Positions 1-64,000 of a stretch of DNA of 64,000 bases are shown here, piece after piece. How positions within the stretch are numbered: position 1 is the first letter of the stretch; every line of letters begins with the position of its first letter. The notes beneath the pieces were generated by a model. That model saw only the letters and a list, made by a program, of their open reading frames with translations. It ran no database searches and was not told the origin of the DNA. Origin of the DNA: Billgrantia pellis (GTDB lineage Bacteria > Pseudomonadota > Gammaproteobacteria > Pseudomonadales > Halomonadaceae); assembly GCF_008297955.1 (NCBI RefSeq), contig NZ_VTPY01000003.1, forward strand, positions 434,001-498,000, given 5' to 3'. The translations under genes and the position numbers were made by a program.

Positions 1-7
1 AGCGTTT

Positions 8-26
8 CGGTGACAAAGCGGTGACA
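8..26 (-). promoter_or_regulatory. Possible PHO-box-like direct repeat
   Basis: On the minus strand this stretch contains two TGTCACC units with an 11-bp period (positions 26-20 and 15-9 read leftwards). That resembles the two TGTCA half-sites of a PhoB box, and TTGTCAC matches a half-site of the classical phoA box. If real it would serve a gene to the left of the window, which cannot be seen. Two short repeats can arise by chance. Confidence 0.25.
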
Positions 27-68
27 CCTGGCAACCGTTCGGCTACGGTCTGGCCGGCGCCCGCTGCA

Positions 69-77
69 TGGTAGAAT
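69..77 (+). promoter_or_regulatory. Extended -10 promoter element for the GNAT-nitrilase gene
   Basis: TG at 69-70, one base, then TAGAAT at 72-77 forms an extended -10 element 33 bases before the chosen start codon. No convincing -35 is seen at the matching distance, which is usual for extended -10 promoters. The same TGnTAGAAT pattern recurs before the ABC importer operon at 23519. Confidence 0.4.
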
Positions 78-109
78 GCTCCCTCCACCCTGAGCAGGAA
101 CCCAGCGCA

Positions 110-1678
110 ATGTCCCTTGACGACCTGCACCTCAACCTGCGCAACCTGACGCAGGACGACTACTCCCAGCTCAAGGCGCTGATGGATGCCGTCTATAACG
201 ACATCGGCGGCGCCTGGCCCCAGCACACCATCGACCGGCTGATCCAGGAATTCCCCGATGGCCAGATCGCCATCGAGGACGACGGTAAGCTGGTCGGCGT
301 GGCACTGACCGTGCGGGTCGATTACGACGAATTCTCCAATCCGCACAGGTATGACGATCTTGTCGGCAATCGCGACATCATCCTCAACGACCCCGAAGGC
401 GACGCCATGTACGGGCTGGATGTCCTGATTCATCCCGACTATCGCGGCTACCGCCTGGGCCGACGCCTCTACGAGGCGCGTAAGGAACTGTGCCGCTCGA
501 TGAATCTGCGGGCGATCCTCGCCGGTGGACGCATCCCCAGTTATCACGAGTACCCGGACCTCACCCCCGCCGAATACATCGAGCGGGTCGCACGCAAGGA
601 GATCCACGACCCGATTCTCTCTTTCCAGCTCGCCAATGATTTCCAGGTCAAGCGCCTGCTGCGCAAGTACCTGCCCGAGGACGAGAAATCCCAAGGCTTC
701 GCCACCCTGTTGGAGTGGAACAACATTCTCTTCGAGCCCGCCGAGCGCGTGCTCGAGAACCGTCCCACCCAGGTGCGCGTCGGCGCCGTGCAGTGGCAGA
801 TGCGCGAGTGCGCCTCGATGGAATCGGTGCTGCAGCAGGTGGAGTATTTCGTCGACGCCATCTCCAGCTACCAGAGCGACTTCGCCGTCTTCCCCGAGCT
901 GTTCAACGCCCCCTTGATGGGTCTTCAGGATCGTGCCACCCAGCAGGATCAGCTCGCCGCCATCCGCTACCTGGCCGGCTTCACCGAGCAGTTCAAGACG
1001 GAGATGTCGCGTATGGCGGTTTCCTACAACATCAATATCATCGCCGGTTCGATGATCGAGGTGGGCGAGGAGGATCGGCTCTACAACGTCAGCTACCTGT
1101 GCCACCGCGACGGTCATGTCGAAAAACAGTCGAAGCTGCACATTACCCCTCAGGAGCGTCGTGAGTGGGTGATCGAGGGCGGCGACGAATTGCGCGTATT
1201 CGACACCGACGCCGGACGCATCGGCATCCTGATCTGCTACGACGTGGAGTTCCCCGAGCTTGGCCGGCTGTTGGCGGATCAGGACATGGACATTCTCTTC
1301 GTGCCATTCTGGACCGATACCAAGAATGGCTATCTGCGGGTTCGCCACTGCGCCCAGGCGCGGGCGATCGAGAACGAATGCTACGTGGTGCTGTGCGGCA
1401 GCGTGGGCAACGTGCCGTCGATTCGCAATCTGGACATTCAGTACGCCCAGTCGGCGGTGTTCTCGCCCTCGGACTTCGCCTTCCCCCACGACGCGGTGCT
1501 CGCCGAGACCACGCCCAACACCGAAATGGTGATCTTCTCGGATCTCGATCTGACCCGGCTTACCGTGGTGCGCGCCGAGGGCTCGGTGACCAATCTCAAG
1601 GATCGACGCAAGGACTTGTTCGATCTGCGTTGGCGCGACTGGTCATGGAAGTCCGGCGCCAAGCAGGACGAGACCTGA
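110..1678 (+). CDS. GNAT acetyltransferase-nitrilase fusion protein (carbon-nitrogen hydrolase)
   Basis: A two-domain protein of 522 residues. Residues about 1-200 form a GNAT N-acetyltransferase-like fold (LDVLIHPDYRGYRLGRRLY resembles the acetyl-CoA loop). The rest is a carbon-nitrogen hydrolase domain with the expected Glu-Lys-Cys triad in VFPELFNAP, SKLHITPQER and ILICYDVEFPE. The family hydrolyses amide or nitrile bonds; the substrate of the fused form is unknown. I chose ATG 110 because AGGAA lies about ten bases upstream; the earlier ATG at 68 overlaps the predicted -10 element. MtfA follows after four bases and may be co-transcribed. The fusion is a known architecture, not an artefact. 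Confidence 0.9.
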   Translation: MSLDDLHLNLRNLTQDDYSQLKALMDAVYNDIGGAWPQHTIDRLIQEFPDGQIAIEDDGKLVGVALTVRVDYDEFSNPHRYDDLVGNRDIILNDPEGDAMYGLDVLIHPDYRGYRLGRRLYEARKELCRSMNLRAILAGGRIPSYHEYPDLTPAEYIERVARKEIHDPILSFQLANDFQVKRLLRKYLPEDEKSQGFATLLEWNNILFEPAERVLENRPTQVRVGAVQWQMRECASMESVLQQVEYFVDAISSYQSDFAVFPELFNAPLMGLQDRATQQDQLAAIRYLAGFTEQFKTEMSRMAVSYNINIIAGSMIEVGEEDRLYNVSYLCHRDGHVEKQSKLHITPQERREWVIEGGDELRVFDTDAGRIGILICYDVEFPELGRLLADQDMDILFVPFWTDTKNGYLRVRHCAQARAIENECYVVLCGSVGNVPSIRNLDIQYAQSAVFSPSDFAFPHDAVLAETTPNTEMVIFSDLDLTRLTVVRAEGSVTNLKDRRKDLFDLRWRDWSWKSGAKQDET

Positions 1679-1682
1679 AGTC

Positions 1683-2501
1683 ATGTTTCGTCGCCTGCGC
1701 CGCTGGCGAACCGAGCGCTTCGAGGCTCGCCATCCGCTTCCCGCCGAGGCCTGGGCCGAGGCCCGGGCGCGCCTGCCGCTCCTGCAGTGGCTCGAGGACG
1801 ACGAGGCGGAACGATTGGCGCGCCGCGCCTGGCGCTTCCTGCATACCAAGCGCCTTAGCCTGCATCCCGATCTGGCCGCGAGAACGACCTTCGACGAAGC
1901 CGCCCAACTGGCGCTCGCGGCCCAGGCCTGCCTGCTGACGTTGGGCTGGTCGGACGACGACCACGACGAGGCGTTCAGTGGCTTTCACGAAATTCTGATC
2001 CTGCCGGATGCCTTCCACCGCCAGGTTGAGGAGATGGACGAGTTCGGCGTCATGCATGCCTACGAAGACGAGCGAGCGGGAGAGACCTCACACCAGGGTC
2101 CTGTGGTCGTGGCCTTTCCCGACCTGATGGAGAGCGGCGATTTCAGCGGCTTCAACGTGGTGATTCATGAGCTTGCCCACAAGCTCGACATGGGCAACTC
2201 GCTCGACGTCGACGGCTTCCCGCCACTGTCCCGCGAGATGGACCCCAAGGAGTGGCACCGCATCTTCACCGCCGTGTGGGAAGATCTGCAGGCGCGCCTC
2301 GAACGCGGCGAGGAGCCCCCCATCGACGACTACGCCGCCACCCACCCCGGCGAGTGCTTCGCCGTCTGTTGCGAGACCTTCTTCACCGCCCCCGACGTGC
2401 TCACCGCCGCCTACCCGGAGCTTTATGCGCTGCTCGAACGCTACTTCCGTCAGGATCCGCTACAACGCCTGCCCAACGCGGGCGAATCCGACGGAATGTA
2501 G
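1683..2501 (+). CDS. mtfA: MtfA-type zinc peptidase (M90 family)
   Basis: A 272-residue cytoplasmic protein with the zinc-binding HELAHKLDM motif at about residues 162-170, typical of M90 peptidases. In E. coli MtfA is an aminopeptidase that binds the repressor Mlc and so links to glucose phosphotransferase control. Length matches the family (about 265 residues). It starts four bases after the upstream hydrolase, suggesting co-transcription, and its stop codon lies nine bases from the stop of the convergent dehydrogenase, leaving no room for a separate terminator. Confidence 0.88.
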   Translation: MFRRLRRWRTERFEARHPLPAEAWAEARARLPLLQWLEDDEAERLARRAWRFLHTKRLSLHPDLAARTTFDEAAQLALAAQACLLTLGWSDDDHDEAFSGFHEILILPDAFHRQVEEMDEFGVMHAYEDERAGETSHQGPVVVAFPDLMESGDFSGFNVVIHELAHKLDMGNSLDVDGFPPLSREMDPKEWHRIFTAVWEDLQARLERGEEPPIDDYAATHPGECFAVCCETFFTAPDVLTAAYPELYALLERYFRQDPLQRLPNAGESDGM

Positions 2502-2510
2502 CGCTGCGGC

Positions 2511-3392
2511 TCAGTTTCCTTCGAGCAGACGTACCAACTCGGGCACCGGCCGCTCGGCGTGGCCGGCGTCGCTCGCCATGCGATACAGCGCCAGTACCGC
2601 CTCCGCCACGCCGTGCTCGGCGTCGAGGTCATCCGTCATGGTGCGGTAGTAACCGATATCCTTGAGCGCATTGGCCACGCTGAAGCGAAACCCCGACGGG
2701 TCGCCGCTCTCGATGAAGGGACGCAGGCGTTCGAGTATCACCCCGCCGCCACCACCATGACCCAGCACGTCGAGCAAGGCGGCATCGTCGATGCCGGCCC
2801 GGCGCGAGACCGCCGCAGCTTCGGCCAGCACGGCGGTAAAGCCCAGCGAGACGAAGTTATGCAGTAGTTTCAAGGTATGTCCGGCGCCGACCGGCCCGGC
2901 GTGGGCGATGTTCTCGGCGAAGCACGCCAGCAGCGGCCTGACTTCATCGAACAGCGCTTCCGGCGCGCCGACGATCAAGTTCAGTCGCCCCGCCTCGGCC
3001 TCCTTGGGCGTGCGCGTCATGGCGGCATCCATGAAACGACCGCCTGCCGCTTCCACGCGAGCGGCAACCCGCTCGGTGGAGCTCGGCAGCGCCGTGGAGC
3101 AGTCGATTACCAGGCCACCTGGCCTGAGCCCCTCGAGTACACCGCCGGGCTCGAACAATACCGCCTCCACCTGGGGCGAGCCGGTGACGCAGAGGATCAC
3201 TATCTCGGCGGCCTCGGCCACCTCGCGAGCACTCTCCCTGGCCATGGCTCCCACGGCCAACAGATCTTCCACCGGCTGGTTCCCGGGGTGTTCCAGAAAG
3301 CACAGCGAGTGCCCGCCACGCAGCAGGTTGGCGGCGATGCCATGGCCCATCAGGCCGACCCCGACCAGACCGACCTTGTGTGTTCCTTTCAT
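2511..3392 (-). CDS. NAD(P)-dependent beta-hydroxyacid dehydrogenase (3-hydroxyisobutyrate dehydrogenase/GarR family)
   Basis: A 293-residue Rossmann enzyme. GLVGVGLMGHGIAANLL near the N-terminus is the nucleotide-binding GxGxxG loop, and GHTLKLLHNF near residue 170 carries the catalytic lysine in the family GxxxKxxxN pattern. Members reduce or oxidise beta-hydroxy acids such as tartronate semialdehyde or 3-hydroxyisobutyrate; the substrate is not readable here. Start at 3392 because GAGGAGAAGG stands just before it; the longer open frame upstream runs into the aldehyde dehydrogenase. It is the last gene of the LacI-flanked tetronate operon, 44 bases after the aldehyde dehydrogenase, and is the second enzyme of this family there (the other is LtnD). 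Confidence 0.85.
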   Translation of the reverse strand: MKGTHKVGLVGVGLMGHGIAANLLRGGHSLCFLEHPGNQPVEDLLAVGAMARESAREVAEAAEIVILCVTGSPQVEAVLFEPGGVLEGLRPGGLVIDCSTALPSSTERVAARVEAAGGRFMDAAMTRTPKEAEAGRLNLIVGAPEALFDEVRPLLACFAENIAHAGPVGAGHTLKLLHNFVSLGFTAVLAEAAAVSRRAGIDDAALLDVLGHGGGGGVILERLRPFIESGDPSGFRFSVANALKDIGYYRTMTDDLDAEHGVAEAVLALYRMASDAGHAERPVPELVRLLEGN

Positions 3393-3436
3393 GCCCTTCT
3401 CCTCGTTACCGACGGCTATTACCGGCCGCTTTTGTA

Positions 3437-4897
3437 TTACCCGTGCTTCAGTGCCACGGTCTTCACGCGGGTATAACTGCGCAGCCCCTCGAAGCCTTTC
3501 TCGCGGCCATGGCCCGAGCGCCCCACCCCGCCGAACGGCAGCTCGATGCCGCCGCCAGCGCCGTAGTTGTTGATGAACACCTGACCGCTGCGAATGCCCT
3601 TGGCCAGGCGCAGCTGGCGCCCGCCATCCCGGGTCCAGACGCCGGCGCACAGGCCGAAGTCAGTGGCGTTGGCCAGGCGAAGGGCCTCGGCCTCGTCGCG
3701 AAAGACCTGCACTGCCAGCACCGGGCCGAACAACTCCTCGCGCAGTACCTCGTGACCGGTCGGAATATCGGTGAGGAGTTGAGGCACCACGAAATGACCG
3801 CCGGGCGGCGCGGCTTCGGCAAGTCGCCCCTTGGCCGCCACCCGAATGCCATCGGCCACGGCAGCCGCGAGACGCGCATCGAGTTTTGCCTTCTGACGTG
3901 CGTTGATCAGCGGGCCGCAGTCGGCGTCCGCCTCGCCCGCGTCGCAGAGCAGCGTCGAGAAGCGCTCGATCAAGGCCCCCAGCATCGCCTCGGCGCAACT
4001 CGCCTCCACCAGCAGACGACTGCCGGCCGAACAGGTCTGCCCCGCGTTCTGCACGATGCCGCGCACCACGTCCGCCAGCGCAGCATCCAGATCGGCGTCG
4101 GCGAAGACGATCTGAGGCGACTTGCCGCCGAGCTCCAAGGTGACCGGCACGTGATGCCCCGCCGCGGCCCGGGCCACCCGAGTGCCGGTTTCGGGCGAGC
4201 CGGTGAACGAAAGATGATCGATGCCGGGCTGCGCCGCCAGCGCCGCTCCCGCTTCGCTGCCGAGCCCCGGCAGTACGTTCAGCGCTCCTGGCGGCAGGTC
4301 ATGCTCCTGGGCCAGCTGAGCCAGGCGCAGCACACTCAGGCAGGCATCCTCGGCAGGCTTGAGTACCACCGTGTTGCCGGCGGCGAGCGCAGCGGCCACG
4401 CAGCGGCCGAAGATCTGGGCGGGGTAGTTCCAAGGAATGATCTGGGCGCATACGCCGAAGGGCTCTCGCAGGGTCAACACGGCAAAGCCGTCGTCGAAGG
4501 GAATCGTCTCGCCGTGCAGCTTGTCGGCGCCACCGCCGTAGAAACGGAAATAGCGGGCACAGGCTGCGATGTCACCGCGGGCCTGGGTCATCGGCTTGCC
4601 GGTGTCGGCGCATTCCAGTGCCGCCAGGTTGTCGCGGTCGGCGTCGATCGCTTCGGCGAAGGAGAGCAACCATTCGCCCCGCCGCCGGGCGGTCCAGCGC
4701 GACCAGTCTCCCAGGCTGCCGCTGAAGGCATGGCGGGCGGCGTCCACCGCCACCGTCACTTCTTCGTCCTGACAGCGAGCGACCTGCGCAATAGTGGCGC
4801 CACTGGAAGGCGTCTCCACCTCGATCAGCGCCTGGGTCGGCACCCATTCGCCGCCAATCAGGGCGTCGCAGGGGGGTGTCACGGGCAGCGTCGTCAT
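3437..4897 (-). CDS. NAD(P)-dependent aldehyde dehydrogenase
   Basis: A 486-residue ALDH-superfamily enzyme. It has the IIPWNYP cofactor segment (about 153-159), FTGSPETG, the general base Glu in LELGGKSP (about residue 255) and nucleophile Cys289 in NAGQTCSAGSR. It resembles betaine-aldehyde and gamma-aminobutyraldehyde dehydrogenases, but sequence alone does not fix the substrate. It lies between the TRAP permease gene and the beta-hydroxyacid dehydrogenase and is transcribed with both. In this operon it may oxidise a semialdehyde arising from the sugar acid; this is inference. Confidence 0.88.
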   Translation of the reverse strand: MTTLPVTPPCDALIGGEWVPTQALIEVETPSSGATIAQVARCQDEEVTVAVDAARHAFSGSLGDWSRWTARRRGEWLLSFAEAIDADRDNLAALECADTGKPMTQARGDIAACARYFRFYGGGADKLHGETIPFDDGFAVLTLREPFGVCAQIIPWNYPAQIFGRCVAAALAAGNTVVLKPAEDACLSVLRLAQLAQEHDLPPGALNVLPGLGSEAGAALAAQPGIDHLSFTGSPETGTRVARAAAGHHVPVTLELGGKSPQIVFADADLDAALADVVRGIVQNAGQTCSAGSRLLVEASCAEAMLGALIERFSTLLCDAGEADADCGPLINARQKAKLDARLAAAVADGIRVAAKGRLAEAAPPGGHFVVPQLLTDIPTGHEVLREELFGPVLAVQVFRDEAEALRLANATDFGLCAGVWTRDGGRQLRLAKGIRSGQVFINNYGAGGGIELPFGGVGRSGHGREKGFEGLRSYTRVKTVALKHG

Positions 4898-4992
4898 ATA
4901 ACCTCCTTGTGCTTGTCATTGTCGTTACCGGGATCGTTCGCGGGCTGCGACGCCCGGCGTCGATCCGGCATCGCCGAGCGATAACGCCCGGC

Positions 4993-6267
4993 CTAATAGA
5001 CCAGCCGCACCAGTCCCATCGATATCCACGGCAGGTAAGTGATGGCCAACAGGCAGGTCAGCACCACGAGCACGAAACGCAGCAGCCAGGGCAGCATCTG
5101 GTCGATGGAGATGCGCGCCACCGCGCACGCGGCAAACAGGTTGACTCCCAGGGGTGGCGTGATCATGCCCAGCGCCAGATTGACCACCATGATCAGACCG
5201 AAATGCACCGGATGGACGCCGAACTGCAGGGCGATCGGTGTCAGGATCGGCGCCAGCACCAGAATCGCCGCCGAGGTCTCGATGAACATGCCGACCAGCA
5301 GCAGCAGGGCATTGACCGCCAGCAGGAAGGAGATCGGATCATCGAATACCTGGGTGACCCAACCGGCGATCTGGCCCGGCAGCCCGGTACGGCTGATCAG
5401 GAAGCTGAACAGCGAAGCGGCGGCGATGATCAACATGACCGAAGCCGTGGAGATCACGCTCTGGCGCAGGATCGGCCACAGGTCGGTCACCTTCAGTTCG
5501 CGATAGTGGAGCCCGCCTACCGCCAGCGCATAGAACACGGCCACGGCAGAAGCTTCGGTCGGGGTGAACACGCCGCCGTAGATACCGCCGATCACCACGA
5601 CCGGCATCAACAGCGCGGCCCAGGCGCGCCGAAACGAGACCATGAAGCCGGTGCTGTCCTTGTGATCCTCGCGCCCGAAGCCGCGCAACTTGCAGAACAG
5701 GTAGAGAAAGAGGATCAATGCGGTGCCGATCAGGAGCCCCGGCCCGATCCCTGCCAGGAACAGCTGTCCGATGGACGTGTCGGTGCTGACCCCGAACAGG
5801 ATCAACGGAATCGAGGGCGGGATCAGCACGCCGAGCTCGGCCGAGGTGGCCTGAATCGAGGCCGCCAGCGGCTTGGGATAGCCATGGCGTACCATCGCCG
5901 GGATCAGGATGGCGCCGATGGCAAAAGTGGTGGCCACGCTCGAACCGGAAACCGCAGCGAACATCATGCAGGTCAGTACGCATGTCATCGCCAGCCCGCC
6001 CTGGACCCCGCCGACGATCGACTTGGCGAGATCCACCAAGCGCTGCGAAATGCCTCCAGCCGCCATCAGGTTGCCGGCAAGAATGAAGAATGGGATCGCC
6101 ATCAGCGGGAACTTGTCGATGCCGATGAACATCTGCTGCGGTACCAGCAGCAGCGGCAGCCGCGAGAAGAACTCGATGCCGATGATCGAGGCCAGCATGA
6201 TCGAGACGGCGATCGGTACGCCGAAGGCGAACAGGATGATCAGCGACAGGCCGATGACAAGATTCAT
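4993..6267 (-). CDS. TRAP transporter large permease subunit (DctM family)
   Basis: A 424-residue, strongly hydrophobic protein with about twelve membrane segments, of the length normal for DctM. TRAP systems use a sodium or proton gradient and a periplasmic binding protein to import organic acids. Recognisable DctM features are the conserved loops around MAIPFFILAGNLMAAGGIS and MITPPLGVNLF. Its ATG overlaps the stop of the small permease gene by four bases (ATGA), so the two are translationally coupled. It belongs to the tetronate operon and probably imports the sugar acid used by DenD and LtnD. Confidence 0.9.
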   Translation of the reverse strand: MNLVIGLSLIILFAFGVPIAVSIMLASIIGIEFFSRLPLLLVPQQMFIGIDKFPLMAIPFFILAGNLMAAGGISQRLVDLAKSIVGGVQGGLAMTCVLTCMMFAAVSGSSVATTFAIGAILIPAMVRHGYPKPLAASIQATSAELGVLIPPSIPLILFGVSTDTSIGQLFLAGIGPGLLIGTALILFLYLFCKLRGFGREDHKDSTGFMVSFRRAWAALLMPVVVIGGIYGGVFTPTEASAVAVFYALAVGGLHYRELKVTDLWPILRQSVISTASVMLIIAAASLFSFLISRTGLPGQIAGWVTQVFDDPISFLLAVNALLLLVGMFIETSAAILVLAPILTPIALQFGVHPVHFGLIMVVNLALGMITPPLGVNLFAACAVARISIDQMLPWLLRFVLVVLTCLLAITYLPWISMGLVRLVY

Positions 6268-6851
6268 GGTGAAGACTCTTCCGGTCCGGCCGGCCTGCTG
6301 GACGCGCTACGTATCGGTTGACGCTGCAGTGCCTCGGTCTCGGTGCCGATCTCGCTGGCGTCCGGCCCCATCGGTTCGCGCCCGGCGGCCTGCGCCAGCA
6401 GGCGAGCGACGACAGCGACGAGGGCGAAACCGGCGCCGACGGGAATGGCCGCGTAGGCGTAGGACATGGAGATGTTCATGCCCGACATGGTCTGGTTGAC
6501 GACCCGCAGCGTCATCAGCATGCCGAAGTGGATCAGTACCCCCAGCACCGCCAGACAGCACGCCACGACGGCCATCTCAAGCAGCAGAATCGAACGCTGC
6601 GGCACGAGTTTGTAGATCACCTCCACCGCCATCATGTAGCCGCCGCGGAAGGTGGCCGCCGCGGCCATGAACACGCACCAGATCATTGCCGTGCGCGCGG
6701 CCACCTCCGACCAGGTGGAGGGCGCATTGAACACGAAGCGCGTCAGTACCTGATAAAAGCTGAGCGTCACCGACACCACCAGCATGACCACGGCGACCGC
6801 CAGGGCCAGGCGCGTCAACTGCCGCTCTAAGCGAAGAAACAGATTCACCAT
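6264..6851 (-). CDS. TRAP transporter small permease subunit (DctQ family)
   Basis: A 195-residue membrane protein with four predicted hydrophobic segments, the usual DctQ layout; the motif FNAPSTWSEVAAR after the first segments is typical (W-x-E in this loop). The C-terminal 30 residues are polar and rich in Ser and Pro. It sits 71 bases after the binding-protein gene and overlaps the large-permease gene by four bases. DctQ pairs with DctM in the inner membrane. Confidence 0.88.
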   Translation of the reverse strand: MVNLFLRLERQLTRLALAVAVVMLVVSVTLSFYQVLTRFVFNAPSTWSEVAARTAMIWCVFMAAAATFRGGYMMAVEVIYKLVPQRSILLLEMAVVACCLAVLGVLIHFGMLMTLRVVNQTMSGMNISMSYAYAAIPVGAGFALVAVVARLLAQAAGREPMGPDASEIGTETEALQRQPIRSASSRPAGPEESSP

Positions 6852-6922
6852 GGGCGCACGATTCCTGCCGGTGCGCCCCCGGCATCACGCCGAGGGCATA
6901 CATGAGATTTCGGGTGAGGAGC

Positions 6923-7930
6923 TCAACAGCTACTGGCCTTTTCCTGCACCCTTTCCAGCATCTCGCTGCCGTACTGCTCGGTGAAGATCTGATAAGCCGG
7001 CTCGACGGCCTCTTGGAACGGGCCGATGTCGATATGGGTCTGAACCGTCATGCCATGCTCCTCCAGCAGGGCCACCCCCTCTTCTTCCAGGCGTGACACC
7101 TCGGCCCGCGTGGCTTCGGCCGAGGCGCGGGCGGCTTCGCGGAACCATTCGCGCGCCTCATCGCTCAGCCCATCGAGCAGGATCGGTGAGCCCAGCACCA
7201 CGGCTGGCGAGTAGACGTGACCGGTCAGCGAGAGATGTTCCTGCACCTCCCAGAAATTCGTGGCGACGATCACTGTGATGGGATTCTCCTGGCCATCCAC
7301 AGTGCCTTGCTGAAGCGCGGTAAACAGTTCGGGGAACGCCATTGGCGTGGGCCGTGCGCCTAGCTGGCGAAACGCCTCCTGGTGCACCTCGTTCTCCATG
7401 GTACGTACCCGCAGCCCTTCGGCATCGGCCGGACGGGTTACCGCTCGCTCATCGTTGGTCAGGTGGCGAAAGCCGTTCTCCGACCAGGCCAGGCCGACCA
7501 GATCGTGATCGGACATCTTTCCCAGCAGTTCTTCGCCAAGTTCGCTGTCCAGCACACAGCGAGCCTGATCGTAGGTGGCGAACAGGAACGGCAGGTCGAG
7601 CACGTAGGTTTCGGGCACGAAGTTGCCGAGCGGCCCGGTGGAAGTAATGACGATGTCCACGGTGCCGATCTGCAACCCTTCGATCATCTCCCGCTCGCCG
7701 CCCAGCGCCCCGGACGGATGCTCATTGACCACGAAGGCGCCGTCACTTAGCTCCTCGAGGGTTTCCTTGAAGGCCTGGGCGCCCACGGCGTAGTGGGAGG
7801 TGGACGACAACGTATGGCCGAGACTGACTTCCTGGGCCGCCTGGACGTTGGCCGCCATGATGGCCAGCGCCAGGGTGGAAAAGCCCCCGATGGCGGCGGA
7901 GAGAGAAGAGCGTACGGCGTGGGTCTTCAT
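6923..7930 (-). CDS. TRAP transporter solute-binding protein (DctP family)
   Basis: A 335-residue periplasmic protein with a cleavable signal peptide (positive start, hydrophobic stretch to about residue 27, AQA-like site). The family signature is visible in the ligand loop around FAEL-like FPELFTALQQGTVDGQENP, near residues 196-215. It provides substrate specificity to the DctQM pair that follows. Its position directly after denD suggests the ligand is erythronate, threonate or a similar four-carbon acid (inference from context). Confidence 0.9.
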   Translation of the reverse strand: MKTHAVRSSLSAAIGGFSTLALAIMAANVQAAQEVSLGHTLSSTSHYAVGAQAFKETLEELSDGAFVVNEHPSGALGGEREMIEGLQIGTVDIVITSTGPLGNFVPETYVLDLPFLFATYDQARCVLDSELGEELLGKMSDHDLVGLAWSENGFRHLTNDERAVTRPADAEGLRVRTMENEVHQEAFRQLGARPTPMAFPELFTALQQGTVDGQENPITVIVATNFWEVQEHLSLTGHVYSPAVVLGSPILLDGLSDEAREWFREAARASAEATRAEVSRLEEEGVALLEEHGMTVQTHIDIGPFQEAVEPAYQIFTEQYGSEMLERVQEKASSC

Positions 7931-7996
7931 TGTTGTTGCCTCTCTTGTTGTAAAACCCCTTGGGGAGGACCGGGCGGCATGGGAACCGCCACGGAG

Positions 7997-8977
7997 TCAT
8001 GCTTCGGATCGAGCGGACGCATTCTCCGCGAGGAAGGCAGCGACGATCTCGCTGAGGCTACGATCGCCCACGAAGCCCAGCGCTCGTGCGCGGCGGGCGT
8101 CGAAGCGAGCGGGCCAGCTGGCGACGATGGCCTCGATGCGCGGGTCGCGCTCATGGCGAACCCTCGTCACGGCTTCCTCCCCCCCGGCCTGGCGCAGGGC
8201 ATCGAGCATGTCGGTCACGGTGACCGTGATACCCGGCAGCATGAAGGCGCGAAAAGGCGCAAGTGCCTCTCCCGATACTTCGGCGCCATGTACCAGGCCT
8301 TCGATCACGCGGGCCGGCGACATCACGAACATGGCCAGGTCGGTGGTCACCGGACAGATGGCCTCCTCACCGTTCAGCGGCTCGCGCAGAATGCTGGAGG
8401 CGAAGCTGGAGGCGGCGGCGTTGGGACGTCCTGGCCGTACGATGATGGTCGGCAGGCGTAGCACGCAGCCGTCGATCAGACCGCGGCGGCTGTAGTCGTT
8501 GATCAGCAGTTCGCACATGGCCTTCTGGGTACCGTAGGAGCTCTGCGGCTGCAGTGCGGTCATGTCGTCCAGCACCGCGGGCAGGTCGCCGCCATAGGCC
8601 GCCACCGAACTGGCCATCACCAGGCGAGTGGAGGCGAGTCCTCGTGCCCGGCACCCCTCGAGCAGCGTGCGGGTGGCATCGAAGTTGACCTCCATGCCCA
8701 GATCCAGGTCGGCCTCGGCGGCCGAGCTCACCACGGCGGCCAGGTGATAGACGACATGGGGACGTGCATCGAGCACGTCATCGAGTGCTCCGGGTTCGGC
8801 GACATCCAGCGCCAGGCGAAGGATGTCGACCGAGTCGCTGTCGGGGGAAGGGGCCTCGATCTGGTCGACGAGCGTCAGGCGCCGAATGGTGTGCCCCCGC
8901 AGCTCACCGCGTTCAAGCAGGCGGACGACGAGACGCTGGCCGAGAAAACCGGCGGCGCCGGTAATGAGAATATGCAT
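7997..8977 (-). CDS. denD: D-erythronate dehydrogenase-like NAD-dependent epimerase/dehydrogenase
   Basis: A 326-residue short-chain dehydrogenase of the extended epimerase type. GAAGFLGQRL near the start is the NAD-binding loop and YGTQKAMCELLI carries the catalytic Tyr-x3-Lys. It matches the DenD family, which oxidises D-erythronate to 2-oxo-tetronate in the otn pathway. ATG 8977 was chosen because the conserved MHILITGAAG begins there; the longer frame upstream is not family-like and overlaps otnI. It follows otnI after 43 bases and precedes the TRAP genes. Confidence 0.85.
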   Translation of the reverse strand: MHILITGAAGFLGQRLVVRLLERGELRGHTIRRLTLVDQIEAPSPDSDSVDILRLALDVAEPGALDDVLDARPHVVYHLAAVVSSAAEADLDLGMEVNFDATRTLLEGCRARGLASTRLVMASSVAAYGGDLPAVLDDMTALQPQSSYGTQKAMCELLINDYSRRGLIDGCVLRLPTIIVRPGRPNAAASSFASSILREPLNGEEAICPVTTDLAMFVMSPARVIEGLVHGAEVSGEALAPFRAFMLPGITVTVTDMLDALRQAGGEEAVTRVRHERDPRIEAIVASWPARFDARRARALGFVGDRSLSEIVAAFLAENASARSEA

Positions 8978-9020
8978 GATGGTTCGTGTCCTGTTGTCGT
9001 TGTTGTTCGCGGCATCACCG

Positions 9021-9824
9021 CTAGCGGCCTTGGGGCAATAGTCCGTAGGCCCGCCCCCAGTCCAGTCCCGTCCGGGTCGTTCCTGCAGGGCGATACTCGC
9101 AGCCGACCCAATCCTTATAGCCAAGCCGCTCGAGGCGGTCGAACAGTGCCGGATAATGCACTTCGCCGATATCCGGCTCGCCGCGCTCCGGTACCCCGGC
9201 GATTTGAATGTGGCCAATGGCAGCAATCTGGCGCTCCAGGTGACGGATCAGGTCACCCTCCATGACCTGACAGTGATAGAGGTCGAACTGCAGACGCAGG
9301 TTGTCCGCCCCGACCTCCTCTAGCACCGCCATGGCCTGCGCTTGTCGCGAGAGAAAGAAGCCCGGCATGTCACGGGTATTGATCGGTTCGATCAGTATCT
9401 CGCATCCTATTCTGGCAGCCTCGGCAGCGGCGAAGCGCAGATTGGCCACATAGGTGGCATGGTGCTCCGCCAACGTTCCGTCATCGGCCTTCACCGGCTG
9501 CAAACCGGCCATGGCATGAACGCGCGGGCACCTCAGCATCTGGGCATAACGCAGCGCCTCGATCACGCCGTCACGGAACTCCGCCTCTCGACCGGGCAGG
9601 CTCGCCAGGCCGCGCTCGCCGGCGTCCCAGTCCCCCGGCGGCAGGTTGAACAGCACCTGCTCGACCCCGGCGTCGTCCAGCGCCGCCTTGAGTACCCGGG
9701 GGTCGTGGGCATAGGGAAACAAGTACTCCACGCCGCGAAAGCCCGCCTCGGCTGCAGCGGCGAAACGATCGAGGAATCCGTGCTCGGTGAACAACAGGGA
9801 GAGGTTGGCGGCCAGTCGGATCAT
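9021..9824 (-). CDS. otnI: 2-oxo-tetronate isomerase (OtnI, hydroxypyruvate-isomerase family)
   Basis: A 267-residue TIM-barrel isomerase of the Hyi/OtnI family. Visible family segments include GFRGVEYLFPY, IEPINTRDMPGFFLS (metal-binding Glu) and GHIQIAGVPERGEPD. OtnI converts 2-oxo-tetronate to 3-oxo-tetronate, which the kinase OtnK then phosphorylates. The start at 9824 follows two copies of an 11-base unit, GTTCGTGTCTC on the plus strand, rather than a clear Shine-Dalgarno sequence. In intact otn operons otnK and otnC stand near it; here only a scrap of otnK lies upstream. Confidence 0.88.
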   Translation of the reverse strand: MIRLAANLSLLFTEHGFLDRFAAAAEAGFRGVEYLFPYAHDPRVLKAALDDAGVEQVLFNLPPGDWDAGERGLASLPGREAEFRDGVIEALRYAQMLRCPRVHAMAGLQPVKADDGTLAEHHATYVANLRFAAAEAARIGCEILIEPINTRDMPGFFLSRQAQAMAVLEEVGADNLRLQFDLYHCQVMEGDLIRHLERQIAAIGHIQIAGVPERGEPDIGEVHYPALFDRLERLGYKDWVGCEYRPAGTTRTGLDWGRAYGLLPQGR

Positions 9825-9825
9825 C

Positions 9826-9851
9826 GTTCGTGTCTCATGGGTTCGTGTCTC
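9826..9851. repeat. Tandem 11-base repeat in front of otnI
   Basis: GTTCGTGTCTC occurs at 9826-9836 and again at 9841-9851 on the plus strand, separated by ATGG. A near copy, GGTTCGTGTC, lies just before denD at 8981-8990. On the coding strand the unit reads GAGACACGAAC and sits where a ribosome binding site is expected. It looks like a duplicated intercistronic spacer, perhaps left by the deletion next to it. Confidence 0.5.
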
Positions 9852-9899
9852 GTCGATTCGCCGCCGTCGCGGGGAGGGCGCACGTCGAGTTCAGCCATC

Positions 9900-10124
9900 C
9901 GCTCGAGTATCAGCACGTGCGGGTCGTGAGCACGCCGGAGTCGGTCTGCTCGCCGATACGCAGCGCCCTGCAGCCCGAGCACCGACGCCACCGCGCCGGC
10001 GCTTTCTCCCCCGGCACTCATCCATCGTCCCACGTCTTCGGCAACCAGGATGCGAGCCAGGTGACCCAGCGGTGTTCCACCAGTTCGCCCGCGCGATCCC
10101 TGCCAGCATGATCGGCATGCTCAT
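9900..10124 (-). pseudogene. otnK: Remnant of 3-oxo-tetronate kinase otnK
   Basis: No intact gene fits here, but coding pieces of OtnK remain in three frames. An ATG at 10124 overlaps the ltnD stop (ATGA) and opens with MSMPIMLAG, like the start of the OtnK N-terminus. Within about 30 bases the reading passes to RDRAGELVEH (10098-10069), then in another frame to LGHLARILVAEDV and SAGGESAGAVASVLGL, matching the conserved C-terminal AGGETSGAV region. After a further frame change comes ALRIGEQTDSGV. About 350 central residues (including the expected DDFTG motif) and the end are missing. The homology call is by motif memory, not by alignment. Confidence 0.7.
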
Positions 10125-11050
10125 CGCCTCCCGTCGCTGGTCGCCTCGGGCAAGGCGATGCCGGAAAGCCGCTGGTAGACCTTGATGACCGCCGCGTCGT
10201 CCTCGCGGCCGAAACCGGCGCTCTTGGCGGCGGTGAACTGCTGCAGGGCGCTGGCCGCGACCGGCGTGGACATGGCCAGCTCGCGACCGGTCTCATGCAC
10301 GATGTTGAGATCCTTGACGAAGATGTCTACCGCCGAGAGAGGGGTGTAGTCGCCTTCGAGGATGTGCGGCACGCGGTTCTCGAACATCCAGGAATTGCCG
10401 GCGGAATGGGTGATCACATCGAAGACGCACTTCGGGTCGAGTCCCATGCGAATCCCCAACGCCATGGCTTCCGCCGCGGCGGCGATATGCACGCCGGCGA
10501 GCAGTTGGTTGACGAGCTTCATGCTCGAACCGATGCCCGGCGCATCGCCCAAGCGATAGACGCTCGAGGCCATGGCGTCGAGCACCGGCCCGGCCTTGGT
10601 GAAGGCCGTCTCGCTGCCGGAGGCCATGACCGATAGCTTACCCGAACGCGCCTTGGCCGCTCCGCCGCTGATCGGGGCATCGAGCATCTCGACATCGCGT
10701 TCGGCCAGCCGCGCGGCCAGCCGCGCGGCCTGACTCGGCGCCACGGTGGCGCACTGCATCACTACGCCGCCCGGCATGCATCGGTCCACCAGGCCTCGCT
10801 CGCCGAACAGCACCTGCTCGACCTGCTCGGCATTGACCACGATCACCAGCACCACGTCGCATTTCGCTGCCAACTCAGCAGGCGTTCCCGCGCAGCGTCC
10901 TCCGGCACGCTCGAAGGCGCGACACGCCGCCTCGGCGATGTCGCAGCCTAGGACCGTCAGGCCACGCTCATGCAGCGCCGTCGCCGTTCCCAGTCCCATA
11001 GCCCCCAGGCCGATGACGCCGACTCGCGGTGTTGTCGTGCTCGCGCTCAC
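10121..11050 (-). CDS. ltnD: L-threonate dehydrogenase (LtnD, beta-hydroxyacid dehydrogenase family)
   Basis: A 309-residue enzyme with the NAD loop GVIGLGAMGLG at about residues 10-20, the substrate loop DAPISGGAAKA, and the catalytic lysine in GSSMKLVNQLL. These match LtnD, which oxidises L-threonate to 2-oxo-tetronate. It is the first gene of the minus-strand operon and faces the LacI-type regulator across a 148-base intergenic region holding a double operator. Its stop overlaps the start of the broken otnK by four bases, showing that otnK was once translationally coupled to it. Confidence 0.87.
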   Translation of the reverse strand: MSASTTTPRVGVIGLGAMGLGTATALHERGLTVLGCDIAEAACRAFERAGGRCAGTPAELAAKCDVVLVIVVNAEQVEQVLFGERGLVDRCMPGGVVMQCATVAPSQAARLAARLAERDVEMLDAPISGGAAKARSGKLSVMASGSETAFTKAGPVLDAMASSVYRLGDAPGIGSSMKLVNQLLAGVHIAAAAEAMALGIRMGLDPKCVFDVITHSAGNSWMFENRVPHILEGDYTPLSAVDIFVKDLNIVHETGRELAMSTPVAASALQQFTAAKSAGFGREDDAAVIKVYQRLSGIALPEATSDGRR

Positions 11051-11115
11051 TGCAGCCTCCTCGATTCTCGCCGCGTCATCGCAGGGTGCGATTATCCGAG
11101 CCTTTGCAGCCCCTG

Positions 11116-11143
11116 TGGTAGCGCTATCATGTTAGCGCTACCA
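11116..11143. promoter_or_regulatory. Double LacI/GntR-type operator between ltnD and its regulator
   Basis: Two abutting 14-bp near-palindromes, TGGTAGCGCTATCA (11116-11129) and TGTTAGCGCTACCA (11130-11143), share the core TAGCGCTA; the pair is itself an inverted repeat with 11-base arms and a 6-base centre. This is the operator pattern expected for a LacI-family sugar-acid repressor. It lies 66 bases from the ltnD start and 55 bases from the regulator start, so one site could repress both directions. Confidence 0.75.
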
Positions 11144-11198
11144 TCGTTGTAGATGATGCCCTATCCCCCAGCAAGGAACCGCCCGGAGGATGCGACCA

Positions 11199-12227
11199 AT
11201 GTCTAACGAAACGACGACGCGACGACGCCGTGGCTCAGAACAGCCCACCCTCAGGCAGGTGGCGGATGCGGCTGGCGTGTCGCCGATCACCGCTTCGCGA
11301 GCGCTGAACGCGCCCGAGCGGGTCAACGAGCGGACTCGCGCCCGGGTGCTCACCGCCGTGGAGCGTCTGGGCTACGTTCCCAACCTGCTGGCCGGCAGCC
11401 TGGCCTCGGCTCGCTCGCGTTTCATCGCCGTCATCGTGCCGTCGCTGGCCAATACCGTCTTCATCGAGGTGATCCAGGGACTGCAGGACACCTTCGAGGC
11501 GCAGGGTTACCAGATCCTGCTGGGCAACACCGACTACGACACCGACCGGGAGTATCAGCTGATCCGCACCTTTCTCGGTTGGTCATGCTCGGCGCTGGTC
11601 ACCGCCGGTCTGCGACATAGCGAGGCCTGCCGCGCCCTGCTGGCCAACTGGGACAAGCCGATCATGGAGGTCATGGAGCTCGGCGAGGCGCTCGATCTCA
11701 ACGTGGGGCTCGACCATACCGAGGCGGGGCGCTGCATGGCCCGGCACTTGCTCGGGCGGGGCCATCGTCACATTCTCTTCGTTGGCGCCCGTATGCACGG
11801 CGATTACCGCGCGGGGATGCGCTACACCGGGCATCGCGAGGTCCTCGAGCAGGCCGGGTGCGACGCGCCGCTGCTGGAGCTCGACCATTACGGCAGCCTG
11901 GATGCCGGCGCCGAGGGGTTGGAGCGTGCACTGACCCATCCGGGGGGCATCAGCGCCATCCACTTCGCCAACGACGACCTGGCGACCGGTGCACTGTTGC
12001 ACGCCCAGCGCCGGGGACTGAGCGTGCCGGGCGACATGGCCATCGCCGGCTTCAACGGCCTGCCCCTCGGCCAGCACGTCACGCCACGCCTGACCACGAT
12101 TCGCTCGCCGCGCCAGCACATGGGGCAGCTCGCCGCCGAGCAAGTGATCCGGCGGCTCGAGAGCAAGCGCGTACCGCGGCGCCAGCACGATGTGGGTTTC
12201 GAACTGCTGATCGGTGAAAGCACCTGA
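11199..12227 (+). CDS. LacI-family transcriptional repressor (GntR-like)
   Basis: A 342-residue regulator. The N-terminal helix-turn-helix TLRQVADAAGVSPITASRAL is followed by the LacI hinge and a periplasmic-binding-protein-like effector domain (SRFIAVIVPSLANTVF onward). It resembles the gluconate repressor GntR and relatives sensing sugar acids. ATG 11199 is preferred: GGAGGA at 11185-11190 gives an eight-base gap, whereas ATG 11190 overlaps that sequence. It is divergent from the tetronate operon and probably represses it via the paired operators at 11116-11143; the likely effector is a four-carbon acid (inference). Confidence 0.88.
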   Translation: MSNETTTRRRRGSEQPTLRQVADAAGVSPITASRALNAPERVNERTRARVLTAVERLGYVPNLLAGSLASARSRFIAVIVPSLANTVFIEVIQGLQDTFEAQGYQILLGNTDYDTDREYQLIRTFLGWSCSALVTAGLRHSEACRALLANWDKPIMEVMELGEALDLNVGLDHTEAGRCMARHLLGRGHRHILFVGARMHGDYRAGMRYTGHREVLEQAGCDAPLLELDHYGSLDAGAEGLERALTHPGGISAIHFANDDLATGALLHAQRRGLSVPGDMAIAGFNGLPLGQHVTPRLTTIRSPRQHMGQLAAEQVIRRLESKRVPRRQHDVGFELLIGEST

Positions 12228-12309
12228 TATCCACCCCGAGCGACGAACCATTTGGTCTCTTCATGCGTCCCGCCTATGCTTTAGCCTTCTCCCAGTGCAG
12301 GTCGCCTCG

Positions 12310-12993
12310 ATGTCCCGTTCGGTGCTTCTCGTTCTTGTGTCTCTTGCGGTTCTCGTCCCGCTAGGGCTGCTGTGGCAGTGGCTGGCGGCCAACGATCTGC
12401 TCGATGCCAATACCTTGTTCGCGCTGATGCAGGGCTCGCTCTCCTGGCGCGATGCGCCCTGGGCGGGCGCGGTGGTCGTGGGAGCCTATCTGGTCGCTTC
12501 GCTGACGATGTTTCCGCTGAGCGTTCTGGTGGTTCTCACGGGGTTGTTGTTCGGTCCCGTGTGGGGATTCCTCTATTCCTTTGTCGGCACTCTCGCCGGT
12601 TCGGTCGTCACCTTCTGGCTGGGGCGGCGGCTGGGGCGCGACGCCCTGCTGCGCCATGGCGGCTCCCGCCTTCACGGTCTGTCGCGCTACCTGGCCGGGC
12701 GCGGCATCCGCACCATGACGCTGGTCAGCCTGCTGCCGCTGGCACCCTTCACGCTGACCAACATGATGGCCGGTGCCTTCCGCATTCGCTTTCGCGACTA
12801 CATGCTGGGGACGGTCTTCGGTCTGACGCCGGGCCTTGCCGGCATCATCCTGCTCAGCAGCCAGCTCGGTACGCTAATAACCGCCGAGGATCGCCGCGAG
12901 CTGGCCTGGGCGGCGGGCGGCATCGTCGCAGGGATCGCCCTGCTCTACGCGCTCAAGCGCTGGGCCGACCGGCGCCGGCAGCGCCGGGTCTGA
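12310..12993 (+). CDS. VTT-domain membrane protein (TVP38/TMEM64 family)
   Basis: A 227-residue inner-membrane protein with about five hydrophobic segments. The central part, VLTGLLFGPVWGFLYS followed by GRRLGRDALLRHGGSRL and LLPLAPFTLTNMMAGAFRI, matches the VTT (SNARE-associated) domain. Related proteins act in membrane lipid handling, but the role of this branch is not established. The start at 12310 is chosen because the upstream frame overlaps the regulator gene and lacks hydrophobic character. Its stop lies three bases from the stop of the convergent glycosyltransferase. Confidence 0.82.
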   Translation: MSRSVLLVLVSLAVLVPLGLLWQWLAANDLLDANTLFALMQGSLSWRDAPWAGAVVVGAYLVASLTMFPLSVLVVLTGLLFGPVWGFLYSFVGTLAGSVVTFWLGRRLGRDALLRHGGSRLHGLSRYLAGRGIRTMTLVSLLPLAPFTLTNMMAGAFRIRFRDYMLGTVFGLTPGLAGIILLSSQLGTLITAEDRRELAWAAGGIVAGIALLYALKRWADRRRQRRV

Positions 12994-12996
12994 CCC

Positions 12997-14322
12997 TCAC
13001 TTGGGGGGCAGCTCCGATGCCTTCTCACGCCGCCCCGGCCACCAAGCCGGCCGCTCCTGGTCCCACTCCGCCTGCATGATGTGCTTGAGCAGCCGCCCGC
13101 GATGGCGCAGCATGCGCCACTCGGCGCCGAGCCGGGCCCGTACGCGATCCCATCCCCCCTCATCGGCATGGGTGTAAGGGCCGCCCACGGCGACAGCGCG
13201 TCGATAGACAGACAGGCACCGTTCGGCGCAGCGCGCCTCATCGACATCCGCGGCCATCCTGCGCGCCGCCGCCGTCATCGGTCGGCGCCGTTCGACGTCG
13301 TTCAGCAACACCAGCGCTTCCGCCATGGCCTCGACATCATCGTTGGCCAGCAGGAAACCGTTGCGCTCATCGGCGACCATTTCCCTGACGCCGGGCGCAT
13401 CGACGGCTACCACCGGCAGCCCCGTGGCCATCGCCTCGGCGATCACCATGCCCTGCGTCTCGCTATGCGAAGCGAAAGCGAAGACATCCATGGCATGGTA
13501 GGCGTCGACCAATCCCTGCCCTTGCAGATTGCCGGTAAAGTGAACCCGTTCGGCGACGCCGCATTTTTCAGCGACCGCATGCATGGCCGCTCGGGCATCG
13601 CCATCGCCGACTATCAGGAAATGCGCCTCGGGCAGACGCTCGAGCGCGCATCCTACCGACTCGGCCAGAAACAGCAGGTTCTTCTCCCGCGCGAGCCGCC
13701 CCAGGTGACCGATGACGTAGGCGGCACGCGGAATGCCGAACCGCTCGCGCCACGCCTTGCCGCTTCCCGCCGCGAAACGCGCGACATCGACCCCACTCGC
13801 TACCACCGTGATCGAGGCATTGGCGCCGCGCTCGAGCAGCAAGTCGCGGATGCTTGCGCTGGGTGCGACCACCTCGTCGCACATGTGCGAGTACTCCGTG
13901 GCCAGGGCCTTGGCGAAGCGCTGCATCAGTGGGGAATCGCCGGGTACATAGTGGGTATAGTGTTCGTAGAGAGTGTGGTGGGTGAAGATCAGTGGCAGAC
14001 CATAGGTATCGGCCACCCGGGCCGCGGTATCGCCCAGCAGGAAGGGATGATGGGAGTGCACGACATCGGGATCGAACGCTTCGACCGCTTCGACCAGTTG
14101 GCCCGGAATGGGCACCGGCAGCGAGAAGTCACTGCCGTTGAAATGCTGTACCGCCACGACTCGCACGACATCGGCCTCATCGCGTGGCTGCCCCTCGAGG
14201 CGTGGCGCCACCACCAACACGTTATGCCCCGCCAACTGCAGCTGCGCCTTGAGTCGCTGCACCGACTCGCTGACCCCGCCCACGATCGGGGCATAAGTAT
14301 TGGTGAACATAAGAATGTTCAA
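12997..14322 (-). CDS. GT4-family glycosyltransferase
   Basis: A 441-residue GT-B-fold enzyme. NTYAPIVGGVSESVQRL near the N-terminus is the GT4 acceptor-side glycine loop; HSHHPFLLGDTA and HHTLYEHYTHY follow. The C-terminal half has the EX7E region SHSETQGMVIAEAMATG (about 300-316). It resembles bacterial diacylglycerol or alpha-glucosyl transferases, so a glycolipid product is possible but unproven. Its ATG overlaps the stop of the upstream LysR gene by four bases. No sugar-nucleotide genes are near. Confidence 0.82.
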   Translation of the reverse strand: MNILMFTNTYAPIVGGVSESVQRLKAQLQLAGHNVLVVAPRLEGQPRDEADVVRVVAVQHFNGSDFSLPVPIPGQLVEAVEAFDPDVVHSHHPFLLGDTAARVADTYGLPLIFTHHTLYEHYTHYVPGDSPLMQRFAKALATEYSHMCDEVVAPSASIRDLLLERGANASITVVASGVDVARFAAGSGKAWRERFGIPRAAYVIGHLGRLAREKNLLFLAESVGCALERLPEAHFLIVGDGDARAAMHAVAEKCGVAERVHFTGNLQGQGLVDAYHAMDVFAFASHSETQGMVIAEAMATGLPVVAVDAPGVREMVADERNGFLLANDDVEAMAEALVLLNDVERRRPMTAAARRMAADVDEARCAERCLSVYRRAVAVGGPYTHADEGGWDRVRARLGAEWRMLRHRGRLLKHIMQAEWDQERPAWWPGRREKASELPPK

Positions 14323-15281
14323 GGATGCATGTCTCCTCTCTGGGCTCTCTTGCCCTGTCCCTGTCGATCCGGCGGAGGCACCCGCCGATGCATCTCTTGC
14401 TCAAGATAGGCAACGAAGGCGCGAATGCGAGCCGGAACATGCCGCCGCTGCTGATAGACGGCATAGAAATCGGCCTGCACGCCACGCCATTCCGGCAGCA
14501 GCTCCACCAGTTCGCCACGCGCCAGCAATTCATGAACATCCCACCAGGAGCGCAATGCGATGCCGTGCCCTTCGAGCGCCAGCCGCACGATCACCTCGCC
14601 ATCATTGCTGGCCAGCGGCCCGGCCACCTTGACCGCCTGCTCGTCGCCGGCGTCGCGCCGCTGGAACCGCCACACGGCATAGTCGCTGTCGTTCTCGCGC
14701 AGCACCAGACAGGGATGATCGACGAGGTCGCCGGGTGTGACCAGCGGCGCCATGTGCGCGACATAGGCGGGTGCGGCGCATAGTACGCGCCGGTTGGCCA
14801 ATATCCGCCTGGCCACTTGCCGCGAATCGGGCGGTTCACCGACTCGAATGCCGATATCGAACCCCTGCTCGCCCAGGCTCAGCGGGTAATTGGAAAGCTC
14901 TAGCACCGCTTCCAGTCCAGGGTGCCGGGCGCAGAAGGCGGAGAGCAGCGACGCCAGGTGACGACGACCGAAGCCGAAGGTGGCATTCACCCTGAGCGGT
15001 CCAGACAGCGCCGCGCGCTGTTCGCCGAGCGCCTCTTCCAGTTCGGCGAGTTCCTCAAGAATCACCGAGCCCCGCTCCAGATAGCGCTCACCCTCGGCAG
15101 TCAGGCTAAGGCGCCGGGTGGTGCGGCTGGCCAATTCCACGCCCAGGCGCGCCTCGAGCTGCTTGAGACGCTTGCTCACGGCCGACAGCGATAGGCCCAG
15201 ATGGCGCGCCGTAGCCGTCAAGCTGCCCGCGCGGGCCAACTGCTGGAAGAAGATCAAATCGTCGAGCTGAGCCATGCTCAC
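14319..15281 (-). CDS. LysR-family transcriptional regulator
   Basis: A 320-residue regulator. The winged helix-turn-helix is at residues 5-65 (SLTATARHLGLSLSAVSKRL), and the remainder is a substrate-binding domain of the CrgA/DsdC-like group. It is divergent from the hydrolase-dehydrogenase pair, with 97 bases between, so it most likely regulates that pair. Its stop overlaps the start of the glycosyltransferase, which may be accidental or may give low coupled translation. Confidence 0.87.
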   Translation of the reverse strand: MSMAQLDDLIFFQQLARAGSLTATARHLGLSLSAVSKRLKQLEARLGVELASRTTRRLSLTAEGERYLERGSVILEELAELEEALGEQRAALSGPLRVNATFGFGRRHLASLLSAFCARHPGLEAVLELSNYPLSLGEQGFDIGIRVGEPPDSRQVARRILANRRVLCAAPAYVAHMAPLVTPGDLVDHPCLVLRENDSDYAVWRFQRRDAGDEQAVKVAGPLASNDGEVIVRLALEGHGIALRSWWDVHELLARGELVELLPEWRGVQADFYAVYQQRRHVPARIRAFVAYLEQEMHRRVPPPDRQGQGKRAQRGDMHP

Positions 15282-15378
15282 TCTCCACTTTCATTCAACA
15301 ATGGCTTTCCATTCAGCCCGATTATCTCCTTGAAGCCAAGAGCTAGACTGGGACAATCACGTCTTGGAGGAAGCACAC

Positions 15379-16269
15379 ATGTTCGAAGGATTCCGGTCGT
15401 TCGACATTGCCCACAACGACATTCGCCTTCATGGCCGGATCGGCGGCTCGGGCCCTCCCCTTCTGCTGCTCCATGGACATCCTCAGACCCATGTGATCTG
15501 GCATCGCCTGGCCGAACCGTTGGCAAGCCGCTTCACCGTAGTGGCCGCCGATCTGCGCGGCTATGGCGATTCGTCGAAACCACCCGGCGAGGCGGATCAT
15601 GCCAACTACAGCAAACGCGCCATGGCCGACGACCAGGTCGCGGTAATGCGCGCACTGGGCTTCGAGCGCTTCTTCCTCTGCGGCCACGATCGCGGCGGGC
15701 GCGTCGCCCATCGCCTGGTCATGGATCACCCCGGGGCGGTCGAGAAGCTGATGCTACTCGATATCGCTCCCACGCTTGCCATGTACGAACAGACCGACCG
15801 CACCTTCGCCACCGCCTACTTCCATTGGTTCTTCCTGATCCAGCCCGCGCCGCTGCCGGAAACCTTGATCGAGGCCTCGCCCGCCGACTACATCACCCGC
15901 ACCATGGGCGGACGCCACGCCAGTCTCGACGCGTTCGATCCGGCGGCCATTGCCGAGTACCAGCGCTGCCTGGCCCAGCCCGGCGCCGCCCATGCCTTGT
16001 GCGAGGACTACCGTGCCAGCCATGCGATCGACCTGGAGCATGACCGCGCCGACCGTCAAGCGGGACGCCGCATCACCTGCCCCGTCAGCGTGCTCTGGGG
16101 CAGGCACGGCATCATCGAGCGCTGCTTCGACCCGCTGTTGGAGTGGCGCGCCGTGGCCGAGCGAGTCGAGGGCGAGGCCCTGCCCTGCGGTCACTACATC
16201 CCCGAGGAAGCGCCTGAGGCGCTGCTGGATCGCCTCTTCCGCTTCCTGTTACCCGACGACTGTCCCTAA
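15379..16269 (+). CDS. Fluoroacetate dehalogenase-like alpha/beta hydrolase
   Basis: A 296-residue alpha/beta hydrolase very like the haloacetate (fluoroacetate) dehalogenases. The nucleophile is Asp104 in GHDRGGR, with Arg105 and Arg108 in place of the known carboxylate-binding arginines. Asp128 and His272 (CGHYIPEEAP) complete the triad. His149-Trp150 in YFHWFFLIQPAPLPE matches the halide-binding His-Trp pair, and Tyr211 follows EDYRA. The whole active-site set is kept, so C-F or C-Cl hydrolysis is plausible, although some relatives act on other esters. ATG 15379 has GGAGG eight bases upstream. The tartrate dehydrogenase gene follows after 18 bases. Confidence 0.85.
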   Translation: MFEGFRSFDIAHNDIRLHGRIGGSGPPLLLLHGHPQTHVIWHRLAEPLASRFTVVAADLRGYGDSSKPPGEADHANYSKRAMADDQVAVMRALGFERFFLCGHDRGGRVAHRLVMDHPGAVEKLMLLDIAPTLAMYEQTDRTFATAYFHWFFLIQPAPLPETLIEASPADYITRTMGGRHASLDAFDPAAIAEYQRCLAQPGAAHALCEDYRASHAIDLEHDRADRQAGRRITCPVSVLWGRHGIIERCFDPLLEWRAVAERVEGEALPCGHYIPEEAPEALLDRLFRFLLPDDCP

Positions 16270-16287
16270 CCACCCGAGGAACCGATC

Positions 16288-17361
16288 ATGACCCATCGTA
16301 TCGCCGTCATTCCCGGAGACGGCATCGGCAACGAAGTGATGCCCGAGGGGCTGCGCGCCCTGGAAGCCGCCGCCAAGCGTTTCGGCATCGATCTGTCATT
16401 GCAGCCTTTCGATTTCGCCTGTTGCGATTACTACCGCCAGCACGGCCAGATGATGCCGGACGACTGGTTCGAGCAGTTGAAGGATTTCGACGCCATCTTC
16501 TATGGCGCGGTGGGCTGGCCCGATACGGTGCCGGATCACATCTCGCTATGGGGCTCGCTGCTGCAATTCCGCCGTCGCTTTGACCAGTACGTCAACCTGC
16601 GCCCATGCAAGCTGCTGCCAGGCATCAAGAGTCCGCTGGCAGACCGCCGTCCCGGCGACATCGATTTTTACGTGGTGCGCGAGAATACCGAGGGCGAGTA
16701 TTCCAGCGTGGGGGGAAAGATGTTCGAGGGCACCGAGCGCGAGGTCGTGATCCAGGAAACGGTGATGACTCGCACCGGGGTCGATCGGGTGCTCAAATAC
16801 GCCTTCGACCTGGCTCAGTCGCGTCCACGCCGCAAACTCACCTCCGCCACCAAGTCCAACGGCATCGCCATTACCATGCCGTGGTGGGACGAGCGGGTTC
16901 AGGCCATGGCAGGCCACTATCCCGAAGTGAGCGTCGACAAGTTTCATATCGACATTCTCACCGCCAACTTCGTCATGCATCCCGACTGGTTCGACGTAGT
17001 GGTGGCGAGCAACCTGTTCGGCGACATCCTCTCCGACCTGGGTCCTGCCTGCACCGGCACCATCGGTGTGGCGCCCTCGGCCAATATCAACCCCGAGGGC
17101 ACCTTCCCCAGCCTGTTCGAGCCGGTCCACGGCAGCGCGCCGGATATTGCCGGCAAGGGGATCGCCAACCCCATCGGCCAGATCTGGTCCGCCGCGATGA
17201 TGCTCGAGCACCTCGGCCACAAGGAAGCCGGTGACGCCATTGTCACCGCCTTCGAGGCGGTGCTCGAGGCGAGCGACGAGGCCGTGCTCACGCCGGACAT
17301 CGGCGGCACTGGCAGTACAGAAAGCCTGGGTCGCGCCATCGCAGAACGCATCGCCGGCTGA
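16288..17361 (+). CDS. Tartrate dehydrogenase/decarboxylase or D-malate dehydrogenase
   Basis: A 357-residue member of the isocitrate/isopropylmalate dehydrogenase family. It has RRRFDQYVNLRPCKLLPG, VRENTEGEYSSVGG, the metal-binding aspartates in NLFGDILSDLGP and EPVHGSAPDIAGKGIANP (NAD-binding). The spacing and the FWYGA-like IFYGAVGWPD block match tartrate dehydrogenase/D-malate dehydrogenase rather than LeuB. It would oxidatively decarboxylate a 2-hydroxy diacid with NAD. It is second in the LysR-controlled pair after the dehalogenase-like hydrolase. The link between the two reactions is unclear. Confidence 0.87.
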   Translation: MTHRIAVIPGDGIGNEVMPEGLRALEAAAKRFGIDLSLQPFDFACCDYYRQHGQMMPDDWFEQLKDFDAIFYGAVGWPDTVPDHISLWGSLLQFRRRFDQYVNLRPCKLLPGIKSPLADRRPGDIDFYVVRENTEGEYSSVGGKMFEGTEREVVIQETVMTRTGVDRVLKYAFDLAQSRPRRKLTSATKSNGIAITMPWWDERVQAMAGHYPEVSVDKFHIDILTANFVMHPDWFDVVVASNLFGDILSDLGPACTGTIGVAPSANINPEGTFPSLFEPVHGSAPDIAGKGIANPIGQIWSAAMMLEHLGHKEAGDAIVTAFEAVLEASDEAVLTPDIGGTGSTESLGRAIAERIAG

Positions 17362-17467
17362 TGCGCTCCGTCCACACTGCCCTCGAACCCGCATCGGGGG
17401 CAGTCATATGTCCGATGCTTCTTGACGACTCGAACGAGGCGATCGCACTCTCGAACGCATCAAGACT

Positions 17468-18037
17468 TCATACGCACAGCTCCGTCTTTTGTTTATTCAT
17501 CGAAAAAAACCTCGAACCTCTCTTGTCTGCGTCGTTGCCATTAGGGCCATCCAGCGCCGTCATCTCGAGGGACATTACAATATCTCCTCCATGTCGTTCG
17601 GCAATTTGGAAACCCTGGCTTAGATAAAAGTGGATCGCGGGCGTATTGTCCTGGCGGACCTTTAGCGTCAGATAGCGAAACCCGTATTGAAGCGCCGCTC
17701 CCGCCACGACTTCGAGCACACTACGTGCCATGCCGCTTCGCCGGACGTTCGGCGTCACCAAAAATAGCGTGATGAATGCCGTATCGAGCGCGGGTTCGTA
17801 AGTATAGAAGGCACAAAAACCGCAACACTTGCCTTCGACGTTCAGTACTGCAAAATCGGCTCTGGCCAGTATCTTGTCGAGGAAGTCATCGAGACCGACT
17901 CCCTTTAGCAACTCGCCAGCTTGACGCTCCTGTTCATTCCGAGTGAGCTGGCGAATATCCGCCGCATATTTCGCCACTTCGTGAGGAGCCAGGACCCGAG
18001 CCCCCCACTTTCTTCTGGCGTTTCGGTTCGCGGGCAT
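17468..18037 (-). CDS. GNAT-family N-acetyltransferase
   Basis: A 189-residue protein whose middle and C-terminal parts (FITLFLVTPNVRRSGMARSVLEV, then LKVRQDNTPAIHFYLSQGF) are a GNAT acetyl-CoA fold. The acceptor is unknown. ATG 18037 follows GGAGGG by seven bases; a TTG at 18052 is an alternative. The gene and its flanks have visibly lower GC and more mixed codon use than neighbours, which suggests later acquisition. The last 25 residues (SRFFSMNKQKTELCV) lie outside the fold. Confidence 0.75.
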   Translation of the reverse strand: MPANRNARRKWGARVLAPHEVAKYAADIRQLTRNEQERQAGELLKGVGLDDFLDKILARADFAVLNVEGKCCGFCAFYTYEPALDTAFITLFLVTPNVRRSGMARSVLEVVAGAALQYGFRYLTLKVRQDNTPAIHFYLSQGFQIAERHGGDIVMSLEMTALDGPNGNDADKRGSRFFSMNKQKTELCV

Positions 18038-18344
18038 TGGACCACCCTCCAATGGCTACACGTTATTCATCAATTTCCCCTCATTGTTACATTGATGCTT
18101 CAACGCTGCCTCGTGAATTTTTTCATCCAAATAGAGATGAAGACATTGCGATGCTCGCTCATGAAACCGTCATGCTGTCGGCGATAACAAAGTGGGAGGA
18201 GTTGCCACCATGGGTTCGTCAAAATCCTTGCGGCCAGAAAGCGCCGATGACTGGCTTTCTCGGCTGGAGCTTCTACCTTTGTCTGGAGGCGGCACGGTTC
18301 GCCTTGCTCACTCCGATATGCTTAAGAACAGCCAGGACAACCCC
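18038..18344. other. Low-GC gap with a possible decayed cupin (DUF985-like) start
   Basis: This 307-base gap has no complete gene. A strong GGAGGAG lies eight bases before ATG 18210, which opens a frame running straight into the SMP-30 gene. Residues 12-36 of that extension (DDWLSRLELLP then SGGG) resemble the DWxxxLxLxPHPEGG start of DUF985 cupins. A 99-codon open frame starting at ATG 18052 overlaps it in another phase and has no recognised homologue. I read the gap as gene debris. Confidence 0.35.
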
Positions 18345-19382
18345 ATGAAACTCGGACGCCGACAGTTCCTCTCGGCAACGGCCGCCCTGACCGCCGCCGG
18401 GATGACGCCCCAATTGTTCGCCTACCGCGGGCCGCAAGCCTCGCCTCCCGCCCGCTATCCCAGCGAAGCCTGGAAGATCGAAGATCCGCGCTTCGAGAAC
18501 TACACCATTTTCAATACCCCGCTCGAGCGTCACTGGAGCGGCGGTTTCTGGACCGAAGGTCCCGCCTGGAATGCCGTGGGCCGTTACGTCGTGTTCAGCG
18601 ATATCCCGCGCGCGCGGCAGATGCGCTGGGACGAGGCCACGAATCAGGTCAGTGTGCTGCGGCACAACGTGGGTTATTCCAACGGCCATACCTTCGATGC
18701 GCTGGGTCGGCTGGTGGCTTGCGAGCACACCCCGCCACGTGTGCTGCGCTACGAATGGGACGGTAGTACCACGGTGCTGGCCGAGCGCTATCAGGGCAAA
18801 CCGCTCAATGCGCCCAACGACCTGGTCGCCCTGCCCTCCGGCGGCGTCATCTTCACCGATCCCGGCTACGGCGCTCACTTCGACTACGAAGGCAGCAAGC
18901 GTGAGCTGGAGCTGGAGACGGCGATCTATTTCGTCGACGACGGGCTCGACGAGCCGATTCTCCTGAGCGAGGAGATCATCAAGCCCAATGGCATTGTGCT
19001 GACACCGGACGGCCGAGGCATCTATGTCAGCGACAGCGCCCCGACCCACTCCGACGAGCCGGCTCGCATCGTTCGCTGGACGCTGAACGATGAGGGCCGC
19101 AGCGTCAGTGACCGGCAAGTCGTGGTCAGCAGCGAGGACACCATCTTCGATGGCATGGCCTGCGACGAGGACGGCAATATCTGGTCGAGCGCGGCCGGAG
19201 GCGAAGGCATCGACGGCGTCGCGGTCTTCTCTTCCCAGGGCGAACTGCTCGGCCGCGTTCTGCTGCCGGAGGTCTGCTCCAACGTGTGCTTCGCCGGCAA
19301 GGCGCGCAACCGCCTATTCATGACCGCCAGCCAGTCGATCTATACGCTCTATACTGCAACCCGCGGCGCCTGGCTCGGGTAG
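18345..19382 (+). CDS. SMP-30/gluconolactonase-family protein with twin-arginine signal
   Basis: A 345-residue beta-propeller of the SMP-30/gluconolactonase/LRE type. Propeller motifs include EGPAWN, NAPNDLVALPSGGVIFTDP and KPNGIVLTPDGRGIYVSDS, with metal-binding residues expected in the last two. Sugar lactone hydrolysis in the periplasm is likely. The N-terminus MKLGRRQFLSATAALTAAG is a twin-arginine export signal, which is why ATG 18345 is preferred (AGGA eight bases upstream). A longer frame from ATG 18210 has a stronger ribosome site but would place 45 residues ahead of the signal. Confidence 0.83.
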   Translation: MKLGRRQFLSATAALTAAGMTPQLFAYRGPQASPPARYPSEAWKIEDPRFENYTIFNTPLERHWSGGFWTEGPAWNAVGRYVVFSDIPRARQMRWDEATNQVSVLRHNVGYSNGHTFDALGRLVACEHTPPRVLRYEWDGSTTVLAERYQGKPLNAPNDLVALPSGGVIFTDPGYGAHFDYEGSKRELELETAIYFVDDGLDEPILLSEEIIKPNGIVLTPDGRGIYVSDSAPTHSDEPARIVRWTLNDEGRSVSDRQVVVSSEDTIFDGMACDEDGNIWSSAAGGEGIDGVAVFSSQGELLGRVLLPEVCSNVCFAGKARNRLFMTASQSIYTLYTATRGAWLG

Positions 19383-19587
19383 CGGCTCAGGGCTCGTGCC
19401 CGTGACAAGGCGCCTGGTCGCGTTCTTCGCGCGACGGCGCATCGTCTTCGTGGCGGTTTTCCTTTCGGAATGTGAGCATTTTCATTCTTTTGTTTTTCTT
19501 GGTAACCAAGGGATGACGTCATCGCAAGGTTGACTAGCCTTTAAGGGGCAAGCCCACAAGGCAAGCCAATGAGGAAAGGAGGAAGGC

Positions 19588-20394
19588 ATGAAAAGGACAG
19601 CAATTGCCATTGCAGTAGGTGCCCTGAGCACCGGTCTGAGTCATGGGCTTCTCGCCCAGGATGCGCAGGAAGAAGATTCCCAGCACCTGAGCGAGCAGCA
19701 ACAGATGAATGAGGAGGGCACTCAGGATCCGAGTAGCCAGTCCCAGTCAGGCGGCGGTTCTGCCGAGATCCAAGTTGAGGAAGAACCCGCCGATGTGAAC
19801 GTCGATCAGGAACCGGCCGAGGTACAAGTCGAGCAGGAACCGCCCGATGTGACCGTTGAACAGAATCCGCCCGAGGTCACCATCGAGCAGCAGGATCCCA
19901 ACGTCGACGTGGAGCAGGCCGAACCCAACGTTACCGTCGAACAGACAGGTGAGCCCAACGTCGAGGTCGAGCCCGCCGAAGAGGCCGAGGCCGAGATTCG
20001 CAACCCGGACGAGCAGCAAGACTCCGACGAGCAGAGTTCCGATCAGGCTTCTCAGGATCAGGCCTCACAAGCCAATGATGTCATGAGCATGCAGGTCAGC
20101 GACATCGAGGGCCAGACCGTCTTCAGCCGTGAGAATGACGAAGAGATCGGTGAGGTCGAACGGGTGGTTCGCGACACCGAGAGCAACCAGGCCTACATCG
20201 TCATCTCCGAGGGCGGCTTCCTCGGCTTCGGCGAAGACGAAATGGGCTATCCGGTCGATGAACTGGAGATCCGCAACGAGGGTGAGCTGGTGGTTGAATC
20301 CAGCGATAGCGGCGAATCCGGCGACTACGGTAGCGACCAGTACGAGGAGCTCGATGACAATCAGACCTTGCAAGAGGCCATGCAAAGCAACTGA
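19588..20394 (+). CDS. Secreted acidic-repeat PRC-barrel protein
   Basis: A 268-residue exported protein. Residues 1-23 are a signal peptide. Residues about 59-128 hold roughly nine near-identical short units built on a Val-x-Val-Glu-Gln-x-Pro pattern, strongly acidic. Residues 165-235 form a PRC-barrel (VSDIEGQTVFS to DELEIRNEGELVV), and the tail is acidic again. PRC barrels are small protein-protein or RNA-associated modules. The very low pI suits a periplasmic protein of a salt-tolerant bacterium (inference). AGGAAAGGAGGAAGG gives a strong ribosome site. A clear terminator follows. Confidence 0.85.
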   Translation: MKRTAIAIAVGALSTGLSHGLLAQDAQEEDSQHLSEQQQMNEEGTQDPSSQSQSGGGSAEIQVEEEPADVNVDQEPAEVQVEQEPPDVTVEQNPPEVTIEQQDPNVDVEQAEPNVTVEQTGEPNVEVEPAEEAEAEIRNPDEQQDSDEQSSDQASQDQASQANDVMSMQVSDIEGQTVFSRENDEEIGEVERVVRDTESNQAYIVISEGGFLGFGEDEMGYPVDELEIRNEGELVVESSDSGESGDYGSDQYEELDDNQTLQEAMQSN

Positions 20395-20443
20395 GCATGG
20401 GCCGTAGGTCTGATCATGGCTCCCATCGCCATGCTCGATAATA

Positions 20444-20473
20444 AAGGCGCGGCTTCACGGCCGCGCCTTCTTT
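20444..20473 (+). terminator. Rho-independent terminator after the PRC-barrel gene
   Basis: AAGGCGCGGC (20444-20453), a six-base loop, and GCCGCGCCTT (20460-20469) form a perfect ten-pair stem followed by CTTT. It lies between two convergent genes and may end both transcripts, since the minus strand reads AAAG then the same stem ending in TTAT. Confidence 0.8.
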
Positions 20474-20521
20474 GTGGAATTTCGGCACAGCCTGGACGGT
20501 GCCGCGTGCAGCGACGTTTCC

Positions 20522-21118
20522 CTAAGCCGCGAGCTTTTTCGCCACTTCTGCCACGCTCCTGCCCTGCAGACGAGCCAGCTCCTTTTCATGCTCGGTGGGC
20601 TGGCGCGAGCCGTCGGGACCGGCCAGTGTCGCCGCGCCGTAAGGCGAGCCGCCCTGCACGCTGGAAACGTCGAACTGTGCTTCGAGGCCATAGCCGATCG
20701 GGAGGATCAACATGCCGTGGTGCGCGAGTGTGGTCCAGGAGGTGAGGATGGTGGTCTCGTTGCCGCCGCCGGTGCCGGTCGAGGTGAACACACTGCCTAC
20801 CTTGCCGCGCAGCGCCCCCTTGGCCCATAAACTGCCTGTCTGATCGAGGAAGGTGCGCATCTGCCCCGTCATGTTGCCGTAACGCGTCGGCGTGCCGAAG
20901 ATCACGGCATCGTAATCGGCCAGTTCCTGGGGCTTGGCTTCGTGAGTGTCGAATGTCTTGCCGCCGGCCTTAGCGAAGGCCTCCGGATCCATGGTCTCCG
21001 GCACGTGCTTGACCTCGACCTCGACGCCGTCGATCTGGCGGGCCCCCTCCGCCACCGCCTTTGCCATGGTGTCGATGTGGCCGTACATGGAATGATAGAG
21101 CACGAGCACCTTGGTCAT
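20522..21118 (-). CDS. wrbA: NAD(P)H:quinone oxidoreductase WrbA
   Basis: A 198-residue flavodoxin-like protein with the FMN loop [13 protein letters not shown], the [21 protein letters not shown] segment and [16 protein letters not shown], all typical of WrbA. It performs two-electron reduction of quinones in the cytoplasm, limiting redox stress. It is monocistronic, converging on the PRC-barrel gene with the terminator at 20444 between them. Length equals the family norm. Confidence 0.93.
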
Positions 21119-21230
21119 CTTCCGCCTCCTTTCGTGTTTCAGACTTCCCCGGCTAGGACCGAGGGCTACCTACAGCATAGAAAGGGGTGGCGTGAAGAAA
21201 AGCGAAGCCTTTCGTTGCAGGCATTCGACC

Positions 21231-22127
21231 CTATCGACGCATGCCATGCCATACGCCAGCCAGGATGCGTACCTTGCCCGCCGCCAGGTTATCTCTCAGA
21301 TTGCGTCCCATTTGTGCGAAATCGCTTCCGAAGAGGAGCCCGGGACCGGGCAGTGAGCCCGCAGACGACCCCGCCGGTCCCGCCGCTTGCTCGCGCTGAC
21401 TGTGGGCCTGCCGCCAAGCCAGCGCCTCGTCTGAGACGTCCCTCACCTCCAGCGGTTCAAAGCCCGCCAGCGCCAGGTCGCGTTGCAGCCGCTCGCGATC
21501 GCGCAGATGACTGGTGGCCGGGGTCCGCGCCCAGGGCACCGGTAGCGTCAGCGGCTCGGGGTTGTCGCCGGCGACCACCTCATGCAGCAGGACCCGTCCG
21601 CCGGGTACGAGCAGCCGCTGCCATTCCGCCAGTACGCGCGGTACGTGGGGCATGTTCATCAGCGCATGCTGACACCACACGATCTCCACGCTGCCCGCCG
21701 GCAACGGCACTTGGCCGGCATCGGCGCAAAGAAAACGGGTAGGCGAAGCGAGCCCGGTGGCGGCGCTGAGCCAGCCGGCCACGCCGACGAAAGCGGCGGT
21801 CACGTCGATCCCGGTGACGTCGCAGCCATACTCGGCGGCCAGCAGTCGACCGGCGCCCCCGGTGCCGCAGCCAACGTCGAGCACGCGCTTGCCCCCATCA
21901 AGCTCCCCTAGCTCGGCAAGCGCGCGGCTTGCGCGCCGGCCACCGAGGTGCAGCTGATCGATGCCGGCGATATCGTCGAGGCTCAAGCGATCGGGATCGC
22001 GACCCGCCGCCGCGAAGGCACCGCGCAATCGGGTCAGCAAGGTTTCACCGTCCTCCCCCTCGACGGCATAGTGCGCATTGAGCTGTCGGGTAAGGTCGAT
22101 GGCGCTATCGGGCTTGAGGCTCGGCAT
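21231..22127 (-). CDS. Class I SAM-dependent methyltransferase
   Basis: A 298-residue methyltransferase. VLDVGCGTGGAGRLLA (about 82-97) is motif I binding S-adenosylmethionine, IDVTAAF supplies the acidic ribose ligand, and QHALMNMPH is motif IV. The substrate is unknown; the group includes sarcosine/glycine-type and small-molecule methyltransferases. ATG 22127 follows CAGGAG by eight bases; the open frame continues upstream but overlaps the divergent astE without family likeness. Confidence 0.8.
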   Translation of the reverse strand: MPSLKPDSAIDLTRQLNAHYAVEGEDGETLLTRLRGAFAAAGRDPDRLSLDDIAGIDQLHLGGRRASRALAELGELDGGKRVLDVGCGTGGAGRLLAAEYGCDVTGIDVTAAFVGVAGWLSAATGLASPTRFLCADAGQVPLPAGSVEIVWCQHALMNMPHVPRVLAEWQRLLVPGGRVLLHEVVAGDNPEPLTLPVPWARTPATSHLRDRERLQRDLALAGFEPLEVRDVSDEALAWRQAHSQREQAAGPAGSSAGSLPGPGLLFGSDFAQMGRNLRDNLAAGKVRILAGVWHGMRR

Positions 22128-22355
22128 GTCGGGCTCCTGGCCGGCGGGTGGCATGCGCCAGCTTAGCCCTCGCCCGGTTCCCCCCCTATTGGCCAAAGGT
22201 CGGCACGTAAAAAGGCTGATGTCGCCTGCCCCATTCAGCGCTCGCGACGCTTTCCGCCGTTTCCACACCAGTTTCAATATCGCACCCGGGCTTTCACCAA
22301 CCCGACGCGAGGGGTTGTGATCTCGCTCGCGTGGCCGGATGGTGGCCAGACTCAC

Positions 22356-23363
22356 ATGACCAGGACACAGGCCATGCTGGCGGAATGGATCGCACGCAGT
22401 CTGGAAGGTACCGACACCGCAACCGCACGCGAGGGCCGGCTCGCCGGCGGGCGTTTCTTCCTTCATGAGCCGGGCATTCTCGAACTGTCGCCCGACACCT
22501 GTCACGCCACCGCTCGGGCCTGCGTGCTCTCGATCGGTATCCACGGCAATGAAACGGCGCCCATCGAGCTTCTGGGAGATTGCCTGGCACGGCTCGAGGC
22601 CGGGCGACAGACACTGGGCGCCCCCGTGCTGGTGATACTGGGGAATCCCGAGGCGATCCGTCGCGGTGCGCGCTATGTCGATACCAACCTCAACCGCTTG
22701 TTCCGCCGCGACCTCGACGAAGCGGGCATGGAGCCTGATCGCGCCCGAACGCTGATGGCGGCCGTGGATGCCTTCTTCGCACGGCATGCCGATCGACAAC
22801 GGCTGCATTACGACCTGCATACGGCGATTCGCGACAGCCGCTTTCCCCGCTTCGTGGTCGAGCCCTACGCCGACTCTCCCACCCGTCCCGAGCAGTGGCG
22901 CTGGCTGGCGGCGGCGGATATCCAGGCAGTGCTGCACCAGCACCGTCACAGTTGGACCTTCTCGCACTATTCGAAACACTATCACGGCGCTCAAGCCTTC
23001 ACGCTGGAACTGGGCCGCGCCCTGCCCTTCGGCCATAACGACCTGACGCCGCTCGCTCCGATGGGGCAGCTACTCGATGCACTGCTCGAAGGGCGCGAGC
23101 CCGCCGAGGCGACCACCGAGCGTATGGTGTTCTTCCGCGTCGCGCATGAATTGGTGCGACGGTCGCACGACTTCCGCCTGTGTTTTGACGACGACACCCC
23201 GAATTTCACCGAATTCGCACCCGGCACCCAACTCGCCGTGGACGCCGAGGCCGGTCCCTACATCGTCGAGGAAGCCCCGCTGAGCGTGGTCTTTCCCAAT
23301 GCCGCGGTGGAACTCGGCGCGCGCGCCGCCCTGCTGGCCCGGCCCACGGACCCGCCCCACTAA
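22356..23363 (+). CDS. astE: Succinylglutamate desuccinylase AstE
   Basis: A 335-residue zinc carboxypeptidase-like hydrolase. Zinc ligands are in GIHGNETAP (His, Glu) and HYDLHTAIR (His), and the catalytic Glu is in FTLELGRALPFGHND. AstE is the last step of the arginine succinyltransferase pathway, releasing glutamate and succinate. Start ATG 22356 has only a weak ribosome site; GTG 22317 is an alternative. No astCADB genes are in this window, but a basic amino-acid type ABC importer follows, so the context still points to arginine or ornithine use. Confidence 0.85.
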   Translation: MTRTQAMLAEWIARSLEGTDTATAREGRLAGGRFFLHEPGILELSPDTCHATARACVLSIGIHGNETAPIELLGDCLARLEAGRQTLGAPVLVILGNPEAIRRGARYVDTNLNRLFRRDLDEAGMEPDRARTLMAAVDAFFARHADRQRLHYDLHTAIRDSRFPRFVVEPYADSPTRPEQWRWLAAADIQAVLHQHRHSWTFSHYSKHYHGAQAFTLELGRALPFGHNDLTPLAPMGQLLDALLEGREPAEATTERMVFFRVAHELVRRSHDFRLCFDDDTPNFTEFAPGTQLAVDAEAGPYIVEEAPLSVVFPNAAVELGARAALLARPTDPPH

Positions 23364-23518
23364 TTCGAGAAAAAACATCTCAAGAAAAGTCATTTTCCAA
23401 CGTTTTCAGCTACCTGATAAGAATAACCTGGAGCAAAGAAATGTGTTTTCATATCCTTCCTATCGACCATCGTCCAACGAAACCGCATCCAGACCACCCT
23501 GCCCAAAGCGTCAAGGCC

Positions 23519-23527
23519 TGTTAGAAT
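23519..23527 (+). promoter_or_regulatory. Extended -10 promoter element of the ABC importer operon
   Basis: TG (23519-23520), one base and TAGAAT (23522-23527) form an extended -10 box 73 bases before the ATPase start. The region before it, 23364-23450, is unusually AT-rich. No good -35 is seen. Confidence 0.4.
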
Positions 23528-23599
23528 CGCCCCTTTTTCGAGCCTGCCCGCTTAAACGGCCGTCGCCCCGGCGACTCGTCCCGATCTGGAGCCCGTCTC

Positions 23600-24370
23600 A
23601 TGGCCGATACCCCGATTCCCCTCGAAGTGCGCAATATCAAGAAGCGCTTCGGCGACACCGAAGTCCTCAAGGGCCTGTCTCTCCAGGCCAGGAAAGGGGA
23701 CGTCATCACTCTGATCGGAGCCTCCGGCTCTGGCAAGAGCACCTTCCTGCGTTGCATGAACCTGCTCGAACAACCCGACGAGGGCGACCTGATCGTTCAC
23801 GGGGAGGAGATTCACTTCAAGCAGACCCGACACGGCCGTGAGCCCGCCGACTGGAAGCAGGTCGTGCGCATGCGCGCCAAGTTGTCGATGGTGTTCCAGA
23901 GCTTCAACCTGTGGGCTCACATGACGCTGCTGGAGAACATCATCGAGGCGCCGATCCACGTACTCGGCGTGCCGCGCAAGGAAGCGGTTGAGAAGGCACG
24001 CGCCCTGCTCGATCGAGTCGGCCTGACCGAGCGCGCCGACGCCTACCCGGCGCAGATGTCGGGCGGCCAACAGCAGCGCGGCGCCATTGCGCGCGCCCTG
24101 GCCATGGATCCCGAGGTCATGCTGTTCGACGAGCCCACTTCGGCGCTCGACCCGGAGCTCGTCGGTGACGTGCTCAAGGTCATGCGCGACCTGGCCGAGG
24201 AAGGCCGCACGATGGTCGTGGTGACGCATGAGATGGGCTTCGCCCGCGACGTCTCGAGCCAGGTCATCTACCTACACCAAGGCCTCATCGAAGAAGCCGG
24301 AACGCCACAGGACGTGCTGGTCAATCCCACCTCGCCGCGGCTCAAGCAGTTCCTGGCGCCGAAGTATTGA
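23600..24370 (+). CDS. Polar amino-acid ABC transporter ATP-binding protein
   Basis: A 256-residue ABC ATPase of the HisP/ArtP/AotP group. Walker A is GASGSGKST (about residues 39-47), the signature is [15 protein letters not shown], Walker B is [13 protein letters not shown], and the switch His lies in VVVTHEMGF. The insertion [14 protein letters not shown] is typical of histidine/arginine importers. It powers uptake by the two permeases that follow (11 bases, then 1 base apart). With astE upstream, arginine or ornithine is the likely substrate (inference). Confidence 0.9.
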
Positions 24371-24380
24371 GGGAGACATC

Positions 24381-25082
24381 ATGCTCGATCTTCATGGCTA
24401 CGGCCCTCGCCTGCTCGAAGGTGCCGGGGTCACGATTCAACTGGCGGTGCTGTCGCTGGCTCTGGCCGTTCTGCTCGGTCTGTTGACCGCCAGCGCGAAG
24501 ATGTCGCGCAACTGGCTGCTGCATCGCACGGCCACGCTCTATACCACATTGATTCGCGGTGTGCCCGACCTGGTGCTGATGATGCTGCTGTTCTTCGGCG
24601 GCCAGATAGGGCTCAACATGATCACCGACATGCTCTATGACCGGTTCGGCGTGGACTGGTACATCGACCTCAACGCCTTCGTCGCTGGAGTGATCACGAT
24701 CGGCTTCATCTTCGGCGCCTACATGGGCGAGACCTTTCGTGGCGCCTTCATGGCAGTGGATCACGGCCAGATCGAGGCGGCCAAGGCCTACGGCATGGGC
24801 TCGTGGCTGGTGTTTCGGCGCATTCGCTTCCCTCTGATGATGCGCCACGCGCTGCCGGGGCTTTCCAACAACTGGATGGTACTGCTCAAGACCACTGCCC
24901 TGGTCTCGGTGATCGGTCTCTCCGATATGGTGCGCGTCGCCGCCGAGGCCTCTCGTGCCACCCATGAGCCGTTCACTTTCCTGGTCCCCGTAGCGATCAT
25001 CTATCTGTTGATCGCCAGCGTATCGGAGTGGCTCTTCGCCCGCCTGCAAAAACGCTACAACATCGGTTTCGGGGAGCGTTGA
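24381..25082 (+). CDS. Polar amino-acid ABC transporter permease (HisQ/AotQ-like)
   Basis: A 233-residue inner-membrane permease with about five hydrophobic segments. The EAA loop is QIEAAKAYGMGSWLVFRRIRFP, where the ATPase docks. The N-terminal TLIRGVPDLVLMMLLFFGGQ is typical of HisQ-type subunits, and the length fits. The gene sits between the ATPase and the partner permease in one transcript. The start follows GAGGGAG by seven bases. Confidence 0.9.
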   Translation: MLDLHGYGPRLLEGAGVTIQLAVLSLALAVLLGLLTASAKMSRNWLLHRTATLYTTLIRGVPDLVLMMLLFFGGQIGLNMITDMLYDRFGVDWYIDLNAFVAGVITIGFIFGAYMGETFRGAFMAVDHGQIEAAKAYGMGSWLVFRRIRFPLMMRHALPGLSNNWMVLLKTTALVSVIGLSDMVRVAAEASRATHEPFTFLVPVAIIYLLIASVSEWLFARLQKRYNIGFGER

Positions 25083-25083
25083 C

Positions 25084-25818
25084 ATGGAACCACTGAACCA
25101 ATGGCTCGCCGCCCTGCTGGAAGGCAACGTCATCTTCACCCCGCAGACCCTCGGTTACTACTGGACCGGGCTGGTCACCACCGCTCAACTGGTCTTCCTG
25201 TCGCTGCTGGTCGGGCTGGTGCTGGCGGTTCCGCTGGCGATCCTGCGCGGCTCGAAACATCGCTGGATCAAGCTGCCGGTCTATTTCTACACCTACGTAT
25301 TTCGCGGCACGCCGCTGCTGGTCCAGCTCTATATCATCTATTACGGCGTGGTGTTCGTGGACGGCATCCAGCAGAGCATGTTCTGGCCCATTCTCAAGGA
25401 AGCGTTCTACCCGGCACTGATTGCCTTCACGCTCAATACCGCCGCCTACACTACCGAGATCTTCCACGGCGCGATCAAGGCGACATCGCGCGGCGAGATC
25501 GAGGCGGCCCGGGCCTACGGCATGTCGCAGGGGCTGACGATGCGTCGCATCATTCTTCCCAGCGCCTTTCGGCGCGCCCTGCCGGCCTACGGCAACGAGG
25601 TGATCTTCATGCTGCATGCCAGCGCCATCGCCAGCGTGGTCACGCTGATGGACATCACCGGCGCGGCACGCTTCGTGTATGCACGTTACTATGCTCCCTT
25701 CGAGGCGTTCATTTTTGCCGCGCTGATCTATCTCTGCCTGACCTTCATGATTCTCTATTTCTTCCGCTACCTGGAGAAACGCTTACTGGCGCATCTCAAG
25801 CCGCTCAACGGCACCTGA
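25084..25818 (+). CDS. Polar amino-acid ABC transporter permease (HisM/AotM-like)
   Basis: A 244-residue permease, partner of the one just upstream (one base apart). The segment FRGTPLLVQLYIIYYG and the EAA loop EIEAARAYGMSQGLTMRRI are the HisM/ArtM family hallmarks. Together with the first permease it forms the heterodimeric channel. A stem-loop stands between this gene and the binding-protein gene. Confidence 0.9.
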   Translation: MEPLNQWLAALLEGNVIFTPQTLGYYWTGLVTTAQLVFLSLLVGLVLAVPLAILRGSKHRWIKLPVYFYTYVFRGTPLLVQLYIIYYGVVFVDGIQQSMFWPILKEAFYPALIAFTLNTAAYTTEIFHGAIKATSRGEIEAARAYGMSQGLTMRRIILPSAFRRALPAYGNEVIFMLHASAIASVVTLMDITGAARFVYARYYAPFEAFIFAALIYLCLTFMILYFFRYLEKRLLAHLKPLNGT

Positions 25819-25846
25819 TCAACGTCAAACAGGCGTTGGAAAAACC

Positions 25847-25873
25847 GCGCCCGGGGACTTTCGGCCCCGGCGC
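25847..25873 (+). terminator. Stem-loop between permease and binding-protein genes
   Basis: GCGCC (25847-25851), a bulged C, GGGG, an eight-base loop, CCCC and GGCGC (to 25873) form a stable hairpin with no U-tract. In such operons a hairpin here often stabilises or separates the binding-protein message so that more of that protein is made. That role is inferred from position. Confidence 0.5.
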
Positions 25874-25940
25874 AGCTGCGCTAAATTCAGGCGCGACGTC
25901 ACCCAAACGGTGCACGAACGACAACAAAGGGAAACGAACG

Positions 25941-26705
25941 ATGAAAAAACTGCTGACAGTATCCCTGCTGGGCCTTGCCATGGCCGCCGGCAACGCCCAG
26001 GCCCGCGATTACGATCACGTGCGCTTCGGCGTCGACGTGCCCTACGAGCCGATGGAGTACCGCACGCCCGAAGGCGAGCTGACCGGTTTCGACATCGAGC
26101 TGGGCAATGCCCTGTGCGAAGAGATCGGTGTGACCTGCGAATGGATCGAACAGGAGTGGGACGGCATCATCCCCGGCCTGCTGTCGCGCAAATACGACGC
26201 CATCATGTCGTCGATGACCATCAACGATGAGCGCCGCGCCACCGTGCTGTTCTCCGACCCGTACATCACGCCGCCTTCCGCCTGGTTCGCCCCCGAGGAA
26301 GCCGATATCGACGAGCCCAGCACCGAAAACCTCGACGGCCTGACCATCGGCGTACAGCGCGGCACTTTGCAGGACAACTACGTCACCGACCACTACGGCG
26401 ACGTGGCCGATATCAGCCGCTACTCCACCGCCGACGACATGGTGCTGGACATGGAGGCCGAGCGCCTTGATATCGTGTTCCTCGACTTCCCGGTGGGCAA
26501 GTCCACTCTGCTCGACAGCGAGGAGCGGGAATACAAGGTGGTGGGCGAGATGATCACCGAGCCCAAGGAGTACTTCGGCGACGGTTTCGGCATCGCCTTC
26601 CGTCCGCGCGACGAAGCGCTGGCCGAGCGTTTCAACGAGGCGTTGGCCACGCTGAAGGAAAACGGCACGTACGACGAAATCTACCAGCGTTATTTCGAAA
26701 AGTAA
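25941..26705 (+). CDS. Polar amino-acid ABC transporter substrate-binding protein (HisJ/AotJ-like)
   Basis: A 254-residue periplasmic binding protein with a signal peptide (residues 1-21, AQA cleavage). Family marks are EPMEYRTPEGELTGFDIELG, WDGIIPGLLSRKYDAIMSSM and GVQRGTLQDNYV, with the last aspartate-rich region binding the amino group (LDIVFLDFPVG). It delivers the ligand to the two permeases upstream. Strongest resemblance by eye is to lysine/arginine/ornithine binding proteins. A very strong hairpin follows. Confidence 0.9.
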   Translation: MKKLLTVSLLGLAMAAGNAQARDYDHVRFGVDVPYEPMEYRTPEGELTGFDIELGNALCEEIGVTCEWIEQEWDGIIPGLLSRKYDAIMSSMTINDERRATVLFSDPYITPPSAWFAPEEADIDEPSTENLDGLTIGVQRGTLQDNYVTDHYGDVADISRYSTADDMVLDMEAERLDIVFLDFPVGKSTLLDSEEREYKVVGEMITEPKEYFGDGFGIAFRPRDEALAERFNEALATLKENGTYDEIYQRYFEK

Positions 26706-26714
26706 GCGCCGTAT

Positions 26715-26749
26715 CTCACCCTTCCCCGGCGCCGCCGGGGAAGGGTGAG
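26715..26749. terminator. Long GC-rich hairpin after the ABC importer operon
   Basis: A perfect 16-pair stem (26715-26730 with 26734-26749) and a three-base loop follow the stop by nine bases. There is no U-tract on either side, so it may block RNA decay or act with Rho. It separates the convergent AtuA-like operon from the ABC importer. Confidence 0.65.
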
Positions 26750-26792
26750 CCCTCTGCGAGCGGGTCTTGGCATGCCCGAGGCTGACGACCGC

Positions 26793-27128
26793 TCAAGCGA
26801 CGCCGGGTGGCGGAGTCACCGGCAGCGACAGCAACAGCGCCGAGAGCGTCTTGCCATGGCCATCCAGGTTCAGTGCGCCATTGACCCCACCCTGCAGCAC
26901 GTCGTCGAGCACCAGGTTCACCCCACCCAGATTGGGCATGGGATAGCGGCGCACCGCGGTTACGCCACGATGGTGAAACAGGGTCATGACGCGAGCCTCG
27001 CTGAGCTGTTCGAGCAGCCAGGCGTAATGGCGCGTGTCGTGGGCGAATACCGCCAGGTTGAGTCGATCGCCCTTGTCGCCCGCCCGGGCATGGGCGTAGC
27101 GATGCAGCAGCGTAACGTCGTTATTCAT
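26793..27128 (-). CDS. AtuA-associated small protein (ferredoxin-like AtuA C-terminal-domain type)
   Basis: A 111-residue protein beginning RYAHARAGDKGDRLNLAVFA, the signature of the small domain that forms the C-terminus of AtuA proteins or stands alone beside a split AtuA. Function is unknown, but it is nearly always paired with the large AtuA-like protein. Its start overlaps the stop of that gene by four bases (ATGA). It is the last gene of the TAXI-TRAP/BKACE operon. Confidence 0.78.
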   Translation of the reverse strand: MNNDVTLLHRYAHARAGDKGDRLNLAVFAHDTRHYAWLLEQLSEARVMTLFHHRGVTAVRRYPMPNLGGVNLVLDDVLQGGVNGALNLDGHGKTLSALLLSLPVTPPPGVA

Positions 27129-28495
27129 GCTTCGCCTCCCCGATTGAGCACGACCGTTGGCGTCACCTGCTCGCGCGGCACCAGGAAGGAGGCCGTCTTG
27201 AGTCGTGGTTCATGGTGACGTCGGACGCCCCCACCTCCCGCCGGCCCACAGCAGTAGAGCGCCAGCAGCTCTTGTGTCGCCAGCTCGACCACCTCTCGAC
27301 GGGCATGCTCCACCGCCAGGCGCAGCCGCACGTCCTCCACCGTTGACCGGGACGACTCGCGCCAAGGCATCTCGTCACCATCGAACACGCTGGACACGCC
27401 GATCAGATCGAAACGCATACGCAGGTCGGGCGGGCAGCGCCGCGCCAGACGCTCGCGCAGGGTATCGCGTGCCAATCGCGCACGTGCTGCCGCATTCGGC
27501 CCGGCATAAGAGATTTCCGCTTCGCCCTGGTGACCGTCGAGAAAGCTGATGGTGGTCTTGAGCCGCGACGGCGCAGGCTTGCCGCGGACACCGTGGATGG
27601 CCACCCGATCGCGACCGATCTGGCGTATCTCGACGCCGGTCAGGTCGAGTATCACGTCGGGCGTGACATAAGCCGCGGGATCGTGGATCTCGTAGAGCAA
27701 CTGCTCCTTGACCGTCTGCTCGGTGACCAGCCCGCCGGTGCCGGCCGGCTTGGTGACGACCAAGCGTCCGTCGCGCTCGACCTCCACCAGCGGGTAGCCG
27801 AGCTCGGCCATGCCCGGCACCTCCTTCACCCCTGGGTCGGCGAAATAGCCACCGGTGACCTGGGCCCCACACTCGATCAGATGCCCCGCCAAGGCGCCGG
27901 CCGCCAGGCGATCCCAATCGTCCATGGCCCAGCCGTGATGGTGACACAGCGGCGCCAGCGCCAGTGACGGATCGGCCACGCGCCCGGCGATCACCACCTG
28001 GGCACGTTTCGCCAACGCCTCGATCAGCGGCTCGGCGCCAAGATAGACGTTGGCGGCCACGACGCGAGCCGCGTCGGGAAGTTCGCGGCGCTCTCCCTCC
28101 CAGGCCGTCCAGTCGAGTTCACCGAGACGCTCGCGCACGTCGTCGCCCTCGATCACGGCCAGGCGCGCCTCGGCGAAACCCGCCGCGCTCGTCAGCTCGG
28201 CGATGCGTCGGCAGGCGGCTCCGGGGTTGGCTGCGCCGAAGTTGCCGAGCACGCTGATATCGTTGGCCAGACAGTCGCCCAACACCGGGGCGAGAAAGGC
28301 CTCGAGCAATGGCTCGTCGCCGCCTTCGGGATTCTGCACGCGGCGCAGCTGCGCGGCCGCCAGGGTGCGCTCGCCCAGGGTCTCGAACATCAGCGCGCGC
28401 GGCGCATCGTAGCCGAGCAATGCGTCGACCAGCGGGCCGGCGGCATCCGTACGGTCGCCGGAGAATCCGGCACCGCATCCAATCACCACTGTCAT
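27125..28495 (-). CDS. AtuA-family protein (DUF1446), large subunit
   Basis: A 456-residue cytoplasmic protein of the acyclic-terpene-utilisation AtuA family. Segments such as IGCGAGFSGDRTDAA, VVIAGRVADPSLALAPL and GGYFADPGVKEVPGMAELGYP are characteristic. AtuA is needed for citronellol and geraniol breakdown in Pseudomonas, but its reaction has not been shown; in this operon the substrate need not be a terpene. It overlaps BKACE upstream (ATGA at 28495) and the small AtuA protein downstream. ATG 28495 is chosen on that coupling; the longer frame is out of family. Confidence 0.8.
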   Translation of the reverse strand: MTVVIGCGAGFSGDRTDAAGPLVDALLGYDAPRALMFETLGERTLAAAQLRRVQNPEGGDEPLLEAFLAPVLGDCLANDISVLGNFGAANPGAACRRIAELTSAAGFAEARLAVIEGDDVRERLGELDWTAWEGERRELPDAARVVAANVYLGAEPLIEALAKRAQVVIAGRVADPSLALAPLCHHHGWAMDDWDRLAAGALAGHLIECGAQVTGGYFADPGVKEVPGMAELGYPLVEVERDGRLVVTKPAGTGGLVTEQTVKEQLLYEIHDPAAYVTPDVILDLTGVEIRQIGRDRVAIHGVRGKPAPSRLKTTISFLDGHQGEAEISYAGPNAAARARLARDTLRERLARRCPPDLRMRFDLIGVSSVFDGDEMPWRESSRSTVEDVRLRLAVEHARREVVELATQELLALYCCGPAGGGGVRRHHEPRLKTASFLVPREQVTPTVVLNRGGEA

Positions 28496-29349
28496 GATTG
28501 CCTCTCCCCTGCGCGGCTGATCAAGCCGAGGAAGGCCCGCGCTTCCCGCGGAGTCATCAACCGGCGTCCTTCGGCCTCGATCCGCCGTCGCGCCAGACTC
28601 ACCAGCTCGGCATTGTCCGCGGCGCGCACGCCGTCGGGCCGCCACAGGTTGTTCTCGAAGCCGACCCGCGCGTGCCCCCCGTGTCGGGCGGCCAGGCCCA
28701 TGCATTCAGCCTCGGTGGGGCCGAAGGCGCAAACCGCCCAGCGGTCGTCCACCGTGAGCCTCTCGAGAAAAGCGGGCAGACGCGAGGGGTCGGCTACCGG
28801 AGGCGTCTCGTAGCGCCCCAGCACGAAGAGCAGCCACGCCGGTCCACCGGGAACGATGCCGCGCTCGCGAAGCGAATGGAAAGCAACGAGTTCCTCAGGC
28901 GAGTAGACGATGTACTGGATCGAGGTACCCGCCTCGGCCAGTTCGCGGCATAGCGCACCGCTCGCCTCGGCCTCCGCCGGCTCGGCGAAGAGCTCGCGTA
29001 CCGCCAGCGACACGGCATCTGGCTGCAGCTCAGCGATGACCCGACGCTGCGCGAAGGGCCGATAGCGTCCGCCCGCCTCACTGGTGACCTGCAGCACCAT
29101 GGCGTCGCCGACCGCCTCGCGAATGGCAGCCAGCGCTTCGCGGTAGGCACCGACATCGAGCAGGTGGCGCCCGTCCGGTTCGCGCACGTGCAGATGCATC
29201 ATGGCGGCTCCCGCCGTCAGGCAGGCACGCGCATCGCGAGCGAGCTCACCGGGCGTCAGCGGAATGGCGGAATGATCGTCATAGCCGCGCCGAGCGCCGT
29301 TGGGCGCGACCGTCAGCAGGCAGGGTGTCGTTGCGTTCGTTTCGCTCAT
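28492..29349 (-). CDS. Beta-keto acid cleavage enzyme (BKACE, DUF849)
   Basis: A 285-residue TIM-barrel enzyme of the BKACE family. TVAPNGARRGYDDH at the start, the zinc ligands in MHLHVREPDG (His52 and His54) and VGFENNLWRPDG near the C-terminus are diagnostic. BKACEs condense a beta-keto acid with acetyl-CoA to give acetoacetate and a new acyl-CoA, as in lysine fermentation (Kce) and carnitine breakdown. The neighbouring dehydrogenase would make the beta-keto acid. It overlaps both neighbours by ATGA. The side chain specificity cannot be read from this sequence. Confidence 0.88.
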   Translation of the reverse strand: MSETNATTPCLLTVAPNGARRGYDDHSAIPLTPGELARDARACLTAGAAMMHLHVREPDGRHLLDVGAYREALAAIREAVGDAMVLQVTSEAGGRYRPFAQRRVIAELQPDAVSLAVRELFAEPAEAEASGALCRELAEAGTSIQYIVYSPEELVAFHSLRERGIVPGGPAWLLFVLGRYETPPVADPSRLPAFLERLTVDDRWAVCAFGPTEAECMGLAARHGGHARVGFENNLWRPDGVRAADNAELVSLARRRIEAEGRRLMTPREARAFLGLISRAGERQS

Positions 29350-30272
29350 GGCGTCATCTCCTCGTTGGCCGCCTCGCCCAGAGTCCGCTGCAGCGCCACC
29401 AAGCGGGCGTCGCGACGGGCGAACAGCACATCGAGTGCCTCTCCTCGGGTGGCCTTTTCCACGCCCTCCACCACACGCGTCTTGAGCGCGTCGCTCATGG
29501 TCGGCTCGCCCAGGCTCGCCCAGCGATACTGCTGGCTGGGGCCGAGGTGGTCGAGGTAGTGGCGAATGCCGCCCTGGCCTCCCCCCAGGTGATAGGTAAG
29601 AAACGGTCCCTGGATGGCCCAGCGCAGTCCCGGCCCCGCAGTGACGGCGCGGTCGATGTCCTCGACACTGGCCACCCCCTCCTGCAGCAAGTAGAGCGCC
29701 TCGCGCCATAGCGCCGAGGAGAGCCGGTTGGCGATGTGCCCCACCATCTCCCGGCGCATTATCACCGGCTGCTTGCCGATGGCACGGTAGAAGTCAGCGA
29801 GGCGAGCGACGACGGAGGCGTCGGGCCCATAGAGTTCCACCAACGGCACCAGGTGCGGCGGGTTGAAGGGATGGGCGATGACCACCCGCCCCGGGTCGGC
29901 CACCTCGCCGACGATATCGGAGTGCTTCAACGATGACGTGCTGCTGGCCACGATCGTCCATGCGGGAGCCGCCGCCTGCAGCTCGCGCAGCAGACTCCGC
30001 TTGAGATCGATCGATTCCGGGGCGTTTTCCACCACCAGATCGGCCTCGGCGACCGCTCCTGCCGCCGTGTCACATAGCCGCGGCGTAAGCGGCTCTGCGC
30101 CGAGCGCCGTCATGTCGGCGGCGACCCGCTCCCGGAAGGCCACCCGTGCCGCCGGGTCGGGATCGTGAGCCAGTACCGTCAAGCCTCGGGAGAGAAAGTA
30201 GGCGGCCCAGCTTGCCCCGATGGTGCCGCAGCCAATGATTGCGATCTGTCGCATGCGTCGTCCTTGGTTCAT
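29346..30272 (-). CDS. 3-hydroxyacid dehydrogenase (carnitine dehydrogenase/lambda-crystallin group)
   Basis: A 308-residue enzyme of the 3-hydroxyacyl-CoA dehydrogenase superfamily, starting with the NAD loop IGCGTIGASWAAYFL. IAHPFNPPHLVPLVELYG has the catalytic His, and the C-terminal SSALWREALYLLQEGVAS and GPFLTYHLGGGQGG match the carnitine dehydrogenase and L-gulonate dehydrogenase group, which oxidise free 3-hydroxy acids rather than CoA esters. Start 30272 has AAGGAG seven bases upstream and overlaps the TRAP gene; ATG 30254 is also possible. BKACE follows directly, so the product is probably the beta-keto acid it cleaves. Confidence 0.83.
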   Translation of the reverse strand: MNQGRRMRQIAIIGCGTIGASWAAYFLSRGLTVLAHDPDPAARVAFRERVAADMTALGAEPLTPRLCDTAAGAVAEADLVVENAPESIDLKRSLLRELQAAAPAWTIVASSTSSLKHSDIVGEVADPGRVVIAHPFNPPHLVPLVELYGPDASVVARLADFYRAIGKQPVIMRREMVGHIANRLSSALWREALYLLQEGVASVEDIDRAVTAGPGLRWAIQGPFLTYHLGGGQGGIRHYLDHLGPSQQYRWASLGEPTMSDALKTRVVEGVEKATRGEALDVLFARRDARLVALQRTLGEAANEEMTP

Positions 30273-32152
30273 GACCCCGCTCCTTGAGGCAGCCGCGCAT
30301 CGCGACGTGCGGTTTGCCAGGCCCAGCCGTACAGTCCGGCCACCGTCATGACACCGGCCAGACTCGGCAATGCCATGGGCAGAACCGACAGGATCCCGGC
30401 CAGCGCCAGCGCCAGCGCATCGAGCGAGCGCCGGCCGGTCAACCGAGCGCCGCCCAGCACGCCGGCGAAGGCCAGCACGAAGGCCAGCGCCTTGATCGCG
30501 GCCAGGCCGATATCCCAGGTGTCGCCCAGCCCGATCAACCCCGGGTAGGCGAGGATCAGGAACGGAATGATATAAGTGGTGGCACCCAGGCGAATGGCAT
30601 GGCCGGCCACCTGCAGCCAACCCGCTTGGGCGATGCCGGCGGCGACGAATACGGCGATGCACACCGGCGGCGTGATCACCGAGATGGTGGCGAAATAGAA
30701 CACGAACAGATGCGCCACCAGTGGCTCGACGCCGATGCGGGTCAATGCCGGCGCCAGCACCGCCGCCACCAGTACGTAGGCCGCCGTGGTGGGAATGCCC
30801 ATGCCCATGATCAGGCAGATCACGGCGACGATCAGGGCCACCAGGAACAGCTGTTCGCCGGCGACGCTGACCACCAGCGTGGAGAGCGTGACGCCGATGC
30901 CGGTCAGGTTGAGCATGGCCACCAGAATCTGCGCCCCGGCCAACAGCACGCCGATAATCACCATGCCCTTGCCGGCATCCTCCAGGCCGGACACCAGCAT
31001 ATGCGCCATGCGCCTCGGCGAAGTGCGCCCGAGCGCAGCGAATACCACATAACTTGCCAGGAGCAGCGCCACACCAAGAAAGGCCGAGAACTGAATGGAG
31101 TAGCCTTGCAGCACGCCGCCGAACAGCCCACCGAGGGCAGCCAGTATCGGCACGATGCGCTTGGGCGTAAGCACCTCGCTCCAGGTCGGGAGCTCCGTCT
31201 CGGGGACCAGCGGCAGGCCCCTTCGTACCGCCACCAGGTGCAGGGTGAAGAACACCGCGACGTAGAAAAGCAGCGCGGGCAGCAGCGCGGCAAGCGCAAT
31301 GGTCACGTAGCTGATACCCAGGATCTCGGCCATGATGAAGGCCGCCGCGCCCAGGATGGGCGGCGCGATCTGGCCGCCGGTCGACGCCACCGACTCCACG
31401 CCGCCGGCGAAAGCCGGCGGGTACTTCAGCCGCTTCATCATGGGAATGGTGAAGTTGCCCGTCGTCGCCACGTTGGCCACGGCACTGCCGCTGACCATGG
31501 CGAAGAGACTCGAAGCCACGGTGGCGATCTTGGCCGCCCCGCCCTGGCTGCGCCCACCGATGCGCATCGACAGGTCGATGAAGGTCTGGCCGCCGCCGGT
31601 ATGCAGCAGCAGGCTGCCGAACAGCACGAAGGCGGCGATGGTCGTGGCGGCCACGCCCAGCAGCATGCCCCAGATACCCAGATCTCCGAGGTACAGCGTC
31701 TCGGTGACGAAGGCGCTATCGAAACCGCGATGGCTCAGCGGACCGGAGAGCCGGTTGCCGAACAGCGCGTAGGCGATGCCGACCAGCACCAGCACGGGAA
31801 AGATCCAGCCGATGGCGCGCCGCGCCACCTCAAGGATGGCCACTACCAACACACCGGCAAGGAGCATGTCCCGTGAGGTGGCCCATGGCAAGGTGGTCAG
31901 GATCTCGTCGGCATGCAGGGTCACGTAGAGGCTGGCGCCGATGGCGCCCGTCGCCAGTATCGCATCGACGACGATGCCCAGCGGGCGCCAGCGAGTGCCG
32001 GCGCCGAGGGGATAGGTCAGCAGGCCCAGCCCGATCACCAGCGCCAGGAATACGCTGCGATGCACCAGGCTCTCGAATGGCCCCACCGCCGAAGTGTAGA
32101 GGATGAAGCCCCCCAGCACCAAGGCGACGAGCATCAGGCTTTTTTCACGCAT
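30269..32152 (-). CDS. TAXI-family TRAP transporter, fused large and small permease
   Basis: A 627-residue membrane protein combining DctQ-like and DctM-like regions, as is normal for TAXI-type TRAP systems. Hallmarks include GVAATTIAAFVLFGSLLLHTG, GSAVANVATTGNFTIPMMK and GQIAPPILGAAAFIMAE. It imports an organic acid with the TAXI binding protein encoded 18 bases upstream. It overlaps the hydroxyacid dehydrogenase by four bases, tying transport to catabolism. Confidence 0.9.
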   Translation of the reverse strand: MREKSLMLVALVLGGFILYTSAVGPFESLVHRSVFLALVIGLGLLTYPLGAGTRWRPLGIVVDAILATGAIGASLYVTLHADEILTTLPWATSRDMLLAGVLVVAILEVARRAIGWIFPVLVLVGIAYALFGNRLSGPLSHRGFDSAFVTETLYLGDLGIWGMLLGVAATTIAAFVLFGSLLLHTGGGQTFIDLSMRIGGRSQGGAAKIATVASSLFAMVSGSAVANVATTGNFTIPMMKRLKYPPAFAGGVESVASTGGQIAPPILGAAAFIMAEILGISYVTIALAALLPALLFYVAVFFTLHLVAVRRGLPLVPETELPTWSEVLTPKRIVPILAALGGLFGGVLQGYSIQFSAFLGVALLLASYVVFAALGRTSPRRMAHMLVSGLEDAGKGMVIIGVLLAGAQILVAMLNLTGIGVTLSTLVVSVAGEQLFLVALIVAVICLIMGMGIPTTAAYVLVAAVLAPALTRIGVEPLVAHLFVFYFATISVITPPVCIAVFVAAGIAQAGWLQVAGHAIRLGATTYIIPFLILAYPGLIGLGDTWDIGLAAIKALAFVLAFAGVLGGARLTGRRSLDALALALAGILSVLPMALPSLAGVMTVAGLYGWAWQTARRDARLPQGAGS

Positions 32153-32170
32153 GGGACCGGGCTCCTTGCC

Positions 32171-33142
32171 TCATTCCACCGGCCGAAGCCGCTCGGGAAT
32201 CTCGTAGCCCTGTTCTTCGAAGTAACGTGCGGCTCCGGGATGCAGCGGTACGGTACCGCTATTCAGAGTCAGCTCGGCGAGGTCCACTTCGGCCAGGTTG
32301 GCCAGTGCGCTGACCTGGGGTTCGGGATTCTCCATCACCGCCTTGACGATCTGATAGGCGGTCTCCTCATCGAGGTCAGGGCCCGAATGCATGGCCAGGC
32401 CAAAGCTCCAGGTGGTATAGGCGGGAATGCCCTCTGCGGCGCCTTCGGGAATCTCCACCACCGAGATGTCGGGCATCCGCTCGCGAAGCAGATTCGCCTG
32501 CTCGTCGGTGAGCGACAGCACCCCGATCGGCGTGAAGGTGGCGATATCCAGCGACGAGCCGTCCAGCTTATTGCCCACCCCCGACTTGACGTAGCCGGCC
32601 ATGCGGTTGTCCTTGACCCCCGCGACCACGTCGGTGGTGGAACCGCGAACGTACTCCGGCTCGATGCCCAGCGTCTCCATGACCGCCACGGTGGTGGCTT
32701 CGGTAGCGGAACCGGTGATACCCGGGTTGAGCCGCACCCCGTCGAGGTCCGCCATCGACTCGACGCCGGCATCCTCGCGCATCACCACGTTCTGCGGTGC
32801 CTGGGAATAGACCCACAGCAGACGGTTGTCCACCGGGCGCTCGGCGAACTCGCCTTCTCCGGCGTAGGCGTGATAGCCCACGTTGGTCGTCACCAGGCCC
32901 ATGTCCACCTGGCCGCGCAGGATACGCCTGAGGTTGTCCACGGTGGCGCCGGTTTCGACCACCGAGGCACTCGTCTCGGGAACCTGCTGATTGATGATCT
33001 GCCCCACGGCGACGAAGTAGCCGTACTGGCTGGAGGAGGTGGACGTAGAGCCAATCAGTAACTGCTCGTCGGCCTGAGAAGAGATTGCCACGAGGCTTGC
33101 GCCGATCAGCGCAGCCGTCAGCGGCTTTTTGAGGGAGAACAT
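32171..33142 (-). CDS. TAXI-family TRAP transporter solute-binding protein
   Basis: A 323-residue periplasmic binding protein with a signal peptide (cleavage near SSQADE). LLIGSTSTSSSQYGYFVAVGQ then NQQVPETSASVVETGATVDNLRRI matches the TAXI fold. TAXI proteins bind dicarboxylates or amino-acid-like acids. ATG 33142 has GGAG nine bases upstream. It is the first gene of the operon and divergent from a LysR gene with 134 bases between. Confidence 0.88.
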   Translation of the reverse strand: MFSLKKPLTAALIGASLVAISSQADEQLLIGSTSTSSSQYGYFVAVGQIINQQVPETSASVVETGATVDNLRRILRGQVDMGLVTTNVGYHAYAGEGEFAERPVDNRLLWVYSQAPQNVVMREDAGVESMADLDGVRLNPGITGSATEATTVAVMETLGIEPEYVRGSTTDVVAGVKDNRMAGYVKSGVGNKLDGSSLDIATFTPIGVLSLTDEQANLLRERMPDISVVEIPEGAAEGIPAYTTWSFGLAMHSGPDLDEETAYQIVKAVMENPEPQVSALANLAEVDLAELTLNSGTVPLHPGAARYFEEQGYEIPERLRPVE

Positions 33143-33276
33143 TGGCGTTTGCTCCATCTGAATGGATTGTTGTCGGTTGTCGTCCAGAACGGAAATACGT
33201 TCGGCCGCCTTCAGAATGGAAAACTCAGCTGTTATTTGTCTAATATAATTAATCGAACGAGACTTTTAATTTATTT

Positions 33277-34188
33277 ATGCAACCCTCCATTCGTCAGCTC
33301 AAGGCCTTCGTTGCCATCGCCGATCTCGGCAGTTTCGTCGAGGCTTCGGAGCGCCTGCATCTCTCCCAGCCGGCGCTGAGCATCGCCATTCGCAAGCTGG
33401 AGCAGGCGGTGGGAGGCGTCCTGTTCAACCGCTCGCCCCGCGGGGTACAGCTCACCCCCGAGGGGCGAGTCTTCTTGCCCACGGCGAGGCGTCTTATCGG
33501 CGACTGGGAGGAGGCGCTGGGCGATCTCGGCGAGCTGTTTAACAAACAGCGCGGCAAGGTGACCCTGGCCGCACTACCGACTCTTGCTGCCGGGTTCCTT
33601 CCCGCCGTGCTGGCCGACTACCGTCGCCGTCACCCCAACATCGCCATCAGCGTGCACGACGTGCTCGCCAATCAGGTGGACGATCTGGTCAGCGACCAGC
33701 GCGCCGACATCGGTTTCTCGGTACGGCCCTCGGGGTCGGAGGCGACCCGCTTCGAGCCGCTGATCGACGATCACTTCGTGGCCGTCTGTCCCGTGGGGCA
33801 CCCGTTGCTCGCTCACGACGAGGTGAGCTGGGAGTCGCTGTTGCGTTATCCCATCATCGCCGTCAGTCGCCTCTCCAGCACGCGCCAGGCGATCGAGGAG
33901 GTACTGCAGACGCTAGGGAGCGAGATGGATCTGATGTGTGAGGTCAGCCAGATTGGTACCGCGGGTCGTATGGTCGCTGCCGGGCTCGGCGTTTCCGCCC
34001 TGCCCTCGCTGAGCTTTCGTCAGATCTCCTCGGAGGGCATCGGCTGGCGACCGCTGACGGGACCGCGCATGCCCCGCACCTTGGGCATCATCACGCCGAC
34101 GCGTACCCCTCTCTCCGCCGCCGCCAGCGCCATGCTGGAGCGGGTGCGGGAGCATGCCGCCCGGCTCCAGGCAGATCGATTCGAGTGA
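33277..34188 (+). CDS. LysR-family transcriptional regulator of the TAXI-TRAP/BKACE operon
   Basis: A 303-residue LysR protein. The HTH is IADLGSFVEASERLHLSQPAL near residues 12-32, and KVTLAALPTLAAGFLPAVLADY opens the effector domain. It faces the TAXI-TRAP gene and probably controls the operon. The leader is very AT-rich, with TATAAT at 33244-33249 and no recognisable Shine-Dalgarno sequence before the ATG, so translation may be weak or leaderless. Confidence 0.87.
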   Translation: MQPSIRQLKAFVAIADLGSFVEASERLHLSQPALSIAIRKLEQAVGGVLFNRSPRGVQLTPEGRVFLPTARRLIGDWEEALGDLGELFNKQRGKVTLAALPTLAAGFLPAVLADYRRRHPNIAISVHDVLANQVDDLVSDQRADIGFSVRPSGSEATRFEPLIDDHFVAVCPVGHPLLAHDEVSWESLLRYPIIAVSRLSSTRQAIEEVLQTLGSEMDLMCEVSQIGTAGRMVAAGLGVSALPSLSFRQISSEGIGWRPLTGPRMPRTLGIITPTRTPLSAAASAMLERVREHAARLQADRFE

Positions 34189-34197
34189 AACGGCCGA

Positions 34198-34653
34198 TCA
34201 GCTCCGGTGCGGCCCCGGCACGTGGCTGGGCTCGCCGGTGTCGGCGGGAAGTTCACGCAGAGCTGGCTGGGCCAGCTCCTGGAGGATGCCGCAATGGCTG
34301 GAATCAGTCTCGCCATTGCAGCGCGAGCGCAGCGTCGCCAGTGCCTGGCGCAGTGCCTGCAGTTGCTCGATGCGGGCCTCCACGTGAGCCAAATGATCGT
34401 CGATCAGGCCATTGACGGCATTGCACGGCTGGCGCGGGTGATCGTGATAGTCGAGCAGGGTACGTATCTCGTCTAGCGTCATGTCCAGCGTGCGGCAGTG
34501 GCGGATGAAGCGCAGCCGCTCGGTGTGGGGCTCGGCATACAGCCGATAGTTGGCGCTGCTACGAGCAGGCTCGGGTAGCAGCCCCTCACGCTCGTAGTAG
34601 CGGATGGTTTCCACCGGGCAGCCCGTACGGGTGGCCAGTTCACCGATCTTCAT
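34198..34653 (-). CDS. cadR: CadR/PbrR-type MerR-family metal-responsive regulator
   Basis: A 151-residue MerR protein. The N-terminus KIGELATRTGCPVETIRYYE is the winged HTH. Cys77 (QPCNAVN) and Cys112 (SRCNGE) match the Cd/Pb-binding cysteines, with a third at Cys121. It should distort and activate the divergent promoter of the metal ATPase when bound to Cd, Pb or Zn. It reads away from the ATPase across an 80-base gap with a clear dyad operator. Its stop is nine bases from the convergent LysR stop. Confidence 0.9.
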   Translation of the reverse strand: MKIGELATRTGCPVETIRYYEREGLLPEPARSSANYRLYAEPHTERLRFIRHCRTLDMTLDEIRTLLDYHDHPRQPCNAVNGLIDDHLAHVEARIEQLQALRQALATLRSRCNGETDSSHCGILQELAQPALRELPADTGEPSHVPGPHRS

Positions 34654-34671
34654 GAGCACCTCACAAGTCGC

Positions 34672-34695
34672 TTGACCCTGTAGTGGCTACAGGGT
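34672..34695 (+). promoter_or_regulatory. MerR-type operator-promoter of the metal ATPase gene
   Basis: ACCCTGTAG, TGG, CTACAGGGT (34675-34695) is a perfect 21-bp dyad directly in front of the ATPase gene. TTGACC at 34672-34677 would be the -35 element, with the dyad starting inside it, as in MerR-controlled promoters where the spacer is overlong. The -10 is not clear; 34697-34706 is the likely place. Confidence 0.8.
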
Positions 34696-34732
34696 GTTCC
34701 ATCATGGTAGACCAATGACACGGAGTTCTACC

Positions 34733-37000
34733 ATGGCCGAACGATCCTGCTGCTCCGGCGGCACCTGCAGCGTCGATACCTCCCCACCCCCGACGCGGCC
34801 GAAGGACCCACAGCCAGGCGTCGCTTCGCTGCGCCTGCGCATCGAGGCGATGTGCTGCCCTACCGAGGAGGGACTGCTGCGCCGGGCACTGGAAGACATG
34901 CCGGGCATCGAGCGGCTCGACTTCGACCTGATCGGCCGCCGGCTCACCGTGCACCATCGGGATGCGGACGAGGAGGTCATTCGACACCGCATTGCCGCCA
35001 CCGGCATGACCGCCGAGCACGATGACCCAGCCCAGCGTACCGCGCCGGCCGCCAGCGACGAGGCGCCATGGTGGAAGATCGGCGTAGCCGCCGTTCTCGC
35101 CCTGGCCGCCGAGGCCAGCCACTGGCGGGAACTGGCCGAACCCTGGCTAGCGGCTGCGCTGGCACTGGCGGCCATCGCCTTGGTCGGCCTGCCCACCTGG
35201 AAGAAGGGCTTCATCGCCCTGCGCCACCGCACCCTCAATATCAACGCGCTGATGAGCGTGGCGGTGACCGGCGCGCTGCTGATCGGCCAGTGGGCCGAGG
35301 CGGCCATGGTGCTGGTGCTGTTCACCCTGGCCGAGCGCATCGAGGCGCGCTCGCTGGGCCGGGCTCGCAACGCCATTCGCGAACTGCTCGACCTGGCACC
35401 GGAGAGCGCCAGCGTGCAGCAGCCGGATGGCAGCTTCCGTTCCTTCCCGGCCGGTGAGGTCGCCGTCGACAGCCTGGTTCGCGTGCGCCCCGGCGAACGC
35501 CTGGCGCTGGACGGCAGCGTCTCCGAAGGCCACCCGGCGCTGGACGAATCGCCCATCACCGGCGAGAGCCTGCCGGTGGACAAGACACCGGGCGAGGCCG
35601 TGTTCGCCGGCAGCGTCAACCAGGGTAGCGAGTTCCTCTACCGAACCACCCGGGCAGCCAGCGACACCACCCTGGCCCGCATCATCCATACCGTCGAGCA
35701 GGCTCAAGCCAGCCGCGCCCCGACCCAGCGCTTCATCGACCGTTTCGCCGCCGTCTATACCCCGGCGGTGTTCGCCATCGCCCTGCTGGTGGCGCTCACC
35801 TGGCCATGGCTGTTCGGCATCGGCTGGTTCGAAGGTGTCTATCGCGCGCTGGTTCTGCTGGTGATCGCCTGCCCCTGCGCGCTGGTGATCTCCACCCCGG
35901 TGACCATCGTCAGTGGCCTGGCGGCCGCCGCACGCTCGGGGATCCTGATCAAGGGCGGCAAGATGCTCGAGCAGGGCTATCGGCTAGTTACGCTGGCCTT
36001 CGACAAGACCGGCACCCTGACCCAGGGTCGCCCCTCCCAGCGTGCCTGGCACCCGCTCGACCCAACGCGGGACGAACCCACCCGGCTCAGGCTGCGCGGC
36101 CTGGCAGCAGGACTCGCCGGCCGTTCCTCGCACCCGGTGTCAGCGGCCCTGGCGCGTGCCGCCGAGGCAGATGGCATCGTTCCGCTGGAAGTGAACCGCG
36201 TGCAGGAACTGCCCGGCCGAGGCGTAGTCGCTCAGTTCGAGGGACGGGCCGTATGGCTCGGCAATCGCCGGTTGATGCAGCAGTTCGCGACGATAGACGG
36301 CACGCTCGAAGCCCACCTGGCCGAGCACGAGGCCCGCGGCGAGACTTTGGTGATCCTGGGTGAGGAGACCCGCCCGCTGGCGCTGTTTGCCGTCGGCGAC
36401 CCGCTGCGCGAAGAGAGCCGCGAGGCGGTCGAAGCGCTGCATCGCCTGGGCGTGACCACCCTGATACTGAGCGGCGACAACCCGGCGAGCGTGTCCGCGG
36501 TGGCCGCCGAGGCCGGCATCGACGAGGCCCACGGCTCGCTGCTGCCGGAAGACAAGCTGGCCATGATCGAGGCCCGCGCCCAGCACGGCGCGGTGGGCAT
36601 GGTGGGCGATGGCATCAACGACGCTCCGGCGCTGGCCCGCGCCGACATCGGCTTTGCCATGGGGGCTTTAGGCAGTGATGCCGCCATCGAGACCGCCGAC
36701 GTGGCGCTGATGGACGACGACCCGCGCCGACTGGCCGATTTCCTGCGCCTGTCGCGCCGTACACGCTCGCTGCTGATCCAGAACATCACTATTGCCCTGG
36801 GCCTCAAGGCGGTATTCATGGCGCTGGCCTTCAGTGGTCATGCCACTCTGTGGATGGCGGTGTTCGCCGATATGGGCGCCAGCCTGATCGTGGTGGCCAA
36901 CGGTCTGCGCCTGCTGCGCCATGGCAGGCGGCCAGGCGTTGAAAGGCTGCGACGTGATCTCGGGCATGATGAGGTCTTCGAGGAAAACACGGTGCAATAA
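34733..37000 (+). CDS. cadA: Cd/Zn/Pb-exporting P-type ATPase (CadA/ZntA family)
   Basis: A 755-residue heavy-metal P1B-ATPase. It starts with a Cys-rich SCCSGGTC, then a metal-binding domain with MCCPTEE in place of the usual GMDCxxC. The membrane CPC is near residue 380 (CPCALVIST), the phosphorylated Asp in DKTGTLTQG near 424, and GDGINDAPAL marks the hinge. The set fits export of Zn, Cd or Pb to the periplasm. ATG 34733 has CGGAG seven bases upstream. CadR lies divergent. Confidence 0.92.
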   Translation: MAERSCCSGGTCSVDTSPPPTRPKDPQPGVASLRLRIEAMCCPTEEGLLRRALEDMPGIERLDFDLIGRRLTVHHRDADEEVIRHRIAATGMTAEHDDPAQRTAPAASDEAPWWKIGVAAVLALAAEASHWRELAEPWLAAALALAAIALVGLPTWKKGFIALRHRTLNINALMSVAVTGALLIGQWAEAAMVLVLFTLAERIEARSLGRARNAIRELLDLAPESASVQQPDGSFRSFPAGEVAVDSLVRVRPGERLALDGSVSEGHPALDESPITGESLPVDKTPGEAVFAGSVNQGSEFLYRTTRAASDTTLARIIHTVEQAQASRAPTQRFIDRFAAVYTPAVFAIALLVALTWPWLFGIGWFEGVYRALVLLVIACPCALVISTPVTIVSGLAAAARSGILIKGGKMLEQGYRLVTLAFDKTGTLTQGRPSQRAWHPLDPTRDEPTRLRLRGLAAGLAGRSSHPVSAALARAAEADGIVPLEVNRVQELPGRGVVAQFEGRAVWLGNRRLMQQFATIDGTLEAHLAEHEARGETLVILGEETRPLALFAVGDPLREESREAVEALHRLGVTTLILSGDNPASVSAVAAEAGIDEAHGSLLPEDKLAMIEARAQHGAVGMVGDGINDAPALARADIGFAMGALGSDAAIETADVALMDDDPRRLADFLRLSRRTRSLLIQNITIALGLKAVFMALAFSGHATLWMAVFADMGASLIVVANGLRLLRHGRRPGVERLRRDLGHDEVFEENTVQ

Positions 37001-37008
37001 GGGCTGTC

Positions 37009-38259
37009 ATGAGGGAGTCGCCGCAACACGCCGAGGTCATGATCATTGGCGCCGGCATCGTCGGCCTGGCCTGCGCCTGGCACCTGCAGCGGCAGGGCTT
37101 CGAGGTCGTGTTGGTGGACCCCGAGCCCCCGGGCTCCGCCGCTTCCTCGGGCAACGCCGGCGTGCTGGCCAACTACGCCATCGAGCCCTTGGCCCAGCCC
37201 TCCATCTGGCGGCAGGCGCCGGGGCTGCTGCTATCGCCGCACTCGCCGTTTCACCTGCGCTGGCGGCACCTGCCCGGGCTCGCTCCGTGGCTGTGGCGCT
37301 TCATGCAGCACGCCAATCGTCGCAGCGCCGCCCAGGCCACTCACATCCTGAGCGAGCTACTGGCACCGGCGGTCGACGACTGGCGGCTCATCCTCGACGA
37401 CCTGGAAAAGAGCGGCAGCCTCGTGCAGCAGCGCGGCAGCCTGTGCTTTTATCTCAGCGCCAAGGGCTGGCGCGAGGCCCAGACCGAGTTCGCCGTGCGC
37501 GAGCGCTTCGGCGTCATGCAAGAGCGCCTCGACGCCAAGGCACTGGCGGAGCTGGAGCCGGCCCTTGAGGGCCGCGCCCAGGGCGGCATCCTGTTTCCCG
37601 ACGCCTGCCACGTCAGCGACCCGCTGCTCCTGGCCCAGCGCTTGGCCGAACACCTGGAAGGCCGCGGCGTTCGACGGGTGCGTGCCAAGGCACTGGGGCT
37701 CGCGTCATGCAGCAGCGGCGTCGGCATCGATACCGACCAGGCCTCCTGGCGAGCCGAAAAGGTCGTGGTCGCCGCGGGTCCCTGGTCGCAACCGCTGGCG
37801 CTGGCCGCTGGCGACCGAATTCCGCTGATCTCCGAGCGCGGCTATCATCTGGAGTTCCCCACCGTCAGGAGACTGGTCAGCCGCCCCTGTAGTCCCGGGG
37901 AGTACGCCTTCTATCTCACGCCGATGCAGGGCCGCCTGCGCATCGCCGGCACCGTGGAGCTTGGCCACAACGGCGACCCCGCCAACCCCAGGCGGCTCGC
38001 CTACATCCGCCGTCATGCCGAGGCGCTGTTCGGCCCGCTCGGCGAGCCGAGCCACACCTGGCTTGGCCTTCGGCCCTCCTTGCCCGACTCGCTTCCGGTG
38101 ATCGGCCCCGCGTCGGCCCTGCCCGGCGTCAGCTACGCCTTCGGCCACGGCCATCTGGGCCTGACCCTGGCCGCCACCACCGGGCGCCTGCTGGTGGCCA
38201 GCCTCAAGGGCGAAGCCCCCGCCTGGCTGGCCGGCTGCAGTGCCGGTCGTTTTCGCTGA
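37009..38259 (+). CDS. DadA-like D-amino-acid dehydrogenase or related FAD oxidoreductase
   Basis: A 416-residue FAD enzyme of the DAO family. The Rossmann loop is IIGAGIVGLACAWHL (residues about 8-22), with VDPEPPGSAASSGNAG after it and a C-terminal GHGHLGLTLAATTGRLL. It resembles DadA-type D-amino-acid dehydrogenases that pass electrons to the membrane chain. It starts eight bases after the ATPase gene but has no functional link to it. It converges on the amidotransferase gene with 15 bases between. The product of that pathway may include a D-amino acid; this is speculation. Confidence 0.8.
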   Translation: MRESPQHAEVMIIGAGIVGLACAWHLQRQGFEVVLVDPEPPGSAASSGNAGVLANYAIEPLAQPSIWRQAPGLLLSPHSPFHLRWRHLPGLAPWLWRFMQHANRRSAAQATHILSELLAPAVDDWRLILDDLEKSGSLVQQRGSLCFYLSAKGWREAQTEFAVRERFGVMQERLDAKALAELEPALEGRAQGGILFPDACHVSDPLLLAQRLAEHLEGRGVRRVRAKALGLASCSSGVGIDTDQASWRAEKVVVAAGPWSQPLALAAGDRIPLISERGYHLEFPTVRRLVSRPCSPGEYAFYLTPMQGRLRIAGTVELGHNGDPANPRRLAYIRRHAEALFGPLGEPSHTWLGLRPSLPDSLPVIGPASALPGVSYAFGHGHLGLTLAATTGRLLVASLKGEAPAWLAGCSAGRFR

Positions 38260-38274
38260 GTCAGGCCTACGAGC

Positions 38275-38994
38275 TCAATCGCGTGCCGCTATCGCACGCC
38301 GCAGGAAATTCAGTATCCAGCGCGCCATCAGGGTATCGTCCACCGGGGCGGCCAGCGATGTTTCTCCCTGGTTCACCCGCTCGTCGCCCACCAGCTCCCG
38401 GCGCAGCGCCATCAGGTCTCGGGAGTAGGCCTTGGTGAATTCGGGGTGCCCCTGCACACCGAGGAAGTGCTCGCCAACCTGCATCAAGTAGTGGGGGCAG
38501 AAGTCGCTGCCGCCGACAATGGTAGCCTCGGGGGGAAGGATCTCGACCTGATCCTGATGGCTGACCAGCAGGTCGATGCCCGGCTGCCAGGGCTCCATCC
38601 ACGCCGCCCGCGCCGTGACGCGGTTGAACGACATGCCTACGCCCCAGCCCCGCTCGCTCTTGACCACCTCACCGCCCAACGCCTTGGCCATCAGCTGATG
38701 GCCGAAGCAGATGCCCACCAGCGGCTTGCCATCGCGCCACAGCTCTCGCACGAAGTCGCACAGCTCGTCGACCCAGGGCAGCCCATCGTTAACGCCATAC
38801 TTCGAGCCGGTGGTCATCCAGGCGTCGACGGCATCGACATCGTCGGGAATCTCCCCGTCCAGGCAGCGCCACACCTGGAACTCCAGCGTGGGGTCGGCCC
38901 GCTGGAACAGGGCCGCGAACATTTCCGGATAGTTGCCGTGGGCCTCGCGCAGTTCTGGCGCCACGTCATCGCACTGCAATAGCCCGATGCGCAT
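38275..38994 (-). CDS. Class I glutamine amidotransferase-type hydrolase (putative gamma-glutamyl amide hydrolase)
   Basis: A 239-residue protein with the class I triad: Cys96 in GICFGHQLM, His183 and Glu185 in GVQGHPEF. It stands alone without a synthetase domain, like the gamma-glutamyl hydrolases PuuD and IpuF rather than GuaA. It is the last gene of the operon with a GS-like ligase, ALDH and iron alcohol dehydrogenase, so it probably cuts the gamma-glutamyl group from the oxidised product (inference). AAAGGAGA eight bases upstream supports ATG 38994; the longer frame is not conserved in kind. Confidence 0.85.
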   Translation of the reverse strand: MRIGLLQCDDVAPELREAHGNYPEMFAALFQRADPTLEFQVWRCLDGEIPDDVDAVDAWMTTGSKYGVNDGLPWVDELCDFVRELWRDGKPLVGICFGHQLMAKALGGEVVKSERGWGVGMSFNRVTARAAWMEPWQPGIDLLVSHQDQVEILPPEATIVGGSDFCPHYLMQVGEHFLGVQGHPEFTKAYSRDLMALRRELVGDERVNQGETSLAAPVDDTLMARWILNFLRRAIAARD

Positions 38995-39095
38995 CGGTGA
39001 ATCTCCTTTCATTGACCTTCCCTGGACACCGTCCCGTCGCACGGCACCGCCATCCCAGAAGCCCTTGAGCTTCGTCTGCAATCTTCCGACGACGC

Positions 39096-40271
39096 CTAAA
39101 GGCGGCCTTCCACGGCAGCCATGAAAATATCGCGGTATGCGTCGGCATCGAAGGCGACCGGGTTGGTGCCCGACGAAGGATCCGCCATCGCCATGCGCCC
39201 GATCTTGTCGGCCTGGCGCATATCGATGCCCAGCTCGGCCAGGGTGTGCGGAATGGCGAGCCGCTCGCGCAGGCCCAGCACCCAGTCGATCACCGCCGCC
39301 GTGCCCGGCTGGTCCAGGTTGAGATAGCGCCCGAGGCGCACCATCGGCTCGCCGATGGCGCGCTCGTTGGCACGCAGTACATAGGGCATCAGCACCGCAT
39401 TCAGCGTTCCGTGGTGGGCGTCGTAGAGCGCCCCGAGCGGATGGGCCAGGGCGTGCATGGCGCCCAGGCCGCGCTGGAAAGCGGTCGCCCCCATGCTCGA
39501 CGCCACCAGCATGTTCATGCGCGCCTCGAGGTCGCTACCGTCGCTGTAGGCGCGTAGCAGATAGCGGTCGATACGGCGCATGCCCTCGACGGCGATGCCC
39601 TCGGCCATGGGATGATAACTGGGCGAGCACCACGCCTCCAGGCAGTGCGACAACGCATCCATGCCGGTGGCGGCGGTAATCGCCGGCGGCAGGCCTACGG
39701 TCAGCTCGGGGTCGAGAATGACGGTGTCGGGCACCATGCCGGGATGGAAGATGATGCGCTTGACATGCTCCGCCTCGTCGGTAATCACCGAGGCGCGCCC
39801 CACCTCGGAGCCGGTCCCGGCAGTGGTCGGCACGGCGACGACAGGAGCGATGGCCTGGGCATCGGCATTCTTCCAGTTGTCGCCGATGTCCTCCAGCGAC
39901 CACAGCGACAACCCTTCGCGTTGATTGGCCATCAACGCCACCGCCTTGGCAGCATCGAGCCCGGAGCCACCGCCGAAGGCGATAACCCCGTCATGGCTGC
40001 CGCTGCGAAAGGCGGCCATGCCATCGAGCACGTTACGTCCGGTGGGGTTGCCCTTGATTTGGCTGAACACGGCGATGCGCAGCCCGGCGGCCTGGCACGC
40101 CTGCACGCAGTCCCGCATCATCGGCAACGCCGCCAGTCCCGGGTCGGTCACCAGCAGCGGCGCATGCATGTCCAGCGCCTTGCATGCTTCGGGCAGCTCG
40201 CGGATGCGGCCCGCTCCGGTGAGAATGTTGGCCGGATAGTTCCAACCCGTCGTGAAATGGTCGAGCGTCAT
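39096..40271 (-). CDS. Iron-containing alcohol dehydrogenase
   Basis: A 391-residue group III alcohol dehydrogenase. GGGSGLDAAKAVAL is the NAD loop and TTAGTGSEV is a family mark. Metal ligands match Asp205 and His209 (GMDALSHCLEA), His273 (MHALAHPLGALYD) and His287 (AHHG). It oxidises a primary alcohol to the aldehyde (or reverse). AGGAGG five bases upstream supports ATG 40271, 22 bases after the ALDH stop. In this operon it would oxidise a gamma-glutamylated amino alcohol, the step before the ALDH (inference). Confidence 0.88.
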   Translation of the reverse strand: MTLDHFTTGWNYPANILTGAGRIRELPEACKALDMHAPLLVTDPGLAALPMMRDCVQACQAAGLRIAVFSQIKGNPTGRNVLDGMAAFRSGSHDGVIAFGGGSGLDAAKAVALMANQREGLSLWSLEDIGDNWKNADAQAIAPVVAVPTTAGTGSEVGRASVITDEAEHVKRIIFHPGMVPDTVILDPELTVGLPPAITAATGMDALSHCLEAWCSPSYHPMAEGIAVEGMRRIDRYLLRAYSDGSDLEARMNMLVASSMGATAFQRGLGAMHALAHPLGALYDAHHGTLNAVLMPYVLRANERAIGEPMVRLGRYLNLDQPGTAAVIDWVLGLRERLAIPHTLAELGIDMRQADKIGRMAMADPSSGTNPVAFDADAYRDIFMAAVEGRL

Positions 40272-40293
40272 GTGGGCCTCCTGAGCCGCCGGT

Positions 40294-41679
40294 TCAGGCA
40301 TGCTTCAAGTGAAAGGATTTGGGCCGGGTGAGCGTTTCATAACCGATCCGCGACAGCGAACAGCCCCGCCCCGATTGCTTGACCCCGGTCCAAGCCAGCT
40401 CCGGATCGAGATAATCGCAACGATTGGTGAATACGGTACCGGCCTCGAGCCGATGGGCGATGGCCTCGCCTATTGCGACATCGCGGGTGAAGACGGCGGC
40501 GGTGAGGCCGAACCCACTGTCGTTCATCAACGCCACGGCCTCGTCGTCGGAGGATACCGGCATGATGCCGACCACCGGACCGAAGCTCTCCTCGGTCATC
40601 ACCCGCATCGAGTGGTCGACGCCGGTCAGGACCTGCGGGGCCAGATAGGCGCTGCCCGGCAGCGAGAGCGGGTAGTCGCCGGGGTCGATCCAGGCTCTGG
40701 CGCCGGCGGCGACCGCCTCTTCGATCTGGCCACGTACGAAATCCGCCGCTGCAGGGCGAACCAACGGTCCCAGAGTGGTCTCGGGGTCGGTGGGGTTACC
40801 CAGCCGAAGCTGGCGCACCCAGGCCACCGCTCGCTCGACGAAGGCGTCGAGGATCGAGGCGTGCACGTAGATGCGCTCGATGCCGCAGCAGCTCTGCCCC
40901 GAGTTGAAGAAGGCGCCGTCCATCACCCCGGGCACCGCCTCGTCGAGGTTCACGTCGGCGCGGACGTAGGCCGGGTCCTTGCCGCCCAACTCCAGGCCGG
41001 TGGCGATGAAGCGCCCGGCAACAGAGCGCTCCACCATCGCCCCGCCCCGCACCGAGCCGGTGAAGGAAACATGGTCGACCCGCCCGTCGCGGATCAGCGC
41101 CTCGGTGGCCTCGTGGGAAAGGTGCAAGTGCTGGAACACACCCTCGGGCAATCCCGCCTCGTCGAACGCCTGCTGAAAGCGCTCGGCACATAGCGGCGTC
41201 TGCGCGGAGTGCTTGAGAATCACCGCATTGCCCGCCATGATCGCGGGCACCACGGCGTTCACCGCAGTCATGAACGGAAAATTCCAGGGCGCGACGATGA
41301 ACGACACGCCCAGCGGCTCGCGCGTAATGTAGCGGGTAAAGCCGGATTTTGCGGCCAGCCGGATCGGCGTCAGCGCCTCTTCGGCCAGCGCGATCATGGT
41401 GCGTGCGCGCTCCTCGAAGCCACCGATCTCGCCGCCGGCCACGGCAATCGGCCGGCCCATCTGCCAGGTCAGCTCGCGGGCCAGCTCGTCGCGTCGCCCG
41501 ACGAAGACATCGACCATCGCCGAGCACACCCGCGCGCGCTCGTCGAGACTCGTTTCGCGCCACTCGCGCTGCGCCGCTACCGCCCTTATCAACGTCGCCT
41601 CGACCTGCCCCGGGTCGGCCTGCTCCCGCTCGACGTAGACCGAGCCGTCGACCGGGGAAATCGTTTTCTGTGTGGCCAA
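40294..41679 (-). CDS. Aldehyde dehydrogenase of the gamma-glutamyl operon (TTG start)
   Basis: A 461-residue ALDH. APWNFPFMTAVNAVVPAIMAG is the cofactor loop, Glu230 in LELGGKDP and Cys264 in NSGQSCCGIERI are catalytic. The start is TTG at 41679 with TAGGAGA seven bases upstream; no ATG fits better. Length is a little shorter than ALDH1-like enzymes and close to the PuuC/betaine-aldehyde group. It sits between the GS-like ligase and the alcohol dehydrogenase and probably turns an aldehyde to an acid. A 172-base spacer with a small hairpin precedes it. Confidence 0.87.
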   Translation of the reverse strand: MATQKTISPVDGSVYVEREQADPGQVEATLIRAVAAQREWRETSLDERARVCSAMVDVFVGRRDELARELTWQMGRPIAVAGGEIGGFEERARTMIALAEEALTPIRLAAKSGFTRYITREPLGVSFIVAPWNFPFMTAVNAVVPAIMAGNAVILKHSAQTPLCAERFQQAFDEAGLPEGVFQHLHLSHEATEALIRDGRVDHVSFTGSVRGGAMVERSVAGRFIATGLELGGKDPAYVRADVNLDEAVPGVMDGAFFNSGQSCCGIERIYVHASILDAFVERAVAWVRQLRLGNPTDPETTLGPLVRPAAADFVRGQIEEAVAAGARAWIDPGDYPLSLPGSAYLAPQVLTGVDHSMRVMTEESFGPVVGIMPVSSDDEAVALMNDSGFGLTAAVFTRDVAIGEAIAHRLEAGTVFTNRCDYLDPELAWTGVKQSGRGCSLSRIGYETLTRPKSFHLKHA

Positions 41680-41776
41680 TTGGCGTTCTCCTACTCATTG
41701 GTGCACCGAAAGAAACAAGAGAAGACGCGTCATGAGCGAACGCAGGTCGTGCGCGGCCGGAGCGCAGGAACCGGAG

Positions 41777-41790
41777 CATACTTCAGTATG
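41777..41790 (-). repeat. Short hairpin in the GS-ALDH spacer
   Basis: CATACT (41777-41782), TC, AGTATG (41785-41790) is a six-pair inverted repeat, flanked by less regular complementary arms (GGAACCGGAG and GAGGATTCC). The 172-base spacer 41680-41851 has no other feature I can support. It may be an RNA processing or repeat element. Confidence 0.35.
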
Positions 41791-41851
41791 TGAGGATTCC
41801 GAGCACCGCCCGCGTGCATGATGCGGAGCGCAATAGCGTATGACTTGTTTC

Positions 41852-43231
41852 TCAGATGATTTCGAAATAGCGGTCCAACTCCCAATCCGTAATATGGCGC
41901 CGGAATTGCCTTTCCTCCCACTCCCGGGTGGCCGCGAAGTGCTCGACGAAGGCGTCGCCGAACAGGTTGCGTGCCGCTTCCGAGGCCCTGAGCCGCTGGG
42001 CGGCCTCCCACAGCGTGCGCGACAGCGCCTGATGCGGGGGATGCTCGAGTTCATAGGCGTTGCCGATCACCGCCGCGTCCGGCTCCAGACGATGCTCGAT
42101 GCCGTGAAGCCCGGCGCCGATCGCCGCCGCCAGCGCCAGGTAGGGATTGGCGTCGGCACTGCCCAGGCGATACTCGACCCGCTGCGATTTGGCGCTGCCC
42201 GGAATCACGCGCAGCGCAGTGGTACGGTTCTCCACCCCCCAGGTGGCGTCGGTGGGTGCCCAGAATCCCGGGATCAGACGGGTGTAGCTGTTGATCGTGG
42301 GCGCGAACATGGCGAGGAACTCCGGCATCAGCTTCTGCTGGCCGGCGAGAAAGTGACGCTGAATATCGCTCATTCCGTGGGGCTTGTCGGCATCGAAGAA
42401 GGCCGACTCGTGGCTATCGGCGTGATTGAGCGACAGGTGGATATGCCCGCTCTGGCCGGGGTAGTCCGGCGACCATTTGGCCATGAAGGTGGCCATCAGC
42501 CCGCGGCGCTGTGCCCATACCTTGGTGAAGGTCTTGAACAGCGCGCCCTTGTCGCCGGCGGCAAGGGCCTCATCGACGCAGATCGCCGCCTCCAGCACGC
42601 CGGGGCCGGTCTCGGTGTGCAACCCCTCGATGGGGAAGTCCATGGCCTCGGCCAGCGCCAGCAGCTCGTGATAGAGCTCGCCATGCACGGAGCTCCTGAG
42701 CATGGAATAGCCCATCATGTCGGGGGTTAGGGGCCTCAGATGGCGAAAGCCCTTCTCGCGGATCGATTCCGGCGTCTCCTGGAAGAGGAAGAACTCGTAT
42801 TCCAGCGCACCGCAGGCGACGAAGCCCATCTCACGCGCCCGAGCCAGCACCCTGCGCAACAGCCCACGCGGGCAGATCGTCTCCGCCGGACCGGTGAATT
42901 CGGCCAGGAACAGCAACATATCGCCCTCGCAGGGCAGCTCGCGGCAGCTCTCGGGCAGAACGCGCAGCGTCGCATCCGGATAGCCCGTGTGCCAGCCGGT
43001 GTAGGTCACGTTGTCGTAGAGCTCGTCCTTGCTGTCCCAGCCCAGCACCACGTCGCAGAAGGCGAAGCCCGCCTCCAGCGCATGGAAGAATTTGTCGCGC
43101 CGCATGTACTTGCCGACCATCACGCCATCCATGTCGAACATGCCTACCTTGACGTGGGTCAGGCCACGCTGTTCGACGATCCGCCTGGCACCGTCGGCAT
43201 CCTTCACGTCTCTCGCCTGAAGTCGGCTCAT
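41852..43231 (-). CDS. Glutamine-synthetase-like gamma-glutamyl ligase (PuuA/IpuC group)
   Basis: A 459-residue GS-family protein. ATP and metal residues are seen in ALEYEFFLFQE, HTETGPGVLEAAI, SGHIHLSL, ENRTTALRVI and VEYRLGSADANPYLALAA. The whole is close to gamma-glutamylamide ligases (PuuA, IpuC) rather than GlnA. These attach glutamate to an amine with ATP. GAGGAAG seven bases upstream of ATG 43231. It lies 85 bases after the TRAP binding-protein gene, and the three downstream enzymes complete a glutamylated oxidation route. Confidence 0.85.
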   Translation of the reverse strand: MSRLQARDVKDADGARRIVEQRGLTHVKVGMFDMDGVMVGKYMRRDKFFHALEAGFAFCDVVLGWDSKDELYDNVTYTGWHTGYPDATLRVLPESCRELPCEGDMLLFLAEFTGPAETICPRGLLRRVLARAREMGFVACGALEYEFFLFQETPESIREKGFRHLRPLTPDMMGYSMLRSSVHGELYHELLALAEAMDFPIEGLHTETGPGVLEAAICVDEALAAGDKGALFKTFTKVWAQRRGLMATFMAKWSPDYPGQSGHIHLSLNHADSHESAFFDADKPHGMSDIQRHFLAGQQKLMPEFLAMFAPTINSYTRLIPGFWAPTDATWGVENRTTALRVIPGSAKSQRVEYRLGSADANPYLALAAAIGAGLHGIEHRLEPDAAVIGNAYELEHPPHQALSRTLWEAAQRLRASEAARNLFGDAFVEHFAATREWEERQFRRHITDWELDRYFEII

Positions 43232-43316
43232 CGCTGCTTCCTCGCACGCCCTTTGTTGTCGTCGTTTGGTGGCGAACGCTGGCGGGATGCGCCGTGCCCG
43301 GCGCATCCCGCTCCGC

Positions 43317-44375
43317 TCAACCGTAGCGGTAGGGAGGTCCGGCTTGCTGCATGGTCTGGCGGTAGTTCTTGAGTATCTGTACCACCCGCGCACTGCGGTC
43401 GCTCTCCTGGGCGATCTCGTCCCAGAAGGCCAGTGCCTCGTCTTCCAGCCGCTGCCACTCCTCCTCGGGAATCGAGGTCAGCTCCAGCTTGCCGCCGGTG
43501 GTGCGGTAGTGCGCCTCGCCCCACCAGTACCAGTGCTGACGATAGTAATGGGAACTGTCCATGCACAGCTTGAACAGGGTCTGGAGATGCTCGGGCACCT
43601 CATTCCAGCGCTCGGTGTTGGCAAAATAGGAGCCAGCCCAGGCGCCGGAAATGTTGTTGGTCAGGTAGTAATTGCTGACGTCGGCCCAGCCCACGGTGTA
43701 GGCCTCGGTGATGCCCGCCCAGGCGATGCCGTCGAGCTCTCGGGTCTGCATGGCGACCTCGATGTCCTCCCATGGCAGGGTCACCGGCACCACCCCGAAG
43801 CGGCTCAGGAAGCGGCCCGCAGTGGGGAAGGTGAACACACGCTTTCCCTCGAGGTCGTCGAGGCTGCGGATCGGATCGCGGGTCACGAAGTTGCACGGAT
43901 CCCAGGCGCCCGAGCCCAGCCAGGTGACGCCCTCCACCTCGCCATAGGCCTCTTCCCAGATTTCCCTGAGGCCGTAGTGGTGGAACAGCGCCGGTACGTC
44001 GAGGCTGTAACGCGAGGCGAACGGGAAGTAGCCGCCGAACACCGAGACGTCGACCGGGGCGTTGATCGAGTCGTCGTCGCTCTGCACGGCGTCGATGGTG
44101 CCGCGTTGCATGGCGCGGAACAGCTCGCCGGTGGGCACCAACTGGTCGGCATAGTAGAGCTCGATTTCCATCTCGCCGTTGGCGGCCTTGTTGAAGGCAT
44201 CGATGGAGGGCTTGATCACGTGCTCGGCGAGTGCCGGCCCGGCGTAGGTCTGCAGGCGCCAGCGAATCGGGCTGCGCGACTGGGCATGCACGTAGGGCGC
44301 CGAGAGAGTCGTGGCCCCGACAGTGGCGGCGGTAGCCAGGCCCGCCTTCTTGAGAAAATCGCGACGATTGGTCAT
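43317..44375 (-). CDS. TRAP transporter solute-binding protein with twin-arginine signal (DctP family)
   Basis: A 352-residue binding protein. TNRRDFLKKAGLATAATVGA at the N-terminus is a clear twin-arginine signal, unusual but known for some DctP proteins. RWRLQTYAGPALAEHVI begins the mature domain and TLPWEDIEVAMQTRELDGI matches the ligand-loop region. A Tat signal means it is exported folded, perhaps with a ligand or cofactor. It is third in the operon after DctQ and DctM. The upstream gap is 79 bases. Confidence 0.88.
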   Translation of the reverse strand: MTNRRDFLKKAGLATAATVGATTLSAPYVHAQSRSPIRWRLQTYAGPALAEHVIKPSIDAFNKAANGEMEIELYYADQLVPTGELFRAMQRGTIDAVQSDDDSINAPVDVSVFGGYFPFASRYSLDVPALFHHYGLREIWEEAYGEVEGVTWLGSGAWDPCNFVTRDPIRSLDDLEGKRVFTFPTAGRFLSRFGVVPVTLPWEDIEVAMQTRELDGIAWAGITEAYTVGWADVSNYYLTNNISGAWAGSYFANTERWNEVPEHLQTLFKLCMDSSHYYRQHWYWWGEAHYRTTGGKLELTSIPEEEWQRLEDEALAFWDEIAQESDRSARVVQILKNYRQTMQQAGPPYRYG

Positions 44376-44454
44376 GGGTCTTCTCCTGCTGTTTTGCTTG
44401 TTGTCGGAAGAATCGTGGTATTCGATCGTCGTGCCGCGGTTCACCTCCTGGGAG

Positions 44455-45777
44455 TCAGTAGCCGCGATAGAGCTGCGGCAGCCACAGCGCCAGCTGCGGG
44501 AAGATCGTGATCAGCGCCAACCCGATCAACATGATGCCGACGAAGGGCCAGACGCTGCGGTAGATGTCGCCGAGCGATATCTCCGGGGGCGCCATGGCGC
44601 GCATCAGGAACAGGTTGTAGCCGAACGGCGGGGTCATGTAGGCGATCTGCACGGTGATGGTGTAGAGCACGCCATACCAGATCGGATCGAAGCCCAGGCT
44701 GATCACCAGCGGTACGTAGAGCGGCGCCACGATCACCAGCATGGCGGTATCGTCGAGGAACATGCCGAGCAGAACGTAGGAGAGCTGCATCATCACCAGT
44801 ATCTGCCATGGACTCATGCCGATACGGTCGAGGAAGATGTTCTCGATGGCCCGTACCGCACCGAGACCGTCGAACACCGCGCCGAAGCACAATGCCGCGA
44901 GGATGATCCACATGAACATGCAACTGATGCCGAGCGTCTTATGCACGGTGCTCTCGATCACCTTCCAGGTCAGGCGGCGCTTGATCAGCGCGGCCAGGGT
45001 GGCGGCCACCGCCCCTACCGCCGAACTCTCCACCAGGCTGGTCACGCCCATCAGGAACAGTCCGGTCATGAAGAAGAAAATCAGCAGCGGCAGGATGCCG
45101 GCACGCAGCAACTTGAGTTTCTCGGCCAGGCTCATCCGGCGCTCCTCGGCGGGCAACGCCGGGCCGAGATGTGGCTGCAGGCGGCAGCGAATGACGATGT
45201 AGAGCACGAACAACCCGGCCAGGATCAGCCCCGGAATGGCCCCGGCCAGCCACAGCTGGCTAACCGGTTGGCGCGCGATCATGCCGTAGAGCACCAGCAC
45301 CACGCTGGGCGGCACCAGGATCCCCAGCGAACTGCCGGCCTGGATCACGCCGGTGACCATGATCTTGTCGTAGCCGCGCCGCAGCAGTTCCGGCAGCGCG
45401 ATGGTCGCGCCGATGGCCATGCCCGCCACGCTCAGGCCGTTCATCGCCGAAACCACCACCATCAGGCCGATGGTACCCACCGCCAGGCCGCCCTTCAGCG
45501 AGCCCATCCAGACGTGGAACATCTCGTAGAGTTCGCTGGCGATACCCGACTCGGAGAGCATGTAGCCCATGTAGATGAATAGCGGCAGGGTCAGCAACGG
45601 ATACCAGTTCATCAGTTGAATGGCGGCGCTGAACGGCATTTCCACGCCGCCGTGGCCCCACAGCAGCAGCGCCGAGGCGGCGCCGACAAAGCCGATCACA
45701 CCGAACACCCGTTGCCCGGTCAGCAGCAACAACATCATGGTCGAGAACATCAGCAGAGCGATCATTTCATAGCTCAT
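44455..45777 (-). CDS. TRAP transporter large permease subunit (DctM family)
   Basis: A 440-residue protein with about twelve membrane segments, the DctM pattern (SGIASELYEMFHVWMGSL and QIAYMTPPFGYNLFLMRA are typical loops). It overlaps DctQ by four bases (ATGA at 45777), so they are made as a pair. It forms the channel for the ligand of the Tat-exported binding protein. I saw no break or change in the frame. Confidence 0.9.
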   Translation of the reverse strand: MSYEMIALLMFSTMMLLLLTGQRVFGVIGFVGAASALLLWGHGGVEMPFSAAIQLMNWYPLLTLPLFIYMGYMLSESGIASELYEMFHVWMGSLKGGLAVGTIGLMVVVSAMNGLSVAGMAIGATIALPELLRRGYDKIMVTGVIQAGSSLGILVPPSVVLVLYGMIARQPVSQLWLAGAIPGLILAGLFVLYIVIRCRLQPHLGPALPAEERRMSLAEKLKLLRAGILPLLIFFFMTGLFLMGVTSLVESSAVGAVAATLAALIKRRLTWKVIESTVHKTLGISCMFMWIILAALCFGAVFDGLGAVRAIENIFLDRIGMSPWQILVMMQLSYVLLGMFLDDTAMLVIVAPLYVPLVISLGFDPIWYGVLYTITVQIAYMTPPFGYNLFLMRAMAPPEISLGDIYRSVWPFVGIMLIGLALITIFPQLALWLPQLYRGY

Positions 45778-46304
45778 TGCCGAGTCTCCCCGTCTTCCAG
45801 GGGAATGCCACGCGCCCGGGCGATGTCCTTGAACAGGATCGCCACGCTCTGCAGCAGCATCAGCAGAACGCCGAAGGTCATGATGCTCTTGATCGGCGCC
45901 AGGGGTGGCGCCCATGAGGTGTAGCTCTTCTCGCCGTAACGCAGGGCGTACTCGGTACTGGAGATGCCGCCGGCGAGCAGCGCCCCGAGAAAGACGAGCA
46001 GCAGCACGACGGTGAGTGCATCGACGATGGCGCGGGTACGATCGGACCAGCCCGAATAGAACAGATCCATGCGTACGTGCGCGCCCATCTGCATGGCATA
46101 AGCGCCGCCAAGCATGTAGTAGGCGGCCATCATGAACTGCGAGACCTCGATGCTCCAGATCAGCGGACTGTTGAAGGCAGTGCGCGCCACCGAGGCGTAG
46201 AGCAACACGCCGATCATCGCGAAGATCAGGAACATGGTGATGCGCCCCACCACGCGGTTGAACCTATCCACCCAGCGCACGTAGAGCGTTATTATTCTTG
46301 GCAT
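45774..46304 (-). CDS. TRAP transporter small permease subunit (DctQ family)
   Basis: A 176-residue protein with four hydrophobic segments and the DctQ motif FNSPLIWSIEVSQFMMAAY. It is the first gene of the gamma-glutamyl operon; its promoter region holds a dyad that may bind the LysR protein encoded upstream. DctQ works with DctM in the inner membrane. Confidence 0.88.
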   Translation of the reverse strand: MPRIITLYVRWVDRFNRVVGRITMFLIFAMIGVLLYASVARTAFNSPLIWSIEVSQFMMAAYYMLGGAYAMQMGAHVRMDLFYSGWSDRTRAIVDALTVVLLLVFLGALLAGGISSTEYALRYGEKSYTSWAPPLAPIKSIMTFGVLLMLLQSVAILFKDIARARGIPLEDGETRQ

Positions 46305-46399
46305 CGTTCGGCCCCGGCCTGTTCGTCACCTTGGGTTTCGACCAGTCTTGATACCGGCGGCGCGAAAGCGCAACGTGCATCGATGTCGATGACGGCCAG

Positions 46400-46420
46400 A
46401 CTATCGATGAAATCGATAGT
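46400..46420. promoter_or_regulatory. Dyad operator candidate upstream of the gamma-glutamyl operon
   Basis: ACTATCGAT, GAA, ATCGATAGT is a perfect inverted repeat with nine-base arms, 96 bases before the DctQ start and 63 bases after the LysR stop. It contains a T-N11-A match (46404 to 46416), the LysR recognition pattern. It is the only strong dyad in the 179-base gap and the best candidate control site for the operon. Confidence 0.6.
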
Positions 46421-46483
46421 GGTACATGACGAGGCAATGTCGCGTTTGATGTGCCCGCTTCGGGTGCAGGAAATAGAGCGCGA

Positions 46484-47443
46484 TCAGAACCGTGTGGCCA
46501 CCTCGGCGGAAAGCCAGGGAAGGACCCGGTCGAGCTGGGCGTTAAAGTGCTTATCCAGCAGGCGCCGGCTGTCACGGGCGAGAAGCGCCGGCAGTTCGCC
46601 CAGCTCGTCGCGCCTGGCCACCAGCGTCAGTTCGCGGTTGAGCGGTGCCAATGGGAGTGGTGCCACCGTGACGTTGAGCGCCTCGAGGCCAGCCTGGTAG
46701 AGGCACAGCGGCGTGGTAATGGTCCATCCGGCACCGGCCCCGACCAAACGCAGCAAGGCGAAGGTGTTGTCGAGGTGCAGCCTGGCCGGCAGCTCGAGCT
46801 GATTCAACCGCAGATGGCGTTCGATGGCCTGGCCGATCAGCGATTGGGGAGTGTAGCGCACGAAATCCAGGTGACGGGCCAGCCAGCGCAGGTTGTCCAG
46901 CGGGCCGCTCCAGTGGCAGGGAACCACCAGGACGAAGGGCTCGCGCAGCAGGGCGTGGCGCTCCAGGCCGTCGTAATTCTCCAGCCGGTCATCGGAAACG
47001 ATGATATCCACGTGCCGGGTTAGCAGCGAGTGCGCATGCATGTGCGACAGGCCGGTGGTCAGGGTATAGTCACGGGTATAGCGCCGAATCAGCTCAATCA
47101 AGGGTTGGCCGACGGCGGTGGCCAGCGAGTCGACCAGCGCCAGGCGCACCTGATGCAAATGGCCAAAATCGCCAGATACCAGCTCGCGGCGCGTGCTGCG
47201 CGCCTCGTCCAGCAGGCGCCGGGAGCGGTCGTAGAAGAAGCGTCCGGCGCTGGTTGGCTCGAGCGGGCGGCAGTTGCGCTTGAACAGCGTGACGCCCATG
47301 CTCTCTTCCAGGTTGGCCAGGCTCTGGGACACAGACGACTGCTTGAGCCCGAGCCGCCGGGCCGCCGCACTCTGGCTGCCCTGCTCCAGGGTCTCGACGA
47401 ATATCTCCATGCTGCGAAGATCGAAACCGAAACCGCTGCGCAT
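46484..47443 (-). CDS. LysR-family transcriptional regulator
   Basis: A 319-residue LysR protein. The HTH is LEQGSQSAAARRLGLKQSSV near residues 19-38, and the rest is a ligand-binding domain. It reads in the same direction as the gamma-glutamyl operon just downstream, so it is either its regulator or its first gene. ATG 47443 has AGAGGA eight bases upstream; GTG 47479 is a longer alternative. The TraX-family gene is divergent 133 bases away. Confidence 0.85.
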   Translation of the reverse strand: MRSGFGFDLRSMEIFVETLEQGSQSAAARRLGLKQSSVSQSLANLEESMGVTLFKRNCRPLEPTSAGRFFYDRSRRLLDEARSTRRELVSGDFGHLHQVRLALVDSLATAVGQPLIELIRRYTRDYTLTTGLSHMHAHSLLTRHVDIIVSDDRLENYDGLERHALLREPFVLVVPCHWSGPLDNLRWLARHLDFVRYTPQSLIGQAIERHLRLNQLELPARLHLDNTFALLRLVGAGAGWTITTPLCLYQAGLEALNVTVAPLPLAPLNRELTLVARRDELGELPALLARDSRRLLDKHFNAQLDRVLPWLSAEVATRF

Positions 47444-47576
47444 TGCTGCTGTCCTCTTTCCGAACCGTCGCTCGTTCACGAACCGCTACCCGGCGAGAAG
47501 GAACTCCCCTCGCCGCGCCTCGGTCAACAAGGTGGCATCATTCCGCCGTCGACACGTCATCCACAGGGAGGTCACG

Positions 47577-48377
47577 ATGACCGCACAAGCCGCCGCCCTT
47601 TCGGCGCCGGATCGCCCCACCTCGACATGGACCGGCTGGGGTCAATGGCTGGCGCTCGCCACCATGACCATCGACCACCTGACCCGTTACGTGCTGCCAA
47701 GCCACTGGGAACTCGATTGGGCCGGCGCCTCGATCGGCCGGATCGCCTTTCCCTTGTTCGCCGCCATGGTCGCCTGGCATGGGCTATTCAATACCCGCAA
47801 TCCGCTGCGCTATGCCCGGCGCATCCTGATCATCGGCCTGGTGGCGCAGCTGCCCTACATGTTGATGCCACGGGCGTCCGACGCCTTCCTCCTCAATGTC
47901 TGCTTCACCCTGGCATTAGGGCTGGCCTGGGGCGCCTGGCTGCGTGACCTGTTCGCCCGCGTGCGGGCCGGCACCCTGGGCAGCCCCTGGGTAGGGCTGG
48001 GCGTCGCGGCAACGCTGGCCGTCTGGTACCTGCTCGGCGACTGGGTCGAGTACGGCCATCGCGGGTTGCTGCTGATCCCGTTGTTCATGTTGGCCATGCA
48101 TCACCTGCATGCCGCAGGCGATGGCCTGGTCGAGCGCCTGGGCGCGGTGGCCTTGTCCGTTCCGCTGCTGATCGTGGCCGGGCTGATGAACAGCTCCGAC
48201 ATGGCCAAGTCGTTCACCGTGGCCACCTGCCTGACGGTGCTGTGGCTGGCCGCCGGCGCCCATCGTCTGACCCCGGCGGTGCCCAGCGTCATGCCCCGCC
48301 GGCTGTGGCTGGCGTGGTACCCCGGCCATTTTGCCCTGATCGCCCTGTGGCTCTGGGCCTCCGGTGGCCTTGGTTGA
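47577..48377 (+). CDS. TraX-family membrane protein
   Basis: A 266-residue inner-membrane protein with about eight hydrophobic segments. The start LALATMTIDHLTRYVLP and the loop RIAFPLFAAMVAWHG match the TraX family, whose F-plasmid member acetylates pilin. Chromosomal members have unknown roles and no conjugation genes are near. AGGGAGG lies six bases before the ATG. The stop is six bases from the stop of the GGDEF/EAL gene. Confidence 0.78.
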   Translation: MTAQAAALSAPDRPTSTWTGWGQWLALATMTIDHLTRYVLPSHWELDWAGASIGRIAFPLFAAMVAWHGLFNTRNPLRYARRILIIGLVAQLPYMLMPRASDAFLLNVCFTLALGLAWGAWLRDLFARVRAGTLGSPWVGLGVAATLAVWYLLGDWVEYGHRGLLLIPLFMLAMHHLHAAGDGLVERLGAVALSVPLLIVAGLMNSSDMAKSFTVATCLTVLWLAAGAHRLTPAVPSVMPRRLWLAWYPGHFALIALWLWASGGLG

Positions 48378-48383
48378 GCGGCA

Positions 48384-50750
48384 TCATCCAGCATCCGTCC
48401 CTATCCGCTCGGCCAATAGCCGCTCGAAGTCTTCGAGCGGCATCGGGCGATGGAAGTAAAAGCCCTGAAACAGACGACATCCCCGCATCAGCAGAAAATC
48501 CCGCTGCGCTCTGTTCTCCACCCCCTCCGCCACGACATCGATGCCGAGATGCTGTGCCATGGCGAGCACCGTCTCGACGATGGTGGCGTCGCTGCTGTCG
48601 GTATCGAGGCTACTGACGAAGCTGCGGTCGATCTTCAGCTCATCCAGCGGTAGCGACTTGAGGTAGGAGAGTGAGGAGAAGCCAGTGCCGAAGTCGTCGA
48701 GCGCCAGTTGGACACCGAGCTGCTTGAGTGCCTGCATGCGTTCGATGGCATCCTGCAGGCCGTCGATCATGATGCTTTCGGTTAACTCCACCGTGAGCCG
48801 GGAAGGCTCGATACCGTGAGCTCCCAGTACCCAGGTCAGGCCTTCGACGAAACCGGGCTGGGTGAAGTGACGTACGCTGATGTTGACCGACAGGCGCGGC
48901 AGGATCTCGGCCGGCAGCCGCGCCAGCAGCGCGCAGCATCGGTCCAGCATCCAGGTCTCGAGTTCCGTGATCAGATCGCTTTCCTCGGCGATGGCAATGA
49001 ACACTTCGGGCGAGATCCAGCCACGCTGCGGATGCTCCCAGCGCATCAGCGCCTCGCCGCCGATCACTTCGCCGCGCTCGTCGAGCTGGGGCTGGCAGGC
49101 GATGCTCAACTGTTCCTCGGCCAGCGCGCGACGCAAGGCTTGCTCCATCTCCAGACGCCAGCTCATCTGAGTCTGCATCGAGGGCTCGTAACCGCAGATC
49201 TGGGCACGCCCTTTCACCTTGGCCTGATACATGGCGGTATCGGCGTGGCGCAGCACATCGCCGACATCCTCGTCGCCCAGCGGAAACAGCGTATAGCCGA
49301 TGCTCGGTGTCACGCTGATGCGTTGACCGCCCAGATCGTAGGCCCGGCGTAGGGTGGAAAGCAGGCGTTCGGCACGCTGCTCCGACCGCTGCAACTCCAG
49401 CTCGCGATCGCCGCTCAGCGCCGGCATCAGCACCACGAACTCATCGCCGCTGAGGCGGGCGGCCATGTCGGCCTTCCCCATGCTCAGCAACAGCCGCTTG
49501 CTGACCTGGCGCAGCAATTCGTCACCCACCGCGTGGCCCAAGGTATCGTTGATGATCTTGAAGCGATCGAGGTCGAGGAACATCACCAGTCCCACGCGGC
49601 CATCGTCGCGCCGGTCGCGAATGGTCGAAGCGAGCGTCTCGATCAGCAGCCGGCGGTTGGGCAGCTCCGTCAACGGGTCGAAGTAAGCCTGACGGTGGAT
49701 GGTCTCCTCGGCAATCTTGCGCTCGGTGAAATCCTCGATGACGGCCACCCCACCGACCACCTCGCCGGATTCGCTGCGCAGTGCACTATAGAAGGCGCGC
49801 AGCGGCGTCTGCTTGCCGCTGACCACGGTACGGTAAGTACCTTCGAAATAACCGGTTCCGCTCTCGAGGGCATCGCGGACCGCCCGCACGACACGCTCAT
49901 CGTCGATTTGAGTCAGCAGGTTCATGCCCAGCAGGCGCTGCCGACTGGTGCCGAGAATATCCAGACACACCTCATTGCAGTCGACCACCCGGCCCTTGCT
50001 ATCGAAGTGCAGCACACCCAGCGGCGTGTGACGAAAAATGGCGCGATAGCGTGCCTCGCTCACGCGAAGCTGCTGCTCGCGTGATGTGACGACCAGGCGC
50101 AAGGCGATATTATCGGTGATGATGCGGTTGAGCCGGTGGCTGATGACCAGTACCAAGGCCAGGAACAACACGATCAAGGATGCCAGCAGCCAGGCGAGCG
50201 ACGAGCCCTGAACCAGCAGTTGGCCAAGCAACGGCAGCATGGCCGGCAAAACGAACAACGGCGCCATCCACCATACCGAAGAGAGCGTCGTCACCCCACC
50301 CGCGGCAATGCCCGCCAGTACGATCGTCAGCGCCGCCAGTTGGCCGAGGTGATCCATGGTGAACATCGCGAGCCCCGCCACGCCCCAGACCAGACCTGCC
50401 AGCGCGGCACCCCAGGCAAAGCGGCATAGCCAGTGTCGCTGCAGCCGGTGCCGGGGCGGCTGACGTTGGTAATACCTGGCCAGCCACAGTCGCCCTCCCG
50501 AGACCGAGACCAGCGCTACGAGCCACGCAACGAGAAAGCCCGCAGGCATGATGGGCCACATCGCCGCCACCAGCAGCAGGGCGGCGAGTACGCTGGACAA
50601 AACCGGCTGCCACAGTCGTTCATACAGCAGGCGCACCTGCTCGGCAGCCAGCTGCAGACGGTGCGAGGAAACCGGAACCGCCTCGGCGATGACCTCGAGG
50701 CGCTTTTCCTGAAGCGAAAATGACATGCGGGCGATCAGTTCCGTATTCAT
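48384..50750 (-). CDS. Membrane-anchored PAS-GGDEF-EAL cyclic-di-GMP protein
   Basis: A 788-residue protein. Residues about 40-195 hold six or so membrane segments, then a PAS domain (YRAIFRHTPLGVLHF), a GGDEF domain and a C-terminal EAL domain. The GGDEF motif reads SGDEF (RLSGDEFVVLM), which usually still allows catalysis but is altered at position one. The EAL motif (GGEALMRWEHP) and downstream DDFGTGFSSLSYL and ESIM are intact, so the phosphodiesterase half looks active. It would set cyclic-di-GMP levels. The start at 50750 has no good ribosome site; ATG 50726 is also possible. Confidence 0.88.
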   Translation of the reverse strand: MNTELIARMSFSLQEKRLEVIAEAVPVSSHRLQLAAEQVRLLYERLWQPVLSSVLAALLLVAAMWPIMPAGFLVAWLVALVSVSGGRLWLARYYQRQPPRHRLQRHWLCRFAWGAALAGLVWGVAGLAMFTMDHLGQLAALTIVLAGIAAGGVTTLSSVWWMAPLFVLPAMLPLLGQLLVQGSSLAWLLASLIVLFLALVLVISHRLNRIITDNIALRLVVTSREQQLRVSEARYRAIFRHTPLGVLHFDSKGRVVDCNEVCLDILGTSRQRLLGMNLLTQIDDERVVRAVRDALESGTGYFEGTYRTVVSGKQTPLRAFYSALRSESGEVVGGVAVIEDFTERKIAEETIHRQAYFDPLTELPNRRLLIETLASTIRDRRDDGRVGLVMFLDLDRFKIINDTLGHAVGDELLRQVSKRLLLSMGKADMAARLSGDEFVVLMPALSGDRELELQRSEQRAERLLSTLRRAYDLGGQRISVTPSIGYTLFPLGDEDVGDVLRHADTAMYQAKVKGRAQICGYEPSMQTQMSWRLEMEQALRRALAEEQLSIACQPQLDERGEVIGGEALMRWEHPQRGWISPEVFIAIAEESDLITELETWMLDRCCALLARLPAEILPRLSVNISVRHFTQPGFVEGLTWVLGAHGIEPSRLTVELTESIMIDGLQDAIERMQALKQLGVQLALDDFGTGFSSLSYLKSLPLDELKIDRSFVSSLDTDSSDATIVETVLAMAQHLGIDVVAEGVENRAQRDFLLMRGCRLFQGFYFHRPMPLEDFERLLAERIGTDAG

Positions 50751-50934
50751 TGTCGTTATGTCAGCTCCTATCTTTACCCGATGCAGCGAGGTTTGGCGAG
50801 GCGCCCCCTCAACGCATGGAGCGGACGCGGTACGGGCAAGTCATCGCGACGAACTGTCGCGACTCGTTCATATCGCTGCAACGTACCCTCACCACCCTAT
50901 GGATTCGTCCCGTTCCACCTTTTGGAGACTTGCC

Positions 50935-52956
50935 ATGACCCAGCCTCGCCAGCCCGGCCAGGTCGACCCGATTCTCGCCGCCGGTGACGAACCCGCCAGT
51001 AATCCGACGTCCAACGACTACTTTGGCGATATCCTCGCGGCCCGCATGCATCGACGTACCTTGCTGCGCGGCAGCCTGGCCGCCGCGGTGGCCGCGGCCA
51101 TGTCCACCGCCTTGCCCTTCGGCAGCGCGCTGGCCGCCGGCACGCAGGCGGCCCCGACGCGCATCGGTTTCCAGGCGATCCCGGTCAGCAACACCGATAG
51201 CGTGGTAGTGCCGGAAGGCTATAACGTGCAGACCTTCATCCCGTGGGGCACGCCCATTAGCGGCTCCATGCCGGCCGCCTCTCTGGAAGCCAGCGGCGAT
51301 GACCAAGGCCACCAGGTGGGCAGCCACCACGACGGCATGCACTTCTTCCCCCTCGAAGGCAGCTCCCGCGATGGCCTTCTCGTGCTCAATCACGAGTACG
51401 TCGAGCCACGCTTCATGCATGCCGAGGCCCAAGGGCTGGCGCTCGATTCGGAGGGGTTCCCGCAGTACGAAGACGGTTCTCGTGACGCCGACCAGGTACT
51501 CAAGGAACTCAATGCTCACGGGGTATCGGTGGTCCGGGCGCGCCAGAGCGACGACGGCCAATGGCAGGTGATCGAGGACGAACGCAATCGGCGCATTACC
51601 GGCCTGACCCCGATGCGCCTGGCCGGACCGGTGGCCGGCACCGAGCACGTCACGACCAAGTACAGCCCCGACGGCAGCATGACCCGCGGCACCCTGAACA
51701 ACTGCGCCAATGGCGTCACGCCATGGAATACCTACCTCGCCGCCGAGGAAAACTGGGCCGGCTACTTCGCCAACCAGGATGCCGAGATCGATCGCCGCCA
51801 GGCTCGCTACGGCATCGAGTCGCGCAGCGAGGGACGTTATCAGTGGCACAGGGCCGCAGGCGGCGCCGATGAATTCGCGCGTTTCGACGCGAGCTCCCGC
51901 GGTGCCTCGCCGAGAGAGGATTATCGCAACGAACCTCACGGCTTTGGCTACATGGTGGAAATCGACCCTTACGATCCTTCGAGCATACCGGTCAAGCGCA
52001 CCCACCTCGGCCGCTTTGCCCACGAGGGCGTGGTCTTCGCCCCCGCCGTGGAAGGCCAGCCGGTAGTCTGCTATTCCGGCGACGACGCCCGCTTCGAGTA
52101 CATCTACAAGTTCGTCTCGGCCAAGCCCTATCAAGCCGCCAGCGCCGACGGCTCGCTACTGGACGAAGGCACGCTCTACGTGGCGAAATTCCATGAGGAT
52201 GGCAGTGGCGAATGGCTGGCGCTCGCCCCAGGGGAGAACGGGCTGACGCCGGAGAACGGCTTCGCCGACCTTGCCGAGATTCTGGTCAATGCGCGCAGCG
52301 CCGCGGACCACGTCGGCGCCACCAAGATGGATCGCCCGGAGTGGGGCGCAGTGGATCCGGCCACCGGCCAGGTCTACTTCACCCTGACCAACAACACCCG
52401 CCGCAGCGAGGAGCAAGTCGACGCCGCCAACCCGCGCGCCGAGAACCATTTCGGTCATATCGTTCGCTGGCAGGAGGACGGCACCCACGCCGCCGAACGC
52501 TTCCAGTGGGAAATCTTCCTGCTGGCCGGCGATCAGGAGAGCGGCCGCCACCTGGACGGTACCCCCCTCGATCAAGAGGCCATTTTTGCCTCGCCCGACG
52601 GCCTGTGGATCGATCCCGATCGCCGCGTGTGGATCCAGACCGACATCAGTGAATCGGTGGTCAATAGCGGTAACCACGAGGTATTCGGCAACAACCAAAT
52701 GCTGGTGGCCGACCCCGAAACCGGCGAATTGAAGCGCTTCCTCACCGGGCCCGTCGGTCAAGAGATCACCGGCATCGCCATGACACCGGACCAGCGCACC
52801 CTGTTCGTCAACGTGCAGCATCCCGGCGCCACCACATCGGCCGAGGCGTTCGCCGCAGGCGAGCTGACCAGTCACTGGCCCGAAGGGGGTAGCGCACTTC
52901 CCCGCTCGGCGACCCTGGTGATCACCCGCGAGGACGGCGGCATCATCGGCGCGTAA
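50935..52956 (+). CDS. PhoX-family periplasmic alkaline phosphatase-like protein
   Basis: A 673-residue protein of the PhoX family (DUF839). The twin-arginine signal HRRTLLRGSLAAAVAAAM is at about residues 38-55. Metal-binding segments appear in LVLNHEYVEPRF, LNNCANGVTPWNTYLAAEENW and DGLWIDPDRRVWIQTD. PhoX enzymes use calcium and iron and release phosphate from organic esters in the periplasm. TTGGAGA lies eight bases before ATG 50935. No clear Pho box is seen in the gap before it. A strong terminator follows. Confidence 0.88.
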   Translation: MTQPRQPGQVDPILAAGDEPASNPTSNDYFGDILAARMHRRTLLRGSLAAAVAAAMSTALPFGSALAAGTQAAPTRIGFQAIPVSNTDSVVVPEGYNVQTFIPWGTPISGSMPAASLEASGDDQGHQVGSHHDGMHFFPLEGSSRDGLLVLNHEYVEPRFMHAEAQGLALDSEGFPQYEDGSRDADQVLKELNAHGVSVVRARQSDDGQWQVIEDERNRRITGLTPMRLAGPVAGTEHVTTKYSPDGSMTRGTLNNCANGVTPWNTYLAAEENWAGYFANQDAEIDRRQARYGIESRSEGRYQWHRAAGGADEFARFDASSRGASPREDYRNEPHGFGYMVEIDPYDPSSIPVKRTHLGRFAHEGVVFAPAVEGQPVVCYSGDDARFEYIYKFVSAKPYQAASADGSLLDEGTLYVAKFHEDGSGEWLALAPGENGLTPENGFADLAEILVNARSAADHVGATKMDRPEWGAVDPATGQVYFTLTNNTRRSEEQVDAANPRAENHFGHIVRWQEDGTHAAERFQWEIFLLAGDQESGRHLDGTPLDQEAIFASPDGLWIDPDRRVWIQTDISESVVNSGNHEVFGNNQMLVADPETGELKRFLTGPVGQEITGIAMTPDQRTLFVNVQHPGATTSAEAFAAGELTSHWPEGGSALPRSATLVITREDGGIIGA

Positions 52957-52973
52957 TGCCGTGTGTAACGCAG

Positions 52974-53000
52974 CGGACCCCGCCAATGGCGGGGTCCGTT
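52974..53000. terminator. Bidirectional terminator between the PhoX gene and purK
   Basis: CGGACCCCGCC (52974-52984), AAT, GGCGGGGTCCG (52988-52998) and TT form an 11-pair perfect stem between two convergent genes. The short T-run on the plus side suggests it mainly ends the phoX-like message. Confidence 0.75.
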
Positions 53001-53022
53001 GAGCGGTCTTGCGTCGGCCGAC

Positions 53023-54156
53023 TCAGTTGTCCTGGCGGAACGTGTTCTCGAAGCTGAAGCGCGGCTCCGGTGCTTCGGGCAGCAGTCCGGCGCAGGCGCG
53101 CACCTTCTCGAGCAATTCCTCGTGGCTTCCCGCCAGCAGGTTGACGTGAGCGAGCTTACGCCCGGGCCGCTCTCTCTTGTCGTAGCGGTGCAGGTGGGCG
53201 TCCTCAATGGCGAGTATCGCCATTGGGTCGCCCTCGTGGCCGATCACGTTGACCATGCAGGTGGGCATGCGCGCCGAGGTATCGCCCAGCGGCAGGCCCT
53301 GGATCGCGCGCAGGTGGTTCTCGAACTGACTGGTCACGGCGCCATCCATGGTCCAATGGCCGGAGTTGTGCACGCGTGGCGCCATCTCGTTGGCCAACAG
53401 CCTGCCATCGCGGGTCTGAAACAACTCCAGGGTCAGCACGCCGACGTAGTCGAGCTCATCGAGCAGCGCACGAATATAGCCGTCGGCGGTTTGCTGTACC
53501 GCCTCATCGAGGTCGGGCAAAGGGGCCAGCGAGTAGCGCAGGATGCCGTCGACGTGAAGATTCTCGGCCATAGGATAGAACGCCACCTCGCCATCGCGTC
53601 CGCGCACGGCGATGATCGATACCTCGCGCACGAAGTCGACGAAGGCCTCGACGATCAGCCGGGGGTGGTTGATGCTGCGCCAGGCCTCGGTGGCCTCGGC
53701 GGGGTCGCGCAGCACCGCCTGGCCCTTGCCGTCGTAACCCTCCGTGACCGACTTGGCCACCACCGGGCAGCCCAGTTCGTGGGCCGCCGTCTCCAAGGCC
53801 TCGGCGCTCTCCACCAGGCGGTAGGCCGGGGTGGGAATGCCCAGGCGATCGAACAGCGCCTTCTCTTCGGCGCGGTTCTGGCAGATGCGGATCGCCTCGC
53901 TCGAAGGATAGACCGGCTTCGCCTCCTCGATGGCCTGCACCAGCGATACCGGCAGATGCTCGAACTCGTAGGTGACCAGATCGACCTTGTCGAGAAACGC
54001 GGCGAGGTGCTTCTGGTCGGTGTCGATCATCACCTCACCGACCCCCGCGCTGGGGTGGCCGGTGGTATCGAGAAAGGTGAAGCGGTTAGCCAGCGGATAG
54101 CCGGCAAGGGCCAGCATGCGGCCAAGCTGGCCGGCACCGAGCACGCCGATATTCAT
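53023..54156 (-). CDS. purK: 5-(carboxyamino)imidazole ribonucleotide synthase PurK
   Basis: A 377-residue ATP-grasp enzyme that carboxylates 5-aminoimidazole ribonucleotide on nitrogen in purine synthesis. IGVLGAGQLGRMLALA opens the protein, and GYDGKGQAVLRDP and NEMAPRVHNSGHWT are ATP-grasp marks. It is second in a purE-purK operon, 25 bases after purE, as in E. coli. TGAGG eight bases upstream supports ATG 54156. Confidence 0.93.
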   Translation of the reverse strand: MNIGVLGAGQLGRMLALAGYPLANRFTFLDTTGHPSAGVGEVMIDTDQKHLAAFLDKVDLVTYEFEHLPVSLVQAIEEAKPVYPSSEAIRICQNRAEEKALFDRLGIPTPAYRLVESAEALETAAHELGCPVVAKSVTEGYDGKGQAVLRDPAEATEAWRSINHPRLIVEAFVDFVREVSIIAVRGRDGEVAFYPMAENLHVDGILRYSLAPLPDLDEAVQQTADGYIRALLDELDYVGVLTLELFQTRDGRLLANEMAPRVHNSGHWTMDGAVTSQFENHLRAIQGLPLGDTSARMPTCMVNVIGHEGDPMAILAIEDAHLHRYDKRERPGRKLAHVNLLAGSHEELLEKVRACAGLLPEAPEPRFSFENTFRQDN

Positions 54157-54181
54157 GTCAGGCACCTCATTCGTCGCTCAA

Positions 54182-54691
54182 TCAGGATTGGGGACGGGGA
54201 TCGGGATTGTCGAGCACAGTCTGTGTCTGCTCGGTGCGGAAGGCCTCGACGGCGACACGTACCTTCTCGTCCTGCAGGCCGACGATCTGTGCCGCCAGAA
54301 GGCCGGCGTTGGTGGCGCCGGCCTTGCCGATGGCAAGCGTCCCCACGGCAATACCGCCCGGCATCTGCACGATCGAGAGCAGCGAATCGAGCCCCTTGAG
54401 CGCCTTTGACTCCACCGGTACGCCGAGCACCGGCAACGCGGTCTGCGAGGCCACCATGCCCGGCAGGTGGGCAGCCCCACCGGCGCCGGCCACGATCACC
54501 TGCAGGCCGCGCTCGGCGGCGGATTTGGCATAATCGAACAGTAGGTCCGGCGTGCGGTGGGCCGACACCACGCGGGTCTCGTACGATACGCCCAGGCGTT
54601 CGAGCATCGCCACCGCGTGCTCCATGACCGGCCAGTCGGACTTTGAACCCATGATCACGCCGACGCGCGGCGGCTGGTTGGAGGACTGCAT
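54182..54691 (-). CDS. purE: N5-carboxyaminoimidazole ribonucleotide mutase PurE
   Basis: A 169-residue class I Pur[24 protein letters not shown] and [11 protein letters not shown] carry the family motifs; the last has the active-site His. It moves the carboxyl group from N5 to C4. GGGAG six bases before ATG 54691 supports the start; a TAGAAT at 54762-54757 on the minus strand is a probable -10. The 20 residues of longer frame upstream are out of family. Confidence 0.93.
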
Positions 54692-54762
54692 GTACGGCTC
54701 CCGTAGTGACGCTGAAAGGCGGCGCGACAGACACGACGCGAAATCGAAGGGCAAGTATTCTA

Positions 54763-54782
54763 ACGGCGCCCGCAGGCGCCGT
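54763..54782 (-). other. Hairpin in the purE upstream region
   Basis: ACGGCGCC, CGCA, GGCGCCGT (54763-54782) is an eight-pair stem just upstream of the probable purE -10. Read on the minus strand it follows the end of the TRAP permease gene and may be its terminator, with only a weak TT after it. Confidence 0.45.
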
Positions 54783-54841
54783 CATCTTGACCAACCGGGC
54801 AGACGCCCGTCCCCTCCAGGAGGAGCGACCGCCGTTCGCGA

Positions 54842-56863
54842 TCAGGCCTGGCCGGCGCCGGTGGCGCTTGTCTCGCGCCGGCTGGCCAGCCAGTTGCCGC
54901 CGATCGCCACGATCATCACGACCACACCGGCTGCCTCCACCAGCAGGCTGGGATAGAACACCGCCACGATGGCGGCGGAAATGGCGATGCGCGGCAGCCA
55001 CGACATGCGCGTGAACAGGTAGCCCTCGAGCGCCGCGGCGAAGGCGCACAGCGCCAGGATCGCGATGACCGCATTCCAGGCCACGACCAACACCGGGCCG
55101 CCCATGATGAGCTCGGGGTTGTAGACCATGAACAGGGGAATCAGGTAAAGACCCTTGGCGAACTTCCACGCCTGTATGCCCGTTTCCATCGGCTTGCTGC
55201 CGGCGATCGCCGCCCCGGCGAAGCCGGCCAGGGCAATCGGCGGCGTGACGTTGGAGTCCTGCGAATACCAGAACACTACCAAGTGGGCGATCAACAACGG
55301 CACACCGAATTCGTTGGACAGCGCCGGCCCCACCAGCACAATCAGCACGATGTAACTCGCGGTGACCGGTAGCCCCATGCCCAGCACCAAGCTGGCGAGC
55401 AGCACCAGCAGCAGCGCCAGCAGCAGGTTGCCCCCCGAGAACGCCATCATCATTGAGGAGAACTTGAGCCCCAACCCGGTCAGGCCGACCACACCGACGA
55501 TGATGCCGGCCACGGCGCAGGCCATGGAGACGGCCACGGCGTTGCGCGCGCCGAGTTCGAGCCCTTCGACCAGCTTTACCAAGCCGGCCCAGAGCACGCG
55601 GCGCACGCTCGCCAGCGTCACCTTCTGCCCTTGGCGCGGCGCAATGAACAGAAACCAGAACGTGTAGCGCAGCACCGCCACCGCCACCATGGTCACCACC
55701 GCGTAGAAGCCCACGCGCATCGGCGACATGTTCATCACCAGCAGCCATACCAGCACGGCCAGCGGCAACAGGAAGTGCCAGCCCTCGCGCATCACGTCGC
55801 GCATCTGGGGCAACTCGCTCCTGGCCATGCCCTGCATGCCTTGCTTGAGCGCGATGATGTGCACGAACAGGTAAACGGTGGCGAAATACATGATCGCCGG
55901 CAGGATGCTGACCTTGACCACATCCAGATAGGGCGTATTGGTGTATTCGGCGATCAGAAAGGCACCGGCGCCCATCAAGGGCGGCATGATCTGGCCGCCA
56001 GTGGAGGCAGCGGCCTCAATGCCACCGGCCTGGTGCGGCTTGTAGCCCAACCGCTTCATCAGCGGGATGGTGAAAGCGCCTGTGGTGACCACGTTGGCGA
56101 TGGCGCTACCGGAAATCGACCCCATGCCTGCCGAGGCGAGAACCGCCGCCTTGGCCGGGCCGCCGCGCTGGCGACCGGTGGCGGCGTACGCCATGTCGAT
56201 GAAGAACTTGCCGGCGCCGGTGCTCTCGAGGAAGGCACCGAACAGCACGAAGATGAAAATGTAGGTGGCCGCCACGCCCAGCGGCAGGCCGAAGATGCCC
56301 TCCTGCCCCAGGTAGAGTTGGCCCGCCACGCGATCCAGGCCGTAACCGCGATGGCTCATGATGCCCGGCATCCAGTCGGCCAGCCAGGGCAGCTCGCCGC
56401 GTGGCCCGGCGAAAGCATAGACGATGGCCAATGCCCCGATCACGGTCATGCCCAGGCCCACCGCGCGCCGACTCGCCTCCAACACCGTCAGCGTGGCGAT
56501 GATGGCGACGCGAATATCGGTTTCGCTCCAGAAACCGGCACGGTTGATGATCTCGTCCAGATAGAGAACCAGGTAACCGCCGGTGATCACGGCACCGCAG
56601 AAGAAGGCGATATCGATCAGCCAGCCGATCACACCCCGCTTGCGGTGGGGGCCGAATACCGGGAACATGAGAAAAGCCAGCATCATGATCAGCGCCAGGT
56701 GAATACCGCGCTGATAGAAAAGGCCCAGCGGCTGGATTCCCGCCGAATAGAGCTGGAACAGAGACAGCCCCACCGCCACGATTGTGATCAGCCATAACAC
56801 GAAACGCGACTGAATGGCTTGACTCCCGGGCATCGTCACGGGCGGGCTGTTGGATTCGTTCAT
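54842..56863 (-). CDS. TAXI-family TRAP transporter, fused permease (second copy)
   Basis: A 673-residue fused TRAP permease like the one at 30269 but in another operon. Loops GAFLESTGAGKFFIDMAYA, GSAIANVVTTGAFTIPLMK and ALAGFAGAAIAGSKPMETG match. It is the last gene of a three-gene set with DUF1850 and a TAXI binding protein. The extra length relative to the first copy is mainly in the C-terminal hydrophobic region. Sodium- or proton-driven import of an acidic solute is expected. Confidence 0.9.
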   Translation of the reverse strand: MNESNSPPVTMPGSQAIQSRFVLWLITIVAVGLSLFQLYSAGIQPLGLFYQRGIHLALIMMLAFLMFPVFGPHRKRGVIGWLIDIAFFCGAVITGGYLVLYLDEIINRAGFWSETDIRVAIIATLTVLEASRRAVGLGMTVIGALAIVYAFAGPRGELPWLADWMPGIMSHRGYGLDRVAGQLYLGQEGIFGLPLGVAATYIFIFVLFGAFLESTGAGKFFIDMAYAATGRQRGGPAKAAVLASAGMGSISGSAIANVVTTGAFTIPLMKRLGYKPHQAGGIEAAASTGGQIMPPLMGAGAFLIAEYTNTPYLDVVKVSILPAIMYFATVYLFVHIIALKQGMQGMARSELPQMRDVMREGWHFLLPLAVLVWLLVMNMSPMRVGFYAVVTMVAVAVLRYTFWFLFIAPRQGQKVTLASVRRVLWAGLVKLVEGLELGARNAVAVSMACAVAGIIVGVVGLTGLGLKFSSMMMAFSGGNLLLALLLVLLASLVLGMGLPVTASYIVLIVLVGPALSNEFGVPLLIAHLVVFWYSQDSNVTPPIALAGFAGAAIAGSKPMETGIQAWKFAKGLYLIPLFMVYNPELIMGGPVLVVAWNAVIAILALCAFAAALEGYLFTRMSWLPRIAISAAIVAVFYPSLLVEAAGVVVMIVAIGGNWLASRRETSATGAGQA

Positions 56864-56874
56864 CGGGCTCCTCG

Positions 56875-57495
56875 TCAGACGTCGTCAGGCTTGCTTAGGT
56901 CTTCAGGCTCGGATAAGGCTTCTGGCTTGCGTAGTTGCAGGGTGACGCGCTCGCCGGCAGCCAGCTCGCTCAGACTGACCCTGTGTTCGTTCCCTTCGGC
57001 CTGCCAAAGCAGGCGATGGTCGACGATTGGCGAACCGACCCGCAAGGTATAACGGTCTCCGGGGACGGGCTCGTCGATATCCTCGATCCAGTAACCGCCC
57101 TGTCCGTCGGAAACCTGTACGCCACGCCCCAGGGTATGCCCCAGGCCCGCAGCAAAATCGGGCTGATGGCTGCGTTCCAGCACCATCCGCCCCTCTTGAT
57201 AGCGATAACAATCGAGCACCGGAAATTTCTTGACCGAGTGATTCCAACCCAGGCACCAACGCATGCCGGGCTCGAGAGGCACCTCGACCAAGGTCTCGTC
57301 CGCGGCATCGAGTACGGCCAGCGACGCACCGTCGTCGGCAGCCACCGCCCCCAGGCCCAGCCAGCCGACGAATCCCGACGCCAGCAGGCAACGCAGCCCG
57401 CCATTAAACGGGCAGCAACACGACGGCAGGGCGGACATCCTCGTCCACCCTGCCATGCACTTCCTTGCCAGACTCGACAGCGATGCGACTCTCAT
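56875..57495 (-). CDS. DUF1850-family protein
   Basis: A protein of up to 206 residues. WCLGWNHSVKKFPVLDCYRY and the C-terminal beta-rich part match DUF1850, a small exported protein commonly found between TAXI binding-protein and permease genes. Its role is not known; it may aid assembly or ligand transfer. The start is uncertain: ATG 57495 (AGGAA eight bases upstream) gives the longest form, and ATG 57456 (AAGGA five bases upstream) is as likely. A hydrophobic stretch near residues 34-52 may be a signal or anchor. Confidence 0.8.
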   Translation of the reverse strand: MRVASLSSLARKCMAGWTRMSALPSCCCPFNGGLRCLLASGFVGWLGLGAVAADDGASLAVLDAADETLVEVPLEPGMRWCLGWNHSVKKFPVLDCYRYQEGRMVLERSHQPDFAAGLGHTLGRGVQVSDGQGGYWIEDIDEPVPGDRYTLRVGSPIVDHRLLWQAEGNEHRVSLSELAAGERVTLQLRKPEALSEPEDLSKPDDV

Positions 57496-57523
57496 GCATC
57501 ACATTCCTGGCCGCGGCGCCGCG

Positions 57524-58483
57524 TTACGGACGCAGCTTGTCGGGGATCTCGGCATCGACCTCTTCGTAGTAGCGGATCGCTCCGGGATGCAGCGGCACCG
57601 GCGTCGACTCCATGGTGAACTCGACGGTAGTGTCGTTGGCCGCCGGATGCACCGCGATCAGGTCATCGATGCGCTCGAAGAGCAACTTGGTCAGGTCGTA
57701 GGCCAGCTCCTCGTCCATGTCGGCGTTCACAACCAGCACGTTGGGGATACTGATGGTCTGTACCGGCTCGTCCATGCCATCGTACATGCCGGCCTTGAGC
57801 TCGTAGGCGGCGAACACCGGCTCCTCCTCCTGGGCGTTGGCGATCTCCTCGTCGGTGAGGCCGATCAGGCGGATGTCGCGGGTGGCGGCCAGGTTGAGGA
57901 TCGAGCTGGTGGGCGGCCCCACGCTCCAGAAACCGGCGTCGATGTCGCCGTCGCGAATGGCGTCGGCGGTCTCGTTGAAGTTCAGGCGCTGCGGTGTGAT
58001 GTCGTCATAGGTGATGCCATTGGCTTCCAGCAGCGCGCGAGCATTGAGCTCGGTACCGCTGCCTGGAGCACCGACGGAGACGCGCTTGCCCTTCAGGTCT
58101 TCCAGGGATTCGATATCGGAATCCGCCAGCACCACCAACTGCACGGCGTTGGGGTAGACCGACGCCAGCGCGCGGGTGTTCTCGATCTGGCGGCCTTCGA
58201 AATCGCCGCTGCCCTCATAGGCCTGCAGCGCGGTATCGGCCAGTACCAGGGCCAGGTCGGCGTCGCCGCGCATGATCAAGCCCATGTTCTCGACCGAAGC
58301 GCCGGTCACCTCGGCAGTGGCTTCGTAACCTTCGAGATGGTCGTTGATGATCTCGGCGAAACCGCCACCGATCGGGTAGTAGACACCACCAGTACCGCCA
58401 GTAGCGATGGAGAGCTGTTGGGCACTCGCCAGCGGGGCCACGGCCAACAGCGAAGCGGCTGCAGCGTATTTGAGAGCTCGCAT
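57524..58483 (-). CDS. TAXI-family TRAP transporter solute-binding protein (second copy)
   Basis: A 319-residue periplasmic protein with a signal peptide (APLASA cleavage near residue 21). SIATGGTGGVYYPIGGGFAEI is the classic TAXI start, and GAPGSGTELNARALLE the ligand-binding region. ACGGAGGAAATCC precedes ATG 58483. It pairs with the DUF1850 gene 28 bases downstream and the fused permease. TAXI proteins studied so far bind glutamate-like or dicarboxylate ligands; this one is unassigned. Confidence 0.9.
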   Translation of the reverse strand: MRALKYAAAASLLAVAPLASAQQLSIATGGTGGVYYPIGGGFAEIINDHLEGYEATAEVTGASVENMGLIMRGDADLALVLADTALQAYEGSGDFEGRQIENTRALASVYPNAVQLVVLADSDIESLEDLKGKRVSVGAPGSGTELNARALLEANGITYDDITPQRLNFNETADAIRDGDIDAGFWSVGPPTSSILNLAATRDIRLIGLTDEEIANAQEEEPVFAAYELKAGMYDGMDEPVQTISIPNVLVVNADMDEELAYDLTKLLFERIDDLIAVHPAANDTTVEFTMESTPVPLHPGAIRYYEEVDAEIPDKLRP

Positions 58484-58913
58484 GGATTTCCTCCGTCCTG
58501 AAACCGGATTGCTTGTGATTGTAGAAGTATCATGGCACACCGAGGCAGAGCCCGGGCACTTTCAAAAACTAGCACGCCCTCGCGTAGAGGGGCCACTCGA
58601 TACTTTCTACGTTGTTGGAAATATTAGCAATTCCACAAAGGTCGGCAGCGGTACTCCCGCCTCGTGGGAACTCGATGTGCACCCTCTGTTCGGTCCCGGC
58701 GGGCGCTTGACCGAGCCGCCCTTGGGCGATGAGCCGCTGGCACCTGGAAGGAGGGATCGCCACGCTACGCGAACGCTTCCCGGCCGCTCGCGCCGCGGCC
58801 GGGAGCGCCTGGTCGCGGCAATCGCGACAAGACGAAAAAGACGACATACGACACTGGCAAAAATGCCGAAATGCCCCCATAGTGTGTGTGTCGCAATCGC
58901 CCACTGGAGCATC
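58484..58913. other. Intergenic region with two GC-rich hairpins
   Basis: This 430-base gap between divergent transcripts holds no gene I can support. CCCGGCCGC, seven bases, GCGGCCGGG (58779-58803) and GTCGCG, five bases, CGCGAC (58812-58828) are two hairpins in a row. The first 120 bases are AT-richer and may hold the promoter of the TAXI operon. A 62-codon frame at 58729 has no family likeness. Confidence 0.4.
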
Positions 58914-59195
58914 ATGAGTACGGCACGTCATACCCCCAGCGCGGAACTCCTCGACCCCCCGCGAAGATGCCCTGACCTCGACGTCAGGGACCTGGAAAAA
59001 CGTACACGCCTCATGCGTATCGTCACACGGCTGATCGCCGTATCCGACCTAGGCTGCCGTGAGATCGCTCGCCGCGCCGGGCTACCGGCGCAAAAGATCA
59101 GCGATCTGTTGGCAGGACGCCTAGAGCACCTCTCTATCGATGAGCTACGCCTCGTCTATCGCAGCATCGATCCGGATGGCGCCTTGAATTACTGA
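58914..59195 (+). CDS. Small XRE/HTH_37-type DNA-binding protein
   Basis: A 93-residue protein. RLIAVSDLGCREIARRAGLPAQKISDLLAGRLEHLSIDELRL (cited in parts: ARRAGLPAQ, ISDLLAGRLEHLS) is the HTH_37 pattern of HigA-like antitoxins and small regulators. No partner toxin gene is seen beside it. GGAG lies four bases before ATG 58914. A strong terminator follows. Confidence 0.7.
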   Translation: MSTARHTPSAELLDPPRRCPDLDVRDLEKRTRLMRIVTRLIAVSDLGCREIARRAGLPAQKISDLLAGRLEHLSIDELRLVYRSIDPDGALNY

Positions 59196-59225
59196 ATGCG
59201 CTTCGGCATGCATGAATCCCGACCG

Positions 59226-59260
59226 CAGACGCCTCGTCCATGGACGAGGCGTCTGTTTGT
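59226..59260 (+). terminator. Rho-independent terminator after the HTH gene
   Basis: CAGACGCCTCGTCC (59226-59239) and GGACGAGGCGTCTG (59242-59255) pair over 14 bases with a two-base centre, followed by TTTGTGT. It stops the HTH message and lies between convergent genes. Confidence 0.82.
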
Positions 59261-59282
59261 GTCCGGTCGATAGCCGTCTCCT

Positions 59283-59471
59283 TCACTCCTCGCGCTGTTC
59301 GTACTCTTCCGCCGCCCTGATGGCCTCGACCTCCGTCTCGTGCTCGGAAACGACGATTTCGTTGTCGGGGTCCGTCTCGTCGATCACATGCCAACCGGTG
59401 ACCGGCAGGTTGATGTCCTCGGCATCACGAATCGGCTCGACTCGGGCTTGCTTGGGTCCGCTCTTGGGCAT
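59283..59471 (-). CDS. Conserved small acidic hypothetical protein (62 aa)
   Basis: A 62-residue acidic protein with no recognised domain. NLPVTGWHVIDETDPDNEI and HETEVEAIRAAEEYE suggest a mixed beta strand and a charged C-terminal helix. GGAGGCAAC stands before the ATG, so the gene looks real. It follows ilvD on the same strand with 102 bases between. Confidence 0.55.
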   Translation of the reverse strand: MPKSGPKQARVEPIRDAEDINLPVTGWHVIDETDPDNEIVVSEHETEVEAIRAAEEYEQREE

Positions 59472-59573
59472 GTTGCCTCCTTGCCGTTGCCTTCAGCTAC
59501 GAATGACGCGTTCACGTCGCGCCCCCTCAACCTAGCCAAGACCCCGGGCATTGCCAAACGCGCCGTGACTCCG

Positions 59574-61259
59574 TCATTCCATGAGATCGGTGACGGCGCC
59601 GGTACTGGCCGAACTCACCGTGCGAGCGTACTTCGCCAGCACGCCGCGCGCATAGCGCGGCGGTGGGCGGCGCCAGGCGGCGCGCCGGCGCATCAGTTCC
59701 TCGTCCGTGAGTTCGACCTCGAGGGTATCGGCCTCGGCATCGATGGTGATGAGATCGCCATCCTGTACCAAGGCCAGCGGCCCGCCGTCGTAGGCTTCGG
59801 GCGAGACATGCCCGACCACGAAGCCATGGCTGCCGCCGGAGAAGCGGCCGTCGGTGATCAGCGCCACGTCGTTGCCTAGCCCGCGCCCCATGATCGCCGA
59901 GGTGGGCGTGAGCATCTCGCGCATGCCAGGGCCTCCCCGGGGCCCCTCGTAGCGGATCACCACCACGTCGCCGTCCACCACGCTGCCGTCGTTGATGCGC
60001 GCCTGCGCTTCCTCCTCGGAGCCGAACACCCGTGCCGTGCCGGAGAAGCGCGTGCCCTCCTTGCCGGTGATTTTGGCCACTGCCCCGTCCGGCGCCAGAT
60101 TGCCGTAGAGAATGCGCAGGTGACTTTCGGCCTTGAGAGGCCTGTCCAAGGGAGACACGATGTTCTGATCCAGCGGGTAATCGTCGACCCCGGCCAGGTT
60201 CTCGGCTAGCGTTCTGCCGGTGACCGTCAGGCAATCGCCGTGCAAGAGCCCCGCGTTGAGCAGCCGCTTCATCAACGGCTGGATGCCGCCGATCGCCACC
60301 AACTCGCTCATCATGTAACGTCCGCTGGGTCGCAGGTCGGCCACCACCGGCACGCGGCGCCCGATGGCGGTAAAGTCCCCCAGTCCGAGCTCGACACCGA
60401 CGGTGCTGGCCATGGCGATGAGATGCAACACCGCGTTGGTGGACCCACCCAGGGCGATCGCCACGGTGATGGCATTCTCGAACGCCTCGCGAGTCATGAT
60501 GTCGCTGGGCTTGATGTCGCGTTCGAGCAATTCGAGCACTGCGGCCCCTGCCGCCTCGCAATCGGCGCGTTTGGCCTGCGATACGGCCTCCTGGGCCGAG
60601 CTTCCCGGCAGGCTCATGCCCAGTGCCTCGATGGCCGAGGCCATGGTGTTGGCGGTGTACATACCGCCGCAGGAACCGGGCCCGGGAATCGCCGTCTCCT
60701 CTATCTGCTTCAGTTCGATCAGGTCCATGTCGCCACGCGAGTGGGCACCCATGGCTTCGAACACCGAGACGATGTCGGTATGATTGCGTCCCGGCTGAAT
60801 GGTGCCGCCATAGACGAATACGCTCGGCCGGTTCAGCCGTGCCAGGCCCATCACACAGCCCGGCATGTTCTTGTCGCAGCCACCGATGGCCACCAAGCCG
60901 TCGAAACCCTCGCAACCGGCCACCGTCTCGATGGAATCGGCGATCACTTCACGCGAAACCAGCGAGTACTTCATGCCCTCGGTGCCGTTGGCGATACCGT
61001 CCGAGATGGTGATGGTATTGAAGACCACCCCCTTGCCGCCGGCGCCATCGGCTCCGTCGCGCGCCCGTTCGGCGAGTTCATGGATATGGCTGTTGCAGGG
61101 CGTGACCATGCTCCAGGTGGAAGCGATGCCCACCTGGGGCTTGGTGAAGTCCTCATCGGAAAAGCCCACCGCGCGCAGCATGGCGCGGCTGGCCGACTTG
61201 CCCACGCCATCCACCACCGGGGCGGAATGACGGCGGCGCGGATCCGAGGTATCGCTCAT
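59574..61259 (-). CDS. ilvD: Dihydroxy-acid dehydratase IlvD
   Basis: A 561-residue dehydratase of branched-chain amino-acid synthesis, turning 2,3-dihydroxy acids to 2-oxo acids. Three cluster cysteines are visible: Cys55 (TPCNSH), Cys128 ([10 protein letters not shown]) and Cys197 (GSCGGMY). The C-terminal [12 protein letters not shown] holds the catalytic Ser. The length (about 560) suits the [2Fe-2S]-type branch rather than the 616-residue E. coli type. Some related enzymes act on sugar acids. ATG 61259 has GGAGA upstream. Confidence 0.88.
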
Positions 61260-61392
61260 GGGGCGGTCTCCGTTTCGATCGGGTGATCTACAGAGGGTGG
61301 CCGTCCGCAGGCGCGGTGGCAAATGCGCATGTCGCCCGCAAGGCACGGTCGATAGCGACGCGGGCCTTGCGGGATCGTCAGCGGCTGTACCG

Positions 61393-62835
61393 TCAGCGCC
61401 CCGGGTAGGGATCCGCGCCGGCCAGCTCGCGCATCATCATTCGATCGCTGTAAGCGGTACCGTAGCGCTTTCTCGACCAAGCGTAGAGCGCCAGGCCGAT
61501 CAGCATCCAGCCGGCGAACATCAACCACTCCACCGGCGCCAGGGCAGAGGGGCTGCCGGGCATGTACAAAGCGATGAGACCCAGCGAGAGCAGGATCGAC
61601 AGGCTGCCCACCAGCTTGCCATGACGCACCCGGAACGGGCGCGGCATCTCCGGGGCACGACGACGCAGCACCACGAACGAAACCGCGACGAACAGATAGG
61701 CGATGACGATGCCGAGGCCGCCGGCCACCACCAGCCAGACCAGGGCCGGGCGGCCAAAGAACGGCGCGATAGAGGAGAGAACGCCCATCACCAGGATGGC
61801 GTTGGTGGGGGTGCGATGCCTGGGATGCAGCTTGCCCAGCCAGGCCGGCAGCATGCCGGAGTGCGCCAGCGCATAGATCGCACGCGATCCGCCCACGTAA
61901 AAGGCGTTCCAACTGGTAACGATACCGGCGATGCCGGCCAGAATCATCAAGTTGCCCGCCCATGGCGCCTGGAAGACGGCCTGCATGGCATCCGGCACGG
62001 CCAGGGAACTGGCAGCCAACTGCCCGGGATTCAGCATCAGCGCCGTGCCGAGGATAATGAGCGAATACCAGAATACCGCCATGATCACCGAGATCATCAG
62101 CACGCGGCCTATCTCGCGAAACGGCAGGTTGATCTCCTCGGCCGCCTGGGGAATGACATCGAACCCCACGAACATGAAGGGCACCATGATGATCACCATC
62201 ATGATGCCGCCCACGACGCCCTGCTCGACGGAGAACAGCGGCTCCATGGTCGCGGCATTGCCCTGAAAGAGCGCGCCGGTGATGAACATGATGCCCACCA
62301 CCAGGATCAGCAGGGTTACCAGCTTCTGCACCAGTGCCGCGGTGCGAATACCGACGTAGTTCACCCACATCATCAACACCGAACCGGCCACGCCGACGGC
62401 TACCCAGGTCGCCTGCACATCCCAATCGGCAATGGTCCACAGATGCCCTACGGCATAACCGGGGAAGAGATGCTCAACGACAGTCGGGAGCGCCACGGCC
62501 TCGAAGGCCACCACGCTGACATAGCCCAGGGTAATCGCCCAGGTGCACAGGAAAGAGGCGAAGTGCCCCAGGGCGCGATAGCTGTAGACGTGCTCCCCTC
62601 CCACCTGGGGCATGGCGGAAGCGAGCTCGGCATAGGTGAGGCCCACCAGCACGATGATTAAACCGCCAATCAGAAAGGCCGTGATCGCGCCCAGGCTTCC
62701 GGCGGACTGGATCCAGCTGCCGGTCAGCACGATCCACCCCCAGCCGATCATGGCGCCGAAGGCCAACGCCAGCACATCCTTGCGGGCCAGCACACGAGCC
62801 AGCTGGCCCGACTCTGTCGCGGTTTCCCGGGTCAT
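61393..62835 (-). CDS. APC-family amino-acid/amine permease
   Basis: A 480-residue permease with about twelve membrane segments. The start [19 protein letters not shown] and [12 protein letters not shown] match the APC family fold, and [21 protein letters not shown] is the conserved loop of the group that includes ethanolamine and putrescine type carriers. Substrate is not clear. GAGGACGAT stands before ATG 62835. The upstream gap 62836-63098 is AT-rich with a direct repeat. Confidence 0.85.
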
Positions 62836-62840
62836 ATCGT

Positions 62841-62886
62841 CCTCACGATTTGTCCTTGTCGAGTGTTAAATATTTACCTCACGATT
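62841..62886. repeat. Direct repeat and AT-rich palindrome upstream of the APC permease
   Basis: CCTCACGATT occurs at 62841-62850 and 62877-62886, 36 bases apart, with the palindrome TAAATATTTA (62867-62876) just before the second copy. Both lie upstream of the permease start and may be a regulator site or promoter part. Confidence 0.35.
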
Positions 62887-63098
62887 AACAAAATAATCAA
62901 CGAAACCGCCACAATCCGCGACGATCTTTTAGCAGAATAGACCTTGGTCGGAGCAATGGTTGGCCTAGGTTGTGAGACTCATACCCAACGAAATGCCCAG
63001 CGGTGAGCTGGCGCGCAGTGGATGACCTTGCCGATCGCGAACGGCGGAAGAGCGAACTTAGCGCCGTAGCGACCGGGCGATCCGACCCAGAAGTCGAC

Positions 63099-64000
63099 TC
63101 ACACCGTGCGGGCGCGCTTGTGTGGCGCTGCCGTGGCCACGGCCAGGCTCACCAGGGTCGAGACGACGAGCGCCCCGAGGAAGGGCGGCAGCGTGGGAAC
63201 GCTGCCCGGGAAGCTCGCCGCCAGTACGCCGGCCGCCAGGCTACCCTGAATCATCCAGCCCGGCAGCACGGCACCAAGCATGCCGGCCATGCCACCCGCC
63301 ACCGCGGCCACGGGTGTCATGCGCCGCCAGAGGCCCAGCAATACCGGCACCACGATGGCGGCACACAGCAGATCGGCGATCAGGAACAGCCGCAACACCG
63401 AAAGCCCCTGCAGGGCTACGATCACCACCGGCACCATCAGGGCCACGGTCACCCGTCGTGCCGCCCCGATGGAAAGCCCACGCCGACCGGACCCCGCTAC
63501 CGCCAATGATGCGATGCCGTTCTGCAGGGTATCGACGCTGGACGCCACCAGCGTGACCGCCAGCACCAGCGCCGGCAGTGCCAGCCAGCCCGGCGCCTCG
63601 GTCAGCAGCGCGAAGAAGGGAATGGGCGGCTCGCCCAGCGCCAGTCCGCTCATGGCCGCCAGGATGCCCAACCCACCCACCGCGACAACGCCCCCTACCG
63701 TGGCGAGGCCGCCCAGCCAGGCGCCGCGGCACAGCGCTCGCTCGTCGCGCGCCGCCCAGACCCGCTGCCAGTAGCCTTGGTGAAAGAGGTTGGCGGCGGT
63801 CACCGCAATGACCAGCGTCAGTGCCACGCCCAACGCATCGCCGGCAGCAATCGAGGGGAATGTCGCCTCGGCGGGCATCAAGGGCAGACGCGCAAGCGCC
63901 ACGCCACCCACCAGCAGCAACAGGGCGATCATCAACCACGCCTGCCAGCGATCGGTGGCAAGGCTGGCACGCAGGCCACCGACAGCCGTGTAGAGCAACG
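63099..64000 (-). CDS. Sodium:solute symporter (SSS family), C-terminal part
   Basis: The visible 300 codons encode the C-terminal half of an SSS-family permease; the start lies beyond the right edge. YTAVGGLRASLATDRWQAW is the family hallmark, followed by seven or so hydrophobic segments and LVASSVDTLQNGIASL, the conserved sodium-binding area. Substrates of close relatives range from proline to urea. The C-terminus is short and basic (HKRARTV). Confidence 0.83.
   Translation of the reverse strand, partial: LLYTAVGGLRASLATDRWQAWLMIALLLLVGGVALARLPLMPAEATFPSIAAGDALGVALTLVIAVTAANLFHQGYWQRVWAARDERALCRGAWLGGLATVGGVVAVGGLGILAAMSGLALGEPPIPFFALLTEAPGWLALPALVLAVTLVASSVDTLQNGIASLAVAGSGRRGLSIGAARRVTVALMVPVVIVALQGLSVLRLFLIADLLCAAIVVPVLLGLWRRMTPVAAVAGGMAGMLGAVLPGWMIQGSLAAGVLAASFPGSVPTLPPFLGALVVSTLVSLAVATAAPHKRARTV

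Follow-up and report, generated by a model that had tools for sequence, protein, structure and literature searches.

Organisation of the locus

A TRAP importer encoded together with a glutamine synthetase (GS)-like ligase, two dehydrogenases and an amidotransferase-type hydrolase raises the question of what is taken up and how it is broken down. Such a set lies in the window analysed here, a stretch of 64,000 nucleotides from the salt-loving Billgrantia pellis, for which a sequence-only reading had proposed a possible new gamma-glutamylation route for an amino alcohol. Our analysis indicates that the operon very probably joins ethanolamine import to a second version, here called type B, of a gamma-glutamylation pathway that is already known. 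The seven co-directional genes described in that reading agree with the coordinates and Pfam matches, and all lie on the minus strand within 38275-46304 (ORF coordinates). They are given below with their neighbours.

37009-38259, plus strand: D-amino acid dehydrogenase-like FAD oxidoreductase, convergent with the operon and adjoining it
38275..38994, minus strand: class I amidotransferase (GATase)-type gamma-glutamyl peptidase, predicted deglutamylase (PF00117, 9k7i match)
39096..40271, minus strand: iron-type alcohol dehydrogenase (Fe-ADH), predicted to convert gamma-glutamylethanolamide to the aldehyde (PF00465/PF25137)
40294..41679, minus strand: aldehyde dehydrogenase (ALDH), TTG start, predicted to convert the gamma-glutamyl aldehyde to gamma-glutamylglycine (PF00171)
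41852..43231, minus strand: GS-like gamma-glutamyl ligase of type B, probable gamma-glutamylethanolamide synthetase (PF00120)
43317..44375, minus strand: DctP, Tat-exported, predicted ethanolamine-binding protein, EtoX-like (PF03480, 4uab/4xf5 match)
44455..45777, minus strand: DctM, large TRAP membrane subunit, EtoW-like (PF06808)
45774..46304, minus strand: DctQ, small TRAP membrane subunit, EtoV-like (PF04290)
46484..47479, minus strand: LysR-family protein, probably regulating the operon (PF00126 and PF03466)
47577..48377, plus strand: TraX-family membrane protein, conserved neighbour (PF05857)
50935..52956, plus strand: PhoX alkaline phosphatase, neighbour (PF05787, 544 bits; 3zwu, E 1.8e-136)

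With the starts chosen here, which for the GATase (38994) and the ligase (43231) differ from the longest-ORF starts, the intergenic gaps along the operon are -4, 79, 85, 172, 22 and 101 bp. The DctM ATG lies inside the 3' end of the DctQ gene (4 bp overlap), and 179 bp separate the LysR gene from DctQ. Scans of the locus for promoters and terminators remained at chance level (1 found against 1.5 in shuffles, and 4 against 4.5, respectively). The order DctQ-DctM-DctP-ligase-ALDH-FeADH-GATase, whose conservation had been proposed as a check, is kept in all 26 fetched loci of the family that have a type-B ligase, which indicates that the arrangement is not due to chance. A LysR match was likewise found in 26/26; in five of these loci a LysR gene is inserted between DctP and the ligase, and in two the match is found only there.

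The binding protein

The Tat export of DctP assumed in the sequence-only reading is borne out by its signal (TIGR01409, 23 bits, cut-off 16.7). Compared with solved chains, DctP matches 4uab/4xf5 (E 5e-158), that is Csal_0678 from Chromohalobacter salexigens, with 529 bits against 53 bits for the second-best solved relative, and the two proteins are 69.5% identical over 321 columns. The stretch LEGKRVFTFPTAGRFLSRF is identical in both and is presumably the place of the lost carboxylate-binding Arg; given this identity, the DctP of the window is also a substrate-binding protein (SBP) without that residue. Published accounts of Csal_0678 report ethanolamine bound in 4UAB (PMC12410723, PMC4646407), with Glu220 as its platform residue (PMC12410723), and describe the protein as being without the carboxylate-binding Arg (PMC4646407). 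Glu220 corresponds to Glu224 of DctP, which is invariant across 39 aligned rows, and the window protein is thus of the ethanolamine-binding type with a platform Glu. The earlier suggestion of an amino alcohol taken up by TRAP, with ethanolamine named first, gains support from this match to the ethanolamine-bound 4UAB, and ethanolamine is very probably the ligand. The same match, together with the operons published for C. salexigens and Phaeobacter (EtoVWX), rules out that the pathway itself is new. In the SBP tree (55 rows, 25 near-duplicates of 80 having been dropped by hand), grouping all SBPs from type-B loci in one clade was rejected (p-AU 0.0002), while grouping those of the Halomonadaceae was not (p 0.275).

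The enzymes and the predicted pathway

The ligase is only distantly related to its counterpart in C. salexigens, with 32% identity to the C. salexigens type (row L016) and 31% to 5dm3 (Csal_0679) in the model alignment, and does not belong to that type. Its identity to the annotated IpuC is higher (39%), a point against the main reading. The two types, A (that of C. salexigens) and B (that of the window), form separate groups in the ligase tree, in which the annotated IpuC row groups with type B on a long branch (support 89, not starred). Independent recruitment of the two types is unsupported, as one clade of both was not rejected (p-AU 0.656) and the tree containing it scores slightly better than the free tree. 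The scores on the type I and type III glutamate-ammonia ligase models are below the cut-offs (205 bits against 429, and 183 against 470), and Trp323 replaces the ammonia-site Glu. The enzyme is therefore placed outside those types by the models; we regard it as a divergent type B ligase and probably a gamma-glutamylethanolamide synthetase.

The ligase and the two dehydrogenases belong to PF00120, PF00465 and PF00171, the families given for C. salexigens in table 2 of PMC9397018. The sequence search with the ALDH gave no solved chain that reached E 1e-75. The formylglutamate-amidohydrolase-type hydrolase (PF05013) has no match in the whole window genome, and the deglutamylase candidate in its place is the PF00117 enzyme. 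Its closest solved chain is gamma-glutamyl peptidase 1 (9k7i, E 4.7e-21), with the best matching stretch confined to residues 16-192, and its putative triad is Cys96, His183 and Glu185 (own count). The usual substrate of gamma-glutamyl peptidase 1 is a glutathione conjugate in plants.

Ethanolamine would enter through the EtoVWX-type TRAP transporter, and the ligase would use ATP to couple it to glutamate. The hydroxyl of the resulting gamma-glutamylethanolamide would be oxidised to the aldehyde by the Fe-ADH. The ALDH would turn the gamma-glutamyl aldehyde into gamma-glutamylglycine, from which the class I GATase-type peptidase would release glycine and regenerate glutamate. Since the amine would be blocked at every step, the free amino-aldehyde is proposed never to form. 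What the sequences themselves show is the gene content, its conservation, the SBP identity to the ethanolamine binder and the exchange of transporters among relatives, whereas each catalytic step, the order of the dehydrogenases and the regulation are inferred; the sequence of ligation, alcohol oxidation, aldehyde oxidation and deglutamylation put forward earlier fits the enzyme families. Ethanolamine is most likely the substrate, and glycine and glutamate most likely the products. EutB (PF06751) has no match in the window genome, which excludes membership of the Eut system, and no permease there scores above the TIGR00908 cut-off. In the absence of EutB, PF05013 and TIGR00908 matches, the operon is the one ethanolamine route of this genome recognised by the searches.

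Two proposed pathway modules and their transporters

The window-type EtoX goes together with a type-B ligase in 27/27 genomes of the family, while the type-B ligase is absent from the 12/12 family genomes with a C. salexigens-type EtoX. Among EtoX loci (13 possible duplicates having been dropped for these counts), those with a type-B ligase have the GATase in 32/34 cases and PF05013 in none, and those with a type-A ligase have PF05013 in 44/46 cases and the GATase in none. Ligase and hydrolase types are thus never mixed in the EtoX loci examined, which suggests that they may form a matched pair. It counts against our main reading that 25 of the 80 EtoX loci from the contig search have neither ligase type adjoining at the chosen thresholds. 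A TraX-family gene is present in the fetched flanks of 26/26 type-B loci of the family and 0/12 of its type-A loci, and a PhoX gene in 10/26 and 0/12, respectively; PhoX could release ethanolamine from phosphoethanolamine.

At the cut-offs used, 16 of 161 family genomes have a type-B ligase but not EtoX, and in 15 of these an APC permease is encoded just upstream of the ligase, a replacement that favours the ethanolamine reading; the remaining one, without a permease at that place, speaks against the main reading. The permease model scan covered two copies. That of locus L158 passes the curated ethanolamine-permease cut-off (554 bits vs 381.75), and six of the 15 permeases are at least 79% identical to it. 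The other nine are only 40-41% identical to it, which also tells against the main reading, and the one of them that was scanned falls just short (369 bits vs 381.75). Another contrary point is that the GATase was not found in 4/15 permease loci: in one (L172) the contig ends there, and in the other three the following ORFs did not include a recognisable alternative deglutamylase.

A wider picture, which we consider slightly less probable than its opposite, is that of two modules with deeply diverged ligases, one assembled with a class I GATase and the other with PF05013 as deglutamylase, each being swapped as a whole against the same TRAP transporter. The type B of the Halomonadaceae would then be combined either with TRAP or with an ethanolamine permease of the APC family, and travel with TraX and sometimes PhoX, which are possibly unrecognised parts for scavenging phosphoethanolamine.

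Ethanolamine from membrane lipid is a marine nitrogen source. A census based on the C. salexigens-type ligase or PF05013 would overlook type-B enzymes, and one based on EtoX would overlook those type-B operons in which a permease takes the place of TRAP. The gene etoX is reported in roughly 5-10% of ocean bacteria, with about 94% of hits in Alphaproteobacteria (PMC10132767). The ligase and the deglutamylase of the window are uncharacterised enzymes for which a substrate can be predicted with some confidence.

Alternative readings

Alaninol ((S)-2-amino-1-propanol), serinol or another amino alcohol close to ethanolamine could instead be the main substrate, leading to alanine or serine. The ligase is nearer to the annotated IpuC, the Ipu pathway passes through an alaninol conjugate, and 4xf5, the second PDB entry of the same SBP, is reportedly alaninol-bound. 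We nevertheless consider this unlikely, since the L158 copy of the permease found in place of the TRAP genes scores above the curated cut-off for ethanolamine permeases and the Phaeobacter EtoX is reported to bind ethanolamine with a Kd of 7.9 uM (PMC10132767).

It is very improbable that a polyamine or amine glutamylation of the Puu or Ipu kind stands beside an ethanolamine transporter by accident. The enzyme logic is alike, the closeness of the ligase to the annotated IpuC speaks for it, and the ligase does score on the gamma-glutamylputrescine synthetase model, yet its 171 bits are far under the cut-off of 650 and it is not of the PuuA type. As the sequence-only reading had remarked, Pfam finds no amine oxidase or transaminase among the seven genes, although the FAD oxidoreductase adjoins them (it is present in 7/26 type-B loci of the family); there is also no hydroxylase, and an alcohol dehydrogenase is present. 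With neither a PuuB-type oxidase nor hydroxylating genes among the seven, and 39% identity to the annotated ipuC product, membership of both pathways was rejected. The co-occurrence with EtoX in every one of the 27 genomes, and with an APC permease in nearly all the others, further argues against accident. Least credible of all is a dicarboxylate TRAP importer next to unrelated enzymes, which has the family name of DctP in its favour and is contradicted by the gap between the two SBP scores and by the conserved gene order. Ethanolamine import coupled to type B gamma-glutamylation remains the preferred reading.

Comparison with known systems

The closest system is the type A operon of C. salexigens (Csal_0678/0679; 4UAB, 5DM3), for which gamma-glutamylation of ethanolamine has been predicted (PMC6529630). 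It shares with the window the TRAP DctQMP genes, including the highly similar SBP, and, in matching order, genes for a PF00120 ligase, an ALDH and an Fe-ADH. It differs in its ligase, in its hydrolase, which belongs to PF05013 and is encoded upstream whereas the class I GATase of the window is encoded downstream, and in its RpiR regulator, where the window has LysR. The EtoVWX operon of Phaeobacter sp. MED193 (MED193_10021-10056), whose proteins rise on phosphoethanolamine, covers the same functional roles as described, also with an RpiR regulator (PMC10132767).

GlnA4 (SCO1613) of Streptomyces coelicolor is described as a gamma-glutamylethanolamide synthetase in vitro. By the description in PMC6529630, its cluster resembles the window in having a glutamine amidotransferase (figure legend) and differs in that the legend gives a short-chain dehydrogenase, not an Fe-ADH, and names no TRAP transporter; SCO1615 is called a formylglutamate amidohydrolase in the text of that paper. 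Table 2 of the review PMC9397018 sets the C. salexigens PF00465 enzyme beside SCO1611. The Ipu cluster on pTC2 of Paenarthrobacter aurescens TC1 has, besides its GS-like ligase (the annotated ipuC), class I glutamine amidotransferase genes nearby. It differs by its P450, ferredoxin and SDR genes; TRAP and Fe-ADH are not named in the 16 features shown, and an alcohol dehydrogenase and an ALDH are nearby. For the deglutamylase alone, the nearest solved comparison is gamma-glutamyl peptidase 1.

A GATase-type ethanolamine operon with TRAP is not named in the titles and abstract openings among the literature matches listed. Compared with the known pathway, type B has the same transporter and chemistry, and what differs in it is the ligase type, the non-homologous deglutamylase family and the LysR regulator.

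Two enzyme modules beside EtoX

The seven genes of the operon are at the place given in the sequence-only reading (38275..46304, all on the - strand) and have the same Pfam families, including a DctP with a Tat signal; 179 bp separate the operon from a LysR gene upstream of it. Among the 80 top-ranking of at least 436 relatives by the substrate-binding protein (SBP; EtoX, i.e. DctP), the closest named one is Billgrantia antri (locus L003, 98% identical), which makes Halomonadaceae the most likely family of the genome. The window's order, here type B, is LysR, DctQMP, gamma-glutamyl ligase (PF00120), aldehyde dehydrogenase (ALDH), iron alcohol dehydrogenase (Fe-ADH) and class I amidotransferase (GATase), whereas that of C. 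salexigens (L147), type A, is RpiR, PF05013 hydrolase, DctQMP, ligase, ALDH and Fe-ADH. The L147 ligase is an almost letter-for-letter match over 452 residues to 5DM3, titled Csal_0679, and the window ligase shares 32% identity with the type-A ligase of row L016.

A total of 118 EtoX loci were compared, 80 from genome_contigs (the top-ranking ones among at least 436 relatives) and 38 from Halomonadaceae genomes, with the ligase type called within 8 kb of EtoX at identity thresholds of 60% and 50%. The ligase was of type B in 47 loci, of type A in 46 and of neither type in 25. GATase accompanies 44 of the 47 type-B loci and PF05013 none (neither in 3), while PF05013 is found in 44 of the 46 type-A loci and GATase in none (neither in 2). 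As some family genomes are present in both sets, L003-L015 were left out as possible duplicates for a reduced count, which gives 34 type-B loci (GATase 32, LysR match 27, RpiR 1) and 46 type-A loci (PF05013 44, RpiR 41, of which 2 also have a LysR match). RpiR occurs with type B once, in L081, where the GATase match reaches just 27% identity. Among the 38 fetched family loci, GATase is present in 26/26 of type B and PF05013 in 10/12 of type A. ALDH shares 51-58% identity with the window in type-A loci and 62-92% in type-B loci, and Fe-ADH 51-55% and 55-93%, respectively, so the enzymes go together.

L030, from a record titled Bacillus subtilis SK6B4, has a type-A operon with an SBP placed among Pseudochrobactrum rows, and is probably a mislabelled or contaminated assembly. 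L069 (Desulfopila) has a type-B operon outside Pseudomonadota; its DctP stretch contains 2 stops in translation, and DctM was not found at the thresholds used. Seven loci from Parvibaculum and kin (L021, L023, L024, L043, L066, L080, L082) have EtoX without an adjoining ligase of either type at the thresholds applied, and in 5 of them a flavoprotein of about 600 aa, weakly matching FMO-like proteins, is encoded downstream.

Exchange and replacement of the transporter

In a tree of 55 rows, one clade for the SBPs of type-B loci was rejected (AU p 0.0002); one clade for Halomonadaceae SBPs was not rejected in the same test (p 0.275). Transporter and enzyme module have thus been recombined at least once, in one direction or the other.

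Within 161 family genomes, searched at E 1e-130 for EtoX and E 1e-180 for the type-B ligase, EtoX was found in 39 and the ligase in 43. Window-type EtoX (89-100% identity) occurs in 27 genomes, all 27 with the type-B ligase, and C. salexigens-type EtoX (67-70%) in 12, none with it. At these cut-offs 16 genomes have the type-B ligase without EtoX, and all 16 loci were fetched. An APC permease lies directly upstream of the ligase in 15, the sixteenth (L163) having no permease at that place. The permease-ligase pair is followed by ALDH and Fe-ADH in 15/15 loci and, at the thresholds applied, by GATase in 11/15; in L172 the contig ends where GATase would be sought, and in L168, L170 and L173, which have the order permease, type-B ligase, ALDH, Fe-ADH, no deglutamylase was recognised among the ORFs that follow. 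The L158 permease reaches 554 bits against TIGR00908 ethanolamine permease (cut-off 381.75), and six permeases, its own copy included, share 79% identity or more with it. Nine are 40-41% identical to it, and the one of these scanned, from L167, scores 369 bits, just under the cut-off. One genome, represented by both L012 and L137, has TRAP and permease together. The best evidence here for type-B enzymes acting on ethanolamine is this association of the same enzymes, in a relative, with a different, again ethanolamine-kind transporter.

The window's genome (4.35 Mb, 10 contigs) has no match to EutB and no permease above the TIGR00908 cut-off (two weak matches), and contains four PF00120 genes. 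It also has 39 DctP-family matches, with many TRAP systems.

The deglutamylase

Among solved structures, gamma-glutamyl peptidase 1 is closest to the window GATase (residues 16-192, E 4.7e-21). In the GATase the motifs ICFGHQ and QGHPEF give, by our count, Cys96, His183 and Glu185. Since a profile search found no PF05013 match anywhere in the window's genome, the GATase is the plausible enzyme to act on gamma-glutamylglycine. A Burkholderia vietnamiensis plasmid carries a 59% identical ligase, ALDH and a class I GATase, with genes for RpiR and a Na+/solute symporter next to them, and GATase genes are also present on the ipuC plasmid (pTC2 of Paenarthrobacter aurescens TC1); ligase-GATase pairs therefore occur elsewhere in this branch. 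On a third plasmid the ligase is 54% identical and the genes named around it include an aminotransferase and ABC transporters but no GATase.

Neighbouring genes

37009-38259, + strand: D-amino acid dehydrogenase-type FAD oxidoreductase, convergent with the operon
47577-48377, + strand: TraX-family membrane protein (PF05857), adjoining LysR
50935-52956, + strand: PhoX alkaline phosphatase, about 3.5 kb beyond LysR

The FAD oxidoreductase was seen in 7/26 family type-B loci. TraX is present in the fetched flanks of 26/26 family type-B TRAP loci, 8/16 family loci without EtoX and 0/12 of type A, its position differing among loci with the type-B module. Among genome_contigs loci it was found in 11/21 of type B (all within L003-L015), 0/34 of type A and 0/25 without ligase, so that in the loci seen its accompaniment is confined to Halomonadaceae. 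PhoX occurs in family flanks of about 8 kb, just outside which further copies may sit, in 10/26 type-B loci, 1/16 without EtoX and 0/12 of type A, and in genome_contigs in 6/21 of type B, 1/34 of type A (45% identical) and 0/25 without ligase. In Phaeobacter, PhoX contributes to phosphoethanolamine cleavage, according to PMC10132767. The window PhoX could free ethanolamine from phosphoethanolamine; the TraX/PhoX neighbourhood may be plain synteny within one family.

Comparison with the known pathway

The enzymology proposed in the sequence-only reading is judged right, while its suggestion of a new route does not hold. PMC10132767 describes an operon in Phaeobacter sp. MED193 that encodes RpiR, gamma-glutamylglycine amidohydrolase, EtoV, EtoW, EtoX, ethanolamine gamma-glutamylase and a pair of dehydrogenases; its proteins are raised on phosphoethanolamine, and its EtoX binds ethanolamine with a Kd of 7.9 uM. 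The same paper states that the function of related genes was shown in C. salexigens and Agrobacterium; the C. salexigens pathway is an in silico prediction according to PMC6529630, which also reports gamma-glutamylethanolamide synthetase activity for GlnA4 of Streptomyces coelicolor. A review table in PMC9397018 assigns the C. salexigens enzymes to PF00120, PF00465 and PF00171, with a PF05013 amidohydrolase. The pathway is thus a known one, and the novelty is confined to the type-B enzyme module, with its replaced deglutamylase and exchangeable transporter.
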